Assembly (NCBI RefSeq): GCF_001661965.1
Contig: NZ_LYWZ01000004.1
Location: 1-60,839 of the forward strand
Length of the DNA: 60,839 bases
Reading direction: 5' to 3'
Source of the DNA: Croceicoccus mobilis
Lineage (GTDB): Bacteria > Pseudomonadota > Alphaproteobacteria > Sphingomonadales > Sphingomonadaceae
Shown here: positions 1 to 60,839 of the stretch, in pieces
Layout of the letters: each line of letters starts with the position of its first letter
Position numbering within the stretch: position 1 is the stretch's first letter
Notes under the pieces: model-generated
What the model saw: the letters and a program-made list of their open reading frames with translations, nothing else
The model's database searches: none
What the model was told of the DNA's origin: nothing
Made by a program: the position numbers and the translations under genes

Positions 1-26
1 TGAAGCGTCCCGGATTTTCCGGAGGC
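1..26 (+). repeat. IS3 terminal inverted repeat (orfB side)
   Basis: Begins TGAAGCGTCCCGG and pairs with the reverse complement of 1293-1318. The only mismatch is at base 14. Confidence 0.92.
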
Positions 27-39
27 AGTTTCAATTGAG

Positions 40-948
40 TCATGCGACCATATCGAGGTTCCCTCTAGCTGCATAGTAATTGGCTTCGGCCTCAGCGGGT
101 GGGATGTGCCCGATGGGGCCGAACAGACGCTGGTTGTTGAACCAATCGACCCAGCGTAGCGTTGCCATTTCCACGGCCGACACGCTTGGCCATGATCGCT
201 GCCGCCAGATCACTTCCGCCTTGTAGAGGCCGTTGATCGTCTCGGCCAAAGCGTTGTCGTAACTGTCGCCAACGCTGCCAACGGACGGGACGAGGTTGGC
301 CTCTGCCAAGCGCTGGGTGTAGTTCATGGCCAGATATTGGACGCCCCTGTCGCTGTGATGGATCAGGCCGTCATCAGGGCCAGGCCTGCGCGCATGGATC
401 GCCTGTTCCAGAGCATCGAGCACGAAGCCGGCGGTCGCCGACGTGCTGACCTTCCAGCCCACGATCCGGCGGGCATAGGCATCGATCACAAATGCCACGT
501 AGACGAACCCGGCCCAGGTGTGGACATAGGTAAAGTCGACCACCCACAAAGCGTTCGGCCGGCTGACGCGGAACTCGCGGTTGACCTTGTCGAGCGGGCA
601 CGGCGCCTTGGGGTTGCTGACGGTCGTGACCGTCGTCTTGCCTCGTCGCACGCCTGCCAGCGACATGGTGCGCATCAACCGTTCCACGGTGCACTTGGCC
701 ACAGCGATGCCCTCGCGGCGTAACTGGTGCCAGACCTTGCGGGAACCGTAGAGGCCAAAGTTGTTGTCATGGACACGCCTGATCTCTTCCTTGATCTCAT
801 CATCGCGCCGGGCACGGGCCGGACGCCTGGTAGGATCTGCAAGCCGGGCAGCATGCTCGTGGTAGGAGGACGGGGCGATCGCCAGTTCACGGCAGATCGG
901 CTCGATACCCAGTTCCTCACGGTGCGTGTCGATAAACGACATCACCAT
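40..948 (-). CDS. IS3-family transposase orfB, DDE integrase subunit
   Basis: This 302-residue protein carries the catalytic core of an IS3 transposase. An N-terminal HTH_21-like region (about residues 50-90) is followed by an rve integrase domain. The first acidic residue is in WVVDFTYV, the second in the HSDRGVQY segment and the Glu in [15 protein letters not shown], which form the D-D-E set that binds the metal ions. The ATG overlaps the orfA stop in the sequence ATGGTGA. The protein may be made by coupled initiation, or as an OrfAB fusion through a -1 shift. No canonical A6 slippery run is visible in the overlap. No truncation is seen. Confidence 0.93.
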
Positions 949-1268
949 TTGCCGTGGCGGTCGAGCTCCGCCTGAGCAAAATATGCGGATGCCTTGCGGA
1001 GTATCTCGTTGGCCCGGCGCAACTCCTTCACTTCGCGTTCCAGCGCCTTGACCCGGTCCCGGTCGCTGGCGGCCTGCGCCGCTGGTCCCGCTCGTCGGCT
1101 CGCCTCCTCACGGCACCAGCGGCGCAGCGTCTCGGTCGTGCAGCCAACCTTCCCGGCAATCGAAGACAACGCTGCCCATTCCGACGGGTAATCCCCCCGG
1201 TGCTCATCCACCATTCGCACCGCGCGGTCACGAAACTCTGGCGAAAACTTGTTCCTTGTAGCGCTCAT
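942..1268 (-). CDS. IS3-family transposase orfA, HTH subunit
   Basis: This 108-residue protein has an N-terminal helix-turn-helix (about residues 8-55, [14 protein letters not shown]) that in IS3 elements recognises the terminal repeats. A C-terminal heptad-rich segment (about residues 70-95, [20 protein letters not shown]) is a probable leucine zipper for multimerisation. The ATG lies just inside the terminal repeat at 1293-1318. The gene ends in the ATGGTGA overlap with orfB. It matches the OrfA type with the ending [13 protein letters not shown], which is common in proteobacterial and actinobacterial IS3 elements. Confidence 0.92.
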
Positions 1269-1292
1269 TCTGGCTCCTTCTCACAAATAGGA

Positions 1293-1318
1293 GCCTCCGG
1301 AAAACCCGGGACGCTTCA
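1293..1318 (-). repeat. IS3 terminal inverted repeat (orfA side)
   Basis: Ends CCGGGACGCTTCA. It is the partner of the repeat at 1-26 and lies 25 bases upstream of the orfA start, as expected for the transposase promoter end. Confidence 0.92.
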
Positions 1319-1503
1319 GGTCCTTTCCGGGGCGATCTTATGCGGGGGCAAATGTCCCGCGAGAAATGAAATCTGCGTGCGCTTTTCAATCGGGTTTTCT
1401 GATTAGAGCCGCGCCAGCGAACGCAAGGCTAAATGCGTGCAAACTCATGCAAATGAGCCGCGCAAGGCTTCGCCGCGCATCACTTTGCCGGAATAACGCG
1501 AAT

Positions 1504-1530
1504 AAACCGGCGGCACGTGACCGCCGGTTT
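1504..1530 (-). terminator. Stem-loop terminator after the 78-residue island gene
   Basis: A perfect 10-base stem (AAACCGGCGG with CCGCCGGTTT, loop of 7) starts 7 bases past the stop of the reverse-strand gene at 1538-1774. It is followed on that strand by only a short T/A stretch, so termination strength is uncertain. Confidence 0.6.
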
Positions 1531-1537
1531 ATATTGG

Positions 1538-1774
1538 TCAGGCAATACGCCAGATGCGGAAACCGTCAGAAGTCTTGCGCTGGGTGAAGCGCTTGCCTGC
1601 GCCAGCTTTGGTTTTCGTAAAACCGCTGAAGGCGGACGATAGCCGGTTTTTATCCGTCAACCCACCGCAAAGGTGAACGCTGTCGCCAACGTCCATATTT
1701 TTGAGCGTAGCTGCTAAACCCGTCCTTGCAGTTCCATAAGGGGGGACGGGCACTTGCTTTTCGATTTCGAACAT
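1538..1774 (-). CDS. Small island protein of unknown function (DUF7303-like)
   Basis: This 78-residue basic protein is not firmly recognised. The C-terminal segment RFTQRKTSDGFRIWRIA and the N-terminal KQVPVPP followed by a MDVGDSVHL stretch resemble short phage and plasmid proteins that I recall under the DUF7303 label. That assignment is from memory only. No signal peptide or membrane helix is visible. The gene sits alone on the reverse strand and ends just before a good stem-loop, which supports it being expressed. Its Shine-Dalgarno is weak (AGG about 10 bases before the ATG). It is probably cargo or maintenance DNA of the island. Confidence 0.6.
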   Translation of the reverse strand: MFEIEKQVPVPPYGTARTGLAATLKNMDVGDSVHLCGGLTDKNRLSSAFSGFTKTKAGAGKRFTQRKTSDGFRIWRIA

Positions 1775-2077
1775 TCTGTAAAACCTAGAGTAGTTAACAC
1801 CATCTGCATCTCCATTTGTGTGGGTCGATGGGTCTATCTTTAGGTTGTTTGCCGTGTAGTTCCTCCCCCACCGTTTCCGCTTCCGTTTTGAAATGCGCTC
1901 ACTTCACGACACTGGCGTGACCAGTACCCCAGATAGGGAATAGCGTGGGGAGCAGCGCGCACGGGGTTAATATCTGTATTGGTCGGCCGCTGGGTTACAC
2001 ATGGATGCAACGCATTGATTTACGAAGATAAATTAGGCGCTCAGGCGGAGATTTGTGCAACCTGTGTGCCCGCTTCA

Positions 2078-2135
2078 CATTCTTTTCCCCCGCGTTCCTC
2101 TGTTCACAAGCATTTTCATAAAAGTTTCTAAAAGG
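2078..2135 (-). repeat. 58-base imperfect direct repeat, copy A
   Basis: Runs from CATTCTTTTCCCC to TTTCTAAAAGG and matches copy B at 2506-2563 at roughly 52 positions with one gap. The core 2104-2126 (23 bases) is identical in both copies. Read on the reverse strand both copies encode RNFYENACEQR in frames with no other similarity, so the DNA or an RNA is more likely conserved than the peptide. Confidence 0.85.
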
Positions 2136-2281
2136 CGCATACAAAGTTCCACAAGTTCCACAAATGGCAGATTTCTGCGGGTTCCGGCTTGTGTAACTCG
2201 CCCGGCAAGTCACACAGGCACGCGGCAAGTTACACATCGACGCCCGCCCACCTAGACCGCCCGGCAGTCTGGAACGATCAG

Positions 2282-2303
2282 ACCCGCCCCGTGCGGGGTT
2301 TTT
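2282..2303 (+). terminator. Possible intrinsic terminator
   Basis: CCCGC and GCGGG enclose a 5-base loop, followed by G and five T residues on the forward strand. No forward gene ends just upstream, so it could terminate a non-coding transcript from the repeat region or be fortuitous. Confidence 0.4.
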
Positions 2304-2425
2304 CGTGCCCGTCGTCCGCGCGGCGTTTAAACGTAGCCAGCCGCCGCTCCGCCGCCCGGCGGAAAGCGCCCGGCGCACGCCAGATAGTGGACGGCGCGTG
2401 GAGCGGGGCACGCGGGGCCGAAATA

Positions 2426-2682
2426 GGGGTGCACCCCGCGACCCTGTTAAGTAGCTGAAACCACCAGATATTCTCCAAGGGGGTGCATGTGGTGATGCCG
2501 ATTTGCATTCTTTTCCCCGCGCTCCCTCTGCTCACAAGCATTTTCATAAAAGTTCCTAAAGGGGGGGCACCCCCATGCACCCCCGCACCCCAAGGGGCAA
2601 AGATCGACGGAAATCTGCGCGTTTCGCAGGGGTGCATGGTCGGGGTGCGCCCCGCACCCCATTTGCGATAGGGTGCACCCCC
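2426..2682. repeat. Cluster of GGGGTGCA/TGCACCCC palindromic words
   Basis: A full 12-base palindrome GGGGTGCACCCC is at 2426-2437. Half-sites or near-palindromes are at 2480-2487, 2576-2583, 2629-2636, 2642-2653 (GGGGTGCGCCCC) and 2671-2681. Six copies in 260 bases, in both orientations, with copy B of the 58-base repeat in their midst, suggest a protein-binding array or RNA hairpins. Confidence 0.7.
2506..2563 (-). repeat. 58-base imperfect direct repeat, copy B
   Basis: Partner of 2078-2135; the identical 23-base core is at 2532-2554. Unlike copy A it is flanked on both sides by GGGGTGCA/TGCACCCC words. A fragment of its end (AAGTTTCTAAAA) recurs at 2747-2758, shortly before the Mor-like gene. 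Confidence 0.85.
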
Positions 2683-2778
2683 AAGGCGGGCGCGGGCTGG
2701 GTATAGTTGAGCGCCCGCGATGTTTTGCCCGGCGGCACTTGCTGCTAAGTTTCTAAAAACATTGATCTGGGGGCAGCA

Positions 2779-3192
2779 GTGAATTTTCCAGCAAGCGTGC
2801 AAGAAATTATTGAGGTGATTGGGGTGAGTGAAACCGCCCACCTCATCAAAAACCTTCCGACCTATCGCGAGAACATGGGCGGTCGTGCGGTCGAGCGCGT
2901 TATCCTATACGTCCCTAAGTCTGTCGGTCCGGGGCATCGACTGGCTAATATACTTGGTCTGGAAACAGCCCAAAAACTTTGCGCCGGGTTCGGCGGGGAG
3001 ACTTTGAAACCCGCAAACGCAAACTGTATCGAACGTTGGGAACGGAACACCAAAATTTTACGGATGGCGAATGAGGGGGTGCCCTCTCGTATCATCGCTA
3101 GATCGTTCGACTTAACCGATAGGCAAATCAGGAATATCGTGCGGCGAAGCGGAAACGGTGGGGGGGAACTACGTGGGGCGAACGACCTATAG
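2779..3192 (+). CDS. Mor/C-like transcription activator family protein
   Basis: The 137-residue protein resembles the Mor/C family, known from phage Mu, whose members bind dyad sites and switch on middle or late transcription. The first half has a repeated pattern of small helices with a GG-containing turn (LGLETAQKLCAGFGGETL, about residues 60-77). The C-terminal part (about residues 98-124, EGVPSRIIARSFDLTDRQIRN) reads as the helix-turn-helix. The start is a GTG preceded by a G-rich Shine-Dalgarno (CTGGGGGCAG). No Mu-like genes lie nearby, so it probably regulates island genes. The repeat array just upstream is a natural candidate target region; this link is inference. Confidence 0.68.
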   Translation: MNFPASVQEIIEVIGVSETAHLIKNLPTYRENMGGRAVERVILYVPKSVGPGHRLANILGLETAQKLCAGFGGETLKPANANCIERWERNTKILRMANEGVPSRIIARSFDLTDRQIRNIVRRSGNGGGELRGANDL

Positions 3193-3471
3193 CGAAAGCA
3201 TGTAGGCGCAAAACTGCCACCCTGAGCACCATAACGCCAGCCCGCGCCCACGCACGCGGCGCAACGGGCAGCGCGACGAACACGGACAACACTTTCACAT
3301 TACACAGCGGCTGGGGCAGAGCGCCGACACTCTAACAAATGCTATGATAAGAAAATTAAACGCTCGTGAGCGAAGGATGCGTGGCGGGCTGCTATATGAC
3401 GGGGCAAACGGCTAATAATGAACGCCCGCAAATATGCGACAGGCAGCGCGTAAGTTCCCGCCTAGTCCCAC
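3193..3471. other. Short island spacer, nothing recognised
   Basis: I see no gene or RNA here. One TTACACAG word near 3299 echoes the GTTACACA words of the upstream repeat region. Confidence 0.5.
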
Positions 3472-3576
3472 CTAATCCTTCTTCGGCGGTGGCGGTGGCG
3501 GTGGCGGAACTTGTGTCTTCCGACCAAAGTCACCATCGTCGATCTTGCGATATTCGCGTTCGGGTTCTTTTGCCAT
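3472..3576 (-). CDS. Proline-tailed 34-residue microprotein (hypothetical)
   Basis: A short reverse-strand frame encodes a charged N-terminal part (MAKEPEREYRKIDDGDFGRK) and a run of eight prolines followed by KKD. Its start lies 28 bases from the divergently read membrane protein gene at 3605, so the two would share a promoter region. The clean acidic/basic head plus polyproline tail looks designed rather than random, and GC-rich repeats in other frames do not give comparable sequence. No strong Shine-Dalgarno is visible (CCGAGATTG before the ATG). Function is unknown. Polyproline tails bind SH3-like or EF-P-dependent partners in other systems, but nothing here shows that. Confidence 0.42.
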   Translation of the reverse strand: MAKEPEREYRKIDDGDFGRKTQVPPPPPPPPKKD

Positions 3577-3604
3577 TCAATCTCGGTAAGCTAACGATGT
3601 TCGC

Positions 3605-4204
3605 ATGATCAATAATTTTAAATCTTTTTCCGCACTGCCAGAGCAGTTGCAGGTTGAAGCACTGCGCGAAGGAGAGGCGCGAATGCAAGCGCAGCTAGCT
3701 GTGGCGACAGCCGCAGACCAGCGCGCCTTGACGTGGGGCGGTATGCTAGTTGCGGCTGCGACAGGGGCTATCGGTGGCGGGTTGGCCTTAATTGGCAAAT
3801 CCACGCCCGATTATGTTCTGGGCCTACTTGCGGTCGGGTTTTCGTTCGCAATGATGATTGCTTCTTGGCATTCCCTTCAAACAGTTCAGCCAGGACAATT
3901 TTGCCTCCCCGGCAACCGTCCAGCCAACTGGCTGCCGGAAAATTGGGAATGCATCGGAACCGATGGCCGAATGGTTCAGCAAGCGCGCCGGGAACAAGCC
4001 GAACACTTAAGCAACCAAATTGCTGAAAATGCGGAGAACGCGAGTAAACGGGCGGCCAAAATGGCCCGTTCGTTCAAATTGGCAAAGGTCACGCTTTTCG
4101 TAAGCGGCGCGATCCTACTGGCGATAATTGCCGCAAGATTTTTTGACCACGGCGCTATGCTGTTAATCGAGCAAGCATTTTCTCGCTGCCTTGGCAGAAA
4201 TTAA
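3605..4204 (+). CDS. Three-helix membrane protein of unknown function
   Basis: This 199-residue protein has a polar amphipathic N-terminus (residues 1-40), two adjacent hydrophobic helices (about 43-63 and 69-87), and a soluble loop with the pattern PGNRPANW. A long Ala/Glu/Arg-rich helical segment follows (about 120-155), then a third hydrophobic helix (about 157-176). There is no signal peptide and no enzymatic motif that I recognise. The layout recalls small membrane proteins common on phage-derived islands, and also membrane effectors of nucleotide-signalling defence systems. No cyclase or nuclease partner gene is present, so a defence role is speculation. It converges on the integrase gene with 17 bases between stops. 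Confidence 0.7.
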   Translation: MINNFKSFSALPEQLQVEALREGEARMQAQLAVATAADQRALTWGGMLVAAATGAIGGGLALIGKSTPDYVLGLLAVGFSFAMMIASWHSLQTVQPGQFCLPGNRPANWLPENWECIGTDGRMVQQARREQAEHLSNQIAENAENASKRAAKMARSFKLAKVTLFVSGAILLAIIAARFFDHGAMLLIEQAFSRCLGRN

Positions 4205-4221
4205 GCTTTTCGATCAGTCGT

Positions 4222-5559
4222 CTAAGCTGGCACAAGCGGGACAACTGCCGCCGCCGCCAGATCGTCCAGACCGTCCGCAATCCAGCGCCCATAGTGGCGT
4301 TCAATCATCGCAATCGACGTGTCATGCAGCGCCGCGACCAAGCGCAGCGGCAGCCCGGCGCGAATGCCCCGCACAATGCTGGAATGCCGCAAGGCGTAGG
4401 GCACAACGTCGTCCGCCAGATTGGCGGCCTTGCGGATTTCCGCCCACGGCTCCACGAGCCGGGCAGCCATGCCCCATGGGCGCTGCCCCACCGCCACCCA
4501 TTTCAATTGCCCCGGCTCTCGCATCATTTTGGGGCGGGTCAACAGCAAGTCACCCCCTGCCCGCCCCCTAATAGCTGGAGCAAGCGCGGCTAGCACGTCC
4601 GCACCCACTGGCACGGGTGTCGCTTCTGGCTTGCTGCCCTGCCCCTTGCGGCTTGCTGGGACCATCAGGCGCGAACGATCCGCCTGCACATCGCGGACGG
4701 TAAGCCGGGCTACTTGCGAAAATCTCGCGCCGGTCGCAGCCAAAACGATTATCATGCGGTATAAATCGCCACCCCAACTGCCCGCCGCGTCCACATCGCG
4801 CGCCGCCGTGATGATTTCGCCAATCTTCGAATCTGGCAAAATTTGATTTTCCCGCGCTGTTGCTTCGCCAGCCTCAGCCGACGCCTTGCGCGAAATGTGC
4901 AGCCCTTCCGTTACGGTCATGGGAAATGATGCGGGCAACTTCGTGCGGTGCAAGCGATAGGCCATATTTAGTGCTGCGCGTAGGTCGGCAGAAATGTGTC
5001 GGCGTGTGGACGCCTTCAAGGTAGGGGGCAGCGCGTCGCGCCATTCCGAAAGCTGCGCCTCTGTCAAATCATGCAGCGGCACGTCAGCAATTGGCGCAGC
5101 TTCTCGCGCTTCCATGTTGCCGCCCGCCACGCGCCCGGTAACGTATCGCTCAAGCGCGGATGATGATGCGGTGCGCAATGCCTCGCTGCCGGTGCGCTCG
5201 CGCAGTCTGGCGTCGCGCATTTCTGAATAGGCAAGCACCGCCGACCTGACAGAATGCACCACACCGTCTGCCTTTGCGCGTTCTTCCCGGCGGACAGCCT
5301 CCACCCGCTCGCGTGCGGCCCGGACAGCAGCATTGAAATCCAAAGTGCCTTCCGTGATCGCATCATCAGCCGCGCCCAATTTGTCGCGGTGATAGTGCCC
5401 CTCTGCAACCCGCCATCGGACCAGCCAGACGCCGCCGCGCTTGCCCTTGCGATAGCCAAGGTGCGTGTCCGCATCTATCCCGCGCCAGTGCAACCCCTCG
5501 CCCAGCTTCGCCCGCGCGTTGCGCGTCGTTAGCGTGGCTTCCTTCAATGTGCGCGCCAT
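4222..5559 (-). CDS. Tyrosine recombinase, island integrase
   Basis: This 445-residue site-specific recombinase most likely integrates and excises the island at the neighbouring tRNA-Asp gene. The N-terminal part (about residues 10-200) holds an arm-binding domain (GKRGGVWLVRWRVAEGHY) and a core-binding SAM-like domain. The C-terminal catalytic domain has the first Arg at about 279 (ATGARFSQ), the LRH box and the nucleophile Tyr423 (IERHYGRW). Two details are unusual: the first His of the usual HxxR box is Tyr (YALRH), and the third box reads LHDTS where LGHSS is common. Both variants occur in phage-type integrases, so activity is likely. The gene begins 298 bases from the tRNA 3' end. Confidence 0.92.
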   Translation of the reverse strand: MARTLKEATLTTRNARAKLGEGLHWRGIDADTHLGYRKGKRGGVWLVRWRVAEGHYHRDKLGAADDAITEGTLDFNAAVRAARERVEAVRREERAKADGVVHSVRSAVLAYSEMRDARLRERTGSEALRTASSSALERYVTGRVAGGNMEAREAAPIADVPLHDLTEAQLSEWRDALPPTLKASTRRHISADLRAALNMAYRLHRTKLPASFPMTVTEGLHISRKASAEAGEATARENQILPDSKIGEIITAARDVDAAGSWGGDLYRMIIVLAATGARFSQVARLTVRDVQADRSRLMVPASRKGQGSKPEATPVPVGADVLAALAPAIRGRAGGDLLLTRPKMMREPGQLKWVAVGQRPWGMAARLVEPWAEIRKAANLADDVVPYALRHSSIVRGIRAGLPLRLVAALHDTSIAMIERHYGRWIADGLDDLAAAAVVPLVPA

Positions 5560-5577
5560 GCGACGGCCCTTTCATCG

Positions 5578-5598
5578 GTGAAATATACGTGAAATATA
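5578..5598. repeat. Tandem GTGAAATATA repeat upstream of the integrase
   Basis: GTGAAATATA occurs twice, at 5578-5587 and 5589-5598, in an AT-rich patch 18 bases upstream of the integrase start. It could be an arm-type recombinase site or a regulator site within the integrase promoter. Confidence 0.6.
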
Positions 5599-5800
5599 TA
5601 GCCGCGTATACTGGCATACAAGCGCGGACGTCGAATTGCCAAAACCAAGCAATTTCGCGCACTTGGGTGAACAACGGCGGACAATGAAATCCCGTTCCGT
5701 CGTCAATCTGGATGGAAACAGGGCGCTGGGGCTGATCAGGCCCGCGCATTTCCCAAACAGCTGATTCACTGGATTTGTTCGGAGAAAGCGCACGCGTGGG

Positions 5801-5825
5801 CGCGGTGCCGAAAATCGGCACCGCG
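5801..5825. repeat. Perfect 11-base inverted repeat beside tRNA-Asp
   Basis: CGCGGTGCCGA and its complement enclose a 3-base loop, 32 bases past the tRNA 3' end. No T-run follows on either strand, so it is a weak terminator candidate. It may instead be part of the attachment region. Confidence 0.55.
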
Positions 5826-5857
5826 TTAAACCCATCGCTGTGATAAAATCCCCAGGG

Positions 5858-5934
<77 letters not shown>

Positions 5935-6296
5935 ATATCCCTGCAATCAGCAGCTTTTGCAAAGCGTGCGCCCCTTGGGGAGCCGCGCAACTAGGCGAGG
6001 AAATTTTTGCTGTCAACGACTTTGCTGCAGGAAAAATGACAGAAGCCAAAATCTTTTTCGTGAGCCGCAGTTTTGCGTCTCGCAGCGGCAAAATTTTTCG
6101 CTTGAGAGCCCTTTGCCATGTGGCCGGCGGCAGCGATCTCTCCCTCACGGAATGAAAAGGCGGGTGCAATGATCGCGATTCATGCGAAATGATTCGAACG
6201 AAAAGCCGAAAATAATTCTCGGCGTGCAGATGGGGCGGAAGGAACCGGGCTGCCCGGCGCCCTGCCCCTGCCCATGCCCCCTGCCCCTGCGCACTA
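5935..6296. other. Intergenic region upstream of tRNA-Asp
   Basis: These 362 bases hold no recognisable gene. The part near 5935 must contain the tRNA promoter. The stretch 6250-6296 is a simple CCCCTGCCC-type repeat just past the reductase stop. Confidence 0.5.
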
Positions 6297-7391
6297 TCAA
6301 TGATCGGAAGCGAGGAAGGGATAGTCGGTGTAACCCGTCTCGTCTCCGCCATAGAACGTGTCCTGATCGGGCTCATTGAGATCGGCACCGATCCGGAAGC
6401 GTTCGGGAAGGTCGGGATTGGCAATGAAGGGGCGGCCAAACGTTACCGCATCGGCACCGCCTTGCGCGATAGCCGTGGCGGCCGCGGCACCGTCATAGCC
6501 GCCATTACCCAGATAGACGCCGTCATAGAGCGCGCGCAGGCGCTTTAGCAGGGCGCGATCGTCGTCGCTGGTGTTCTGCCCGTAAAACTCCTCGATCGCG
6601 TGGAGATAGGCAAGGCCGCGCCCGGCCAGCATGCGATAGGCCGCACTGAAGGTCTCTTCGGGATCGCTGTCAGACATGTCGTTGGCCTGCCCCAGAGGCG
6701 ACAGGCGAACGCCAACGCGATCTGCCGGAAAAACATCGCAGACCCGGTCCAGCACTTCGCGCAACAGGCGCTGCCGGTTCTCGACCGAGCCTCCGTAACC
6801 GTCGTCGCGCTTGTTCACGCCATCCTGCAGGAACTGGTCGAGCAGATAGCCATTGGCGGCATGCACCTCGACCCCGTCGAAGCCCGCCGCCTTGGCGCAG
6901 CGTGCAGCATGGCCGTAGTCGTCGAGCAGACCCGCAATGCCATCGGCGGATAGCGCCACCGGCTCGGACGTAGCCTCGAACCCGTTTTCAGTGAATGTCT
7001 GGGCCTTGGCGCGAATGGCGCTGGATGACACCGGCTGCGCGCCATCGGGCAGCAGCGAGACGTGACTGATCCGTCCCACGTGCCAGAGTTGGCAGAAAAT
7101 GCGTCCGCCTGCGGCATGCACGGCCTCGATGATGGGCTTCCACCCCGCGACATGGGCGTCGGTATGGATGCCAGGCGTATCCTTGTACCCCTTGGCCATT
7201 AAAGAGATCTGCGTTGCCTCGGATATGATCAGCCCGGCCGAGGCGCGTTGACGGTAATAGGTTGCCGCCATATCGCGCGGCGTGCCATCGGGCATCGCCC
7301 GGTTGCGGGTAAGCGGGGCCATCAATACGCGGTTCGGGAGTTCGATCGCACCCACGCGCAGCGGTTTGAAAAGAATGTCGGTATCGGTCAT
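6297..7391 (-). CDS. Old yellow enzyme family alkene reductase
   Basis: This 364-residue FMN enzyme of the NADH:flavin oxidoreductase family reduces activated C=C bonds or nitro groups of electrophiles using NAD(P)H in the cytoplasm. The N-terminal barrel strand NRVLMAPLTRNRA and the substrate-binding pair His177/Asn180 with Tyr182 (VEVHAANGYLLDQFL) are intact. They are followed by the family signature RDDGYGGSVENRQRLLREV. Length is standard for the NemA/XenB group. The gene is downstream of, and co-oriented with, an aldehyde dehydrogenase (50-base gap), so the two may form a detoxification or catabolic operon. The exact substrate cannot be told. Confidence 0.93.
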   Translation of the reverse strand: MTDTDILFKPLRVGAIELPNRVLMAPLTRNRAMPDGTPRDMAATYYRQRASAGLIISEATQISLMAKGYKDTPGIHTDAHVAGWKPIIEAVHAAGGRIFCQLWHVGRISHVSLLPDGAQPVSSSAIRAKAQTFTENGFEATSEPVALSADGIAGLLDDYGHAARCAKAAGFDGVEVHAANGYLLDQFLQDGVNKRDDGYGGSVENRQRLLREVLDRVCDVFPADRVGVRLSPLGQANDMSDSDPEETFSAAYRMLAGRGLAYLHAIEEFYGQNTSDDDRALLKRLRALYDGVYLGNGGYDGAAAATAIAQGGADAVTFGRPFIANPDLPERFRIGADLNEPDQDTFYGGDETGYTDYPFLASDH

Positions 7392-7441
7392 TTGAAAGAT
7401 CCTTGGGGGATTGGTCGGAAAGGAACTGTGAGCAACAGGCG

Positions 7442-8821
7442 TCAGCCTGCGATCTTGATCGCCTTAGCGTTCACGAATTCCTTTAGCCCCTCCGGTCCGT
7501 GTTCGCGGCCATAGCCAGAGTTCTTGACCCCGCCGAAAGGCAGGCTGGGCGACGCAACGTCAAAGCTGTTGATGAAGACCATGCCAGTATCGAAATGGAT
7601 CGCGGCCAGCTTCCTGGCCTTCTCGACGTCCTTGCTGAAGATACCGCCACCAAGGCCATAGCGGCTGCCATTGGCGATGCGCATGGCGTCCTCGTCATCC
7701 TTCGCCTTGATGATGGATGCGGCAGGGCCGAACAACTCATCTTCATAAGCCGGTTGGCCCGGCGCGACATCGGCCAGTACGGTGGCGGGATAGAACCAGC
7801 CTTTACCATCGGGCATCTCGCCGCCGGTGACGAGGCGCGCGCCTTTTGCCACGCTTTCCTCGACCTGCCGGTGCAGCTTCTCGCGCTGCGACTTGCTGAC
7901 CATGGGGCCAAGCTGCGTATTTTCATCCCTGGGATCGCCCATCTCGATCGCGGCAAACTGCTCTGCATAGGCTTTCACAAAGGCGTCGTAGTTCGCCTCT
8001 GTCACGATGAAGCGTTTCGCATTTACGCAGGTCTGGCCGTTATTATAGATTCGCCCCGCCACACAGGTCTTTACCGCGAGGTCGAGATCGGCATCGTCGA
8101 GCACCAGATACGCGTCGTTTGATCCCAGCTCGAGCACGGTCTTCTTGACCACCTCGCCAGCCTTTGCCGCGATATGGCGGCCTGCCTTGTCGCTCCCCGT
8201 CATGGTGACACCGCGGATGAGATCGTGTTCGATTATCGCGTCGGACTGGTCATGGGTGATGAACAACACGCCGAACAGGCCTTTGGGCAGACCGGCCTCT
8301 TCATACAGGTCGCGCAGGAACGCGCCGCTTCCGGTGCAATTCTCGGCATGTTTGAGCAGGACGCCATTGCCCGCCATCAGGCTGGCGATCGAATAACGCA
8401 CTGCCTGATAGGCGGGGAAGTTCCACGGTTGGATACCATAGACGATGCCGATCGGCGCATGGGTTACGAAGGCGCTGGCGCCATCGACCTCGCGCTCTTC
8501 ATCGGCGAGCACTTCCGGGCCATGGCTTGCGGTGTAATCGCAGATCGCCGCACACAGATCGACTTCATCACGGCTGTCCTTGAGCAGCTTGCCGACCTCG
8601 CGCGTCATGAGCTGGGCGAACTCCTCTTTCTTCTCCCGCAGTTTCGCCCCGATCGCTGCGATCACCTCGGCGCGGTCATCAAGGCTGCGCAGGCGCCAGT
8701 CGCGGAATGCCTTCTGGCTCGCTTCGATGACATTGCCGGCTTCCTCGTCAGACATGTAGGGGTAGGTTGCGATCACCTCTTCGGTGAGTGGATCGATGGT
8801 TGTCAGATGTTCCTGAGTCAT
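7442..8821 (-). CDS. NAD(P)-dependent succinate-semialdehyde-type dehydrogenase
   Basis: This 459-residue aldehyde dehydrogenase oxidises an aldehyde to its acid and is closest to the short GabD/Sad-like succinate-semialdehyde dehydrogenases. The Rossmann-domain motif IQPWNFPAYQAVR (about residues 130-142) binds the cofactor. The general base Glu231 (LELGS) and the nucleophile Cys265 (NNGQTCVN) are in place. The C-terminal PFGGVKNSGYGREHG is the oligomerisation and closing motif. It is the first gene of a pair with the old yellow enzyme. Succinate semialdehyde is the likely but unproven substrate, since related enzymes take other short aldehydes. Confidence 0.9.
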   Translation of the reverse strand: MTQEHLTTIDPLTEEVIATYPYMSDEEAGNVIEASQKAFRDWRLRSLDDRAEVIAAIGAKLREKKEEFAQLMTREVGKLLKDSRDEVDLCAAICDYTASHGPEVLADEEREVDGASAFVTHAPIGIVYGIQPWNFPAYQAVRYSIASLMAGNGVLLKHAENCTGSGAFLRDLYEEAGLPKGLFGVLFITHDQSDAIIEHDLIRGVTMTGSDKAGRHIAAKAGEVVKKTVLELGSNDAYLVLDDADLDLAVKTCVAGRIYNNGQTCVNAKRFIVTEANYDAFVKAYAEQFAAIEMGDPRDENTQLGPMVSKSQREKLHRQVEESVAKGARLVTGGEMPDGKGWFYPATVLADVAPGQPAYEDELFGPAASIIKAKDDEDAMRIANGSRYGLGGGIFSKDVEKARKLAAIHFDTGMVFINSFDVASPSLPFGGVKNSGYGREHGPEGLKEFVNAKAIKIAG

Positions 8822-9100
8822 GATTTTCCTAAAATTTTTGGCAAGTTGGCCACGGCTCGGGAGAGGCGCCTTCTAAAGCAGGACGCAGGGACGGCTCCGC
8901 CGTGATCGGCAGGCAAGGCCAGGCACACCCATCAGTCCTGTTCGGGAAGTCTCGTTGCCGTTTGTACAACATTTCAAAGCGCTGCGAGGCGGTCCGTTCC
9001 CGCTATTACCGCAGGCTCAAGACAGATGGGCGGGCAGGCGCGGCAGGCCGATTGTGGCCGCGTTTTTCAGGGGGCAATCAACCGCCCGGCCCAGTGTCGC

Positions 9101-9655
9101 TTACCGCGGCATCACCTTCTTTTCCTGCCGGTCGAAATTATCGATGGCGGCCATCGCACTCATGCCCGGTCCGCGCTCGTCCTTTGAAATGACCGAGAAG
9201 GACGCATCATTTTCCAGCGTAACCCAGGCCACCTTGTCGAGATCGGTAATTCCCGCCTTCCTGACTGCCGCCAGCACCTCGCGGCGCGAAATGCGTTCGC
9301 GCCGCATGGCCTCGTCGATAAAGCGCCCTTCGTCCATCAGCATGGTCGGGGTCGCCTTGACCGCCGAAGAAACGATATCGGACCGGCGGACAAGCGATGT
9401 CAGGACATATTGCATGGCCAGCAGCAGTCCGATGGCAAAGCCGCCTTCGACCAGAGTCGTGTCCTTCAGGATGATCGTCGATGCCGCGATGGAGCCGAGT
9501 GCCACCGTCACGATCCAGTCGAAATTGTTCATCTGTGAGGTCGAACGCTTGCCCGATATGCGGATGAACACGATGATCAGGAGATAAAGGACGGGCGCCG
9601 TGATCCCGATACGGATCAGCGGCTCCCAGCTTTCCGGCAAAAGGATCGGCTTCAT
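9101..9655 (-). CDS. DUF421 family membrane protein (YetF-like)
   Basis: This 184-residue protein has two or three N-terminal transmembrane helices (about residues 12-33, 43-62 and 66-88). They are followed by a cytoplasmic DUF421 domain (about 92-165) with the family pattern PTMLMDEGRFIDEAMRRERISRREV... and a beta-rich WVTLENDASFSVI. The inner-helix motif ISGKRSTSQMNNFDWIVTVALGS is characteristic. Members occur in many bacteria without a settled biochemical role; some are linked to spores or stress in Bacillus. The following 66-residue gene lies 15 bases upstream in the same direction, so they are probably co-transcribed. Confidence 0.88.
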   Translation of the reverse strand: MKPILLPESWEPLIRIGITAPVLYLLIIVFIRISGKRSTSQMNNFDWIVTVALGSIAASTIILKDTTLVEGGFAIGLLLAMQYVLTSLVRRSDIVSSAVKATPTMLMDEGRFIDEAMRRERISRREVLAAVRKAGITDLDKVAWVTLENDASFSVISKDERGPGMSAMAAIDNFDRQEKKVMPR

Positions 9656-9670
9656 CGCAGGATCGCCGCT

Positions 9671-9871
9671 TTATTCGGGGTCGGCATCGGATACAGCGGC
9701 ATTGCCCGCCACGCGATCCTTCTCCGGATAATCCTCGGGCGAGACCGCATCCTGATTGCGCATCTCGTTATAAAGCTGGCTGTTACGCGAAGGATTCTCG
9801 CTGGCCGGGATATTCGCGGGGTTCTTGTCGGTCCGCACTTCGGATTCGGCGGCCTGCTTGTCTTTCGTCAT
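9671..9871 (-). CDS. Small hydrophilic protein of unknown function
   Basis: The 66-residue protein is rich in Asp, Glu, Asn, Pro and Ser and probably disordered (MTKDKQAAESEVRTDKNPAN...). No motif is recognised. I chose the ATG at 9871 because AGGA lies about 8 bases upstream (AAAGGAATTGTGC); a TTG two codons earlier is less likely. It directly precedes the DUF421 gene, so it may be a small stress-related protein co-expressed with it. The composition resembles short stress-induced hydrophilic proteins, but that is only a compositional argument. Confidence 0.65.
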   Translation of the reverse strand: MTKDKQAAESEVRTDKNPANIPASENPSRNSQLYNEMRNQDAVSPEDYPEKDRVAGNAAVSDADPE

Positions 9872-9951
9872 GCACAATTCCTTTGAATAAGGGGATATGC
9901 AAGACCAACGCAGCGACGCAGCACTTGATCCGGAGAGCTTTTCCGCAGCCG

Positions 9952-10848
9952 TCAGACGGCAACATCGCCCTTGATCACCGGGTGCGGGTCATAACCCGTG
10001 ACCTCGAAATCATCGATGGTGTAGCCGTCGATGGAATCGGGCTTTCGCGTCAGCGTCATCGTGGGCAGCGGTCGCGGGGTCCGCTCGATCTGTTCGCGCA
10101 CCTGGTCGATATGGTTGAGATAGATGTGAACGTCGCCGCCCACCCAAACCAGTTCGCCGGGCGTCAGACCGGCCTGTTGCGCCAGCATGTGCAACAGCGC
10201 GGCCCCGCCGCTGAAGTTGAAGAACGACCCCAGAAACAGGTCGCAGGAACGCTGGAATATGAGACAATTGAGTTCATTGCGCGAATTTACATGAAACTGG
10301 TAGACCATGTGGCACGGCGGCAGCGCCATGCTGTCCAACTCACCCACGTTCCATGCGTGAAACAGCATGCGCCGGCTTGAAGGATTGTGCTTCAGCGTTT
10401 CGATCAGCGTGCCGATCTGGTCGTGCTCGCGGCCATCGGCATCCACCCATCGGCGCCACTGCTTGCCATAGACAGGGCCGAGTTCACCCCATTCCCGCGC
10501 GAATTCGTCCTCCGCGAGGATCCTGCCCTCGAATTCGTCTTGCGAGATATCGGTGCCGCTCGCCTTGCGATATTTCTCCAGCGGCCAGTCCGACCAGATC
10601 TTCACGTTCTGCTCGAGCAGCTGGCGGATATTGGTCCCGCCGGTCAGGAACCAGAGCATCTCCTTGACTGCGGTTTTCCAATAGACCCGCTTCGTCGTCA
10701 TGATCGGAACCTGGCCATTGCTAAGATCGAAGCGCAGCAATTCGCCAAACAGGGAGCGCGTGCCGACGCCGGTGCGATCGACGCGCTCGTCACCCTTTTC
10801 CAGAACGCGCCTGAGGAGATCGAGAAACTGGTATTCGGGATGTTGCAC
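9952..10848 (-). CDS. thyA: Thymidylate synthase
   Basis: The 298-residue enzyme methylates dUMP to dTMP with methylene-tetrahydrofolate. The dUMP-binding RTGVGTRS (about residues 25-32), the nucleophile Cys179 (LPPCHMVYQF), the QRS of the phosphate site (about 199-201) and the C-terminal GGDVHIYLNH and hinge are all present. It is the longer form with an insert around residues 88-125. The segment QRSCDLFLGSFFNFSGGAALLHM departs from the usual QRSxDxFLGxPFNIxxYAxL pattern: Pro to Phe, and Gly-Gly-Ala in place of Ala-Ser-Tyr. The active-site Asn211 remains. Function should be retained. Confidence 0.95.
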   Translation of the reverse strand: MQHPEYQFLDLLRRVLEKGDERVDRTGVGTRSLFGELLRFDLSNGQVPIMTTKRVYWKTAVKEMLWFLTGGTNIRQLLEQNVKIWSDWPLEKYRKASGTDISQDEFEGRILAEDEFAREWGELGPVYGKQWRRWVDADGREHDQIGTLIETLKHNPSSRRMLFHAWNVGELDSMALPPCHMVYQFHVNSRNELNCLIFQRSCDLFLGSFFNFSGGAALLHMLAQQAGLTPGELVWVGGDVHIYLNHIDQVREQIERTPRPLPTMTLTRKPDSIDGYTIDDFEVTGYDPHPVIKGDVAV

Positions 10849-11309
10849 TTAGGCCCCCTGAGTGACGCAGGCCCCTGTCCGCGGAACCTCAATGCAATTC
10901 GACTAACCGAGCCGCCCTGCGGCAACAAGCCGTTCGGTCATCCCGGCCGGATTGTCCACAAAGCTGCTGCACCATGCGGCGGGGATATCGGGCAGTGGTG
11001 ATGGCAACTTTCGATTCGCGCCGCGGCAGCGATCCGGGCGGATATGCGAACCCGGCTCACTCCCCCATTTTCCTCTTCCGCATGAATGAGGCGGACGGGA
11101 GTAATCCATGCTGAAAAAACGGGATTTTTCGGGGAATCCAGGCAGGGATCACAAGCGAACGGCCTGCGGGCAAGCCTGTGACCAGCCTGTGAACATTCTG
11201 TGCAAACCCGCCGCAGGTCCATCATTCGCAAATGTCCGCTTGCCAGCCGCGATTCAGCCGCCTATAGGCGCGCCTCTGCCTCGCAGCCCGCTTGTCGGGT
11301 GGCATCGGT
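10849..11309. other. Intergenic region between thyA and tRNA-Pro
   Basis: These 461 bases contain the divergent promoters of thyA and the tRNA. I see no convincing gene; the open frames are short and lack conserved features. Confidence 0.5.
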
Positions 11310-11386
11310 CGGGGAGTAGCTCAGCCTGGTAGAGCACTGTCTTCGGGAGGCAGGGGCCGGAGGTTCGAATCCTCTCTCCCCGACCA
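11310..11386 (+). tRNA. tRNA-Pro (anticodon CGG)
   Basis: A full 77-base tRNA with encoded CCA. The acceptor stem CGGGGAG pairs with CTCCCCG. The anticodon arm CTGTC-TTCGGGA-GGCAG places CGG at 34-36, and the T-arm is GGAGGTTCGAATCCTC. A short T-rich tail (TTATTTCTTTT) follows and may end the transcript. Confidence 0.97.
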
Positions 11387-11440
11387 ATTATTTCTTTTAA
11401 AAACCGGATACCGGCGCGCCGTTCGATATCGAGCGGCGCC

Positions 11441-11490
11441 CTGTTGCGCTGTGCGCTCGGCGGACCTGTTGCGCTGCGCGCTCGGCAGAC
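11441..11490 (+). repeat. 25-base tandem duplication
   Basis: CTGTTGCGCTGTGCGCTCGG plus 5 bases at 11441-11465 is repeated at 11466-11490 with two differences. It lies in the 407-base non-coding gap between tRNA-Pro and the sulfotransferase, in which nothing else is recognised. Confidence 0.8.
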
Positions 11491-11793
11491 AGGTGCCGCT
11501 AATGCGCGCATCATCCGCACTGATTGCCTTGGCCCGGCACGTGTGCCCGGCTGACCCAAAATCGACCCGTCATCATTTTGCCACGCGCTGCCTGAAAAGC
11601 CGTGCAATCCCATGCACATAATGACCATGACGACTGCCCAAAGAGCCGCACCGATACCCTTTGGACGATAGGCGGGCGAATTCGGGCATCCCCCCAATTA
11701 GCTCCTGCAGCAAATTCCGATTTGCGCGCGTCTGTTGTATGCCTCTGTCACGGGATCGGTCAGCGGGGCCATATTTTGCGATTAGGAAGAAGA

Positions 11794-12708
11794 TTGCGAC
11801 GAAACACTTTTCTTGTCACCGGAACGCCCCGCTCCGGGACCACGGTCGTTGGCGACATACTGGGCCTCGCCCCCAGCACGGTGACCCTGTATGAACCGAT
11901 GAACGGCGACAGCGGTGACCGGTCGGTCGACCGTTATTTCGAGATCCCCGGCGCGCATGGCTATAGCAAGAAAAGCTTTGCCGATCTCGTCAGCCGTGTC
12001 AGCCGCCTCGACCTGAAGCTGCGCCCCGGCAATTTCGCGCATGAAACCGGGCTGAGGAAACTGGCCAAGAAAATCATCGGTGGCCGTTCACGCCATTCCC
12101 TGCGCATGGCGAAACTGCAGCCCACGGCACAGAACGTGATCTGGAAAGATCCCATCGCTCCGTTTGCCGCGCGTGCCTTTATCGAATGCACCGGGCAGCC
12201 GGTCGTCGCGACATTCCGCCCGCCGCACGCCGTGGTGGCCAGCCTCAAACGCCTGAACTGGACCTATAACATCCAGGAAATCGACGACGGGCTTAAGGGC
12301 AAGTACCTGTCCCGCAATCCGATGCGCAGCCCCGACGACGTGGTCGAAGGCGGCGCCGCCCTTTGGGCCATGGTCTATGGCGAGTTGATGGAACTGCACG
12401 AAGCGTATCCGGACAAGGTGCATTTCGTGTCGACCGAAGATCTAATCGACGATGCCCTCCCCGTGTTCGAACGGCTGTTCGACGATCTGAGCCTTGAGAT
12501 GACGGACAAGATCCGTGAGAAGATCGTCGCCCGCTTCACGCCCAAGGACGCGCCCGAAACGCCCAATGGCCATCCGCATTCGCGCAATCGCGACATCCGG
12601 CAGGCCAATGAATACTGGCGCAAGATCCTGACCGACAATGAGATCGAGGTCGTGAACGACCGCGTCGGCACCATCCGCGAATTTTACGACACGCGCGCTT
12701 TTGCCTGA
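11794..12708 (+). CDS. Sulfotransferase family protein
   Basis: The protein carries the PAPS 5'-phosphosulfate loop at its very N-terminus (VTGTPRSGTTVVGDIL, from about residue 8) and a second phosphate-binding segment (PVVATFRPPHAVVASLKRL) typical of sulfotransferase_3-like enzymes. These transfer sulfate to carbohydrate, lipid or peptide acceptors; the acceptor here is unknown. I chose the TTG at 11794, giving 304 residues, because AGGAAGAAGA sits directly before it and the P-loop then begins at the usual distance. Longer upstream frames contain only low-complexity coding. It converges with the TonB receptor at 12721. Sulfoglycolipid or polysaccharide modification is a reasonable guess. Confidence 0.8.
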   Translation: MRRNTFLVTGTPRSGTTVVGDILGLAPSTVTLYEPMNGDSGDRSVDRYFEIPGAHGYSKKSFADLVSRVSRLDLKLRPGNFAHETGLRKLAKKIIGGRSRHSLRMAKLQPTAQNVIWKDPIAPFAARAFIECTGQPVVATFRPPHAVVASLKRLNWTYNIQEIDDGLKGKYLSRNPMRSPDDVVEGGAALWAMVYGELMELHEAYPDKVHFVSTEDLIDDALPVFERLFDDLSLEMTDKIREKIVARFTPKDAPETPNGHPHSRNRDIRQANEYWRKILTDNEIEVVNDRVGTIREFYDTRAFA

Positions 12709-12720
12709 TCGCGCGGTCTT

Positions 12721-15051
12721 TTAAAGTTCGAGACGCAGACCGATGGTCAGCCTGCGCGGCGAACCCGGGCCATAGGCGCGCGGGTTCGCCGCACCGGGCG
12801 CTTCTTCCAGTTCGACCTCGTCCACCTCGCTAAAGGTGCCGAAAGTCGCATAATCGCGGTCGAACACGTTTCGCAGCTCGGTAAAGAGCGACAGCCCGCG
12901 CATCATCTCCACCTTGCCGCGAAGGTTCAGGAGAGCATAGCCGGGTGTGAGCGCGTTGTCGTTTCCTTCATCGCCCACCAGCACGAGGCCGGACCGCGCC
13001 ACGATATCGCCGCCAAGTGCAAAGCGGCGCGTGCCGATCATGCCTTCGTAATCGACGGTAAGCGTGGCGCTGTGGCGCGGAATGCCGGGCAGCCGGTCGC
13101 CCGCCATAACTGCGATCGTGCCGTCATCCGCCGCCGCCGGATTTTGCGGGCTCGACAGGGTGAGCGGCGTGCGGAAAGTCGCATCGGTAAAGGCATAGCC
13201 TGCCCTCACCTGCCAGCCGCCATGCGTTGCCGACAGATTCAATTCCAGCCCCTGCCTGCGCGTCGAGCCGACATTGAGGAAATAGGCCCGCCCCCTGACG
13301 CGCGATGCGATGAACTGGATGTCATCGATATTCGTCGTTCTGAAACCCGAAACGTCCCAGTCGATGTCCCAACCTGCGGCCGTGCCCTCACCCGATGCAC
13401 CCAGCTCCCAGCTTTTCGCCACGACCTGGCGCAGCGGCGGATCGGCAATGAAGAAATTGGCGAGGCTGCACGGCGCATTCTCATCCGCGCATGACAGCTC
13501 GGCAGGTGTGGGCGCGCGATTGGTCTCGGCATAGCCGGCGCGCAGGGACAGCTTATCACCTACCTCATATTCCAGTTCCAAACCGGGGTTCAGGCGGCGG
13601 AAGCTATGATCGCCATTGAGCGCGGTGCCGATCCGGTCGATCAGTTCGATCCCGGCCCAGTTCCAGCGCAGCCCGATCTCGGCCGTCAGCCGCGACGTGA
13701 TCGGCAGGCTGTCGGCAAGGAACACGCCTATATATTCGGTCTTCGCCGTCAATGAGACCGGGGCGATGGCCCCATCTGCCTGCACGATGATCGGCCCAAG
13801 CCCATCGACGCTGCGATCATCGGTCAGCGCCCCCAGTTCCGCGCTGGTGGCAAAGCGGCTGGTCGATCCGTCATAGCTGACCCCCAGGGCAAGCCGATTG
13901 GTGCCGCCCCAAATTTCCCGCTCATCCACCAGCTGCAGCATGCCGCCCATCGAGCGCGTATGCAGCCGCCCGCGATTGAGGACGCCATAATCCTCACCGC
14001 CCAGCATTTCGGCAATGGCATTGCCGTCCGCATCGGTCAGCAGGCTCTGCTCCTCTTCGCCGCCGTCATCCTCGTCCACGGTCTCAAGGCACAGGAAAGC
14101 CTCGTCATCTTCGCAGGTCTCGATATCGGCGGCATCGCCGTTTACGGTACGCGCCTTGAGCCGCTGACGGTAGAACGTGCCTTCCAGCCGCGTGCTATCC
14201 CCCAGGCCGACCCATGGGTGCAGGCTGATCCGGCCATAGCGGCTGGTGGAATTATCGGGCCAGGTGAACACGGATCTGCGCCGCGCCGCGAGCAGTTCCA
14301 CCGGGGCGACGCCATTGCCGGTCAGATCCGTGTCAGCCCCGACGAATTTCGCGTGCACCCCTGCCGTTTCACCATCGAAGCCAAGGTCAGCATAGGCATT
14401 GAACAATTCCGACGGGCTGTGATCGCGCCAGCCATCCTCCTTACGCCATTGCCCGGCGGCAAATGCGCTGAAGTCACCCTTCGCCATGCCGGCGGCTATG
14501 CTCGCATCGCGCTCGCCATAGCTTCCGCCTGCCAGCGATGCTTCCAGTCCGGGGTCGCCTGCCCCGGTCTTCGTTTCCATGACCATCGTGCCGCCCAGCG
14601 CGTTGAGGCCATAGGCAGGGCTCGCATCGAGCAGTGACACCGAACGGATCGCAGCGTCGGGTATGAGGTCGAAACCGACCGTATCGCCGAATGGCTGATT
14701 GAAGCGCGCACCATCCAGATACACCGCCAGCCCCTGCGCCTGCCCCTGCAATGGCGAAGCGGTAAAGCCGCGATAGACGAGATTGGGCTGCCATGGATTG
14801 CCCTGCGCATCCTGAAGCGAAACGCCCGCGATATTGCGGGTCAGCGCGGCCAGCACATCGGGCGAGCCGGTGCGGCCAATGTCGGCGCTGTCCAGGCTTT
14901 CGGCCTCTTCGATCTCGATCCCTCCGCCGGGTGCGGTGACGATGATCGTGCGCGGTCCGTCAGACAGGTCGTCTTCGGCAAAGGCCGCGCCGGGCTGGCA
15001 TGCCAGAGCCGTCAATCCCGCCGAAGCGAGCCATGCAAATCGTGCCGACAA
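12721..15051 (-). CDS. TonB-dependent outer-membrane receptor
   Basis: This 776-residue receptor imports a ligand across the outer membrane using TonB energy. It starts with a signal peptide ending at AFA (about residue 25), then a TonB box-like stretch (RTIIVTAPG) and a plug domain (about 55-175) with NPWQPNLVYRGFTASPLQGQAQGLAVYLDG. A 22-strand barrel follows and ends in LTIGLRLEL with the terminal aromatic-like pattern weakly kept. Its plug resembles receptors of the FecA/siderophore-like or haem-like type, but the ligand is unknown. The TTG start at 15051 follows GGGAGAG. It is the last gene of a same-strand row with an aminotransferase, exporter, acetyltransferase and another receptor. 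Confidence 0.9.
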   Translation of the reverse strand: MSARFAWLASAGLTALACQPGAAFAEDDLSDGPRTIIVTAPGGGIEIEEAESLDSADIGRTGSPDVLAALTRNIAGVSLQDAQGNPWQPNLVYRGFTASPLQGQAQGLAVYLDGARFNQPFGDTVGFDLIPDAAIRSVSLLDASPAYGLNALGGTMVMETKTGAGDPGLEASLAGGSYGERDASIAAGMAKGDFSAFAAGQWRKEDGWRDHSPSELFNAYADLGFDGETAGVHAKFVGADTDLTGNGVAPVELLAARRRSVFTWPDNSTSRYGRISLHPWVGLGDSTRLEGTFYRQRLKARTVNGDAADIETCEDDEAFLCLETVDEDDGGEEEQSLLTDADGNAIAEMLGGEDYGVLNRGRLHTRSMGGMLQLVDEREIWGGTNRLALGVSYDGSTSRFATSAELGALTDDRSVDGLGPIIVQADGAIAPVSLTAKTEYIGVFLADSLPITSRLTAEIGLRWNWAGIELIDRIGTALNGDHSFRRLNPGLELEYEVGDKLSLRAGYAETNRAPTPAELSCADENAPCSLANFFIADPPLRQVVAKSWELGASGEGTAAGWDIDWDVSGFRTTNIDDIQFIASRVRGRAYFLNVGSTRRQGLELNLSATHGGWQVRAGYAFTDATFRTPLTLSSPQNPAAADDGTIAVMAGDRLPGIPRHSATLTVDYEGMIGTRRFALGGDIVARSGLVLVGDEGNDNALTPGYALLNLRGKVEMMRGLSLFTELRNVFDRDYATFGTFSEVDEVELEEAPGAANPRAYGPGSPRRLTIGLRLEL

Positions 15052-15228
15052 CGGCGCGCTCTCCCAAAGCGTATTCTCTTTCGCTTAGGAGTAACGAAAT
15101 GCTCCGGCCATGCATACTTGTGCCAAGGTATAAGGCGAGACCAAAAGAAACGGGGAGGAGCCAGTCCCCCGGCCCTCCCCGCACGCTGGTGTCCCTTCCC
15201 CAAGGGGATGCTGGCTCGATCGAACGGA

Positions 15229-16350
15229 TCAGACCAGCTGTGGCAGCAGTTCGGCGTAGCGTTTCACATCTTCGATATAGCCGCACGATACGCGCGACCA
15301 GTTCGTCCACTTGCCATAGGCACCGCGGATCGAGACTCCATTTTCGGCCATCGCCTTTTGCAGCGCATCCGCATCGGGAACCTTTACATAGACGAAGTTC
15401 GTTTCCGATGGCAGCGCGGTCAGGCCCGCCCCGGTGACCGCGTCCATGATGATCTTGCGCGCGGCAAGGACCTGGTACTTGGAGTAGGTCTTGAAAGTCT
15501 CGTCCTCGAAAGAGGCGATGGCGGCGGAAAGACCGGCGGTATTGCCGCCAAAGCTCATGAGATAGCTGCGAAGCTCCATCGCCGTATCCGGGTGCGACAG
15601 TGCATAGCCGACGCGCAGGCCCGCCATGCCGAAGATCTTCGAAAAGGTGCGGCACACGATCAGGTTCGGGTGATCGTTTACCATGTCGGAGACCGAGAAG
15701 AACGCCGGATCGCTCGTCAGCTCGTTATAGGCCTCGTCCACGAGGATCGGGATATCAGCGGGCACGTTCTGGATAAAGCTGCGCAGAGCGGCACCGCCCG
15801 TGGCCATGCCGGTCGGATTGTTCGGGTTGCAGATCTGGATCATGCCGACATCGGGGCCGATCGCCTTCGCCATGGCGTCAAGGTCGACGCTCATGTCCTC
15901 GGCCAGCGGCACGCGCTTCAGCGTCGCCCCCTTGCGCTCGGCATATTTGACCGTGGTATCCCAGAACAGTTCGGGGCACAGGATCGCCTTGCCATCGGGC
16001 AATGCCAGCGCAGCAGCGCAAAGCACTTCGGTGGAGCCGGAACTGATAGTGATATTGTCGGGCGACAGGCTGTAATGCGAAGCGATGATGCCGGTCAGCT
16101 TTTCGACCCCGCCATTGGCGTAATAGCAGCCGTTCTTCGCCTCGTCATAGATTGCCTGAATTGCGGACGGCGCGGGGCCGAATGGATTTTCGTTACGCGA
16201 CAATTGCGCGACGCCGGGCGGCGGGCCGAATACCGATGGGTCCTTGGCGGGCGCGGTGGCGGTCTGCGCCATGGCGCTGGAGCCGACGAGCGCGGCTCCT
16301 CCGATCGTGGTGCCGGTCAGCATCCGGCGGCGGGAAAGTTCCATTTTCAT
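15229..16350 (-). CDS. Tat-exported PLP-dependent aminotransferase (HisC-like fold)
   Basis: This 373-residue fold-type I aminotransferase resembles histidinol-phosphate aminotransferase but begins with a twin-arginine signal (LSRRRMLTGTTIGG, hydrophobic stretch to AMA about residue 28), so it should work in the periplasm after folding with its cofactor. The catalytic set is complete: NPNNPTG (175-181), Asp205 (VDEAYNE), Lys238 (TFSKIFGMAGLR) forming the Schiff base, Arg246, and a C-terminal Arg (WSRVSCGY) for the substrate carboxylate. Exported aminotransferases of this type are known mainly from Caulobacter and Sphingomonas relatives; their substrates are not settled. It sits between a TauE/SafE exporter and a TonB receptor, so it may act on an imported amino compound. 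Confidence 0.86.
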   Translation of the reverse strand: MKMELSRRRMLTGTTIGGAALVGSSAMAQTATAPAKDPSVFGPPPGVAQLSRNENPFGPAPSAIQAIYDEAKNGCYYANGGVEKLTGIIASHYSLSPDNITISSGSTEVLCAAALALPDGKAILCPELFWDTTVKYAERKGATLKRVPLAEDMSVDLDAMAKAIGPDVGMIQICNPNNPTGMATGGAALRSFIQNVPADIPILVDEAYNELTSDPAFFSVSDMVNDHPNLIVCRTFSKIFGMAGLRVGYALSHPDTAMELRSYLMSFGGNTAGLSAAIASFEDETFKTYSKYQVLAARKIIMDAVTGAGLTALPSETNFVYVKVPDADALQKAMAENGVSIRGAYGKWTNWSRVSCGYIEDVKRYAELLPQLV

Positions 16351-16414
16351 CCTCCCTTGTCGGGTTTCTGGGAACGGGCGCCGTAAGGGCGGACACCCGA
16401 TCGAAAGGCCGCCT

Positions 16415-17245
16415 TCAGGCGGTAAGGCCGTTGCGGATCATGATCGCGCCAATGAACAGGAGATAGACCCCGAAAATGCGCTTCATCCACTCTGGATTAA
16501 GGTGATGCGCCGCCGCCGCGCCCCACGGGGCGGAAAACGACGACATGGCGACGATCGAAAGCGCCGCGATCACATTGACATAGCCAAGCGAGCCGACAGG
16601 CAGCCCGTGCACGCCAAGGCCGATGATCGCATAGCCGATGGCCGACGGGACCGCGATGATGACGCCAATGCCCGACGCCGTGCCGATCGCCCGGTGGATG
16701 GATCGGCCATAGAGGGTCATCACGATGATCGCGACCGTGCCCCCGCCAATGCCGAGCAGCGAGGACGAAGCACCGAGGCCCGTGGCGATCGCCATGCGCC
16801 CGCCGCCTGCCGGAATATCTTCACCCAATTTCATCGACTTGAGGATCGGGTAGAGGAAGTGGATCGCCATCAATATGACGCCCACCCCGAATATGATCGC
16901 CAGCACCGAGCTGGAGACGAGCGAGGCGAAGAGCACACCTGCAATGGAGCCGACGACGATATAGGGCGCCCATTGCTTCAGCAGTACGAAATCCACTGCC
17001 CCGCGCCGCGCATGCGCCTGCATCGACCGGAGCGAGGTGACGACAATGGTCGCAAGCGACGTGCCGATGGCGACATGCGCCAGTTCGGCTTCGGAACCGC
17101 CCAGAAGCGGGAGCATGACGAAAAGCGCAGGGACGACGACGAAGCCGCCGCCAATACCGAACAGGCCGGCGGCAAAGCCCGCCAGCACGCCCGCGCCAAG
17201 CATGAGGCCGATGATCGGCGCCCATTCGATGATCTGGTCTATCAT
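16415..17245 (-). CDS. TauE/SafE family anion exporter
   Basis: This 276-residue inner-membrane protein has about eight hydrophobic helices and the family repeats (AGLFGIGGGFVVVPALF near residue 25, and SSLLGIGGGTVAIIVMTLYG near residue 160). Each repeat carries the GIGGG glycine motif. Family members export sulfite or sulfoacetate, or move other organic acids. It is co-oriented with the downstream Tat aminotransferase (64-base gap) and the upstream GNAT gene (54-base gap). Sulfite export would fit if the aminotransferase acts on a sulfinate or sulfonate amino acid, but this is only a hypothesis. Confidence 0.86.
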   Translation of the reverse strand: MIDQIIEWAPIIGLMLGAGVLAGFAAGLFGIGGGFVVVPALFVMLPLLGGSEAELAHVAIGTSLATIVVTSLRSMQAHARRGAVDFVLLKQWAPYIVVGSIAGVLFASLVSSSVLAIIFGVGVILMAIHFLYPILKSMKLGEDIPAGGGRMAIATGLGASSSLLGIGGGTVAIIVMTLYGRSIHRAIGTASGIGVIIAVPSAIGYAIIGLGVHGLPVGSLGYVNVIAALSIVAMSSFSAPWGAAAAHHLNPEWMKRIFGVYLLFIGAIMIRNGLTA

Positions 17246-17299
17246 TTTCGGCCCACCTTGAGGGAAAGGGGGCCGGCATCGGGGGAATGCCGTGTCACT

Positions 17300-17854
17300 T
17301 CATAGGTCCTTCATCATGTGCACGATGGGCACGCCTGATGCCGTTTCATGCGCGATTTCCCTGAAGCCGCAGGCGCGATAAAGCGGCATTCCGCCCATCG
17401 TCGCGTGCAGCTGGATTGTGTTGAAACCCTCCGCCCTTGCCGCATCTTCGCCGGCCTTCAGGATCATGCGCCCGATGCCGAGCCGCGTGAAATCGGGGTG
17501 AGTGTACATGGCGCGAATACGCGCCGGTTCGGTCGCGGGATTCAGCAGGCGGGGATTGCGCCCTTCCGACTGGTCACCGCCGAAATTCGTGGCCCGCCTG
17601 CTCCACCCGCCACAGCCGGCAAGCACGCCATCCACCTCGACTGCGAAATAGGTTCCGTCGGCAAGGAGCTGGGTGTCGAGCGCCATGAAGAGATGGCTGG
17701 CGGCAACCTGCTCGGGCGGCAGCACCCGGGCAAGCAGCACGTCGGTGGAGAGGCGAATGAGCGCGCGAACGGCTTCGGCATCGCCGGGAACGGCAAGCCT
17801 CAGCACCGGTGTCGCGCGCTCATCCTCCCCAACCGGGGTGCCGGAACGGGACAT
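17300..17854 (-). CDS. GNAT family N-acetyltransferase
   Basis: This 184-residue acetyltransferase transfers acetyl from acetyl-CoA to an amine on an unknown small molecule or protein. The acetyl-CoA motif is MYTHPDFTRLGIGRMILKAGEDAARAEGF (R/Q-x-x-G-x-G/A pattern RLGIGR) in the C-terminal third, followed by a MGGMPLYRACGFREI motif-B segment. I chose the ATG at 17854, which has GAGGA upstream (GAGGATTGTTCC). A longer start would overlap the end of the preceding receptor gene. It lies 32 bases from that TonB receptor and belongs to its putative operon. Confidence 0.84.
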   Translation of the reverse strand: MSRSGTPVGEDERATPVLRLAVPGDAEAVRALIRLSTDVLLARVLPPEQVAASHLFMALDTQLLADGTYFAVEVDGVLAGCGGWSRRATNFGGDQSEGRNPRLLNPATEPARIRAMYTHPDFTRLGIGRMILKAGEDAARAEGFNTIQLHATMGGMPLYRACGFREIAHETASGVPIVHMMKDL

Positions 17855-17886
17855 GGAACAATCCTCATCCGCTCCGGCAGTCGTCA

Positions 17887-20451
17887 TCAGAAGCTCGCCC
17901 GGATCTTGGCGTAGTAGTAGCCGCCCATCCAGTCGACGGTCGAACCGGAGTTGTAGACGCGGCCGCAGCAATATTCGAAATCGGCCTTGTCCGGGTAGTT
18001 GTCGAACAGGTTACGCGCACCGACCGACAGGGTGAACATGTCGCCGAAGTCGTAGCTGCCTTCCAGATCGAACATCCATTCCGAGCCATAGGTCTGATAG
18101 ACCAGCGGCGCGTTGCTGCCGTCCGAGTTCGTCGACTTGCCGAAATAGTTGGCGCGCGCGACGATTCCCAGCGGACCTGCGTCATGAGCGATGGTGAACA
18201 CGCCCTTCCACTTCGGATCGAAGTTTTCGAAGTCGTACTGGTCCTCGTCGTTGAACAGGTCGTCGACCGGCCCATCGAAAGAGGTTTCGTTGTAGTTCAT
18301 CGCCGCCGTGAAGGTGGTGGTGCCAGCGCTCCATGTCGTCTTGTACGAACCGACGATGTCGACACCCTTGGTGATCGTGTCGAACGCATTGGTGAAGTAG
18401 AAGACGCCGCCAATCGATTCTGCGCCCACGACGCCCGCATCGATCAGATTGCCGACATAGCCAAGGCAGTCCGTCTGTGTACCGGCAGTCGCGGTATCGC
18501 AGTCCGAAACGACATTGATGGTCGAAATGGCGTTCAGGCGATCCTTGAGCGCGATCCGGTAGAAGTCGACCGACATGGTGAAGTTGCCGAAGTCGCCGGT
18601 GACGCCCCATGCCCAGTTGGTCGATTTCTCAGGCTTCAACGGCGTTGCGCCCAAGGCCTGCGCAACCGCGCTGGATGCCGGGAACAGGCCGGTCGCAACC
18701 GGAAGACCGTTGGGCAGACGGGTCGACACATTGGTCGTGCCCTGCTGGCCCGGCGTCGGTGCGCGGAAGCCCGTGCCATGCGAAGCGCGCAGCGCGACTT
18801 CGGGCGTCAGTTCGAACCGGCCCGCGATCTTGTAGATCAGCTGCGAATCGAAGTCCGAATAATTCTCGTACCGGAGCGCGCCCTGCAGGAAGAAGGTGCT
18901 GGTCACGTCGGCCGAAAGATCGCCATAGAACGCATAGCTGTGACGGTTGTAGGTGCCCGAAAATTCGGGCGAATAACCGGGGAAGCCGTTCGAGCCGACG
19001 CCGACGACGGTATAGACCGGGTCATCCCCGTCCGCACATTCGGCCGCAGTCAGCGGGCTGCCGGTGGTGGGGACGCCTGCATCGCAGAAACCGTACGGAT
19101 CGGCACCCGAATAGGGCCCTGCGAAATAGGAGTCGGGATCACCCTCGACCAGTTCGTAACCTTCTTCGAAATAGGTCCCGCCGAACGCGAAATCGAGATC
19201 GCCGGCAAGGCCGACGTCAAAGCTCTTCACGAAGTCAGCCTGGAACTGCAGTTCGTCGTTGATCAGGTCGCCGGGTTTGAAGCTGGTCGGCGAATCCGGG
19301 CCCATCGACGGGTTGATCGTGTTGACCAGCGTATAGGCGATCTTGGAACGGCCATAGCGGGCCGAGAAATCATAGGTGAACGTATCGGTCAGATCGCCGC
19401 GCAGGCCGCCGACCATCGACAAGTCCGTCACGTCGCCGGTGAACTGCGGCGTGAAACCGCCGGGGAAAAATTCCAGCGGGCTCCAGATCGAGCCATCGGC
19501 AAGGCGGATATCCTCGATCGTGCCGTTGTTCGGATAGCGATAGAAGAAATTGCCGGTGGAGGTCGACCAGCTGTAGTTGCCAAAGGCGTAAAGCTCGGCC
19601 TTGTCCGAAAGTTCATAGCCGGCATTCACGAAGGTGCGGACCGCTTCCATCGAGGGGCGACCCCATGGCTGGACCGTCTTGATGCCATCGACGGCGGCCG
19701 CATATTCAGCATTGGCCGGATCGGCGGCATAATCATCGACGCAGAACCAGCTTTCGCAATATTGCTCGGCCCGGTTGGTGTTTTCGGCGTTGTAATATTC
19801 CGCCGAGACATTGACGAAACCGCGATCACCAAGACCAAGGCCGATATTGCCGGCGAAGCGATATTCGAAACCGTCGCCTTCATAGAACTGGCCGGCTTCC
19901 GCTTCGAGGCTGATGCCGGTGGGGCTGTCCTTCAGCAGGAAGTTGATGACGCCGGCGATGGCGTCCGAACCGTATTGCGCGGCAGCGCCGTCGCGCAGCA
20001 CCTGCACCGACTTCAGCGCGATCGATGGGATCGTCGCGATATCGGGGCCCTGCGTGCCCGATCCGCCAATGGTGACCAGCGCGGCGCGATGGCGACGCTT
20101 GGAGTTTACCAGCACGAGGGTCTTGTCGGTCGGCATGCCGCGCAGCGTTGCCGGGCGAATGAAGCTGGAGCCGTCGGAAATCGGATTACGCGACAGCGTA
20201 TAGGACGGCACGAGCGTCTTCAGGACGTCATTCGTGTCCGTATAGGAAACGGCGTTGAGATCGTCAGTGCTGAAAACGTCGATCGGAACCGGCGAATCGG
20301 CCACCGTGCGGTCATTGCCGCGAAGGCCGGTCACGACGATAGTGCCATCTTCTTCCGACGGATCTTCGTCGGCGGTCTGCGCCATGGCGGCCACAGGAAA
20401 CAGCAGGCTGCCCGCAAGAGCAAGCGATGACACGAATGAGCGTTTATGCAT
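17887..20451 (-). CDS. TonB-dependent outer-membrane receptor (paralogue of the one at 58162)
   Basis: This 854-residue receptor has a signal peptide (MHKRSFVSSLALAGSLLFPVAAMAQ), a TonB-box-like GTIVVTGLRG, a plug domain rich in conserved motifs (ALKSVQVLRDGAAAQYGSDA, followed by IAGVINF), and a long barrel ending YYYAKIRASF. Paired cysteines in extracellular loops (CESWFC; CDAGVPTTGSPLTAAEC) suggest disulphides. It is clearly related to the receptor at 58162-60819, with the same plug wording and closing motif. The ATG at 20451 is preceded by AGGAGATCTCC. The gene is first in the five-gene row down to 12721. The ligand is unknown; this class in sphingomonads is often linked to peptides, sugars or siderophores. 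Confidence 0.92.
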   Translation of the reverse strand: MHKRSFVSSLALAGSLLFPVAAMAQTADEDPSEEDGTIVVTGLRGNDRTVADSPVPIDVFSTDDLNAVSYTDTNDVLKTLVPSYTLSRNPISDGSSFIRPATLRGMPTDKTLVLVNSKRRHRAALVTIGGSGTQGPDIATIPSIALKSVQVLRDGAAAQYGSDAIAGVINFLLKDSPTGISLEAEAGQFYEGDGFEYRFAGNIGLGLGDRGFVNVSAEYYNAENTNRAEQYCESWFCVDDYAADPANAEYAAAVDGIKTVQPWGRPSMEAVRTFVNAGYELSDKAELYAFGNYSWSTSTGNFFYRYPNNGTIEDIRLADGSIWSPLEFFPGGFTPQFTGDVTDLSMVGGLRGDLTDTFTYDFSARYGRSKIAYTLVNTINPSMGPDSPTSFKPGDLINDELQFQADFVKSFDVGLAGDLDFAFGGTYFEEGYELVEGDPDSYFAGPYSGADPYGFCDAGVPTTGSPLTAAECADGDDPVYTVVGVGSNGFPGYSPEFSGTYNRHSYAFYGDLSADVTSTFFLQGALRYENYSDFDSQLIYKIAGRFELTPEVALRASHGTGFRAPTPGQQGTTNVSTRLPNGLPVATGLFPASSAVAQALGATPLKPEKSTNWAWGVTGDFGNFTMSVDFYRIALKDRLNAISTINVVSDCDTATAGTQTDCLGYVGNLIDAGVVGAESIGGVFYFTNAFDTITKGVDIVGSYKTTWSAGTTTFTAAMNYNETSFDGPVDDLFNDEDQYDFENFDPKWKGVFTIAHDAGPLGIVARANYFGKSTNSDGSNAPLVYQTYGSEWMFDLEGSYDFGDMFTLSVGARNLFDNYPDKADFEYCCGRVYNSGSTVDWMGGYYYAKIRASF

Positions 20452-20884
20452 GGAGATCTCCTGATCCATTGGACGATCTCCTCCCCCAAATTCACTTTCT
20501 CCCAAGGCTGCGCCCTTCGGCCTTCTGGCCGGTCTTTTATTCGCAGCTATTATCTTACCTGAAAGTCCCTCGATATTTGTCCCGATGCGCGGCGTCCCAT
20601 GCTCGCGCAACAAAGTTTCCCTGAATCACTCTGTTACGAATTGCTGACAAAACGACGGGTAAGTTTCAATAGAAATCTCGCACTGCAGCAAATTATGTTC
20701 GCAGATGCACACACGGGAAAGAACCCTGATCACGGCACATCATTTCAAAACAGTGACTTGCGCGCAGAACGTGAACCGGCCCTCATATTATGCGAACGGC
20801 ATGTCCTGCTTTTTCCGACACTATCCCCGGTTCGCATATGCCGCCCATCTTCCAATCCGCGGCTGACACGGCATAATTGCAGCA
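20452..20884. other. Divergent promoter region
   Basis: These 433 bases separate the TonB receptor and the cation antiporter, which are read outward. They are AT-richer than the flanks and must hold both promoters. I see no gene, repeat or clear operator. Confidence 0.5.
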
Positions 20885-22642
20885 ATGGCCAGCGAACTTC
20901 ACCTCACGCCCGTTCTATCCGATGCTTTGGTGATCCTCGGGGCTGCCGGGATCGTGATCCCGGTGTTCGCCCGCTTTCGCGTCACGCCGATCATCGGGTT
21001 CATCCTTGTCGGCATGGCGGTCGGCCCTTTCGGCCTTGGGCGATTGGTTTTCGATTATCCATGGCTCCAGTATTTTACGATAACTGATCCACAAGGGCTT
21101 GATCCCTTTGCGGAATTCGGGATCATCCTGCTGCTGTTCACCATCGGGCTGGAGCTTAGCTTCAATCGCCTGTGGGCCATGCGCCGCCTGGTCTTCGGGC
21201 TTGGCGCGATGGAATTGACGATCTCGGCCGCGCTGATCGCCTTCGCCCTGATGATGATGGGGCAATACTGGTCGGGCGCGTTGGGCCTGGGCCTTGCCCT
21301 CGCCCTGTCCTCGACTGCGCTGGTGCTGCCGATTTCCGGCACGAAATCGCCGGTGGGCAAGGCTGCGCTCTCGATGCTCCTGTTCGAGGATATCGCCATC
21401 GTCCCGATCATCTTCCTGCTTGGCGCCATGGCACCCTATGCCGCGACCGAGGGGATGGAAGGGATGTGGACCACCATCTGGATGGGCGCGGTCACCATCG
21501 CGGTGCTGATGATTGGCGGCCGTGTCGTCCTGCCCCGTCTTTTCGCCCAGGCCGCGCGCACGAAAAGCCCGGAGCTGTTCCTTGCCGCCAGCCTGCTGGT
21601 CGTCATCATCGCCAGCCTTGCCACGGCAGCTGTGGGCCTGTCGCCGATCGTCGGCGCGCTGATTGCCGGACTGCTGATCGCCGAGACTGAATACCACACG
21701 GAAGTCGAGGGAATTACCGCGCCGTTCAAAGGGCTTGCGCTGGGTATTTTCCTGATCACCGTAGGCATGGGCGTCGACCTTACGGTCATCATCGACAACG
21801 CCGGGCCGATCTTTCTGGCGGTCGCGGGCGTGCTTGCCGCCAAGGCACTGGTCACGGGCATGCTACTGCGCATGATGGGCGCGCGGCGCGGCACGGCGGT
21901 GGAAACCGGCATCACCATGTCGGCCCCGTCGGAAACCACCCTGATCGTGCTGACCGCCGCTGCCAGCGCGCAGCTGATCCAGCCCCAGACCGCGCAGTTC
22001 TGGCAGATCGTGACCGCGATCGGTCTTACCATCACGCCGATCCTCGCCCTGATCGGCCGCAATGTCGCACGCCGCGTCGATGCAGCGCCGCCGGTCGCGG
22101 TAGAGGACGACGCGCAGGAACGCGCCATTATCATCGGCTATGGCCGCGTCGGCCAGCTGGTCGCCGACATGATGGATAAACACGGCAAGCCCTTCCTCGC
22201 CATCGATGCGGATCCGGAACTGGTGCAGCGCGCCCGGCGCAAGAAACATCCGCTGCTGTTTGCAGACGTGCGCGGTCCGGCGCTGGACAGGCTGGACCTG
22301 ACGCATGCGAATGCCTTCATCATCACGATGGACGAACCCGTTCTGGCTGCGCGAATCGTCAAGAAATTGCGCGCGACGCATCCGGACGTGCCGATCATCT
22401 CGCGCGCGCGCGACACCAGCCACGCGGCCGAGCTTTACCGCGCGGGCGCAACCGATGCAGTGCCCGAAACCTTGGAAAGCTCGCTTCAGCTGAGCGAGGC
22501 GGTGCTGGTCAATGTTGGTGTCGCGATGGGGCCCGTCATCGCCTCCATCCACGAAAAGCGCGACGAATTCCGCGATCGGCTGATGCTGGAAGGCGAGCTG
22601 AGCAAGCGGCCCAAGCTCAAGACCTCTCCCGCCGAAGCCTAA
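20885..22642 (+). CDS. Monovalent cation:proton antiporter with RCK domain (KefB/YbaL-like, CPA2)
   Basis: The 585-residue inner-membrane protein has about twelve transmembrane helices (residues 10-390), including GLALALSSTALVLPI and FEDIAIVPIIFLLG, typical of CPA2 exchangers. It then has a cytosolic TrkA-N/RCK nucleotide-binding domain from about residue 414 (IIIGYGRVGQLVADMM...DAD). Such proteins exchange K+ or Na+ for H+ and are gated by NAD(H) or glutathione adducts in the Kef group. The gene stands alone, facing away from the receptor and converging with alaS. Potassium efflux during electrophile or pH stress is the likely role. Confidence 0.92.
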   Translation: MASELHLTPVLSDALVILGAAGIVIPVFARFRVTPIIGFILVGMAVGPFGLGRLVFDYPWLQYFTITDPQGLDPFAEFGIILLLFTIGLELSFNRLWAMRRLVFGLGAMELTISAALIAFALMMMGQYWSGALGLGLALALSSTALVLPISGTKSPVGKAALSMLLFEDIAIVPIIFLLGAMAPYAATEGMEGMWTTIWMGAVTIAVLMIGGRVVLPRLFAQAARTKSPELFLAASLLVVIIASLATAAVGLSPIVGALIAGLLIAETEYHTEVEGITAPFKGLALGIFLITVGMGVDLTVIIDNAGPIFLAVAGVLAAKALVTGMLLRMMGARRGTAVETGITMSAPSETTLIVLTAAASAQLIQPQTAQFWQIVTAIGLTITPILALIGRNVARRVDAAPPVAVEDDAQERAIIIGYGRVGQLVADMMDKHGKPFLAIDADPELVQRARRKKHPLLFADVRGPALDRLDLTHANAFIITMDEPVLAARIVKKLRATHPDVPIISRARDTSHAAELYRAGATDAVPETLESSLQLSEAVLVNVGVAMGPVIASIHEKRDEFRDRLMLEGELSKRPKLKTSPAEA

Positions 22643-22661
22643 GGGGGCGTTGCGGGGGCGC

Positions 22662-25331
22662 TCAGGCCCCCACGCTCTCCGACATTACCGCCTTTACCGC
22701 GGCCAGCGCATCGGCAGCCTTCGATCCGTCGGGACCGCCGCCCTGCGCCATATCGGCGCGGCCACCGCCACCCTTGCCGCCCAGCGCCTCGACGCCAGCG
22801 CGCACAAGCGCGACCGCGTCGAACCGCTCGGTCAGGTCGTCGGTTACGGCAACGGCGAATGCGGCCCGGCCGTCATTGACGGCGCAGATCGCGGCAACGC
22901 CCGAACCCATGCGCTTCTTCGCCTCGTCGAGCAGGCCGCGCAATTCCTTGGGGTTCATGCCTTCAAGAACCTGGCCGGAGAACTTCACCCCGGCCACTTC
23001 CTCGTCGGCCGGAGCCGTCGCAGCGCCGCCAGAGGCACCGGCGAGAGCCAATGCCTTCTTCGCCTCGGCCAGTTCCTTTTCAAGCTTGCGCCGCTCGTCC
23101 ATCAGCACGGTGACGCGCTCCAGCGCCTCGTCCGGCGATGCCTTGATGGTGCCCGCAATCGCCTTCAGCGCATCCTCACGGGCCACGAGCCACTGGCGCG
23201 CAGCCTCGCCCGTCAATGCCTCGACACGGCGCACGCCGGAACTCACCGCGCTTTCCGAAACAATGCGGAAAATGCCGATGTCGCCCAGCGCGTTGACATG
23301 GGTGCCACCGCAAAGCTCGACCGAATAATTGCGCGCATCGCTGCCCGGACGGCCCATCGAGAGGACACGAACTTCCTCGCCATATTTCTCGCCAAAGAGC
23401 GCCATCGCGCCTGCCTCGATCGCATCGTCGGGGCTCATCAGGCGCGTCGTGACTGCCTCATTGTGGCGGATCTCGGCATTCACCTCGGCCTCGATCGCGG
23501 CGATGTCCTCGTCGCTCAAAGCCTTGGGATGCGAAAAGTCGAAACGCAGGCGGTCTTCGGCGACCAGCGAACCCTTTTGCGTCACATGTCCGCCCAGACG
23601 GCCCCGCAGCGCCGCATGCAGCAGATGGGTGGCCGAATGGTTTGCGCGGATAGCATCGCGGCGCTCGGCATCGACGGTCATGTGCACGGTTTCGCCAACG
23701 GCGACGGCACCCGATTCGATTCTACCGAGATGGGCATGCAGACGGCCCAGCGGCTTGCCCGTATCGCTGATCGCGATCTTCAGGCCATCGGGACGCCAGA
23801 TCGTGCCGGCATCGCCCGTCTGGCCGCCGCTCTCGCCATAAAATGGGGTCTGGTTGGTCAGGACGATGACGTCCTGCCCTTCGTCCGCGCTCTGCGTTTC
23901 CTTGCCATCGACGATGAGCGCGACGACATTCCCCTCACCTGCGGTGGAGGTGTAGCCGGTGAATTCGGTCGCGCCTTCGCGTTCGGCAATGTCGAACCAG
24001 ACTTCACCCGAAGCGGCGTCGCCCGAACCCTTCCACGCAGCGCGGGCGGCCGCCTTTTGCTGCGCCATCGCGGCATCGAAACCGGCGCGGTCGACCGAGA
24101 TCTTGCGCGAACGCAGAGCGTCCTCAGTCAAATCATAAGGGAAGCCATAGGTGTCATAGAGCTTAAAGGCGGTTTCGCCGGGAAGTTCGTCGCCCTCACC
24201 CAGATTGCCGGTCGCGTCGTCCAGCAGGCGCAGCCCCTTGTCCAGCGTCTGGCGGAAACGGGTTTCCTCACGCTCCAGCACTTCCTCGACCAGCGCCTGC
24301 GCGCGGGTTAGTTCGGGATAGGCCTGCCCCATTTCCGCGACCAGCGCGGGGACGAGGCGATGCATCAACGGATCGCTCGCGCCCAGGAGATGCGCATGAC
24401 GCATGGCGCGGCGCATGATGCGGCGAAGGACATAGCCGCGCCCTTCGTTCGACGGCAGTACGCCATCGGCCAGCAGGAAGCCGGTCGAGCGCAGATGATC
24501 GGCGATCACGCGGTGGCTGGCGCGGGCATTGCCCTCTGCGGCGACGCCGGTCAGGCTTTCAGACGCGGCGATCAGCGCCTTGAACGTGTCGATGTCGTAA
24601 TTGTCATGCACGCCCTGCATGACGGCGGAAATTCGCTCCAGCCCCATGCCGGTATCGATCGAGGGCTTGGGCAGCGGCTGGCGGGTGCCGTCGGCTTGGC
24701 TCTCGAACTGCATGAAGACGAGATTCCAGATCTCGATGAAGCGGTCGCCGTCTTCCTCGGGCGATCCCGGAGGGCCGCCCCAGATGCCTTCGCCGTGATC
24801 GTAGAAGACTTCGGAACATGGACCGCAGGGCCCGGTATCGCCCATCGACCAGAAATTATCGCTGGTGGCGATGCGGATGATGCGCTCTTCGGGAAGCCCG
24901 GCGATCTTGCGCCACAGGTCGAACGCCTCGTCATCGGTGTGATAGACGGTCGCGGTCAGCTTGTCGGCGGGCAGGCCCCATTCCTTGGTCAGAAGGGTCC
25001 AGGCGTGGGTGATCGCCTCTTCCTTGAAATAATCGCCGAAAGAGAAATTGCCGAGCATCTCGAAGAAGGTGTGATGCCGCGCGGTATAGCCGACATTGTC
25101 GAGATCATTGTGCTTCCCGCCCGCGCGCACGCATTTCTGCGAAGAGGTCGCGCGCGAATGATCGCGCTTTTCGAGGCCCGTGAAGACGTTCTTGAACGGC
25201 ACCATGCCGGCGTTCACGAACATCAGCGTGGGATCGTTATAGGGAACGAGCGGCGCGGAATGGACCTTCTCGTGGCCCTGCTCGGCGAAATAGCTCAGGA
25301 ACGAAGAGCGGATATCATTGGTCGACGTCAT
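22662..25331 (-). CDS. alaS: Alanyl-tRNA synthetase
   Basis: The 889-residue enzyme charges tRNA-Ala. Its N-terminal class II catalytic domain (residues 1-240) opens with [20 protein letters not shown] and contains the [22 protein letters not shown] signature. The tRNA-recognition domain follows, then the editing domain with HSATHLLH and the CGGTH motif, which form the zinc-binding HXXXH/CXXXH set. The C-terminal DHHA1 domain is glycine-rich near the end ([16 protein letters not shown]). Length and domain order match the family. It is last in the conserved run cckA-recA-alaS. Confidence 0.98.
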
Positions 25332-25421
25332 GCGGGGCAGTTAAGCCAGCAGACCCCGTTCGACAAGAACCCAAAGCGTCCTAGCCACATTACAGCACAT
25401 TCTGTCGGCATGTTTCCCACG

Positions 25422-25450
25422 AAAAAGGGCACGGGATCGCTCCCGTGCCC
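25422..25450 (-). terminator. Intrinsic terminator of recA
   Basis: On the reverse strand a perfect 10-base stem (GGGCACGGGA with its complement, loop GCGA) is followed by TTTTTC. It lies 26 bases past the recA stop. Confidence 0.88.
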
Positions 25451-25476
25451 CTGATCTCGTCATGATGCCGCAGCGA

Positions 25477-26544
25477 TCAATCCTCGGAGTCGTCGTTCCC
25501 CGGATTGGTCATCATTTCCTCGGCGACCTCGTCGGTCTTGCCTCGGATCGCCTTTTCCAGCTTCTCGCGAAGCTCGGGGTTTTCCTTGAGGAAGTTCTTC
25601 GCGTTTTCACGGCCCTGTCCGATGCGGACGCTGTCATAGCTGAACCATGCGCCCGATTTCTCGACCAGGCCCGCCTTCACGCCAAGGTCGAGGATCTCAC
25701 CGATCTTGGAGATGCCCTCGCCATACATGATGTCGAATTCGACCTGCTTGAAGGGCGGTGCGACCTTGTTCTTCACAACCTTCACGCGGGTCGCGTTGCC
25801 GACAACCTCGTCACGGTCCTTGATCTGGCCGGTGCGGCGGATGTCGAGGCGGACCGAAGCATAGAACTTCAGCGCGTTACCGCCCGTCGTTGTCTCCGGG
25901 TTGCCGTACATCACGCCGATCTTCATGCGCAGCTGGTTGATGAAGATCACCATGCACTTCGACTTGTTGATCGAACCGGTGAGCTTACGCAGCGACTGGC
26001 TCATCAAACGGGCCTGCAGACCGACATGGCTGTCGCCCATCTCGCCCTCGATCTCGGCGCGGGGCACGAGAGCGGCGACCGAATCGACCACCAGCACGTC
26101 GATCGCGTTCGAACGCACCAGCGTATCGGTGATTTCCAGCGCCTGCTCACCCGTATCGGGCTGCGAGACGATCAGCTCGTCGATGTCGACGCCCAGCTTC
26201 TTGGCATAGACCGGGTCGAGAGCATGCTCTGCATCGACGAAGGCAGCGGTGCCGCCATTCTTCTGCGCCTCTGCGATGACATGCAGCGCAAGCGTGGTCT
26301 TGCCCGAGCTTTCCGGCCCGTAGACTTCGATGATGCGGCCCTTCGGCAGGCCGCCGATTCCCAGTGCAATATCGAGCCCAAGCGATCCGGTGGAGACAGC
26401 CTCCACGTTCATGGCCTCGCGGCTGCCCAGCTTCATGGCCGAGCCCTTGCCGAATGCCCGGTCGATCTGGGCGAGTGCTGCGTCAAGCGCCTTTTGACGA
26501 TCCAAGTCGGATACCCCGTTCACAAGTTTCAGATTTGCTGCCAT
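25477..26544 (-). CDS. recA: RecA recombinase
   Basis: The 355-residue ATPase forms filaments on single-stranded DNA for homologous recombination and triggers LexA self-cleavage. The Walker A motif GPESSGKTT is at residues 76-84, the Walker B region is [10 protein letters not shown], and the L1/L2 DNA-binding loops ([34 protein letters not shown]) are intact. The acidic tail ends [10 protein letters not shown] chose the ATG at 26544 because AGGGAG lies before it and it gives the usual length; longer in-frame extensions cross the SOS box. A GTTC-N7-GTTC site 78 bases upstream makes it LexA-regulated. Confidence 0.99.
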
Positions 26545-26621
26545 TTTACGGCTCCCTAGTCGTATCCAGTTGCCCCAACAAATCAACCGTACGAGAGCCA
26601 TGTACCGCATTTGTTCCACCA

Positions 26622-26636
26622 GAACAAGCGTAGAAC
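26622..26636 (-). promoter_or_regulatory. LexA SOS box of recA (alphaproteobacterial type)
   Basis: On the reverse strand this reads GTTCTACGCTTGTTC, an exact match to the alphaproteobacterial LexA consensus GTTC-N7-GTTC. It lies 78 bases before the recA start in the recA-cckA gap, where LexA would block the promoter. Confidence 0.9.
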
Positions 26637-26668
26637 AAATTTATTTCCTACCGCGTCAATACGCGCTT

Positions 26669-29050
26669 TTACGTGGGTTTTGCGGCATTCGCCCGTTCGC
26701 CCAAAATCTCCCCGACTTTCTTTCCGATCTGGGCAACGGAAAAAGGCTTGGGCAGGAAATGCATGCCCTGAAAGTCGATCTCGCGGCGAAGCTGCTCTTC
26801 GGCATAGCCCGACATGAAGAGCACCGGCAGGTCGGGCTTCAGCTTCAGGATCTCCTTGGTCATGGCCGGACCGTCCATGGTGGGCATGACGACATCGGAA
26901 ATGACAAGGTCGAACTCGCCCCCGTCGCGCACGATCTGCAGCCCTTCCTCGCCGTCATTGGCGGTGGTGACCTTATAGCCCTGCCGCGTCAGCGCGCGTT
27001 CGGCGACGGCGCGGACGGTGTCCTCGTCCTCGACCAGCAGGATCGCGCCGGTGCCGCCGAATGCCGCGCGCGGTTCGGCTTCCACCTTGGGCCGGACCGG
27101 TTCGCTTCCGGGCGCGGCAACATGCACGGGCAGATAGACAGAGAAGCGCGCGCCCTTCCCCGGATCGCTGTCGGCAAAGATAAAGCCGCCCGATTGCTTG
27201 ACGATGCCATAGACGGTCGAGAGGCCAAGCCCCGTACCCTTGCCCATCTCCTTGGTCGTGTAGAACGGCTCGAAAATCTTCCCCAGCACCTCGGGCGGGA
27301 TGCCGGTGCCGGTATCTTCTACCACCAGCGCGGTATAATTGCCCGAAGGAAGCACTTCGTTCTTGAGCGCACGCACCTCGCGCGGGCCGATCTTCCTGGT
27401 TGAGATGGTCAATACGCCGCCATCCTCGCCCTTGCTCATCATCGCGTCGCGGGCGTTGACGGCAAGGTTGATGATCACCTGTTCCAGCTGCTGCGGATCG
27501 GCACGCACCGCGCCCAGCGCGCGGTCATGGCTGACCTTCAGCTGGATCTTTTCACCGATCAGCCGCTTCAGGAGGTTCGAGACCTCGCTCACCACGTCGG
27601 GCATCTGCAACACCTGCGGGCGCAAAGTCTGCTGGCGCGAGAACGCCAGCAGCTGGCGCGTCAGGCTGGCCGCGCGGTTGGAGTTCGCCTTGATCTGCTG
27701 AATATCGTCATAATCGCTGTCGCCCGGCGCATGCCGCAGCAGCATCAGGTCGCAATAGCCGATGATCGCGGTCAGCACATTGTTGAAGTCATGTGCGACA
27801 CCGCCGGCGAGCTGGCCCACCGCCTGCATCTTGGTCGCCTGCGCGACCTGGCGTTTCAGGCGCGTTTCTTCCGTCGTGTCCTTGAGGCTGAGAAGGACCG
27901 CGGCCTCGCCCAGTCCGCGTACCCCGGCGAGCGAGAGCGTGACCGGTTCGTCGGGGTTTGCCTCCAGCCGGATCGGCATCGCGCCTGACGATGAAGAGCC
28001 TGCGGCATGGCGGCGGATCGCATCGGCGAATGCCCCCTTGTCCTCCCGCACCACCAGATCGGATGGGAACGGCGGGATCTCGCCATGGGTTTCAAGCCCG
28101 GCAGCGCGGCGGAACGCCTTGTTCGCGAACAGGAAGCGGCCATCGCGATCGGTCATCGACAGGCCCAGCGGCAGCAGTGAGAGCAGCGCCTCGATCTCTG
28201 GTAGGGCGGTCGAATCGTTCGCCCGCATTCCGCCGTCGAGGATCAGGAACAAGGAAGGCTGCGTATCGTCGGCCGGCGCATCGGGATCCATGATCGGCAA
28301 ATGGACGAGCCTCAGGTCCTCGCCGCTCGTTCCCTCACGCGCGTAGAAGATGCGGTCATATTCGTCGGCGGTCAGAAACTCGACGAATTCGCGGCCCGCC
28401 AGCTCAGCTTCGGCGTCACCGGCGGCGCGGCGGGCAAAATCGCTGTTCGCGCCCAGGATCTCTCCATCGGCATTGACGGCGGCGGCCTGAATGCCCGCGA
28501 TGGTCAGGGCGCGGCCCAGCTTGTCGGTGATGAGCCGCGTGACCCGCGCGCCAAGATCGACCATCTCGACAGGCGAAAGCTCCCAGACCAGATAATCCTG
28601 CCCTCGCCCGGCGCGGCGCAGATCGGCGTGCCAGCGACCGCTGGTGCCGACCAGCCCTTCGGCGCGCGTAATCCCGCTGCGCCATGCCTCGCTCGCCGCA
28701 GCGCGAAGACGATCGACGGAAGCCTCGTCCAGCTCAAGCTGCGGGGGTGAGCTGTCATAGCCGAACCATTCGCCATAGCGCGTATTGGCGCAGACTACCC
28801 GGCCCGCACCATCGGTAATGACGATGGCCATGTCGCGGCGTTCGATCGCGGTGACGGTGACCGACCAGTCGGGCGGCGCCAGCTTTTCAGACGCAGGCAT
28901 CACCATCTTGCGAGCCAGAGCCCGCAGCGAGAGCGCGAAAATCAGCGCCGCGCCCGCATAGGCGGCGGTCAGCACCCAGATCCCGGTAATCAGCTGGATC
29001 AGCGCGGCACTGCCCACCAGCGCGAGCATGACCGGAAGCCAGTCCGGCAT
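26669..29050 (-). CDS. cckA: Hybrid sensor histidine kinase CckA
   Basis: This is the membrane kinase/phosphatase that feeds the CtrA cell-cycle phosphorelay through ChpT. The 793-residue protein has two N-terminal transmembrane helices (about residues 6-45) and PAS sensor domains (about 70-385). The HisKA domain has phospho-acceptor His420 (GGVAHDFNN), the HATPase domain carries NLAVNARDAM and GTGLGLSTVYGIV, and the C-terminal receiver has Asp719 (VISDVVMP). I placed the start at the ATG at 29050, where the first helix begins. Earlier TTG/GTG codons would overlap the DUF2062 gene. The neighbours recA and smpB match the usual sphingomonad order. Confidence 0.93.
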   Translation of the reverse strand: MPDWLPVMLALVGSAALIQLITGIWVLTAAYAGAALIFALSLRALARKMVMPASEKLAPPDWSVTVTAIERRDMAIVITDGAGRVVCANTRYGEWFGYDSSPPQLELDEASVDRLRAAASEAWRSGITRAEGLVGTSGRWHADLRRAGRGQDYLVWELSPVEMVDLGARVTRLITDKLGRALTIAGIQAAAVNADGEILGANSDFARRAAGDAEAELAGREFVEFLTADEYDRIFYAREGTSGEDLRLVHLPIMDPDAPADDTQPSLFLILDGGMRANDSTALPEIEALLSLLPLGLSMTDRDGRFLFANKAFRRAAGLETHGEIPPFPSDLVVREDKGAFADAIRRHAAGSSSSGAMPIRLEANPDEPVTLSLAGVRGLGEAAVLLSLKDTTEETRLKRQVAQATKMQAVGQLAGGVAHDFNNVLTAIIGYCDLMLLRHAPGDSDYDDIQQIKANSNRAASLTRQLLAFSRQQTLRPQVLQMPDVVSEVSNLLKRLIGEKIQLKVSHDRALGAVRADPQQLEQVIINLAVNARDAMMSKGEDGGVLTISTRKIGPREVRALKNEVLPSGNYTALVVEDTGTGIPPEVLGKIFEPFYTTKEMGKGTGLGLSTVYGIVKQSGGFIFADSDPGKGARFSVYLPVHVAAPGSEPVRPKVEAEPRAAFGGTGAILLVEDEDTVRAVAERALTRQGYKVTTANDGEEGLQIVRDGGEFDLVISDVVMPTMDGPAMTKEILKLKPDLPVLFMSGYAEEQLRREIDFQGMHFLPKPFSVAQIGKKVGEILGERANAAKPT

Positions 29051-29082
29051 GGGCAGTCGCCCCGTTCTCGCCCCGATTTCGC

Positions 29083-29667
29083 TCAGCCTTCCGCTCCCGC
29101 TGTCTTTCCGGCAGCCATACGCCGCCTGCGGATTGCGCGCCAGCGTTTGCGCGAAATCCACCAGCGCCATCCCCAGGAAGAAACGACATAGCCGATCGCC
29201 GCCGACAGGATCGCCAGCACGACAAAGCCAAAGACGGTCACACCGGCCAGCTCGAACAATTCGCGCAGCCATGCAAGGCGGCCACTGTCGATTTCACGCA
29301 TGGCGGTGCCGCCGGTGCTGGAATCGAATTTCAGGATAAAGGCGCCAAGACGATTGGCCGCCACGGCCCAGAACGGAAAGGTGAAGGGATTGGTGACGAA
29401 GGTCACCAGCGTTGCCACCGGCACATTCGCCCGGGCAGGAAGCGCGAGAAATGCGGCAAGGAATATCTGCCCCAGCGGTACGATGAAGCCCGCGAAAAGG
29501 CCCAGCGCCACGCCGCGCGGGACCGATCGGCGGGTAAAACGCCACAGTTCAGGCGACAGGAAGCGATGCGCGATCGGCGCGAGATAGCGGTTGCGCGCCA
29601 TGCCCTCACGCGTGGGCATGCGCCTTCGCACACCATGGGTAATCCGGTTTATGAACCGAGAGGACAT
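29083..29667 (-). CDS. DUF2062 family membrane protein
   Basis: This 194-residue protein has a DUF2062 domain (about residues 30-170) with a repeated hydrophobic pattern (GVALGLFAGFIVPLGQIFLAAFLAL, then VTFVTNPFTFPFWAVAANRLG). It has three to four membrane segments and a basic C-terminus. Function is not established for this family. The ATG at 29667 was chosen because GGAAGG precedes it; upstream in-frame codons encode Cys-rich sequence of no family. It ends 32 bases before cckA in the same direction, an arrangement frequent in sphingomonads, so the two are probably co-transcribed. Confidence 0.9.
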   Translation of the reverse strand: MSSRFINRITHGVRRRMPTREGMARNRYLAPIAHRFLSPELWRFTRRSVPRGVALGLFAGFIVPLGQIFLAAFLALPARANVPVATLVTFVTNPFTFPFWAVAANRLGAFILKFDSSTGGTAMREIDSGRLAWLRELFELAGVTVFGFVVLAILSAAIGYVVSSWGWRWWISRKRWRAIRRRRMAAGKTAGAEG

Positions 29668-29861
29668 CGAACCTTCCGCACCGCCATTTACCCACTCGAC
29701 ATCGGCGGCGGCACACCGCGTCGTCACCCTGTTACACGCTGCCGATACACAAGAGGTGAACGGCTGCACACATACCCGAAAGTCGATCGGGATTTTTTCG
29801 CCCCGAATGTAACACATTCGGACGCAGCGGACGGATTTTCACCGCCCGATCTGGCCTTCCG

Positions 29862-30344
29862 TCAGCCTTTCTCGCGCATCAATCTTGCCTTGTCGCGCTT
29901 CCAGTCGCGGTCCTTGATGGTGGCGCGCTTGTCATGGGTCTGCTTGCCCTTGGCCAGCGCCAGTTCCACCTTTGCCCGGCCCTTGGAATTGAAATAGACC
30001 GACAGCGGGACAAGCGTCATGCCCTTACGCTCCACCGCACCCAACAGCTTCTCTATCTCGCGATGATGAAGAAGGAGTTTTCGCGGCCGCTTCGGTTCAT
30101 GATTGAAGCGGTTGCCGTGGCTGAATTCAGGGATATTGGCATTGACCAGCCACGCCTGCCCATCCCGGATCTCGGCATAGCTTTCCTTGATCGAGCCCTC
30201 GCCGAACCGCAGCGACTTCACCTCGGTCCCGGTCAGCGCGATGCCCGCCTCGAACGTGTCCTCGATGAAATAGTCGAACCGCACGCGCCGATTGTCGGCG
30301 ACGGTCTTGACCTTGTCGAAGGTGGAAGGTTTCGGACGAGCCAT
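29862..30344 (-). CDS. smpB: SsrA-binding protein SmpB
   Basis: The 160-residue protein binds tmRNA and brings it to stalled ribosomes for trans-translation. It shows the family run [20 protein letters not shown], the [19 protein letters not shown] core and the [12 protein letters not shown] box. The basic C-terminal tail ([25 protein letters not shown]) folds in the ribosomal mRNA channel. The start at 30344 gives the standard length. In many alphaproteobacteria smpB directly follows dapA; here two peptidase genes lie between them. Confidence 0.97.
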
Positions 30345-30544
30345 GGGGCTGCATCTAGGGACGATGGCACGAATGTGAAAGAGGCGATTGCCCGGTTGTC
30401 GCCACAATTCGCCGGATGGCGCCATTATTCGGCAGACTCGATGTAAATCCCAGTGATGCTCTTGAAATTGTTAACCTTCCTGAACTAATGATCGGCAATT
30501 CGGACTTTCCTGCTGCGGGGACAGCAGGCCAAGGGGGAATTATT

Positions 30545-32527
30545 TTGGGTCGTCATGTCATGCGTGCGCTTGATGCGCTGCGCGTTCGGTCTATCGCTTT
30601 CATCGCCGTCATTTGCTCGCTCGTCGCATTTCAGGCGCAGGCGCAGGAATTCACGCCGCCGCCACTATCGGCCTATGGCAAGCTTCCCGGTTTCGAGGAT
30701 GCGGCGCTTTCGCCGTCGGGCGAATTGATCGCCGCTGTCGCGGAGATTCAGGGCAAACGCCTGCTGATCATCAAGCCGCATCAGGGAGATCCGCTGAGAG
30801 TAGAGCCGCTCGGCCCGATCAAGCTGCGCGGGCTGGGTTGGGCAGGCGACGACACTGTCCTCCTGATGCTCAGCCAGACGGAGGATCTCGGCTTCAACTG
30901 GCGCGTGGACGACATGGAAGTCTACAAGATGCTGGCCATCCCGGCCCATGGCGGCGATTTCAAAGTCATGTTCGCCGACCAGCGGGACATCGCGACCGGC
31001 GTCTTTGGCAATTTCGGCACGCGCAAGGTTGATGGGAAATGGCGCATCTTCGCCGGCGGCGTCAGGATGACCGAGACAGGGCGCTCCCGCTACCAACTCA
31101 TGCATATGCGTCGCGCATTGTTCTCGCTCGATCCGGTTTCGCTGAAACCCTCGCGCATTGAGCGCGAGGCTAGCGAAGGACGTTACCGCGACTGGATCGT
31201 GGGCCCTGACGGCAGGACGGCCGCGACCTTCAACCTTGCCTATAATAATGGCGATTGGGATATTCGCGGGCCGGACGGCAAGGTTCTGGCATCGGGAAAG
31301 GACCCTGCGGGCCGCACGGGCCTTGTCGGCATGGGACGCAAGGCGGATGAAATCGTCTATTACGAATTCGACGAACAGCTGGGCGAGCGCGTCTGGTACG
31401 CGCTTTCGCTGACCGATGGCTCGCGCCGCGAATCCCTGCCCGATATCGAGGTCAGCCGGATCTATCGCGACCGCGCGACCGGTTTGATGATCGGCTATCG
31501 CGAAGGCACGACCAGGCGCCGCAACGTATTTTTCGGCGAGCGCCATGCCAAGATTTCGGAAAAGATCGACACGGCGTTCAAGGGTTACAATGTCACCTTC
31601 ATCGACTGGACGTCGGACATGAGCCATGTGATCCTGCAGGTCGACGGCAATAGCAACGCCGGAACCTGGTTCCACGTCGACATCAACACCTTCCGCGCCG
31701 ACCCGATCGGGATCGAGCGACCCGATATCCTGCCCGAGGCCGTCGGTCCGTTCTCGATCGTGGACTATACCGCGCAGGACGGGCTGGAGATGGACGGCAT
31801 CCTGACCCTGCCCCCCGGCCGTGAGGCGAAGAACCTGGCTGTCATCATGCTGCCCCATGGCGGGCCCGCCAGCTATGATACCGCGTCTTTCGACTGGTGG
31901 GCGCAGGCCTTTGCCTCGCGCGGGTACGCCGTGTTCCAGCCCAATTTCCGCGGTTCGACCAATCGCGGTGCCGCGTTCAAGGATGCAGGCGATGGCGAAT
32001 GGGGCGGCAAGATGCAGACCGATATTTCGGATGCCCTTGCCATGCTGGCCGAAAAGGGCATCGCCGATCCCAAGCGCGCATGTATCGTGGGGGCAAGCTA
32101 TGGCGGCTATGCCGCGCTGGCCGGGGTGACGCTGCAGCAGGGCATCTATCGCTGCGCCGTTTCGGTTGCGGGCGTTTCCGATCTTTCCCTGATGCGCCGC
32201 AAGGATCTTTACGAAACCGGCAACAACAAGATGCTCAAGATCTCGTTCGAGAGGCAGCTGGGACCCAAGAGCGATCTCGACAAGCTCTCACCGCGCAGCC
32301 ACGCCGCTGCGGTCGAGGTGCCGGTCATGCTGATCCATGGCCGCGACGACACGGTGGTCTATTTCGAACAGAGCGAGAAGATGGCCGACGCATTGAAGGA
32401 TGCGCACAAGCCTTACGAGTTCGTCGAACTGAAGGGCGAGGATCACTGGCTGTCGAAAGCGGAGACGCGCCAGCACATGCTGAACGCAAGTGTCGCCTTC
32501 GTGGAAGAGCATAACCCGCCGGGGTAG
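30545..32527 (+). CDS. Secreted S9 family (prolyl oligopeptidase-type) peptidase
   Basis: This 660-residue serine peptidase probably hydrolyses short peptides in the periplasm. The signal peptide (RVRSIAFIAVICSLVAFQAQAQ) is followed by a beta-propeller-like N-terminal half (about residues 40-400) and an alpha/beta-hydrolase domain with the nucleophile Ser518 (GASYGGYAAL), Asp602 (HGRDDTVV) and His634 (EDHWLS). The start is a TTG preceded by AAGGGGGAATTATT; a nearby ATG gives a slightly shorter protein. It is about half identical by eye to the next gene, so this is a tandem duplication. A role in using peptides brought in by TonB receptors is a plausible guess. Confidence 0.9.
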   Translation: MGRHVMRALDALRVRSIAFIAVICSLVAFQAQAQEFTPPPLSAYGKLPGFEDAALSPSGELIAAVAEIQGKRLLIIKPHQGDPLRVEPLGPIKLRGLGWAGDDTVLLMLSQTEDLGFNWRVDDMEVYKMLAIPAHGGDFKVMFADQRDIATGVFGNFGTRKVDGKWRIFAGGVRMTETGRSRYQLMHMRRALFSLDPVSLKPSRIEREASEGRYRDWIVGPDGRTAATFNLAYNNGDWDIRGPDGKVLASGKDPAGRTGLVGMGRKADEIVYYEFDEQLGERVWYALSLTDGSRRESLPDIEVSRIYRDRATGLMIGYREGTTRRRNVFFGERHAKISEKIDTAFKGYNVTFIDWTSDMSHVILQVDGNSNAGTWFHVDINTFRADPIGIERPDILPEAVGPFSIVDYTAQDGLEMDGILTLPPGREAKNLAVIMLPHGGPASYDTASFDWWAQAFASRGYAVFQPNFRGSTNRGAAFKDAGDGEWGGKMQTDISDALAMLAEKGIADPKRACIVGASYGGYAALAGVTLQQGIYRCAVSVAGVSDLSLMRRKDLYETGNNKMLKISFERQLGPKSDLDKLSPRSHAAAVEVPVMLIHGRDDTVVYFEQSEKMADALKDAHKPYEFVELKGEDHWLSKAETRQHMLNASVAFVEEHNPPG

Positions 32528-32672
32528 GCAGCGGAGGCTGGAATTAAAAGGGGCGGGTGAAGCTCAGCCCCGGCCATGCACCGATAGGTTCGGGAACATT
32601 CAAAAATCGGCGATATCGCACTTTTGTTTCAATTGATGATAATAGCTTTCACCTGCAGATAAGGGGGTAAAA

Positions 32673-34661
32673 TTGAATAACAAATTGCGCGGGCACCTCG
32701 GCGCTCTGCTTCTCGCAGGTCAGGTTTCGAGCCTGGCCATCGCCACGCCCGTCATGGCGCGGCAGGAGAGCACGCAAGCTGCCGCAGCACAGCCGCCCGC
32801 ACTGAACGAATACGCCAAGCTGCCGACGATCAGCGATGCAGTCATGTCGCCCTATGGGCAGCGCATGGCGGTACTACTTTCACGCGGAAGCGACTGGGAC
32901 CTGATGATCGTCAACCAGGCCATGCAACCTGAAAAAATCATCTCGCTCGGATCCCAGAAGGTGCGCGCAATCAGCTGGGCTGGACCCGAAACGCTGCTGA
33001 TCACCTATTCGCTCACGCTTGAGCTGCCCTTCGGCTTCATTGGCGACAAGTCCGAGATCTCACAGGTCGTGGTCTATTCGACAAAAGATGGCGAAGGCGC
33101 CTGGGAAATGTTCTCGCGCCAGCGCGATATCCCCGAGTGGATCGCAGGCAACTACGGTGTGCGGCGCCACGGCAACGACCTCAAGGGCTATTACAGCGCC
33201 GTGCGCTTCAAGCAGAAGGGCGGTGCGGGTCATGTCTGGGATCACGGCCGCCCCTATCTCTTCGAAGTCGACCTCAAGACCGAGAAGGCGAAGATGATCG
33301 GCAATTCGGCCACGGCCGGCCGTTCGCGTAGCTGGGTCGTTGGTTCCGATGGCATTTCCGCGATGATGGAAGTCGATCTCGACACCGGCAATTGGACGCT
33401 CGAGAATGGCAATAAGAAGACGATCGCCAGCGGGCGCGAGGAACAGGCCCGCGTGGGGCTGGTTTCGCTGGGCCGGGATGGCAATACGGTCATCTACAGC
33501 CAGAAGACCAGTTCGGATGCCGATGCGGACTGGTTCGAGGTCCCGCTTGCAGGCGGCACTCCAAAGCCGTTTCTGGAGAATGTCGACGTCAATCGTATCT
33601 ATCGCGACAACGAAGGCCGCATGATCGGCTATCGCGGATCGGACCTGAATGATCCGCCTGTTTTCTTTGACGAAAAGCTCAAGACGCTAAGCGACAGCAT
33701 TGTGGCAAGCTTCCCCGGCAAGATCGCCAGGATCGAAGGATGGAGCGAGGACTACAACCGCTTTATCGTCCACACGTCCGGCAACGGCGACAGTGGCACC
33801 TGGCACCTGATCGACGCGTCCACCGGGGGAAGTGCGACCTTCGGGCGGGACTATTCCGCGATCACGGGCGACAAGGTCGGCAAGGTTTCGATGATGCGCT
33901 ACACCGCACGTGACGGGCTTGAACTCGATGGCGTTCTGACATTGCCGCCGGGCCGCGAACCGAAGAACCTGCCGCTGATCATGATGCCGCATGGCGGCCC
34001 CGCATCGCATGACACGATCAAGTTCGACTGGATGGCACAGGCCTTTGCTTCACGCGGCTATGCGGTGTTTCAGCCGAATTTCCGCGGTTCGACCAATCGT
34101 GATGCCGCGTTTCAGGCAGCGGGCAACGGCGAGTGGGGCGGAAAGATGCAGACCGACCTTTCCGACGGCATCGACATGCTGGCGGAAAAAGGAATCATCG
34201 ATCCGTCGCGTGCCTGCATCGTGGGTGCCAGCTATGGCGGCTATGCGGCGCTAGCCGGCGTGACGCTGCAGCAGGGCGAATATAGATGCGCGGTCGCGAT
34301 CGCACCTCTCAGCGATCTCGATATGGAGATAAAGTCAGATGTGCGTTTGAGCGGTCGTTCGAACATGATGCGCACCTGGCGAACCGAACAGTTTGGCGAT
34401 CTTTCAAAGCTGCCATCCGTTTCGCCCATCAATTTCGCGGACAAAGCCGACGCCCCGATCCTTCTTCTTCATGGCGAGGACGATACGGTCGTGCCCATCG
34501 TGCAGAGCACGAAGATGGCGCAGGCGCTGAACAAGGCCGGCAAGCCCTACAGGCTGGTGCGGCTGGAAGGCGAAGATCACTGGCTTTCGCGAGCGGCCAC
34601 CCGCGAAGCAACATTGAAAGAAGCCGTCGCTTTTGTGCAGGAAAACAATCCGGCCGACTAA
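32673..34661 (+). CDS. Secreted S9 family peptidase, tandem paralogue
   Basis: The 662-residue protein repeats the architecture of the preceding gene. It has a signal peptide (GHLGALLLAGQVSSLAIATPVMA), a propeller-like N-terminal half and a hydrolase domain with Ser520 (GASYGGYAAL), an HGEDDTVV Asp and a GEDHWLS His. Long stretches match its neighbour (SRGYAVFQPNFRGSTNR; GEWGGKMQTD). The start is a TTG with AAGGGGG five bases upstream, the same unusual start type as its neighbour. The copies have diverged in the propeller, which gates substrate, so specificity may differ. The 145-base spacer could hold its own promoter. Confidence 0.91.
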   Translation: MNNKLRGHLGALLLAGQVSSLAIATPVMARQESTQAAAAQPPALNEYAKLPTISDAVMSPYGQRMAVLLSRGSDWDLMIVNQAMQPEKIISLGSQKVRAISWAGPETLLITYSLTLELPFGFIGDKSEISQVVVYSTKDGEGAWEMFSRQRDIPEWIAGNYGVRRHGNDLKGYYSAVRFKQKGGAGHVWDHGRPYLFEVDLKTEKAKMIGNSATAGRSRSWVVGSDGISAMMEVDLDTGNWTLENGNKKTIASGREEQARVGLVSLGRDGNTVIYSQKTSSDADADWFEVPLAGGTPKPFLENVDVNRIYRDNEGRMIGYRGSDLNDPPVFFDEKLKTLSDSIVASFPGKIARIEGWSEDYNRFIVHTSGNGDSGTWHLIDASTGGSATFGRDYSAITGDKVGKVSMMRYTARDGLELDGVLTLPPGREPKNLPLIMMPHGGPASHDTIKFDWMAQAFASRGYAVFQPNFRGSTNRDAAFQAAGNGEWGGKMQTDLSDGIDMLAEKGIIDPSRACIVGASYGGYAALAGVTLQQGEYRCAVAIAPLSDLDMEIKSDVRLSGRSNMMRTWRTEQFGDLSKLPSVSPINFADKADAPILLLHGEDDTVVPIVQSTKMAQALNKAGKPYRLVRLEGEDHWLSRAATREATLKEAVAFVQENNPAD

Positions 34662-34674
34662 GCGCGCAGACCGG

Positions 34675-34703
34675 GGAAAGCCGGCCTGGACGGCCGGCTT
34701 TCC
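34675..34703. terminator. Strong stem-loop between convergent S9 peptidase and dapA genes
   Basis: A perfect 12-base stem (GGAAAGCCGGCC with its complement, loop TGGAC) lies 13 bases past one stop and 15 bases past the other. It can serve both strands, though neither side has a long T-run. Confidence 0.72.
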
Positions 34704-34718
34704 ACTCCCGTCAAGTTA

Positions 34719-35609
34719 TCAGGCGTGCTGCAGAAGCCCGGCATGCACCAGCGCATCGTCAACCGCCTTGCGCGCGGCTTCGCTGCATGGCGTCAGCGGC
34801 AGGCGCACGCTGTCGTTCAGCCAGTCGTGTACGCGCGACAGGGCGTATTTGACGGGGCCGGGCGATGAATCCTCGAACATGGCGTAATGCAGCGGATAAA
34901 GCTTGTCGTTGATCCGGCGGGCCAGCGCGAAATCATTGCTGGCGCAAGCCTTCTGAAATTCGGCGCACAGCTTCGGCGCGACATTGGCGGTGACCGAAAT
35001 GCAACCCGATGCGCCCGCGGCATTGGCAGGCAGCGACAATTCATCGTCGCCCGACAGCTGGCAGAAGTCGCGGCCGATGCCCATGCGGTGGTCGACGACC
35101 CGTGACAAATCGCCGCTCGCGTCCTTGATGCCGATGATCTTTTCGGGGAACAGATTGACCAGCTCGCACACGGTTTCCGGCTCGATATCGGTTACCGTGC
35201 GGCCCGGCACGTTATACAGGACAATCGGCAGGTCCGAATTTTCGGCGAGATGCGAAAAATGGGCGATCAGCCCGGCCTGGCTGGGGCGATTGTAGTAGGG
35301 TGCGACGACCAGTGCCGCATCTGCGCCATATTGAGCGGAATGGCGCATGTGCATAAGTGCGCTGGCCGTGTCGTTGGACCCGCAACCGGCTATAACCGGC
35401 ACACGGCCTGCCGCTTGTTCGACGCAGATCTGGATCACTCGGTGGTGTTCGTCGTTAGTAAGGGTGGAGGCCTCACCCGTCGTGCCGCAGGGCACAAGGG
35501 CGGAGGAACCGCTCTCGATCTGCCAGTCGACCAGCCGGCGGAACGCAGATTCGTCAACCGCGCCATCGGCAAAGGGGGTAACCAGTGCCGGAATCGAACC
35601 CGAAAACAT
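34719..35609 (-). CDS. dapA: 4-hydroxy-tetrahydrodipicolinate synthase
   Basis: This 296-residue class I aldolase condenses pyruvate with aspartate semialdehyde, the first committed step to lysine and diaminopimelate for peptidoglycan. It has PCGTTGEASTL near residue 42, the proton-relay Tyr of LYNVPGRT, and the Schiff-base Lys in GIKDASGD. The ATG at 35609 gives the standard N-terminus MFSGSIPALVTPF. It is divergent from the lytic transglycosylase gene, with 113 bases for both promoters, a pairing common in alphaproteobacteria. Confidence 0.97.
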   Translation of the reverse strand: MFSGSIPALVTPFADGAVDESAFRRLVDWQIESGSSALVPCGTTGEASTLTNDEHHRVIQICVEQAAGRVPVIAGCGSNDTASALMHMRHSAQYGADAALVVAPYYNRPSQAGLIAHFSHLAENSDLPIVLYNVPGRTVTDIEPETVCELVNLFPEKIIGIKDASGDLSRVVDHRMGIGRDFCQLSGDDELSLPANAAGASGCISVTANVAPKLCAEFQKACASNDFALARRINDKLYPLHYAMFEDSSPGPVKYALSRVHDWLNDSVRLPLTPCSEAARKAVDDALVHAGLLQHA

Positions 35610-35722
35610 TTTGGCCAAACTCTCCTGAATGCAGTATATTGCCGGCGATGAAGCCCGCGATTGATCGGTTGCGCCGGGCAATGCCGGTCCGTTCACGCGC
35701 TGATAAGGAGGGACGCCTTACA

Positions 35723-37822
35723 ATGTCCAGCATGGACACCCAACGCATTTCTTTCCTTCGTGCCCATTTGCGTCGCGGTGCGGCCCTGCTTGCCATGGCC
35801 GGATTTGCCGCCGGGATGGGCTCTTCCGCCGCTTTTGCCTCTGGCAACGGGGCCGATGCAGCAACCAGCACGGCTGCCGCCAGCACGCAGCAGTCGCCCG
35901 AACAATTCGGTGACATCGTCTGGAACCCCAGCGATTGGGAAAAGGCCCGCGCCCGCCAGATGGCGGCGACGCCCGGCCCGATGGCCATGGCCGTCGCCCG
36001 CTGGCAGACGCTGCAAAAACAGACGCAGCCCGCTTTCAACGACATCGCGAATTTCATCACGCTCTATCCGGGCCTTCCTTCGCAGGACAGGCTGCAGAGC
36101 AAGGCCGAGGGCCGCCTTTCCGACGAATATGTCGATCCGGCACGCCTTGTTTCCTTTTTCGAACGCAACCCGCCGCTGACGACACAGGGCCAGGCCAGCT
36201 ATGCGCTTGCTCTTCGCGCGATGGGCCGCCCCGAAGCGACCACGATGGCGCGCAAGGCATGGCGCGGCGGCGACATGTCGCCCACCTCCGAAGCCACGCT
36301 TTCTGCGATGTTCGGCGGCGCGTTTACCCCTGCCGATCACGCATCGCGCATGGATTCACTGTTGTGGGAAGGTGCAACCGACGCCGCATCGCGCCAGTTG
36401 CGCTATGTGACCGGCGACAAGCGCACGCTTTTCATGGCGCGTCTTGCCGCGCTGCAGGGCAGCGATCCCGCGATGCTGGGCATTTCGCTGCCGCGCGACG
36501 CTGCCGGCGATCCGGGCTGGCTTTATAACCGGGCGCGGCAGATGCGCAGCTCCGGCAACCTGGCCGGTGCACGGGCGCTGATCACCACGGCCCCTGCCCT
36601 TACCCATCTGCCCGACAACCCATTCAGTTTCGTGCGCGAAATGCGGTACAACGCTGTCGCCGCCGCCGATGCGGGCGATATCGGCAGCGCGGTAAAGATC
36701 GCGCTGAAAGCGAATGAGGCGTTCGCTCCGGGCACCGATGTGTCGACGCTTTCGGGTCCGATCCGCGACGAATATGAAAAGCTGTTCCACACGATCGGCG
36801 AAAAGGCGATGGCGCGCGGCGATGCCGCCAATGCATCGCGCATGTTCGCGATCTATGGCGCTTCGCAGCTGACCGCCCCTGCCCGCAGCAAGGGTTTTTA
36901 TTTTGCCGGTACCACTGCAGCAAAGGCAGGCATGGGCAATGTCGCCAAGGCTGAGCTGGAAAAGGCCGCAGCCTATCCCGACCAATTCTATGGCCAGCTT
37001 GCGCTTGAAAAGCTGGGCCGCCCGCTCAAGGTGCCCGCAAGCACGCTGCCGACGCCGAGCAATGACGCCCGCGTCAATTTCAACGCCCGCCCGCTGGTGC
37101 AGGCATCGCGCGAAGTCGGCCGCACGGGCGACTGGCGCACCGCCGTGGCATTCTTCAAGGAGCTGGGCCGTCAGGCCGAAACGCCCGAGGAATTCGCCTT
37201 GATCGCCGAACTGGCGCGCGAAACCGGCAGGCGCGACCTTGCCGTGATCGCGGGTCGAGAGGCTTCGACCAAGCAGCTCTACCAGTTCTCGCGCTATGCC
37301 TTTCCGCGCATCGACGTTCCGATCGGGACGGAAAAGAACTGGGCCATCATCCACGCCATCGCGCGGCAGGAAAGCCAGTTTGCCACCGATGCGCAAAGCC
37401 ATGTCGGCGCCCGAGGTCTGATGCAGCTGATGCCGGGCACTGCGCGCGAACAGGCGGGCAAGATGATGCTGAGTTATAATTCCAGCGCGCTGATCGACGA
37501 TCCGCAATATAATATCCGTCTTGGCTCTGCCTATTTCGCGCGGATGCTGGACGTGTTCGGCGGGTCCTATCCGCTGGCCATCGCGGCTTATAACGCGGGG
37601 CCGGGCAATGTCGGCAAATGGCTGCGTTCCAATGGCGATCCGCGCACGGGTGCTGTCGATTGGGTCGAATGGATCGAGGATATTCCCTTTAGCGAAACGC
37701 GCCGCTATGTCGCGCGCGTGCTGGAGAATGCGGCCTATTACGACGCGCTCTATCCCGATAGCGGCAATGCCAGCGGGGCCTATCCGCTGTTTTATTACAT
37801 GGGAAAGAAGCCGGGGCAGTAA
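35723..37822 (+). CDS. Soluble lytic murein transglycosylase (Slt-type)
   Basis: This 699-residue periplasmic enzyme cleaves the MurNAc-GlcNAc bond of peptidoglycan, leaving anhydro-MurNAc. A signal region (HLRRGAALLAMAGFAAGMGSS) is followed by a long alpha-helical superhelical part (about residues 50-520). The SLT domain has catalytic Glu550 (AIARQESQF), GLMQLMPGTA and AYNAGPGNVGKW. I chose the ATG at 35723, downstream of AAGGAGG; an upstream in-frame extension lacks a Shine-Dalgarno and would cover the dapA start. The enzyme fits its divergent partner dapA, which supplies diaminopimelate for the same wall. Confidence 0.93.
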   Translation: MSSMDTQRISFLRAHLRRGAALLAMAGFAAGMGSSAAFASGNGADAATSTAAASTQQSPEQFGDIVWNPSDWEKARARQMAATPGPMAMAVARWQTLQKQTQPAFNDIANFITLYPGLPSQDRLQSKAEGRLSDEYVDPARLVSFFERNPPLTTQGQASYALALRAMGRPEATTMARKAWRGGDMSPTSEATLSAMFGGAFTPADHASRMDSLLWEGATDAASRQLRYVTGDKRTLFMARLAALQGSDPAMLGISLPRDAAGDPGWLYNRARQMRSSGNLAGARALITTAPALTHLPDNPFSFVREMRYNAVAAADAGDIGSAVKIALKANEAFAPGTDVSTLSGPIRDEYEKLFHTIGEKAMARGDAANASRMFAIYGASQLTAPARSKGFYFAGTTAAKAGMGNVAKAELEKAAAYPDQFYGQLALEKLGRPLKVPASTLPTPSNDARVNFNARPLVQASREVGRTGDWRTAVAFFKELGRQAETPEEFALIAELARETGRRDLAVIAGREASTKQLYQFSRYAFPRIDVPIGTEKNWAIIHAIARQESQFATDAQSHVGARGLMQLMPGTAREQAGKMMLSYNSSALIDDPQYNIRLGSAYFARMLDVFGGSYPLAIAAYNAGPGNVGKWLRSNGDPRTGAVDWVEWIEDIPFSETRRYVARVLENAAYYDALYPDSGNASGAYPLFYYMGKKPGQ

Positions 37823-37872
37823 TTGCACCCGGCTGGTGACAGCGCCGCCCCGGCGGCGCTAATCATCCGCTC

Positions 37873-38352
37873 ATGAAGCCTGCCGGTAATCCGATCACCC
37901 CAAAGGGGTTCGCCGCCATGCGCGCGCGATATGACACTCTCTTGGGCAAGGACCGCCCGGAGATCGTGGAGATCATCTCTTGGGCAGCGGGCAATGGCGA
38001 CCGCAGCGAGAACGGCGACTATATCTATGGCCGCAAGAAGCTGCGCGAGATCGACCGTGAACTGGCGCGCCTGTCGCGCCGGATGAAGGCCGCGCGCGTG
38101 GTCGATCCATCCGAACAGCCCGACCGCAGCCGCGTATTCTTTGGCGCGGAGGTCACCATCGCGGATGAGGATGACGAGCACCGCACCGTCACCATCGTCG
38201 GCGATGACGAGGCGGATGCGGGATCGAGCCGGATCGGCTGGGGATCCCCCCTCGCCCGTGCATTACGCGGCGCATCCATCGGCGATTTGCGCACCGTGCG
38301 CCTGCCTGCCGGAAACAAGGAGTGGGAGGTGATCGGGATTGCCTATCCCTAA
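37873..38352 (+). CDS. greB: Transcript cleavage factor GreB
   Basis: The 159-residue factor enters the RNA polymerase secondary channel and stimulates cleavage of backtracked RNA. The N-terminal coiled coil (about residues 10-75) carries the acidic tip GDRSENGDYIYGRKKLREID, whose Asp and Glu coordinate the catalytic metal. The KLREIDRELARLSRRM continuation and the Tyr-containing tip fit GreB more than GreA. The C-terminal FKBP-like domain ends in GSPLARALRGASIGD. It starts 50 bases past the transglycosylase gene and overlaps the next gene by 14 bases. Confidence 0.92.
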   Translation: MKPAGNPITPKGFAAMRARYDTLLGKDRPEIVEIISWAAGNGDRSENGDYIYGRKKLREIDRELARLSRRMKAARVVDPSEQPDRSRVFFGAEVTIADEDDEHRTVTIVGDDEADAGSSRIGWGSPLARALRGASIGDLRTVRLPAGNKEWEVIGIAYP

Positions 38353-38830
38353 ACGCCTTTTCGCGGTCGCGGTCCTGATCGCGACGCCCGCATTGGCCGC
38401 GCCGGCCGCGATTTCCGTGCATGACGGCTGGGGCGCTTTTCGCGACGGGCAGCGTTGCTATGCCATCAGCGAGGCTGTTTCTTCGTCAGGCAAAACGGAA
38501 CTGGAACCCTTCGCCTCGGTCTCGCTCGCGCCCGGCGCGCCTGCGGTGCAATTGCGGCTGTCGCGCGTGGTAAGAACGGGCAGTGCCGTGACGCTGGATG
38601 TGGGCGAACGGCGTTTTCGCCTTTCGGCCGAAGGGGCCACCGCCACAAGCCGCGATGTCACGACCGGGGGAAGCGCCGCGGTAATCGCCGCCATGCGCGC
38701 ATCGGATACGATGACGGTCGGCGGACGCGACCGGCGTAACCGTTTCTTTCGCGATTCCTATTCGCTGATCGGCGCACCGACCGCGATTGATTCCGCCATC
38801 ATTGCGTGCGGGCTGTCACCCCGAAAATGA
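38339..38830 (+). CDS. Secreted protein of unknown function, overlaps greB
   Basis: The 163-residue protein begins with a signal peptide (KRLFAVAVLIATPALA, cut near residue 21). The rest is beta-rich with one CYAISEAV segment, a VTLDVGERRFRL segment and a final IIACGLSP; the two cysteines may form a disulphide. I recall similar wording in small secreted proteins of Sphingomonadales, distantly like invasion-associated locus B proteins, but no function is known. The start is a TTG inside the end of greB, giving a 14-base overlap and probable translational coupling. No internal ATG would keep the signal peptide. Confidence 0.75.
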   Translation: MPIPKRLFAVAVLIATPALAAPAAISVHDGWGAFRDGQRCYAISEAVSSSGKTELEPFASVSLAPGAPAVQLRLSRVVRTGSAVTLDVGERRFRLSAEGATATSRDVTTGGSAAVIAAMRASDTMTVGGRDRRNRFFRDSYSLIGAPTAIDSAIIACGLSPRK

Positions 38831-38837
38831 TGACAAA

Positions 38838-38865
38838 GGGCGGAGCCGGTTTCCCGGCCCCGCCC
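38838..38865. terminator. Stem-loop between convergent genes
   Basis: GGGCGGAGCCGG pairs with CCGGCCCCGCCC, with one mismatch and a short TTTC loop. It sits 7 bases past the forward stop, before the outer-membrane protein gene on the other strand. Confidence 0.65.
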
Positions 38866-38905
38866 CGCTCTGCCGTCCAGCGGCAGTGTTCGTCAGCTCA
38901 GGCGA

Positions 38906-39574
38906 TCAGAAACGATAACCGAAGCCGGCCATGATCTGGTGACGATCGGTGTCGATGTCATAGCGGTCACCATCGGCGAAGGTGTCGGTATCGTTGATCT
39001 CCGCCTCGCTGTAGTTCGAATAGTCATATTCGAGCTTGGCGAACGTGTGATCGGTCATCGCATATTCGACGCCCGCGCCCAGGCGATAGCCGTCGGCATC
39101 GATATTGTCCTTGAGCTCAGTCTCACCATCGGTCGACAGCACGTTGTAGCGAGCGTTGGTATAGCCGCCCTTCACATAGGCGAGGACATCGGGCTGAACC
39201 TTGTAGCCTGCGCGCACGCCGGCGTAGAGATCGCGGCCCGTGTCGACACGGCCAAGGCCAAAGCCTTCGAAATCGCCGCCATCGCTATATTCGGTCTTTG
39301 CGGTCGAATCCGTGTACTGGCCTTCGACACCCAGAACGACATTGCCGAAGTCATAGTCGTAACCGATGCCTGCGCCATAGGCGAGGCCGTCGATGGACTG
39401 GTCGTTCTGGTCGTTCAGGTCGTCGTCCGAATCCGAACCGGCACGCGAGATGTCGTAACCGACCAGCGCTTCGACGTGAGCACCGGTCCAGTCCGGGGCG
39501 CTCTGCGCCATGGCGGGGGTGGCGACGGTCGCGATTGCGGCACCGGCGGCGAGCGTGGAAATCAGCTTTTTCAT
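38906..39574 (-). CDS. Outer-membrane beta-barrel protein (OmpA/porin-like)
   Basis: This 222-residue protein has a signal peptide (MKKLISTLAAGAAIATVATPAMAQ) and a predicted eight-stranded small barrel. Aromatic-ending strands such as YDYDFGNVVLGVEGQYT and FAKLEYDYSNY recur, and the C-terminus ends in GFGYRF with the terminal Phe needed for barrel assembly. Acidic loops (DSDDDLNDQNDQ; NDTDTFADGDRYD) look surface-exposed. It belongs to the outer-membrane beta-barrel family common in alphaproteobacteria. I chose the ATG at 39574 at the signal peptide start. It is divergent from rlmN. Confidence 0.91.
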   Translation of the reverse strand: MKKLISTLAAGAAIATVATPAMAQSAPDWTGAHVEALVGYDISRAGSDSDDDLNDQNDQSIDGLAYGAGIGYDYDFGNVVLGVEGQYTDSTAKTEYSDGGDFEGFGLGRVDTGRDLYAGVRAGYKVQPDVLAYVKGGYTNARYNVLSTDGETELKDNIDADGYRLGAGVEYAMTDHTFAKLEYDYSNYSEAEINDTDTFADGDRYDIDTDRHQIMAGFGYRF

Positions 39575-39855
39575 AAGTACTCCAATTATTTCCCTCATGG
39601 GCCGTTGTGGCCATGTGGAGCTACAAATGATCGGAGTGGCGGAGGCGTTTCATGAACATTTGACAACATGTCGGCTTGCCGCATTCGGGGCACAATTTGC
39701 CGTCAGGCGATGCCGGATTTGCGACAAACACCTTGGAATACAAACGCATACGGAACCTTACATGGGATTGTCAGTTCGTACGCGCCCGCTGATATTAAAC
39801 GCGTCGCGTGGCGGGCTGGCGCATTGGGCGCGAAACAACTATATGCGCGCCAATC

Positions 39856-41109
39856 ATGACAACGCAGACATCCTCCATGCCCATCCCGGGCCATATCGAC
39901 CCCGTGCCCGTCCCGCGTCCGATCACGGAGCGCGAGGATGGCCGCATCGACATCCTTGGCCTGCCGAAAAAGCAGATCGCATCGTTGTTCGAGGATGCGG
40001 GTCTGGACAAGAAACAGGCAAAGCTGCGCGCCAAGCAGGTGTATCACTGGATCTATCACCGCGGCGTTTCCGATTTCGAGGCGATGACCGACATCGCCAA
40101 GACCATGCGACCGTGGCTGGCCGAACGCTTTGTCATTGCGCGGCCCGAAATCGTCGAGGCCCAGCATTCGTCAGACGGCACCCGCAAATGGCTGCTGCGC
40201 ACCGCGGACAAGCATGATTACGAGATGGTGTTCATCCCCGACGCCGACCGCGGAACCCTGTGCGTGTCGAGCCAGGTGGGCTGCACGCTGAACTGCCGTT
40301 TCTGCCACACCGGCACCATGCGTCTTGTCCGCAATCTGACGCCGGGCGAAATTGTCGGGCAGGTCATGCTGGCCCGCGATGCGCTTGGCGAATGGCCGAA
40401 AGGGCGGATGGACGAGCTGGGTGACGAGAGCGAGAGCGATTACACCGCAGACGGGCGCCTGCTCACCAATATCGTCATGATGGGCATGGGCGAACCGCTC
40501 TATAATTTCGACAATGTCCGCGATGCATTGGGCATCGTGATGGATGGCGACGGGCTCGCCCTGTCAAAGCGCCGCATCACGCTATCGACCAGCGGCGTCG
40601 TGCCGATGATGGAGCGATGCGGACAGGAAATCGGCGTGAACCTCGCCGTGTCGCTTCATGCGGTCAGCAAGGAAGTTCGCGACGAGATCGTGCCGATCAA
40701 CCGGAAATACGGGCTCGAGGAATTGCTACAAGCTTGCGCCGATTATCCCGGTGCGTCGAATGCGCGGCGCATCACCTTCGAATATGTCATGCTTCGCGAA
40801 AAGAACGACAGCGACGAGGACGCGCACGAGCTTGTCCGCCTGCTCAAGAAATACAAGCTGCCGGCCAAGGTGAACCTGATCCCGTTCAACCCGTGGCCCG
40901 GCGCTGCCTATGAATGCTCTACGCCCGAGCGCATCCGCGCGTTTTCCGACATCGTGTTCGAAGGCGGCATCAGCGCGCCGGTTCGCACGCCGCGCGGGCG
41001 CGATATCGATGCGGCCTGCGGCCAGCTGAAGACGGCTGCCGAAAAGAAGAGCCGCGCCGAACTGGACCGCATCGCGGCGGAAAAGCAGGCCCAGTTGGAA
41101 GCGGAGTAA
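39856..41109 (+). CDS. rlmN: Dual-specificity rRNA/tRNA adenine-C2 methyltransferase RlmN
   Basis: This 417-residue radical-SAM enzyme methylates C2 of A2503 in 23S rRNA and A37 in some tRNAs, tuning peptide-bond chemistry and accuracy. The iron-sulfur triad is Cys143, Cys147 and Cys150 ([11 protein letters not shown]). The [14 protein letters not shown] and [12 protein letters not shown] boxes are standard, and a catalytic Cys lies near the end in DIDAACGQL. The ATG at 39856 gives [15 protein letters not shown]. Loss of this enzyme changes sensitivity to some ribosome-targeting antibiotics in other bacteria. Confidence 0.97.
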
Positions 41110-41130
41110 GCCTCAGCCTCCGGCTTCCAA

Positions 41131-41607
41131 TCAGCCCTCGTCCTCGCGCAGGTCATATTCGGTTCGCGCGCCGATGATGGCGTCCTTGTTCGCCACCGCC
41201 CAATCGCCCAGCGCAGCGACCGGATTGCGCAATGACCAGCCCAGACCCGTCAGCGCGTAATCGACGCGCGGCGGGACGCTGGGCGTGACCTTGCGGCTGA
41301 CCAGCCCGTCACGTTCCAGCCCGCGCAGGGTGCGTGTGAGCATGCGCTGGGAAATACCATCGATCTCCCGCTTCAGCTGGTTGAAGCGCATCGAGCCGAA
41401 ACCCAGTTGCATCACCACCTGCATCGACCATTTGTCGCCCACGCGCGACAGCACATCGGTCACTGCCGGACAGGCCGCAGGCGAATGTCCGGGCGGCATA
41501 TCACCGAAATCATCGCCAAAAGTCGCCGTGTTTTCCTCATGGGTTACATCGGTGTGCCCTGCGGACGGTTTTGTGCCTTCTTGAAGGGTAGCGGTACGGT
41601 TCTCCAT
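41131..41607 (-). CDS. HxlR family transcriptional regulator, divergent from azoR
   Basis: The 158-residue protein has a winged helix-turn-helix (about residues 55-140) with the HxlR motifs SPAACPAVTDVLSRVGDKW, FNQLKREIDGISQRMLTRTL, then RGLERDGLVSRKV. Cys46 lies in the conserved position just before the wing-helix core. In related regulators such as YodB and QorR this Cys senses quinones or oxidants. The N-terminal 45 residues are an unusual low-complexity, acidic extension. The ATG at 41607 was preferred to one 12 codons earlier, which would abut the azoreductase start. It probably represses azoR through the 36-base shared promoter. Confidence 0.9.
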   Translation of the reverse strand: MENRTATLQEGTKPSAGHTDVTHEENTATFGDDFGDMPPGHSPAACPAVTDVLSRVGDKWSMQVVMQLGFGSMRFNQLKREIDGISQRMLTRTLRGLERDGLVSRKVTPSVPPRVDYALTGLGWSLRNPVAALGDWAVANKDAIIGARTEYDLREDEG

Positions 41608-41615
41608 ATAGCGGT

Positions 41616-41632
41616 GGTTATCGTTTGATACC
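41616..41632. promoter_or_regulatory. Possible HxlR operator between regulator and azoR
   Basis: GGTTATCGTTTGATACC is an imperfect dyad (GGT-ATC with GATACC, one extra T on the left). It lies in the short divergent gap where the regulator would cover both promoters. Confidence 0.4.
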
Positions 41633-41643
41633 GGAGTTGTCAC

Positions 41644-42237
41644 ATGAAAATTCTACGCGTTGATTCCAGCACCAATGGAGCGGAATCGGTTACCCGTGAG
41701 CTGACCGGCGAGATCGTCGACAAGCTTGTCGCCGACAATCCCGGCGCCGAAGTCATTACCCGCGACCTGGGCGTCGAGCCGCTCGCGCACCTCAATCCCA
41801 TCACCACCGGCGCGATCCGCCTGCCCGAAGAGGCATGGAGCGAGGACATGAAGGCCGCCGCCCCGTCGGAGCAGGCGATCCTCGACGAATTCCTGTCGGC
41901 CGATGTCGTCGTCGTCGGCGCGCCGATGTATAATTTCTCGATTCCCTCCGCGCTGAAAAGCTGGATCGACCGTCTTGGCGTTCCCCGCGTCACCTTCCGC
42001 TATAGCGAAAACGGCCCCGAAGGGCTTGCCGGTGGCCGCAAGGTCATCGTCGTGTCGGGCCGCGGCGGCGCCTATGGCGACGATCACGCTATCGACAGCC
42101 AGGAACGGCTGATGAGCACCTTTTTCGGTTTCATCGGCATCACCGACCTCACCATGATCCGCGCCGAAGGCGTGGGCATGCCCGAGGGCCGCGAAAAGGC
42201 GGTTGCGGCGGCGAAGGAAGAAATCGCCAAGCTTTGA
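41644..42237 (+). CDS. azoR: FMN-dependent NADH-azoreductase
   Basis: This 197-residue flavodoxin-fold enzyme reduces quinones and azo dyes by two-electron transfer from NAD(P)H, avoiding radical formation. It shows the N-terminal MKILRVDSSTNGAES phosphate loop, the FMN-binding PMYNFSIPSALKSWIDR and the GRGGAYGD loop. Length is standard for AzoR. The likely regulator is the divergently read HxlR protein, giving a quinone-inducible detoxification pair. Confidence 0.94.
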   Translation: MKILRVDSSTNGAESVTRELTGEIVDKLVADNPGAEVITRDLGVEPLAHLNPITTGAIRLPEEAWSEDMKAAAPSEQAILDEFLSADVVVVGAPMYNFSIPSALKSWIDRLGVPRVTFRYSENGPEGLAGGRKVIVVSGRGGAYGDDHAIDSQERLMSTFFGFIGITDLTMIRAEGVGMPEGREKAVAAAKEEIAKL

Positions 42238-42443
42238 TCCGCCAGATTTCGGGTCGGGGATGAATGGGAAAATCAAGGTTTAAAAGCGCTTAACCTCGCT
42301 TCGTCGTTCGACGGTAACCGTTCATCCCCGACACCGTTATCTGACTGCATCGTTCAGCCTGTGTTTGACTTTGCTGTCACAGATTCGCCGCAAAGGTCGG
42401 AAGATTCGCAATGGAGCCGACCTGCGCAATGAAAGGGACAGTA

Positions 42444-42812
42444 ATGAAAAAGACCATCATTGGATCGATTTTGGCAGCCGCCGTGATGATTCCGGCAGCC
42501 CCCGCCGCTGCCGATCCGCCGCCGTGGGCACCCGCACACGGCAAGCGCGCCAAGGAACGCCATTATGAAGGCCGCCATTACGAACCGCGCCGCATGCGCA
42601 GCGGCGATCGTTACTGGCGCGGCGACGATGGCCGCTATCACTGCAAGCGCGACGACGGCACGACCGGCCTGATCATCGGTGCCGCCGGCGGCGCACTGCT
42701 GGGCCGAGAGCTTGACGGCGGCCGCGATCGCACCACCGGCACCGTGCTTGGCGCGGCTGCTGGCGCATTGATTGGCCGCGCGATCGATCGCGGCGATGCG
42801 CGCTGTAACTGA
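42444..42812 (+). CDS. Glycine-zipper exported protein (17 kDa-antigen-like)
   Basis: The 122-residue protein begins with a signal peptide (MKKTIIGSILAAAVMIPAAPAAA). It has a His/Arg-rich middle with YWRGDDGRYHCKRDDG, then a glycine-zipper pair (GLIIGAAGGALLGRE and GTVLGAAAGALIGRA) that forms closely packed membrane helices. The family (glycine zipper 2TM) includes small outer-membrane lipoproteins, but here no lipobox Cys is present. Its role is usually envelope-stability related. AAGGGACAG precedes the ATG at 42444. It stands alone between azoR and the SDR gene. Confidence 0.85.
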   Translation: MKKTIIGSILAAAVMIPAAPAAADPPPWAPAHGKRAKERHYEGRHYEPRRMRSGDRYWRGDDGRYHCKRDDGTTGLIIGAAGGALLGRELDGGRDRTTGTVLGAAAGALIGRAIDRGDARCN

Positions 42813-42941
42813 TCGCAGGCTTTCAACCTGATCGAAGGGGCCGGGAAGAGCATGTCTTTCCGGCCCTTTTGCTATCGGGCCTGCGCATGACTGCAAGAGG
42901 AGGGTTGCAAGCCCCCTCCCCTTGGCGGCAAGGTGATCGCG

Positions 42942-43700
42942 ATGGTCAAACCCGCCGTACTCATCACCGGAGCAGCAAAGCGTCTTGGCGCCACCATGGC
43001 GCGCCAATTCGCGAGCAGCGGCTGGCAGGTCGCCATCCATTACCGCAGCTCCGCGACCGAAGCGGCGGAACTGGCTGCAGAGCTTCCCGACGCGATCACC
43101 GTGCAGGCGGATCTTTCCGATCCGCAGGCGATCCGTGCCATGGTCGCCGATCTCTCTACCCGCCTGCCGGACTGGCGCGCACTGGTGAATTCCGCCTCGC
43201 GGTTTGAACTGGACAGCGCAGAGGCGATTGACCCGGAACTTTTCGACTGCGCCATGCGCACCGATGCGGCAGGCCCGGTCATGCTGGCGCAGCAATTTCT
43301 TGCGCTGCATGGGCATGAACCGCGCCGCGTGATCAACGTGCTCGATCAGAAAATCGCCAATCCCAATCCCGACTTCTTCTCCTACTCCATGGCGAAAGCG
43401 GCGCTGACCATGGCGACACGCATGCTGGCAATGGCGCATGGTGATGCAGCGCGTGTCTATGGCCTCTCGCCCGGCGCCATGCTGCCCAGCTTCGACCAGC
43501 TTGCCGAAGAGCACCAGCGCAGCGGGCGCATGAACCTCCTTCATCGCCTTACGCTTCCCGAAGAGCTGGCCGAGGCCGCCGTATTCCTCGCCGAGGGGCA
43601 TCTCGCCAGCGGAGAGACGATCCATGTCGATTCCGGCCAGCATCTCATGTCCCAGCCGCGCGACGTCTTGTTCATGGCAAGGCAGGAAGCTTTTGACTGA
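42942..43700 (+). CDS. SDR family oxidoreductase, pteridine-reductase-like
   Basis: The 252-residue short-chain dehydrogenase has the cofactor motif TGAAKRLG, matching the TGX3RXG variant of pteridine reductases and FolM rather than the classical TGX3GXG. The catalytic Tyr-X3-Lys is in FSYSMAKAAL, preceded by INVLDQKIANPNPDF, wording typical of folate-linked SDRs in alphaproteobacteria. NADPH-dependent dihydropterin or dihydromonapterin reduction is therefore likely. I chose the ATG at 42942, which has AAGG upstream; a GTG 9 bases earlier is possible. No folate gene lies next to it. Confidence 0.86.
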   Translation: MVKPAVLITGAAKRLGATMARQFASSGWQVAIHYRSSATEAAELAAELPDAITVQADLSDPQAIRAMVADLSTRLPDWRALVNSASRFELDSAEAIDPELFDCAMRTDAAGPVMLAQQFLALHGHEPRRVINVLDQKIANPNPDFFSYSMAKAALTMATRMLAMAHGDAARVYGLSPGAMLPSFDQLAEEHQRSGRMNLLHRLTLPEELAEAAVFLAEGHLASGETIHVDSGQHLMSQPRDVLFMARQEAFD

Positions 43701-43823
43701 GCGGAACTTTTTCACCTCTCGCACGTCAGGGTCGGGCATATGCCCATCCCCCACCGCGGCTTCCGTCGCAGAAAACCGAACTAACATGACCACCACCCCC
43801 TCCATTTCGTGGAGTAACTGCCG

Positions 43824-45083
43824 ATGAGCGGGTCCCGCCGCCTGTTTGAACATTTCCTGTCCCGCGGCGTGAAGCGCGGTCGACTGGAAGTACGATATGC
43901 CGATGGCACCACCAGCAGTTTCGGAACGCCAGATGGCATCATGCCCGAAGTCGCCATCCGCCTGACCGACGAGAAGGTCCCGCGCGACATATTGACCGAC
44001 CCGCGTCTTGGCGCGGCAGAGGCGCATATGGATGGCCGGCTTCTGGTCGAAGAAGGCGGCATCATGGAGCTGGTGGAGCTGTTGCAGGCAAACCACCCGT
44101 GGGATGCGGGCCAGCGCTTGCGCCCGCCTTCGCGGCTGCGGCGGGTGAAGGACAGGATCCACTTCCTCAAGACCAGCTTCAACAAGGCGGCGAGTTCGAA
44201 GGCCAATGTCTCCCACCATTACGACATCGGCAATGATCTGTACGAGCTGATGCTCGACCCCGGTTACATGCAGTACAGCTGCGCCTATTGGCCGACCGAC
44301 GACATGACGCTGGAAGAGGCGCAGGAAGCCAAGCTCGCCCATATCGCGGCCAAGCTGAATCTGAAGCCGGGCAATACCGTGCTCGACATCGGTTGCGGCT
44401 GGGGCGGCATGGCGATCTTTCTGGCGCAGCATGCCGATGTGAAGGTGCTGGGCATCACCCTGTCGAAGGAACAGCTGGCGCTCGCCGAAAAGCGGGCCGA
44501 GGCGGCGGGCGTTGCCGATCGCGTTTCCTTCCGCCTTGTCGATTACCGCGAGCTGCCGAAAGAGGGCGCGAAATTCGACCGTATTGTGTCTGTCGGCATG
44601 TTCGAACATGTCGGCCAGCCCCAGTTCGACACCTATTTCCGCTGCGTCGGCCAATTGCTGGCAGAGGACGGCGCGGCGTTGATCCACACCATCGGCCGCA
44701 TGGGCAAGCCGGGCATGACCGATGCGTTCACCCGCAAATATATCTTCCCCGGTGGCTATATCCCGGCGATGAGCGAGATGATCGCATCCAGCGAGAAGGT
44801 CCGCCTGATCGCCAGCGATGTCGAGGTTCTGCGCCTGCATTACGCCAAGACATTGCGCGAATGGTATGATCGCTGCATGGCGAACCGCGAAAAGATCGTC
44901 GCCATGTATGACGAGAAATTCTTCCGCATGTGGACCTTCTACCTTTCGGGCGCGACGGCTGCGTTTGAGAGCGGAGGCATGTGCAATTTCCAGGTGCAAT
45001 ATGTCCGCACCCGCCGCGCCCTGCCGATCACGCGCGATTATATCGCCAAGGCCGAGAAAGAGCTGACGCGGGAAAATAGCTGA
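43824..45083 (+). CDS. Cyclopropane-fatty-acid-phospholipid synthase family methyltransferase
   Basis: The 419-residue protein transfers a methylene from SAM to unsaturated acyl chains of membrane lipids, or a related methylation. An N-terminal domain typical of the CFA family (residues 1-120, RYADGTTSSFGTPDG) precedes the methyltransferase fold with the SAM motif DIGCGWGGMAIF. The NVSHHYDIGNDLYELMLDPGYMQYSCAYW region forms the active site. Length is close to bacterial CfaS. The gene may be translationally linked with the SDR gene upstream (123-base gap). Two 12-base direct repeats (AGCTGATCGGGA, 45078-45089 and 45095-45106) flank its stop. Confidence 0.92.
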   Translation: MSGSRRLFEHFLSRGVKRGRLEVRYADGTTSSFGTPDGIMPEVAIRLTDEKVPRDILTDPRLGAAEAHMDGRLLVEEGGIMELVELLQANHPWDAGQRLRPPSRLRRVKDRIHFLKTSFNKAASSKANVSHHYDIGNDLYELMLDPGYMQYSCAYWPTDDMTLEEAQEAKLAHIAAKLNLKPGNTVLDIGCGWGGMAIFLAQHADVKVLGITLSKEQLALAEKRAEAAGVADRVSFRLVDYRELPKEGAKFDRIVSVGMFEHVGQPQFDTYFRCVGQLLAEDGAALIHTIGRMGKPGMTDAFTRKYIFPGGYIPAMSEMIASSEKVRLIASDVEVLRLHYAKTLREWYDRCMANREKIVAMYDEKFFRMWTFYLSGATAAFESGGMCNFQVQYVRTRRALPITRDYIAKAEKELTRENS

Positions 45084-45145
45084 TCGGGAAAAAGAGCTGA
45101 TCGGGACTGCTTGATGTTCGCAAGCGGCGGGGCCATGGCGCCGCG

Positions 45146-46504
45146 GTGACCGAAACCGCCCTCACCCGCCGCGCCATCATGGCGCAGGCATGGCCGATCA
45201 TGCTGGGGCAGGCTTCCGTACCGCTTGTCGGCATCATCGACACCATCGTCGTCGGCCGCACCGGCGATCCGCTGGCTCTCGCGGGCGTGGCGCTGGGTGC
45301 GACGATCATCAATCTCGTGTTCTGGAGCTTCGGCTTCCTGCGCATGGGGCTGACGGGCCTGACGGCGCAAGCGGACGGCGCGGGCGAAGGGCGCGAGGTC
45401 GAGGCGCTGCTGCTGCGCGGCGTGGCAATCGGCGCAGCGCTGGGACTGGTTCTACTGGCGCTGCAGGTGCCGATCACCATGCTGGCGCTATCGGTCATGT
45501 CGGGCGGTACAGGCATAAGCGCAGAGGCAGACGCCTATGTCTCCGCCCGTTTTTTCGGAGCGCCCGCCGCACTTGCCGTATTCGCGATCACCGGCTGGCT
45601 TCTGGGCCTTGGCCGTACGCGTTCGGCGCTGGTGCTGCAGATCGTGATGAACGCGTGCAATGCCGGGCTCGACGTGGCGCTGGTCTGGGGCGCGGGCCTT
45701 GGCGCTGGCGGTATCGGCGCTGGCACGGCGGGGGCGGAATGGATCGCGCTTGTCACCGGCATCGCGCTATGCTGGCGGATCAATGGCGCAGGGCCGTTGG
45801 CGCTGCTGCGGCGCATTCCCATTCAACATCTTCTGGACGGCGCGGCCCTGCGCAAACTGTTCGCGGTCAATCGCGATCTGATGATCCGCACCATCGCATT
45901 GCTGCTTGTCTTCACATGGCTGGCGAGTTCTGGCGCACGGCTGGGTGCCACGACATTGGCGGCGAACCACGTCCTCCTGCAATTCATCTCGGTCGCCGCC
46001 TTCGTGCTCGATGCGTTCGCCTTTACGGCAGAGGCGCGGGTGGGCGCGGCCATTGGCGCTGGATCATACAGCCGTTTCATCCGCGCGATCCGGCTGACCA
46101 GCGAATTCGCGCTGGCGGGCGGCGCGTTGATCGCATTGGCCTATTGGCTGCTGGGGGCGAGCATCATCGACGCGATGATCACTGACGATGCCACCTATAA
46201 AGCCGCCGTCGTCTTCCTGCCGTTTACCGCACTGGTCCCGTTCATCGGCGCGCCCAGCTGGATGCTGGACGGCGTGTTCATCGGGGCAACGCGCGGCAAG
46301 GCGCTGCGCAATGCCGCTGTTGTCACCACCGGTGTCTATATCGCACTGGATCTGGCGCTTCGCCCTTATGGCAATTGGGGCGTTTGGATCGCCTTTACCG
46401 CCACTTACCTGCTGCGGGCAGTCACGCTGGGGGCCTACCTCCCGTCGCTGATCCGTCAAATTCGCGCGAACGAGCCTCTTGCGAAGCGCGCAACACGGGC
46501 CTAA
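45146..46504 (+). CDS. MATE family efflux transporter (DinF-like)
   Basis: The 452-residue inner-membrane protein has about twelve helices. It opens with IMAQAWPIMLGQASVPLVGIIDTIVVG, the MATE N-terminal motif with the acidic Asp of helix 1, and has a second half repeating the pattern (TTLAANHVLLQFISVAAFVLDAFAFTAEARVGAAIG). Such proteins export drugs or metabolites using Na+ or H+; the short DinF branch fits best. The start is a GTG with a weak ribosome site; the first internal Met would remove conserved residues. It ends 9 bases before argG, so the two are likely co-transcribed. Confidence 0.91.
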   Translation: MTETALTRRAIMAQAWPIMLGQASVPLVGIIDTIVVGRTGDPLALAGVALGATIINLVFWSFGFLRMGLTGLTAQADGAGEGREVEALLLRGVAIGAALGLVLLALQVPITMLALSVMSGGTGISAEADAYVSARFFGAPAALAVFAITGWLLGLGRTRSALVLQIVMNACNAGLDVALVWGAGLGAGGIGAGTAGAEWIALVTGIALCWRINGAGPLALLRRIPIQHLLDGAALRKLFAVNRDLMIRTIALLLVFTWLASSGARLGATTLAANHVLLQFISVAAFVLDAFAFTAEARVGAAIGAGSYSRFIRAIRLTSEFALAGGALIALAYWLLGASIIDAMITDDATYKAAVVFLPFTALVPFIGAPSWMLDGVFIGATRGKALRNAAVVTTGVYIALDLALRPYGNWGVWIAFTATYLLRAVTLGAYLPSLIRQIRANEPLAKRATRA

Positions 46505-46513
46505 CCGGCGCGC

Positions 46514-47731
46514 ATGAGCGATTCCATCAAGAAAGTTGTGCTCGCCTACTCCGGCGGCCTCGACACTTCCGTTATCCTGAAGTGGCTTCAGGTGACCTAT
46601 AATTGCGAGGTGGTGACCTTCACCGCCGATCTTGGACAGGGTGAGGAGCTGGAACCGGCCCGCGCCAAGGCCAAGCTGATGGGTCTGCCGGATGAAAACA
46701 TCTATATCGACGACCTGCGCGAGGAATTCGTGCGCGATTTCGTCTTCCCGATGATGCGCGCCAATGCCCGCTATGAAGGCGATTACCTCCTCGGCACCTC
46801 GATCGCGCGCCCGCTGATTTCGAAGCGTCTGGTCGAGATCGCGCATGAAACCGGCGCCGACGCCGTTGCCCATGGCGCGACCGGCAAGGGCAATGACCAG
46901 GTCCGTTTCGAACTGTCGGCCTATGCGCTCGACCCGTCGATCAAGGTCATCGCCCCGTGGCGCGAATGGGACCTCAATTCCCGCACCGCGCTGATCGCAT
47001 GGGCCGAATCGCACCAGATCCCTGTGCCCAAGGACAAGCGCGGCGAAAGCCCGTTCTCGACCGATGCGAACCTCCTCCACACCTCGTCCGAGGGCAAGGT
47101 GCTGGAAGATCCGTGGGAAGAGACCCCCGATTACGTCTATTCGCGCACGGTGAACCCGGAAGACGCGCCCGACGTGCCCGAATATATCACCATCGACTTC
47201 GAAAAGGGCGACGGCGTTGCCCTCAATGGCGAAGCGATGAGCCCGGCCACCCTGCTGACCGCCCTCAACGAACTGGGCCGCAAGCACGGCATCGGCCGCC
47301 TCGACCTGGTCGAGAACCGTTTCGTCGGCATGAAGTCGCGCGGCATGTATGAAACGCCGGGCGGCGAGATCTATGCCCGCGCGCATCGCGGCATGGAACA
47401 GATCACGCTGGATCGCGGCGCGGCGCATCTGAAGGATGAGCTGATGCCGAAATATGCAGAGCTGATCTACAATGGCTTCTGGTTCAGCCCTGAGCGCGAG
47501 ATGCTGCAGGCCGCCATCGACCACAGCCAGCAGAAGGTGACCGGCACGGTCCGCCTGAAACTCTACAAGGGCAATGCTGATGTGGTTGGGCGTAAAAGCC
47601 CGGTCAGCCTTTATTCCGAAAAGCACGTCACCTTCGAGGACGATGCCGGCGCCTATGATCAGGCCGATGCGGCAGGCTTCATCAAGCTGAATGCGCTGCG
47701 CCTGAAGCTGCTCGCCAATCAGGGCGGTTGA
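46514..47731 (+). CDS. argG: Argininosuccinate synthase
   Basis: This 405-residue enzyme joins citrulline and aspartate with ATP in arginine synthesis. The ATP-pyrophosphatase loop [15 protein letters not shown] is at about residues 11-25. Further family motifs include [28 protein letters not shown] and [13 protein letters not shown]. All are intact and length is standard. It is followed by an unusually long non-coding gap. Confidence 0.98.
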
Positions 47732-47752
47732 TCCTTCAGATCTTAGAAAAAC

Positions 47753-47895
47753 TTATCCACTTCCCCGCGTGACACCGCAGCTGCGGTAAAGCGCGGGGAA
47801 TGGCTCAGCATTCCTTGCCGCAGCGCGGCAACGGTCGTTTCTGCGCGCGGGTTATCCACTCTTGTCCACCGCCGCAGCTGCCCCGGTGTGGATAA
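47753..47895. promoter_or_regulatory. Cluster of four DnaA-box-like sites
   Basis: TTATCCAC occurs at 47753-47760 and 47852-47859. TTGTCCACC is at 47862-47870, and the reverse-strand perfect box TTATCCACA is at 47887-47895. An AT-richer patch (AGATCTTAGAAAAAC) precedes the first. Four boxes in 143 bases of a GC-rich genome is unlikely by chance and is a hallmark of DnaA-bound origins or DnaA-regulated promoters. Confidence 0.6.
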
Positions 47896-48608
47896 GCGAA
47901 TTGCGCGACTCGCACCCTGCGCCCATTCTGCAGTTGTCGAACGGAAAGGCACTCCAAGCGATTGTTTCCGATAGGAAACGAAAGCAAAAGAGAGGTCGGG
48001 AAGTTCGATGCGCTGACCGGAAATCGGCGGCATTGCAGGGCACCCCTTCGCTGCGCTTGAAAGGCCTCGGCCCCAAAAGAGCAGACGAAACGCCAGGCAA
48101 GGCAACCGGAACGAAAGACAGCGGCAAGGCCGGACTATCGGTCGACGTGGACGAGCCAGAATGATCTTCGGGTCAGTGGCAAGGATGAAGCGGCGGCAGG
48201 AAGATCGGTCTCGGGATCTGTATCGCATTCGCTGGACGGACCGGACAGGCTGCAAGGCCCGAAAGGAAACCGACAGGTGGATCGGCAGGGACCGGATGCC
48301 GGCGCGAGCGCCGAGCGACAGAGGTGGAGCGAGCCTAACGGCAGCGCACGCCGAAACCGCCGGGCGCCAAGTCTTTTCTGAAAGGAAAAGCCACACGCCG
48401 GTGAGAGTGGGGCCGGTAGCGATACCGGCCCCATTTCTTTTGGTTGAGTCAAGAGCCCCGCTTGCCAGTGAGGCGCGATCCGAATCGCTGGCCGTCAACA
48501 CGAAAACATCGCTCGACCGCGGCGTTAACCCAAATAGGCCGGTTCGATTGTGGCCGAAAAAAGGTGGGCTGAAACCAAACCTAAATTTTTGCTGGTATAA
48601 GGGTGCAG
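47896..48608. other. Long gene-free region upstream of rlpA
   Basis: No frame in these 713 bases codes for a recognisable protein. A 300-residue open frame on the reverse strand is Arg/Ser/Pro-rich and has no domain. The forward strand is purine-rich with many short GGA/GAAAG runs and ends in a strong terminator at 48409-48441. This fits a structured non-coding RNA or an origin-adjacent spacer. I looked for RNase P, tmRNA and 6S RNA hallmarks and found none. The last 60 bases are AT-rich and should hold the rlpA promoter. Confidence 0.5.
48409..48441 (+). terminator. Strong intrinsic terminator with no protein gene before it
   Basis: A perfect 10-base stem (GGGGCCGGTA with its complement, loop GCGA) is followed by ATTTCTTTT on the forward strand. 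argG ends almost 700 bases earlier, so it most likely ends a non-coding transcript. Confidence 0.8.
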
Positions 48609-49160
48609 ATGAAGAACCGCATCTCCATCCGCCTGCGGCCGGCACGCCGCCTTGCCTTTTTCGGCGTCGCCTCGCTTGTCGCGGTGCCGCTTACAGGGGC
48701 GCTTGCCGGGCCTGAGGCTGCCGACAGTGTCGAGATCAGCCAGAACCTGCTGGACGATGGGGAAAACGCCGAAGCGGTCGATCTGATCCCGACTTCGGAC
48801 GAAAATGCGATGCAGATCACCGCGAAACAGGTGATCCCCGACGCAGAGCCGGAAACACTTGCCGAAATCATCGGTCATGGCGAAGCAAGCTGGTATGGCA
48901 AACGCTTCGCAGGCCGCCCGACCGCCAATGGCGAAACCTTCAACCCCGGTGAACTGACCGCAGCGCACAAGACCCTGCCCTTTGGCAGCCGCGTTCGCGT
49001 GACGTCGCGTCGCACCGGCAAATCGGTCGTCGTGCGCATCAATGATCGCGGCCCCTATCACGGGAACCGCGTGATTGACCTGTCGGAGGCTGCCGCTCGC
49101 GAGATCGGCATCAAGTCGCGCGGCAAAGGCAATGTCGAGCTTGCGCTGCTGACCGATTAA
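48609..49160 (+). CDS. rlpA: RlpA-type septal ring lytic transglycosylase
   Basis: The 183-residue periplasmic protein has an N-terminal hydrophobic signal (RLAFFGVASLVAVPLTGALAG). After an acidic linker comes a double-psi beta-barrel domain (about residues 90-183) with GEASWYGKRFAGRPTANGE, TAAHKTLPFGSRVRV and INDRGPYHGNRVIDLS, which hold the catalytic Glu and Asp of RlpA enzymes. These cleave denuded glycan strands at the septum. There is no SPOR domain, so it is a short form. The ATG at 48609 follows AAGGGTGC; a GTG two codons earlier is possible. Confidence 0.91.
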   Translation: MKNRISIRLRPARRLAFFGVASLVAVPLTGALAGPEAADSVEISQNLLDDGENAEAVDLIPTSDENAMQITAKQVIPDAEPETLAEIIGHGEASWYGKRFAGRPTANGETFNPGELTAAHKTLPFGSRVRVTSRRTGKSVVVRINDRGPYHGNRVIDLSEAAAREIGIKSRGKGNVELALLTD

Positions 49161-49176
49161 TCGCCTGAGCGCAGCC

Positions 49177-49551
49177 TTATTCGGCTGGCTCGACCGCTTC
49201 TTCTTCCGCTTTATCGTCCGGCGCATCAACCTCCGGCTCCGAGACTTTAGCGGGCGTGCCCAATGGCACCGCACCGACCTGTGTCATGCACCAGCGGACC
49301 TGTTCCATCGCGCGGTCACGGTTTTCGTTCTCCAGCGCGCCGAGGCTAAAGCCCTGCTGCGCCAGGCGGGCGGTGGTGCAATCGCACAGTTTCGTAAGCT
49401 GCTCGTCGGTGCTGGCAAGTCGCTTCAGCTTGACATCGCAGCGGTCCAGCACCGCCTCCCGCTCAGGGTTTTCAAGCCCGGGCTTCGGATCCTCGCACCC
49501 AGCCAGCGCCAAGGCGGCAACCAGTGGCGCAACATGTAGCGCCTTTTTCAA
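49177..49551 (-). CDS. Small Cys-rich lipoprotein of unknown function
   Basis: This 124-residue protein has a lipoprotein signal (KKALHVAPLVAALALAGC, lipid-modified Cys19). The mature region has four more cysteines (RCDVKL; LCDCTTARL; RWCMTQVG) in a predicted helical domain, followed by an acidic tail (DAPDDKAEEEAVEPAE). The cysteines may form two disulphides. No function is known; I recall no named family. The start is uncertain: the TTG at 49551 suits the signal peptide, while a TTG at 49629 would extend it with Arg-rich sequence. It converges with rlpA, with 16 bases between stops. Confidence 0.68.
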   Translation of the reverse strand: MKKALHVAPLVAALALAGCEDPKPGLENPEREAVLDRCDVKLKRLASTDEQLTKLCDCTTARLAQQGFSLGALENENRDRAMEQVRWCMTQVGAVPLGTPAKVSEPEVDAPDDKAEEEAVEPAE

Positions 49552-49705
49552 ATTAGTGATGTGTAACGCGGTCAAAACCCGATGTCTCCGCCCGAAGATT
49601 GATACGACCCCAAAGGCGCGTTCGCGCAACCGTTGTGTTCAGCATTAAGGCCCGGCGCGCAAGTATGGGCATCACATAGTTTCCACCGCCCTAACTCGCT
49701 TCGAT

Positions 49706-51772
49706 CTAGCCGCCGCGCAGCAATTGCACGCCGTAATCGCGCTCGAAAAGATAAAGCGCGATCCGTGCCGCTTCTCCGCGCGGCCCCTCCAATTCGCTAC
49801 TGGCCCGGTCCATCAGCAATTGCGCATCGTCATGCGCTGCTTCCAGCAGGTCTGTGATCTGTTCGGGGCTCGCGACATGGAATGCGGTTTCGCCCGATTG
49901 GCGCGTGCCGAGAATCTCGCCCCCGCCGCGCAGGCGAAGGTCTTCCTCGGCCAGCCGGAAACCGTCTTGCGTTTCGCGCATCAGCGCCAGCCTCTCGCGG
50001 CCCGTTTCGCTCAATGCCTGTCCGCGCAGCAGCAGGCACACCGACTCCGCCGCTCCGCGACCGACACGCCCGCGCAGCTGGTGCAGCTGGGCAAGGCCGA
50101 AACGTTCGGCCTGCTCGATCACCATCAATGAAGCATTGGGCACGTTGACCCCCACCTCGATCACCGTGGTCGCGACCAGCACGGCGCATTCTCCGCTGGC
50201 GAAGCGGGCCATGTTCTCGTCCTTGATCTCGGGACGGAGCTGCCCGTGGACCAGTGTGACATTATCCGGGCCCAGCACCTGCTTCAGCGTATCGAAACGT
50301 TCTTCGGCGGCGGCCAGATCCTCGCGCTCATGCTCATGCACCATGGGGCAGACCCAATAGGCCTGCTTGCCCTGCTCCACATGGCGCAGCAGCCCTGCGA
50401 CGACATCGTCCATCCGCTCCACCGCGACCACGCGCGTGTCGATGGGCTTCCTTCCCGGCGGCAATTCGTCGAGCTGGCTCACCGACATTTCGCCATGCTG
50501 CGCCAATAGCAGCGTGCGCGGGATGGGCGTTGCCGTCATGGCAAGGCAATGCGCCGTGCCCTTCGCCTTTTGCTGCAGCATCAGGCGCTGGCCCACGCCA
50601 AAGCGGTGCTGTTCGTCGATCACGACAAGGCCGAGATCGCGGTAACTCACGCTCTCCTGAAAAATCGCATGGGTACCGACGACGATATGGATCGACCCAT
50701 CGAGCAATCCCATCAGGATCGATTCGCGCGCCCTGCCCTTGTCGCGCCCTGTCAGCAGCGCAATCTCAACGCCCGTGCCGCGCGCCATTTCCTGCAGGGT
50801 GGCATGATGCTGCCGCGCCAGAATTTCAGTCGGGGCCAGCAGCGCGGCCTGTTTACCGCATTCGATGGCGTTCAACATGGCGAGCAGCGCCACCACGGTC
50901 TTGCCGCTGCCGACATCGCCCTGCAGCAATCGCAGCATCGGGTGCGGCTGGGCCATGTCGCCCTCGATCTCTGCAATTGATCGCCGCTGCGCTCCCGTCA
51001 GCGCGAACGGCAGGTCGAGCTTGTCGCGCAAATGCCCGTCGCCCTGGATCGCAGGCCCCTTGCGACGGCGATTGTCGGCGCGCACCAGCATCAGGGCGAG
51101 CGCGCTGGCGAATAGCTCGTCATAGGCCAGCCGGTCGCTCGCCGCCTTGTCGCGGGCGCGGTGAACGCGTTGCAGAGCCTCGCGCCATGCCGGCCAGCCG
51201 CGCTTGGCCATGACGCTGGGTTCGATCCATTCGGGCAACTCGGGCAGGATCGCCAAGGACTGCTCGATCAAAGGCTGCAATCGCCCAGCGGTCAGCCCGT
51301 CCGACAGCGGATAGACCGGCTCGCATGTCTGGCCCAGCGCCGCGCCGCCATCCTCTGCCACATGATCGGGATGCACCATTTGCAGCGTGTCGCCATATTG
51401 CTCCAGCTTGCCCGCGACCCAGCGGGGCTCTTCCAGCGGCAGCAGCTTTTTCGCGGAATAGGACGCGCGCCCGAAATAGGTGAGCGCGATCCGCTCACCC
51501 GCATCGTCTTCTGCCACCACGCGGAATGGGCCGCGTCCGGTGCTGCTGGCGCGATATTGCTTGGCGGTCAGCCTGACGATGACATGTTCGCCGATGCCGC
51601 CTTCGGCCAGCGCGCCGATCTGGCGACGCTCGATAAAACGGTCGGGCAGGTGATAGGCGAAATCCTTGACCCGCGTCAGGCCAAGTTTCCCCAGCGGCTT
51701 TTCCAGCTTCGCGCCCACGCCTTTCAGGCTGTCGGCTGCGGCGAACAGGGGATTGAGGATATCGGGACGCAT
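49706..51772 (-). CDS. recG: ATP-dependent DNA helicase RecG
   Basis: The 688-residue helicase reverses stalled replication forks and processes Holliday junctions. The wedge domain (OB fold, about residues 60-170) is followed by the SF2 helicase core with Walker A GDVGSGKTV, the DEQH box (VVIDEQHRFGV), the TATPIPRTL motif and the QxxGRxGR motif (LRGRVGRG). The start at 51772 gives the normal length; longer starts overlap the divergent sdhE gene. The recG-sdhE-mfd order is conserved in alphaproteobacteria. Confidence 0.97.
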   Translation of the reverse strand: MRPDILNPLFAAADSLKGVGAKLEKPLGKLGLTRVKDFAYHLPDRFIERRQIGALAEGGIGEHVIVRLTAKQYRASSTGRGPFRVVAEDDAGERIALTYFGRASYSAKKLLPLEEPRWVAGKLEQYGDTLQMVHPDHVAEDGGAALGQTCEPVYPLSDGLTAGRLQPLIEQSLAILPELPEWIEPSVMAKRGWPAWREALQRVHRARDKAASDRLAYDELFASALALMLVRADNRRRKGPAIQGDGHLRDKLDLPFALTGAQRRSIAEIEGDMAQPHPMLRLLQGDVGSGKTVVALLAMLNAIECGKQAALLAPTEILARQHHATLQEMARGTGVEIALLTGRDKGRARESILMGLLDGSIHIVVGTHAIFQESVSYRDLGLVVIDEQHRFGVGQRLMLQQKAKGTAHCLAMTATPIPRTLLLAQHGEMSVSQLDELPPGRKPIDTRVVAVERMDDVVAGLLRHVEQGKQAYWVCPMVHEHEREDLAAAEERFDTLKQVLGPDNVTLVHGQLRPEIKDENMARFASGECAVLVATTVIEVGVNVPNASLMVIEQAERFGLAQLHQLRGRVGRGAAESVCLLLRGQALSETGRERLALMRETQDGFRLAEEDLRLRGGGEILGTRQSGETAFHVASPEQITDLLEAAHDDAQLLMDRASSELEGPRGEAARIALYLFERDYGVQLLRGG

Positions 51773-51837
51773 GAAAGTGCCTATAGCGCCGCTTGTCGAA
51801 GCTTGCACCGCGCCGCGCATAAGTTTACCCGGCCAAC

Positions 51838-52113
51838 ATGAGCGACAAGCCCGATCAAGCGCGCCTGAACAAGGCGAAGTTCCGTGCATGGCACCGCGGC
51901 ACGCGGGAAGCCGATTTCATGATCGGCGGCTATTTCGACAATCGCCACGCCGAATGGGTGGAACAGGAACTAAGCTGGTTCGAAGCCCTGCTGGACGAGG
52001 ACGATGTTGACATCATGGCGTGGGCACTGGGCGTGCAGCCGCCGCCCGAACGCTTCACCGGGCCAATGATGGATGCGCTGCAGCGGCTGGACTACGTTCA
52101 TATTCATAAGTGA
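51838..52113 (+). CDS. sdhE: FAD assembly factor SdhE
   Basis: The 91-residue protein promotes covalent attachment of FAD to the succinate dehydrogenase flavoprotein. It shows the key RGTREADFMIGGYF sequence (the RGxxE motif) and the ELSWFEALLDEDDVDIMAWALG helix pair of the Sdh5/DUF339 family. It is divergent from recG and 50 bases ahead of mfd, a usual neighbourhood in alphaproteobacteria. Confidence 0.95.
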   Translation: MSDKPDQARLNKAKFRAWHRGTREADFMIGGYFDNRHAEWVEQELSWFEALLDEDDVDIMAWALGVQPPPERFTGPMMDALQRLDYVHIHK

Positions 52114-52163
52114 ATCCGCACTTGCGGCGGAACCTGTCCATCGCCAGATAGTCACCCCTAGAG

Positions 52164-55100
52164 ATGACTGACCTTCCCAGAATAACCGCCGCGGATAATC
52201 CGCTGGTGCTGTCTTCGCTTGCGCGCGGTGCGTTGCCTCTCGTGCTGTCCGATCTTGCGCGCTCTGCGCGGGGCACCGGAAATGCGGCGCGCGTGGTCTT
52301 CGTTGCGCCGGACGAGCAGGCGATGACGGCGATTGCGGATGCCGCGCCCTTCTTTGCACCCGAATTGCAGGTGATCGAATTCCCGGCGTGGGATTGCCTT
52401 CCCTATGACCGGTCCAGCCCCGCGCTTTCGGTCAGTGCGCGGCGATTGGCGGCATTGCAGGCGCTCCAGCAGAAAGCGGAAGGGCCGCAGCTGCTGGTCA
52501 CCACGGTCAATGCGCTGCTGCAGCGCGTGCTCACCCCGTTCCGCATTCGGGAAGCTACGCGGCTGCTGAAAGCCGGGATCGAAATCGGGCACGAAAGCCT
52601 GATCGCCCTCCTCCAGCGGCAGGGCTATGCGCGCAGCGACACCGCCATCGACGCAGGCGAATTCGCGGTGCGCGGCTCGATCTTCGACATCGTGCCATCG
52701 GGTCTGAAAACGCAGAACGAAGCGGGCGAAACCGTGCAGGCGGGCCTGCGCCTCGATTTCTTCGGCGATGAGCTGGAGAGCATGCGGCTTTACGACCCGA
52801 CGACCCAGCGTACCACCGGCACGGTGACAGAGCACCTGCTGCTGCCCGCAAGCGAGGCGCTGCTGTCGGACGACACGATCAAGCGCTTCCGCCTGCGCTA
52901 TCGCGAAATGTTCGGTGCGAATGCGACCGGCGACCCGCTTTATCAGGCGGTCAGCGAAGGGCGGCGGCTAGCAGGCATGGAGCACTGGCTGCCGCTGTTC
53001 GAGGACAAGCTTTCCACCCTGTTCGAGCATCTGGGCAAGAACGACACCGTCATCATCGACGGCGGCGCCATGCGCGCAGGCGAAGAGCGGTTGGAAGAGA
53101 TCGCCGACTATCGCAAATCGCGCGTTGCCGCAGCGGGGCAGAAGGCAGGCAGCTATCGCCCGCTGGCGCGCGATGCGCTTTACCTGTCGGAGGAGGAATA
53201 TAGCGCGGCGCTGGAAGACTGGCCCGCGCACCGCACCTCCATCTTCGCAGAGCCGGAGAGCGAAAAGGTCATCGACTTCGGCTTTGCCTCGGCTCGCGAT
53301 TTCACACCGGAGCGTTCACGTAGCGAGAACATCTACGAAGTCGCGGCCAAGCATTTCGAGAAGCAATCCAAGGCGAAGAAAACGATCCTCGCCTGCTTCT
53401 CCACTGGTGCGCGCGGACGCATCGTTTCGCAGCTGGGCGAAGCGGGCCAAGGGAAGGCAAAGGGGCGCGCCCCGGCATTGGCCGACAGCTGGCAGGAAGC
53501 CTTGGGCATCGCCGCCAAGGGCCGCACCGCCGCCGTCGTGCTGCCGCTGGAATCAGGCTTCGACAGCGACGATATCGAACTGCTGACCGAGCGTGACCTG
53601 CTGGGCGACCGCCTCGTCCGCCGCAAAAAGCGCCGCAAGGATGCAGACGCGTTTCTGGCGGAATTGCAGGCGCTCTCGCCGGGCGACCTCATCGTCCACA
53701 TGGATCACGGCATCGGGCGTTATCTCGGCCTTGAATCCATTCCCGTCGGCAAAAGCCCGCATGACTGTGTGGCGCTGGAATATCACGGCGGGGACAAGCT
53801 TTATGTCCCGGTCGAAAATCTCGACGTGCTCTCGCGCTATGGGTCCGAGAATGAGAATGCCGCGCTCGACCGCCTCGGCGGCGAAGCGTGGCAGAAGCGC
53901 AAGAGCCGCCTTAAAGAGCGCATCCGCGAGATCGCGCATGAGTTGCTGGCGACAGCGGCCAAGCGTGCTCTGCAAAAGGCCCCCGTCATCGAGCCGGAAT
54001 CGGGCTATGACGCCTTCGTCGACCGCTTCCCGTGGGAAGAGACCGACGACCAGGAACGCGCCATCGGCGATGTCATCACCGATCTTGGCGATGGCAAGGC
54101 GATGGACCGGCTGGTCTGCGGCGATGTCGGTTTCGGCAAGACCGAAGTCGCTCTGCGCGCCGCTTTCCTTGCCGCTATGGCCGGCAAGCAGGTGGTGATG
54201 ATCGCGCCGACCACCCTGCTGGCGCGGCAGCATTATGCCGGGTTCACCGAACGCTTCGCTGGCTTTCCGATCAGGATCGGCCGCCTCTCCCGCCTCGTTC
54301 CCGCCAAGGAAGCGGCAGAGACCCGCGACGGGTTGGAGAACGGCACCATCGACATTGTCGTGGGCACCCATGCGATCCTGTCCAAGAGCGTCAGCTTCAA
54401 GAACCTCGGCCTTGTCATCGTCGATGAAGAGCAGCGCTTTGGCGTCACGCATAAGGAAAAGCTGAAGGCGCTGCGGGCAAATGTCCATGTCCTCACCCTG
54501 ACCGCCACGCCGATCCCGCGCACTTTGCAGATGGCGATGAGCGGGCTGCGCGAACTTTCCGTCATCCAGACCCCGCCGGTCGACCGCCTTGCCGTGCGCA
54601 CCTATGTCATGGAGTGGGACGACATGGTGGTGCGCGAGGCGTTGCTGCGCGAACACCATCGCGGCGGGCAGAGCTTTATCGTCGTGCCCCGCATCTCCGA
54701 CATGGCCGAGATCGAGGACTGGCTGCGCGAAAATGTGCCCGAGGTGCGTTACGTCGCCGCCCACGGCCAAATGCCCGCGACCGAGCTGGAAGAGCGCATG
54801 AGCGCCTTTTACGAGAAGAAATACGAGGTGCTGCTCTCGACAACTGTAGTTGAAAGCGGGCTCGACATTCCTTCGGCCAATACGATCATCATCCACCGCG
54901 CCGACAAGTTCGGCCTTGCCCAGCTTTACCAGCTGCGCGGGCGCGTGGGCCGTGCGAAACTGCGCGCCTATGCGCTGCTGACGCATGAGGCGGGCGTTGC
55001 GCTTTCGGAAGTCGCGGAAAAGCGGCTGAAAGTTCTGGGCGACCTCGATTCGCTGGGCGCGGGGTTCCAGCTGGCCAGCCACGATCTCGACATTCGCGGT

Positions 55101-55718
55101 GCGGGCAATCTGCTTGGCGACGAACAATCGGGCCATATCCGCGAAGTCGGCTTCGAACTTTACCAGTCGATGCTGGGGGATGCGATTATGGCCGCAAAGG
55201 CAGGCGATCTTGGCGTGGTGGAGGACCGCACCGGCCTGTCGCCGCAGATCACCGTCGATGCCCCGATCATGATCCCAGAGGATTACGTCCCCGACCTGGC
55301 CGTTCGCATGGCGCTTTATCGCCGCCTCAACGATGCGGACGACAAGGATGCGATCGAGGGCATTGCCGCCGAAATGATCGACCGTTTCGGCCCACTCCCC
55401 TCGCCCACGGAAAACCTGATCAAGCTGATCGAGATCAAGGCGCAGGCGCTTGTCGCCAATATCGCCAAGATCGACGTCGGCCCGCGCGGCGCGCTGATCC
55501 ACTTCCACAAGGACGAGTTCCCCGATCCCATCGGCCTGATCGGCTATGTCGAACGGCTGAAGGGCACCGCCCGCCTGAGGCCCGATAACAAGCTGGTGAT
55601 CGAACGCGTCTGGGGCGATCCCAAATCGCGCCTCAACGGGCTGTTCCAGCTGACCAAGGGCCTTTCCGCCATCGTGCGCCGCGCGAAAAAGGCGGCGAAA
55701 CAGGACGAACCTGCCTGA
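52164..55718 (+). CDS. mfd: Transcription-repair coupling factor Mfd
   Basis: The 1,184-residue translocase removes RNA polymerase stalled at DNA lesions and recruits UvrA. The UvrB-like N-terminal domains (residues 1-350) contain FPAWDCLPYDRSSPA. The RNA polymerase interaction domain (about 490-560) begins PGDLIVHMDHGIGRYLGLE. The SF2 core has GDVGFGKTEVALRAA, the DEEQ box (VIVDEEQRFGV), TATPIPRTLQMAM and LRGRVGRAK, and the C-terminal TRCF domain closes the protein. All are intact. Confidence 0.98.
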   Translation: MTDLPRITAADNPLVLSSLARGALPLVLSDLARSARGTGNAARVVFVAPDEQAMTAIADAAPFFAPELQVIEFPAWDCLPYDRSSPALSVSARRLAALQALQQKAEGPQLLVTTVNALLQRVLTPFRIREATRLLKAGIEIGHESLIALLQRQGYARSDTAIDAGEFAVRGSIFDIVPSGLKTQNEAGETVQAGLRLDFFGDELESMRLYDPTTQRTTGTVTEHLLLPASEALLSDDTIKRFRLRYREMFGANATGDPLYQAVSEGRRLAGMEHWLPLFEDKLSTLFEHLGKNDTVIIDGGAMRAGEERLEEIADYRKSRVAAAGQKAGSYRPLARDALYLSEEEYSAALEDWPAHRTSIFAEPESEKVIDFGFASARDFTPERSRSENIYEVAAKHFEKQSKAKKTILACFSTGARGRIVSQLGEAGQGKAKGRAPALADSWQEALGIAAKGRTAAVVLPLESGFDSDDIELLTERDLLGDRLVRRKKRRKDADAFLAELQALSPGDLIVHMDHGIGRYLGLESIPVGKSPHDCVALEYHGGDKLYVPVENLDVLSRYGSENENAALDRLGGEAWQKRKSRLKERIREIAHELLATAAKRALQKAPVIEPESGYDAFVDRFPWEETDDQERAIGDVITDLGDGKAMDRLVCGDVGFGKTEVALRAAFLAAMAGKQVVMIAPTTLLARQHYAGFTERFAGFPIRIGRLSRLVPAKEAAETRDGLENGTIDIVVGTHAILSKSVSFKNLGLVIVDEEQRFGVTHKEKLKALRANVHVLTLTATPIPRTLQMAMSGLRELSVIQTPPVDRLAVRTYVMEWDDMVVREALLREHHRGGQSFIVVPRISDMAEIEDWLRENVPEVRYVAAHGQMPATELEERMSAFYEKKYEVLLSTTVVESGLDIPSANTIIIHRADKFGLAQLYQLRGRVGRAKLRAYALLTHEAGVALSEVAEKRLKVLGDLDSLGAGFQLASHDLDIRGAGNLLGDEQSGHIREVGFELYQSMLGDAIMAAKAGDLGVVEDRTGLSPQITVDAPIMIPEDYVPDLAVRMALYRRLNDADDKDAIEGIAAEMIDRFGPLPSPTENLIKLIEIKAQALVANIAKIDVGPRGALIHFHKDEFPDPIGLIGYVERLKGTARLRPDNKLVIERVWGDPKSRLNGLFQLTKGLSAIVRRAKKAAKQDEPA

Positions 55719-55785
55719 AGCGCAGACGATTGCCATCGCGCCGCCCCGGCAATAGGGTCGCGCGCAACACGTATCAGGGGGCCTG

Positions 55786-56568
55786 ATGGCTGAGTTCGAA
55801 AAACTGGCGCTTGCCGTCTCTCCGACGGAGCAGGCCCAGCGTGCTGCGCAGCGTATCCGTGCGCAGGCGGAATTCGTGGACATGGAAGAGGCGGACGCCG
55901 TCGTTGTTCTCGGCGGTGATGGCTTCATGTTGCAGATCCTGCACCAGATGCTTGAGGCAGGGCGGATCATCCCTGCCTATGGCCTCAACCTCGGCACTGT
56001 CGGCTTTTTGATGAACAAGCTGCCTAGCGTGAACGCCCCCATCGCTGAGCGCGTCGCCAACGCCCGCGCCCAGACGGTTTCGCCGCTGGAGATGACGGCA
56101 GTGACGCAGGCGGGCGAAACCGTGACGGGCTTCGCCATCAACGAGGTGTCGCTGCTGAGGGAGACCCGCCAGACGGCAAAGCTGCAAATCAGCGTAGGCG
56201 GCAAGATCCGCATACCCGAACTCGCCTGCGATGGCATTCTTGCCGCGACGCCTGCCGGTTCGACCGCCTATAATTTCTCCGCCGGCGGTCCGATCCTACC
56301 GCTGTCATGCGGGCTGCTGGCCCTCACCCCGATCAGCGCATTTCGTCCGCGGCGCTGGCGCGGGGCGATCCTGCCCGATTTCCTGCCGATCACGATCCGG
56401 GCGCTGAACGCCTCGAAACGCCCGGTTTCCGCCGTGGCGGATCAAAAGGAAATCCGCGACATCGCCAGCATCGACATCAAGATCGCGCACGAGCGTGACC
56501 TGACGCTGCTCTTCGACAAGGGACACAGCCTGGACGAGCGGATCGTGGGCGAACAGTTCCAGATCTGA
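55786..56568 (+). CDS. nadK: NAD kinase
   Basis: The 260-residue enzyme phosphorylates NAD to NADP. It has the catalytic GGDGFML loop (about residues 43-49), the NEVSLLRET nucleotide-binding segment and the ATPAGSTAYNFSAGGPILP motif, which is the NAD-recognition GST-A-Y-N stretch. The protein lacks the long N-terminal part seen in many bacteria but matches the short alphaproteobacterial form. It starts 67 bases past mfd and may share its transcript. Confidence 0.94.
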   Translation: MAEFEKLALAVSPTEQAQRAAQRIRAQAEFVDMEEADAVVVLGGDGFMLQILHQMLEAGRIIPAYGLNLGTVGFLMNKLPSVNAPIAERVANARAQTVSPLEMTAVTQAGETVTGFAINEVSLLRETRQTAKLQISVGGKIRIPELACDGILAATPAGSTAYNFSAGGPILPLSCGLLALTPISAFRPRRWRGAILPDFLPITIRALNASKRPVSAVADQKEIRDIASIDIKIAHERDLTLLFDKGHSLDERIVGEQFQI

Positions 56569-56754
56569 CGTTCTTGCCCGGACCTTCGGGCGCGCAAGCT
56601 GTCGCAGGACCGGCAAAATTCATCCGATCCTGCCAATGAAAGCCATCCATTCGGCATCAAAGCGCGTCAAACGCTGCCACGTTTGCATCACTGCCGGGTT
56701 CGCCCGGCCTTGGACGCAGCCCTTCCGGCTGCCGTGAACTGGGGAGCATCAGCA

Positions 56755-57267
56755 ATGAGCAAGTTCAAATTCCTTTCGGCCTGCGCGCTGGCCATCGGCA
56801 CCATGGGGCTAGCCCCGGCAGCGATCGCAGCCGAAGGCGATGTCATCACCGATGCCCGCGAAATCGCACCCGATGGCCTGATCGGCATCTGGAAGGCCGA
56901 CATGGAAGCATCGGGCTATGGCCACGCTAAGCCGCAGGCTGCCTATCGCACCTTCTACTACACCGAAGATGGCAAGATCCTGGTCTCGTTCCAGACGCTT
57001 GGCGCGACCGGCAACATCAGCTTCGGCCACTGGGCCGCGCAGCTAGATGGCACGCCGGGCATCGAATATCACAGCTCGGCCAAGTCGGTGCCTTATAACG
57101 TCGTGTCGTGGAAGCCGGGTGAAGACGGCCGCCTCTATCTCGACGTCAGCCGCCATGGCGAAACCTATATCAAGGCCATTTATGAGCTGTCGGCCGACAA
57201 GCAGACCCTCAAGTACAGCTATGGCGACACCACGGTCGTCTATCGTCGCTGGAACCTGAAGGACTAA
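56755..57267 (+). CDS. Secreted protein of unknown function, paired with cytochrome c
   Basis: The 170-residue protein has a signal peptide (KFKFLSACALAIGTMGLAPAAIA) and a beta-rich mature part with IWKADMEASGYGHAKPQ, ILVSFQTLGATGNISFGHW and a closing YSYGDTTVVYRRW. The pattern resembles lipocalin-like small-ligand or lipid carriers, but I cannot name a family. GGGGAG precedes the ATG at 56755. It ends 3 bases before the cytochrome c gene, so the two are translationally coupled and probably work together in the periplasm. Confidence 0.78.
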   Translation: MSKFKFLSACALAIGTMGLAPAAIAAEGDVITDAREIAPDGLIGIWKADMEASGYGHAKPQAAYRTFYYTEDGKILVSFQTLGATGNISFGHWAAQLDGTPGIEYHSSAKSVPYNVVSWKPGEDGRLYLDVSRHGETYIKAIYELSADKQTLKYSYGDTTVVYRRWNLKD

Positions 57268-57270
57268 TCA

Positions 57271-57681
57271 ATGAAGCCGGTCGCATATCTGAATAATCCT
57301 GCACGGCTTGCCGTAATCCCCGCCCTGCTGGTGCTTTTGCTGGCAGGCGCGGCGGGTTTTGCAAAGCCCGCCACCGACAAGGTAGCCGAAGGCAAGCGCG
57401 CTTTCGCCATGTGCGCCACCTGCCATGCGGTCACGGCAGATGCCCCGCGCAAGATGGGGCCGAACCTGTTCGGCGTGGTCGGTCGCAAGGCGGGGAGCAT
57501 GGCGACGCCCGCTCCCTCGCCAGCACTCAAGAACTCGGGCATCGTCTGGGACGCCAAGACGCTCGACGCATTCATCGCCTCGCCGCGTAAGACGGTCCCG
57601 GGCAATCGCATGCCTTATGGCGGCATGTCCGACGCCGAACGCCGCGCCGCAATCGTGGCCTATCTTGAAACGCTGAAATAA
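57271..57681 (+). CDS. Class I c-type cytochrome
   Basis: The 136-residue protein carries one haem c: CATCH at about residues 48-52 binds haem, and the distal ligand Met is in NRMPYGGMSD. The N-terminal hydrophobic segment (AVIPALLVLLLAGAAGFA) serves as signal or anchor. The rest (GPNLFGVVGRKAGS, then the C-terminal helix RRAAIVAYLETLK) matches class I cytochromes of the c2/c-550 type, so it carries electrons in the periplasm. It is tightly coupled to the preceding secreted protein gene and ended by a strong terminator. Confidence 0.93.
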   Translation: MKPVAYLNNPARLAVIPALLVLLLAGAAGFAKPATDKVAEGKRAFAMCATCHAVTADAPRKMGPNLFGVVGRKAGSMATPAPSPALKNSGIVWDAKTLDAFIASPRKTVPGNRMPYGGMSDAERRAAIVAYLETLK

Positions 57682-57705
57682 GTCGCCTTCCCTTGGCGCA
57701 ATCGA

Positions 57706-57738
57706 CGGGCGGCCCTTCCAAGCAGGGTCGCCCGTTTT
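57706..57738 (+). terminator. Intrinsic terminator after cytochrome c
   Basis: CGGGCGGCCCT pairs with AGGGTCGCCCG (one G-U pair) and is followed by TTTT, starting 25 bases past the cytochrome c stop. Confidence 0.88.
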
Positions 57739-58161
57739 CGTTGGTTGCGCCCGGCATTCACCGCACCAGCGATACGATCTGCGGCATATCGCACTGCGAT
57801 GGCGCCCGGATCGGGGCTATTACAAATGTTAACTTGTCACAATCGGGCTTATTCGGCGAAATCAGCTTCTTGTGTCGAGACACTCAGCGGTTTCACGCCC
57901 CAGTCGCCTCGGGTATCGGATTGTTGCTTTCAGTCGCACGAGTTGGTCGATCGGTAATAATTGCGACATTTGGCGAGGAAAAAGGGCACGATCTGCTGTG
58001 GCTTGTCCAAAAACGGTAACACAGCGCTTGGGTATCGCGACACGATCAGCGTCATTCGGGGGGTTTACGGGACGCCTCGATACGGACTGATCGAGGGTTG
58101 GGACAACAGCCCCGTATTGGACGGAGAGAGGGATCCAGGTTCAATCCAGAGGGGGATTGTC
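57739..58161. other. Promoter region of the last TonB receptor
   Basis: These 423 bases hold no convincing gene. An imperfect dyad ACAAATGTTAACTTGT at about 57822-57837 could be a regulator site. The receptor's ribosome site GAGGGGG is at the end. Confidence 0.45.
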
Positions 58162-60819
58162 ATGAACACGATTACCAGGTTTTCGACGCTGACCGCCACG
58201 AGCGCCATCGCGCTTTCCATTTCCACCGCCGCGATGGCCAACGAGGCCGATAGCGCAGCGACCGCTGCCGCCAGTGCAAGCGCGAGTGCAGACGCGGCCG
58301 CGACTGCCGCCGCAGCCGCCGTGCAGCCCGCGACCGAGACGCAGGAGCCGATCGTCGTCACCGGCCTTCGCGGCAAGCCGCGCACCGCGACAGATTCGCC
58401 CGTTCCCGTCGACGTCTTCGGCGAAGAGCAGATCCAGAACACCGCCGCGACCGACACGCTCGAGGTGCTGCAGACGCTTTCGCCGTCCTACACCGTCAGC
58501 CGTTCGCCCAACACCGACACCGACAGCTTCGTGCGCGCCCCCAGCCTGCGCGGCCTGCCGGCCAACAAGACCCTCATGCTGGTCAACGGTCGCCGCCGCC
58601 ACAAGTCGGGCTCGGTCGGCATCTATCGTGACGCCTCGCAGGCCGCCGATGCTGCCACCATTCCCGCCATCGCCCTGCAGAACGTCGAAGTCCTGCGCGA
58701 CGGCGCGGCCGCGCAATACGGTTCGGACGCCATCGCCGGCGTCATCAACTTCCAGCTCAAGGACGCATCGAGCGGCGGTTCGCTGATCGCCCAGGCCGGT
58801 CAGTACTACGAAGGCGACGGCGAGAGCGTGATGATCGCGGGCAATATCGGCCTGCCCCTCACCGACGCCGGCTTCGTCAACATCTCGGCCCAGCTGAACG
58901 ACGACCAGAACACCGTGCGTTCGCGCACCTTCTCGTCCTCGTCGTGGGATCCGTTCGAAGCCTATGCGACCGACGCCGCCTTCGCCGCTGCCGTCGACGC
59001 CGCCGGTATCGACCTCAACGACCCGCTCGAGATCCGCGGCAAGCCCAAGGAGCGCGCCGCGCGCTTCGTGATCAACTCGGGCATCGACATCACCGACAAC
59101 AGCTCGCTGTATGCCTTTGCCAACTATTCGCGTTCGCAGGGCACCGCTTACGGTTCCTATCGTACGCCCGGTGGCGGCCACAACGTGCTCGACAATCCGA
59201 TCCGCCTCGATGACGGTTCGGTCTGGACCTTCAAGGAGAAGTATCCGCTCGGCCTGCAGCCGCCCTTCATGGGCGACGTGACCGACTGGAGCGCGACCGG
59301 CGGCTATCGCACCGAGCGCGAGTTCTCGAATGGCCACGTGCTCTCGGCAGACCTGTCGGCACGCTACGGCTACAACAAGATCCAGTACTCGATGAACGGC
59401 ACGGTCAACCCGTCCTACGGCCCGTACTCGCAGGAAAACTTCAAGGCCAGCGCCTACACCTCCGACGAGTTCGCACTGAATGGCGACTTCGTCTACCAGA
59501 TGCCCGTCGGCTTCTATGGCGATCTCGTCTTCAACTTCGGCACCGAGTTCCGCCGCGAAGGCTATCGCATCAGCCCGGGCGAGCTGGCTTCCTACTCGGG
59601 CGGCATCTGGTCGGAGCAGGATCCCTTCAACTTCTGCTCGAACGAGGCTGACCTGGCATCGCGCACGCTCAATGCCGGCGCGCCGACCGACCAGGGCATC
59701 GACTGCACCAGCTCGAGCGATCCGGTCTACAACATCCTGCAGCCCGGCTCGAACGGCATCACCGGCCTCTCGCCCGATGTCGCAGGTCGCTGGACCACCG
59801 AGAGCACCTCGCTTTACGGCGAGATCAGCTCGGAAGTGACCGAGAAGCTCTTCCTCGACTTCGCCGCCCGTTACGAGGATTACTCCTCCTTCGGCGACAA
59901 GCTCGTGTGGAAGGCTGCGGCCCGCTACTACGTCACCGACTGGGCGGCGATCCGCGGCTCGATCGGCACCGGCTTCCGTGCACCCTCGACCGGCCAGCTC
60001 TACATCACCCAGACGACCATCTCGACCCGGGACGGCGGCACCATCAACCTGGGCCTCTATCCCGCGACGCACCCGGTCGCCGAATATCTGGGCGCCACGC
60101 CGCTGCGCCCCGAGACCTCGGACAACTACTCGCTGGGCTTCACCCTGACGCCGACGCCGAACCTGACGCTGACGGTCGATGCCTATCGCATCAAGATGTA
60201 TGACCGCGTCTATGCTTCCTCGACCATCATGGTCACCGACGAGATCCAGGACGCGATGTTCGCAGCCGGCGTCAACGACGCCTACTCGATCGACGGCATC
60301 CGCTTCTTCCAGAACGCCTTCGACACCACCACGCAGGGTATCGACGTTGTCGGCACCTACAAGGCGGACTGGCTGGAAGCAGGCTCGACCAGCATCACTG
60401 CCGCGTTCAACATCAACGACTACAAGATCGACCGCCTCAACGTGGACTCGATCACCTTCTCGGATGTGTCGGTCTACAACTTCGAGCACAACAACCCGAA
60501 GTGGCGCGCCAACATGACGCTCAACCAGGATGTCGGAGCGATCTCCTTCATGCTGCGCGGCAATTTCTATGGCCCCAACTCGCGCCAGACCACCAGCTCG
60601 GGCAACGCCATCCAGAAGTGGAAGACGCAGGCCATGGTCGACTTCCAGGTCTCCGCTCCCATCGGCGATGGCTTCACCCTCGCCGTCGGCGGCCAGAACA
60701 TCTTCGACCACTACCCCGAGATCAACCTCATCGACGATCGCAACGGACGTACATACGTCGACGGTCCCGTCTCCTGGCAGGGCGGATACTACTACGGTCG
60801 GATCACATTCGACTTCTGA
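58162..60819 (+). CDS. TonB-dependent outer-membrane receptor with Ala-rich leader
   Basis: This 885-residue receptor has a signal peptide (MNTITRFSTLTATSAIALSISTAAMA). A low-complexity Ala/Ser/Asp linker (about residues 27-60) follows, then the TonB-box region EPIVVTGLRG, a plug domain (ALQNVEVLRDGAAAQYGSDA, then IAGVINF) and a barrel ending in GGYYYGRITFDF. The mature part is a clear paralogue of the receptor at 17887-20451; both share SPVPVDVF and SPVPIDVF after the TonB box. The gene prefers TAC and CTC codons more than its neighbours, as do highly expressed genes. The ATG at 58162 follows GGGGG; the window ends 20 bases past the stop. The ligand is unknown. Confidence 0.93.
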   Translation: MNTITRFSTLTATSAIALSISTAAMANEADSAATAAASASASADAAATAAAAAVQPATETQEPIVVTGLRGKPRTATDSPVPVDVFGEEQIQNTAATDTLEVLQTLSPSYTVSRSPNTDTDSFVRAPSLRGLPANKTLMLVNGRRRHKSGSVGIYRDASQAADAATIPAIALQNVEVLRDGAAAQYGSDAIAGVINFQLKDASSGGSLIAQAGQYYEGDGESVMIAGNIGLPLTDAGFVNISAQLNDDQNTVRSRTFSSSSWDPFEAYATDAAFAAAVDAAGIDLNDPLEIRGKPKERAARFVINSGIDITDNSSLYAFANYSRSQGTAYGSYRTPGGGHNVLDNPIRLDDGSVWTFKEKYPLGLQPPFMGDVTDWSATGGYRTEREFSNGHVLSADLSARYGYNKIQYSMNGTVNPSYGPYSQENFKASAYTSDEFALNGDFVYQMPVGFYGDLVFNFGTEFRREGYRISPGELASYSGGIWSEQDPFNFCSNEADLASRTLNAGAPTDQGIDCTSSSDPVYNILQPGSNGITGLSPDVAGRWTTESTSLYGEISSEVTEKLFLDFAARYEDYSSFGDKLVWKAAARYYVTDWAAIRGSIGTGFRAPSTGQLYITQTTISTRDGGTINLGLYPATHPVAEYLGATPLRPETSDNYSLGFTLTPTPNLTLTVDAYRIKMYDRVYASSTIMVTDEIQDAMFAAGVNDAYSIDGIRFFQNAFDTTTQGIDVVGTYKADWLEAGSTSITAAFNINDYKIDRLNVDSITFSDVSVYNFEHNNPKWRANMTLNQDVGAISFMLRGNFYGPNSRQTTSSGNAIQKWKTQAMVDFQVSAPIGDGFTLAVGGQNIFDHYPEINLIDDRNGRTYVDGPVSWQGGYYYGRITFDF

Positions 60820-60839
60820 TCGACTGATTGGCGGGGCGG

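Follow-up and report, generated by a model that had tools for sequence, protein, structure and literature searches.

Transaminases are usually regarded as cytoplasmic, because the acceptor and the cofactor are there. Why, then, does an aminotransferase with a twin-arginine (Tat) signal lie in a row with a TauE/SafE permease and two TonB-dependent receptors in Croceicoccus mobilis, and which of these genes belong together? We address this in a window of 60,839 nucleotides (contig NZ_LYWZ01000004.1), i.e. the whole stretch of DNA that was analysed, where the row contains the following features:

17887..20451, minus strand: TBDR2, a TonB-dependent receptor of 854 aa (Pfam barrel and plug; signal peptide)
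17300..17854, minus strand: GNAT acetyltransferase of 184 aa, an optional member (Pfam Acetyltransf_1)
16415..17245, minus strand: TauE/SafE (TSUP) inner-membrane permease, a core member (PF01925)
15229..16350, minus strand: Tat-signal PLP aminotransferase, HisC-like, a core member (Pfam Aminotran_1_2, NCBIfam, alignment, model, and fold match)
16261..16350, minus strand: twin-arginine signal peptide of the aminotransferase (sequence, RR motif in homologues, and low-confidence residues 1–31 in the model)
15143..15181, minus strand: probable intrinsic terminator (pattern scan and RNA fold)
12721..15051, minus strand: TBDR1, a second TonB receptor, distantly PqqU/YncD-like (Pfam barrel and plug; PDB matches)

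All five open reading frames are intact and on the minus strand, with intergenic gaps of 32, 54, 64, and 177 bases, and the reading frames and Pfam confirm these gaps and the family names given in the initial annotation. The GNAT gene has an alternative start that would give 195 aa, an ATG that shares one base with the TBDR2 stop, and TBDR2 carries a stretch, DGTIVVTG, which we take to resemble a TonB box. A promoter scan returned 0 sites (mean of 2.4 in shuffles). Upstream of TBDR2, TAATTTGCTGCAGTGC at 20680–20695 is partly common to the receptor promoters of loci L079 (3 mismatches) and L010 (4 mismatches); the statistics are weak, i.e. over 11 receptor promoters the best 16-mer totals 47 mismatches, compared with 52 for the lowest of 20 shuffles sampled every second position. 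Convergent with TBDR1, positions 11602–12708 encode a sulfotransferase-family protein (PF13469, 27.8 bits against a cut-off of 27).

The initial annotation had suggested that the five genes form one operon or regulon. We find that a single five-gene transcript is unlikely, because a G+C-rich stem (15181–15151) followed by TTTCTTTT (15150–15143) separates the aminotransferase from TBDR1. The fold energy of this hairpin is unexceptional (z −1.31; 18 of 200 shuffles fold as well), so the rejection of the five-gene operon draws mainly on pattern and conservation. Regarding the latter, no locus among the 63 compared has TBDR1 as its best match, a count that disregards TBDR1 matches weaker than those of another receptor at the same place, and TBDR1 shares 22% identity, over a part, with the receptor at the same place in L010. 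Its PDB matches are confined to 6v81 and 9c4o (YncD, PQQ transporter), and it scores 96.9 bits with the PqqU model NF041535, whose curated cut-off is 1200. TBDR1 is probably a separate unit outside the conserved module. What stands of the proposed operon is the association of TauE with the aminotransferase, while TBDR1, behind its terminator-like hairpin, and the GNAT gene, which recurs at two other loci, drop out of it.

The aminotransferase begins with MKMELSRRRMLTGTTIGGAALVGSSAMAQT, a twin-arginine signal with an A-x-A end, in which SRRRML is followed by a hydrophobic stretch and then by AMA before Q. In the AlphaFold2 model (mean pLDDT 90.8), residues 1–31 fall below 50 and most of the rest exceeds 90. 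An N-terminal RR motif is present in 37 of 37 TauE-linked rows, which represent 35 distinct loci; a stricter search that also requires a hydrophobic run after the RR passes over L081 and L120, in which the RR is visible by eye. The twin arginines of the signal noticed at the outset thus recur at all distinct TauE-linked homologue loci examined, and a check for close homologues of the core pair that had lost the signal found none. Among relatives of the window enzyme's type (hereafter type-A), one, L015:2932-4005 of Novosphingobium sp. ERN07, has no RR; it also lacks TauE and has an MFS transporter after it. Judging from its sequence, we infer that the aminotransferase is a Tat substrate and resides in the periplasm.

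The best solved-structure match of the enzyme is 3ly1, a putative histidinol-phosphate aminotransferase (HisC), and N178, D205, Y208, K238, and R353 are invariant across 33 aligned relatives. From the fold type, K238 is presumably the PLP lysine, R353 the arginine of substrate-carboxylate type, and N178, D205, and Y208 the PLP contacts. The enzyme clearly belongs to PF00155 (PLP aminotransferase class I/II; 158.1 bits vs. 19.7), and scores below the curated cut-offs of the PtaA model NF051461 (201.7 vs. 500 bits), the PRK09105 model NF006580 (250.5 vs. 444 bits), and the HisC model TIGR01141 (206 vs. 276.55 bits). Two relatives from other families, L153 and L154, also fall below all three cut-offs. 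That this enzyme serves as the HisC of the genome is unlikely, as another gene (L002) scores higher with the HisC model, at 270 on a 331-aa part, just under the cut-off.

Relatives of the aminotransferase also occur in other settings. Within the same genome, L149 (G000:C20:197750-198862) encodes a PRK09105 aminotransferase with an RR signal and no TauE of the window subfamily alongside. In one genus (L091, L092, L093, L130, L131, and L132), a related Tat-signal aminotransferase lies in a conserved cluster beside a pyridine-nucleotide-type FAD reductase and a GMC oxidoreductase, with the next gene in L093 typed as an epoxide-hydrolase-like protein. Elsewhere (L088, L089, L090, L127, and L128) the row lacks TauE and consists of a TonB receptor, an alpha/beta hydrolase, and a Tat-signal aminotransferase. 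Cyclobacteriaceae loci L016, L017, L019, L027, and L029 each hold two RR-signal aminotransferases of the superfamily on opposite strands, ~1.5–3 kb apart, and in L143 a sulfotransferase-domain protein is found near a PRK09105 enzyme without TauE.

How widely is the pair kept? Among 397 genomes of the family, including the window's own, the aminotransferase search finds matches in 30 (E ≤ 1e-60), and the TauE search in 51 (E ≤ 1e-30; 56 places). TauE lies directly upstream in all 16 best-scoring of the 30 aminotransferase matches, from 15 genera, and the remaining 14 have no TauE alongside and occupy other gene settings (counted by eye from match coordinates). The distribution of the aminotransferase is patchy, as the 10 further genomes that this sample has from the window's genus all lack it. 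Besides the window, we find TauE directly upstream of a type-A aminotransferase at 24 loci, on the same strand in 24 of 24, with 33–152 bases between the matched parts (24 pairs, window's excluded). Duplicates are counted once (L012 repeats L083, and L014 repeats L086), and several of the compared loci are cut short where a contig stops. The loci with the pair include L010 (Novosphingobium mangrovi) and L011 (Novosphingobium beihaiensis), both from cultured environmental relatives.

Searching the phylum with the PRK09105 model yields 48 places in 40 of 398 genomes; 40 of these places were fetched, 4 were already in the set, and 4 were left out. Beyond the family, TauE lies beside the aminotransferase in 5 of the 40 fetched regions. 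Four of these pairs (L154, L158, L164, and L165) belong to a single family of a different class, and the fifth (L150, where TauE is cut by the contig end) to a different family of the window's class. The order TBDR2-TauE-aminotransferase of the window is kept in L154 and L164, while in L153 and L155 a TBDR2 relative adjoins the aminotransferase without TauE. At L164 and L165, genes with a chemotaxis-receptor signalling domain adjoin the aminotransferase (L164:5482-6723 and L165:8427-9614), and L164 also has a LysR regulator divergent from the receptor. A plasmid search gave 46 records, all <60% identity among the matches listed (30 of 46); a tauE gene on an Oenococcus plasmid appears in excerpts of one report (PMC3489775).

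Genes that are never kept together would have spoken against the grouping; for TauE and the aminotransferase, a check for this pattern did not reveal it. TauE and the Tat-signal aminotransferase form the conserved core, with TBDR2 upstream in part of the loci. The parts of this pair are ordinary and their combination is unusual, and no description of a TauE–transaminase pair was found in titles and abstract starts of the open-licence PMC literature.

The receptor is a less regular companion. TBDR2 relatives beside TauE and/or the aminotransferase share 81% identity in L009, 69% in L079, 64% in L094, 62–63% in L153 and L155, 55% in L154, and 53% in L164, with 13 further TBDR2-like places at 41–45% left out of the neighbour comparison. 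A TBDR2 copy of at least 64% is found in 3 of 397 family genomes, and all 3 adjoin TauE. The receptor link is only partial, as a receptor lies within 5 kb at 9 of 24 type-A, 7 of 11 PRK09105-type, and 2 of 17 other TauE rows; receptor, NHL, and M19 neighbours were detected with models built from the same loci. The genome of C. mobilis carries a second receptor 45% identical to TBDR2 at a contig end (G000:C4:30-2567).

Other neighbours come and go. Across the 63 loci, a GNAT gene separates TBDR2 from TauE only in the window, in L009 (a Croceicoccus MAG), and in L079. The five-gene row is seen in the window alone, and the row TBDR2-GNAT-TauE-aminotransferase in the window and L009. In L079, the TBDR2-GNAT-TauE unit is divergent from a second unit, i.e. 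TauE, aminotransferase, receptor, and M19 dipeptidase. An M19 dipeptidase with a signal peptide follows a receptor in L010, L011, L079, and L096; it resembles the M19 membrane dipeptidases (closest PDB entry 2rag) and is absent from the window row. An NHL-repeat protein with a signal-like N-terminus follows the aminotransferase in L013, L083, L084, L085, and L123, and the TauE-less relative L087 has an amidase alongside. We regard the GNAT, the signal-peptide M19 dipeptidase, and the NHL-repeat protein with its signal peptide as accessories that some loci have and others lack.

A receptor next to an exported transaminase recalls PtaA of fluorescent pseudomonads, likewise a HisC-like PLP transaminase with a Tat signal and a presumed periplasmic action. 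According to excerpts of a pyoverdine review (PMC6206403), PtaA is Tat-exported, acts on pyoverdine in the periplasm, and occurs also in species without pyoverdine. By analogy, the window enzyme could tailor an own or foreign peptide or siderophore taken up by TBDR2, leaving TauE another role in the regulon; the PDB matches of TBDR2, siderophore or colicin receptors over the plug only, agree with this. We consider such tailoring unlikely, given that the enzyme scores far below the PtaA cut-off, that TauE is a more constant neighbour than the receptor among the loci compared, and that the hint of peptide synthesis among 40 typed neighbours amounts to one weak AMP-binding match (L081). The window enzyme resembles the PtaA kind by signal and fold, differs in its linkage to TauE and partly to a TonB receptor, and is not filed as PtaA.

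The constancy of TauE shifts the question to its cargo. The permease is a clear member of PF01925 (141.4 bits vs. a gathering cut-off of 32.6). The structure search gave no solved fold at E ≤ 0.001 and the PDB sequence search no match up to E 10, and as such neither offers a hint of the ligand. The partners of TauE were counted at 43 of the 56 places, those with at least 52% identity; the 13 weaker places (34–47%), of which one was fetched (G200:C123, L133), lie outside this count, which was likewise made by eye from match coordinates. A type-A aminotransferase is the partner at 16 places, and a second Tat-signal aminotransferase, of PRK09105 type, at 11, with the RR motif in 11 of 11. This second type is 27–35% identical to the window type, lies on the same strand as TauE in 8 of 11 cases and divergently in 3, and passes the PRK09105 cut-off in all three members scored (L099, L106, and L110). 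At 8 places the partner is an NHL-repeat protein without an aminotransferase, and at 4, all from one genus, it is an alanine dehydrogenase (typed in L103, and assigned by sequence cluster in L098, L100, and L104). The other 4 places show TBDR2-GNAT (L079), two receptors and M19 (L096), nothing recognised (L116), and a contig end (L119).

Several of these places have features of their own. Two of the 43 contain a stop inside the TauE match (G175:C29:372498-373298, L083, and G396:C3:145563-146357, L114). A second TauE of this subfamily is encoded elsewhere in the window's genome, next to an NHL-repeat protein (L118, TauE G000:C21:60684-61475), a pair kept in two genomes of the same genus (L115 and L117). 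At L098, L099, L100, and L110, members of two common sequence clusters are found near TauE; in L098 these are typed as a response regulator and a histidine kinase.

The two aminotransferase types are only distantly related. A long branch with full SH-aLRT support parts type-A from the PRK09105 type in a quick tree that came with long-branch warnings. PRK09105 aminotransferases share the Tat signal and the fold class with the window enzyme and adjoin the same TauE subfamily, whereas the window enzyme stays under their cut-off and belongs to a separate deep clade. Mapping the partner labels onto the TauE tree (51 rows) takes 12 changes compared with a shuffled mean of 24.3, so the labels are clustered, yet partners have been replaced several times. 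For example, the supported group of six that contains the window TauE includes two PRK09105-linked ones, and TauE linked to alanine dehydrogenase shares a supported group with PRK09105-linked TauE. What alanine dehydrogenase and the two aminotransferase types have in common is the interconversion of amino acids and 2-oxo acids. The linkage of TauE with enzymes of this kind is conserved and, because three such enzyme types share one TauE subfamily, a 2-oxo acid or an amino acid is the simplest common cargo.

These partners bear directly on the explanation first offered for TauE, in which it would export the sulfite released when a sulfinate amino acid such as cysteine sulfinate is transaminated, and on the extension of this idea to a sulfonate amino acid (cysteate) and export of a sulfonate. 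TSUP members that handle sulfite, sulfoacetate, and sulfate do exist, according to excerpts of PMC11535334, and the window TauE shares PF01925 with the sulfite and sulfoacetate exporters. However, sulfite made in the periplasm is already outside the inner membrane and needs no exporter there, and the 40 neighbour proteins typed by Pfam, a selection, include no sulfite oxidase, sulfur-assimilation, or other sulfur-metabolism gene beside TauE. Instead, the partners of window-type TauE are amino-acid enzymes, including alanine dehydrogenase; the aminotransferase is HisC-like; and the window TauE lacks cysteine, one column of the aligned TauE set having cysteine in >30% of rows. We thus abandon sulfite release as the reason for TauE, and regard the sulfinate or sulfonate substrate as very improbable.

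TauE could also carry an amino acid, i.e. the product or substrate of the periplasmic enzyme, instead of a 2-oxo acid. Family knowledge of both aminotransferase types and alanine dehydrogenase, all of which have amino acids as partners, would fit this cargo, as would a link of TSUP to glycine and acetic acid in Shewanella mentioned in excerpts of PMC12671195. The published tests of TSUP cargo in a small sample of papers concern anions, alpha-ketobutyrate and sulfate (PMC12671195 and PMC11535334), which makes an amino-acid cargo rather unlikely in our view.

The alternative with an even chance of being right, in our assessment, is that TBDR2, TauE, and the aminotransferase constitute a periplasmic transamination module with TauE as its 2-oxo-acid carrier. 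Uptake through the outer membrane would fall to TBDR2, with a peptide or an amino compound as its cargo; the M19 dipeptidase at four related loci and the amidase beside L087 make peptides a plausible source. The aminotransferase would fold around PLP in the cytoplasm before its export by the Tat pathway, to which its signal points, and would then remove the amino group from the substrate in the periplasm. TauE may couple this reaction to the cytoplasm as an inner-membrane carrier, by import of the deaminated product or else by export or exchange of an acceptor 2-oxo acid, e.g. pyruvate. A periplasmic transaminase needs an acceptor in the periplasm, and a 2-oxo-acid carrier would fill this gap and recharge the cofactor there. 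The outline proposed at the outset, i.e. uptake, periplasmic amino-group chemistry, and an anion carrier, is thereby retained as the best reading.

Published work offers a parallel for each half of this module. Excerpts of PMC12671195 report that KbuT of Neisseria meningitidis, a TSUP protein, is needed for the oxidation and consumption of alpha-ketobutyrate, with ~80% left in the medium of the mutant. KbuT is thus, by the naming in that paper, of the TSUP/TauE family with a 2-oxo acid as proposed cargo; the likeness is one of description, and KbuT differs in belonging to a methylcitrate-cycle cluster, with no aminotransferase partner reported in those excerpts. For PtaA, the excerpts of the review (PMC6206403) go no further than the assumption that PLP is somehow regenerated.

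Several observations count against a 2-oxo-acid module. The NHL protein adjoining TauE at 8 of 43 places is not a known amino-acid enzyme, PRK09105-type enzymes are often without TauE (e.g. L149), and the alanine dehydrogenase partner is confined to one genus. The 14 of 30 aminotransferase matches without TauE, the partial receptor link, and the 3 of 11 PRK09105-type genes on the strand opposite to TauE point the same way. We hold a fuller version of the module only tentatively and with some doubt. Here, the TSUP permease would exchange acceptor and product 2-oxo acids and so recharge the Tat-exported transaminase, two deeply separate transaminase branches would have been recruited to the same permease subfamily, and uptake would proceed through the TonB receptor, with a dipeptidase in some genomes.

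A permease that is kept beside exported transaminases while the type of transaminase swaps is a candidate for the missing cofactor-recycling part of periplasmic transamination. It also provides a cargo hypothesis, that of a 2-oxo acid, for a TauE subfamily that Pfam names a sulfite exporter.
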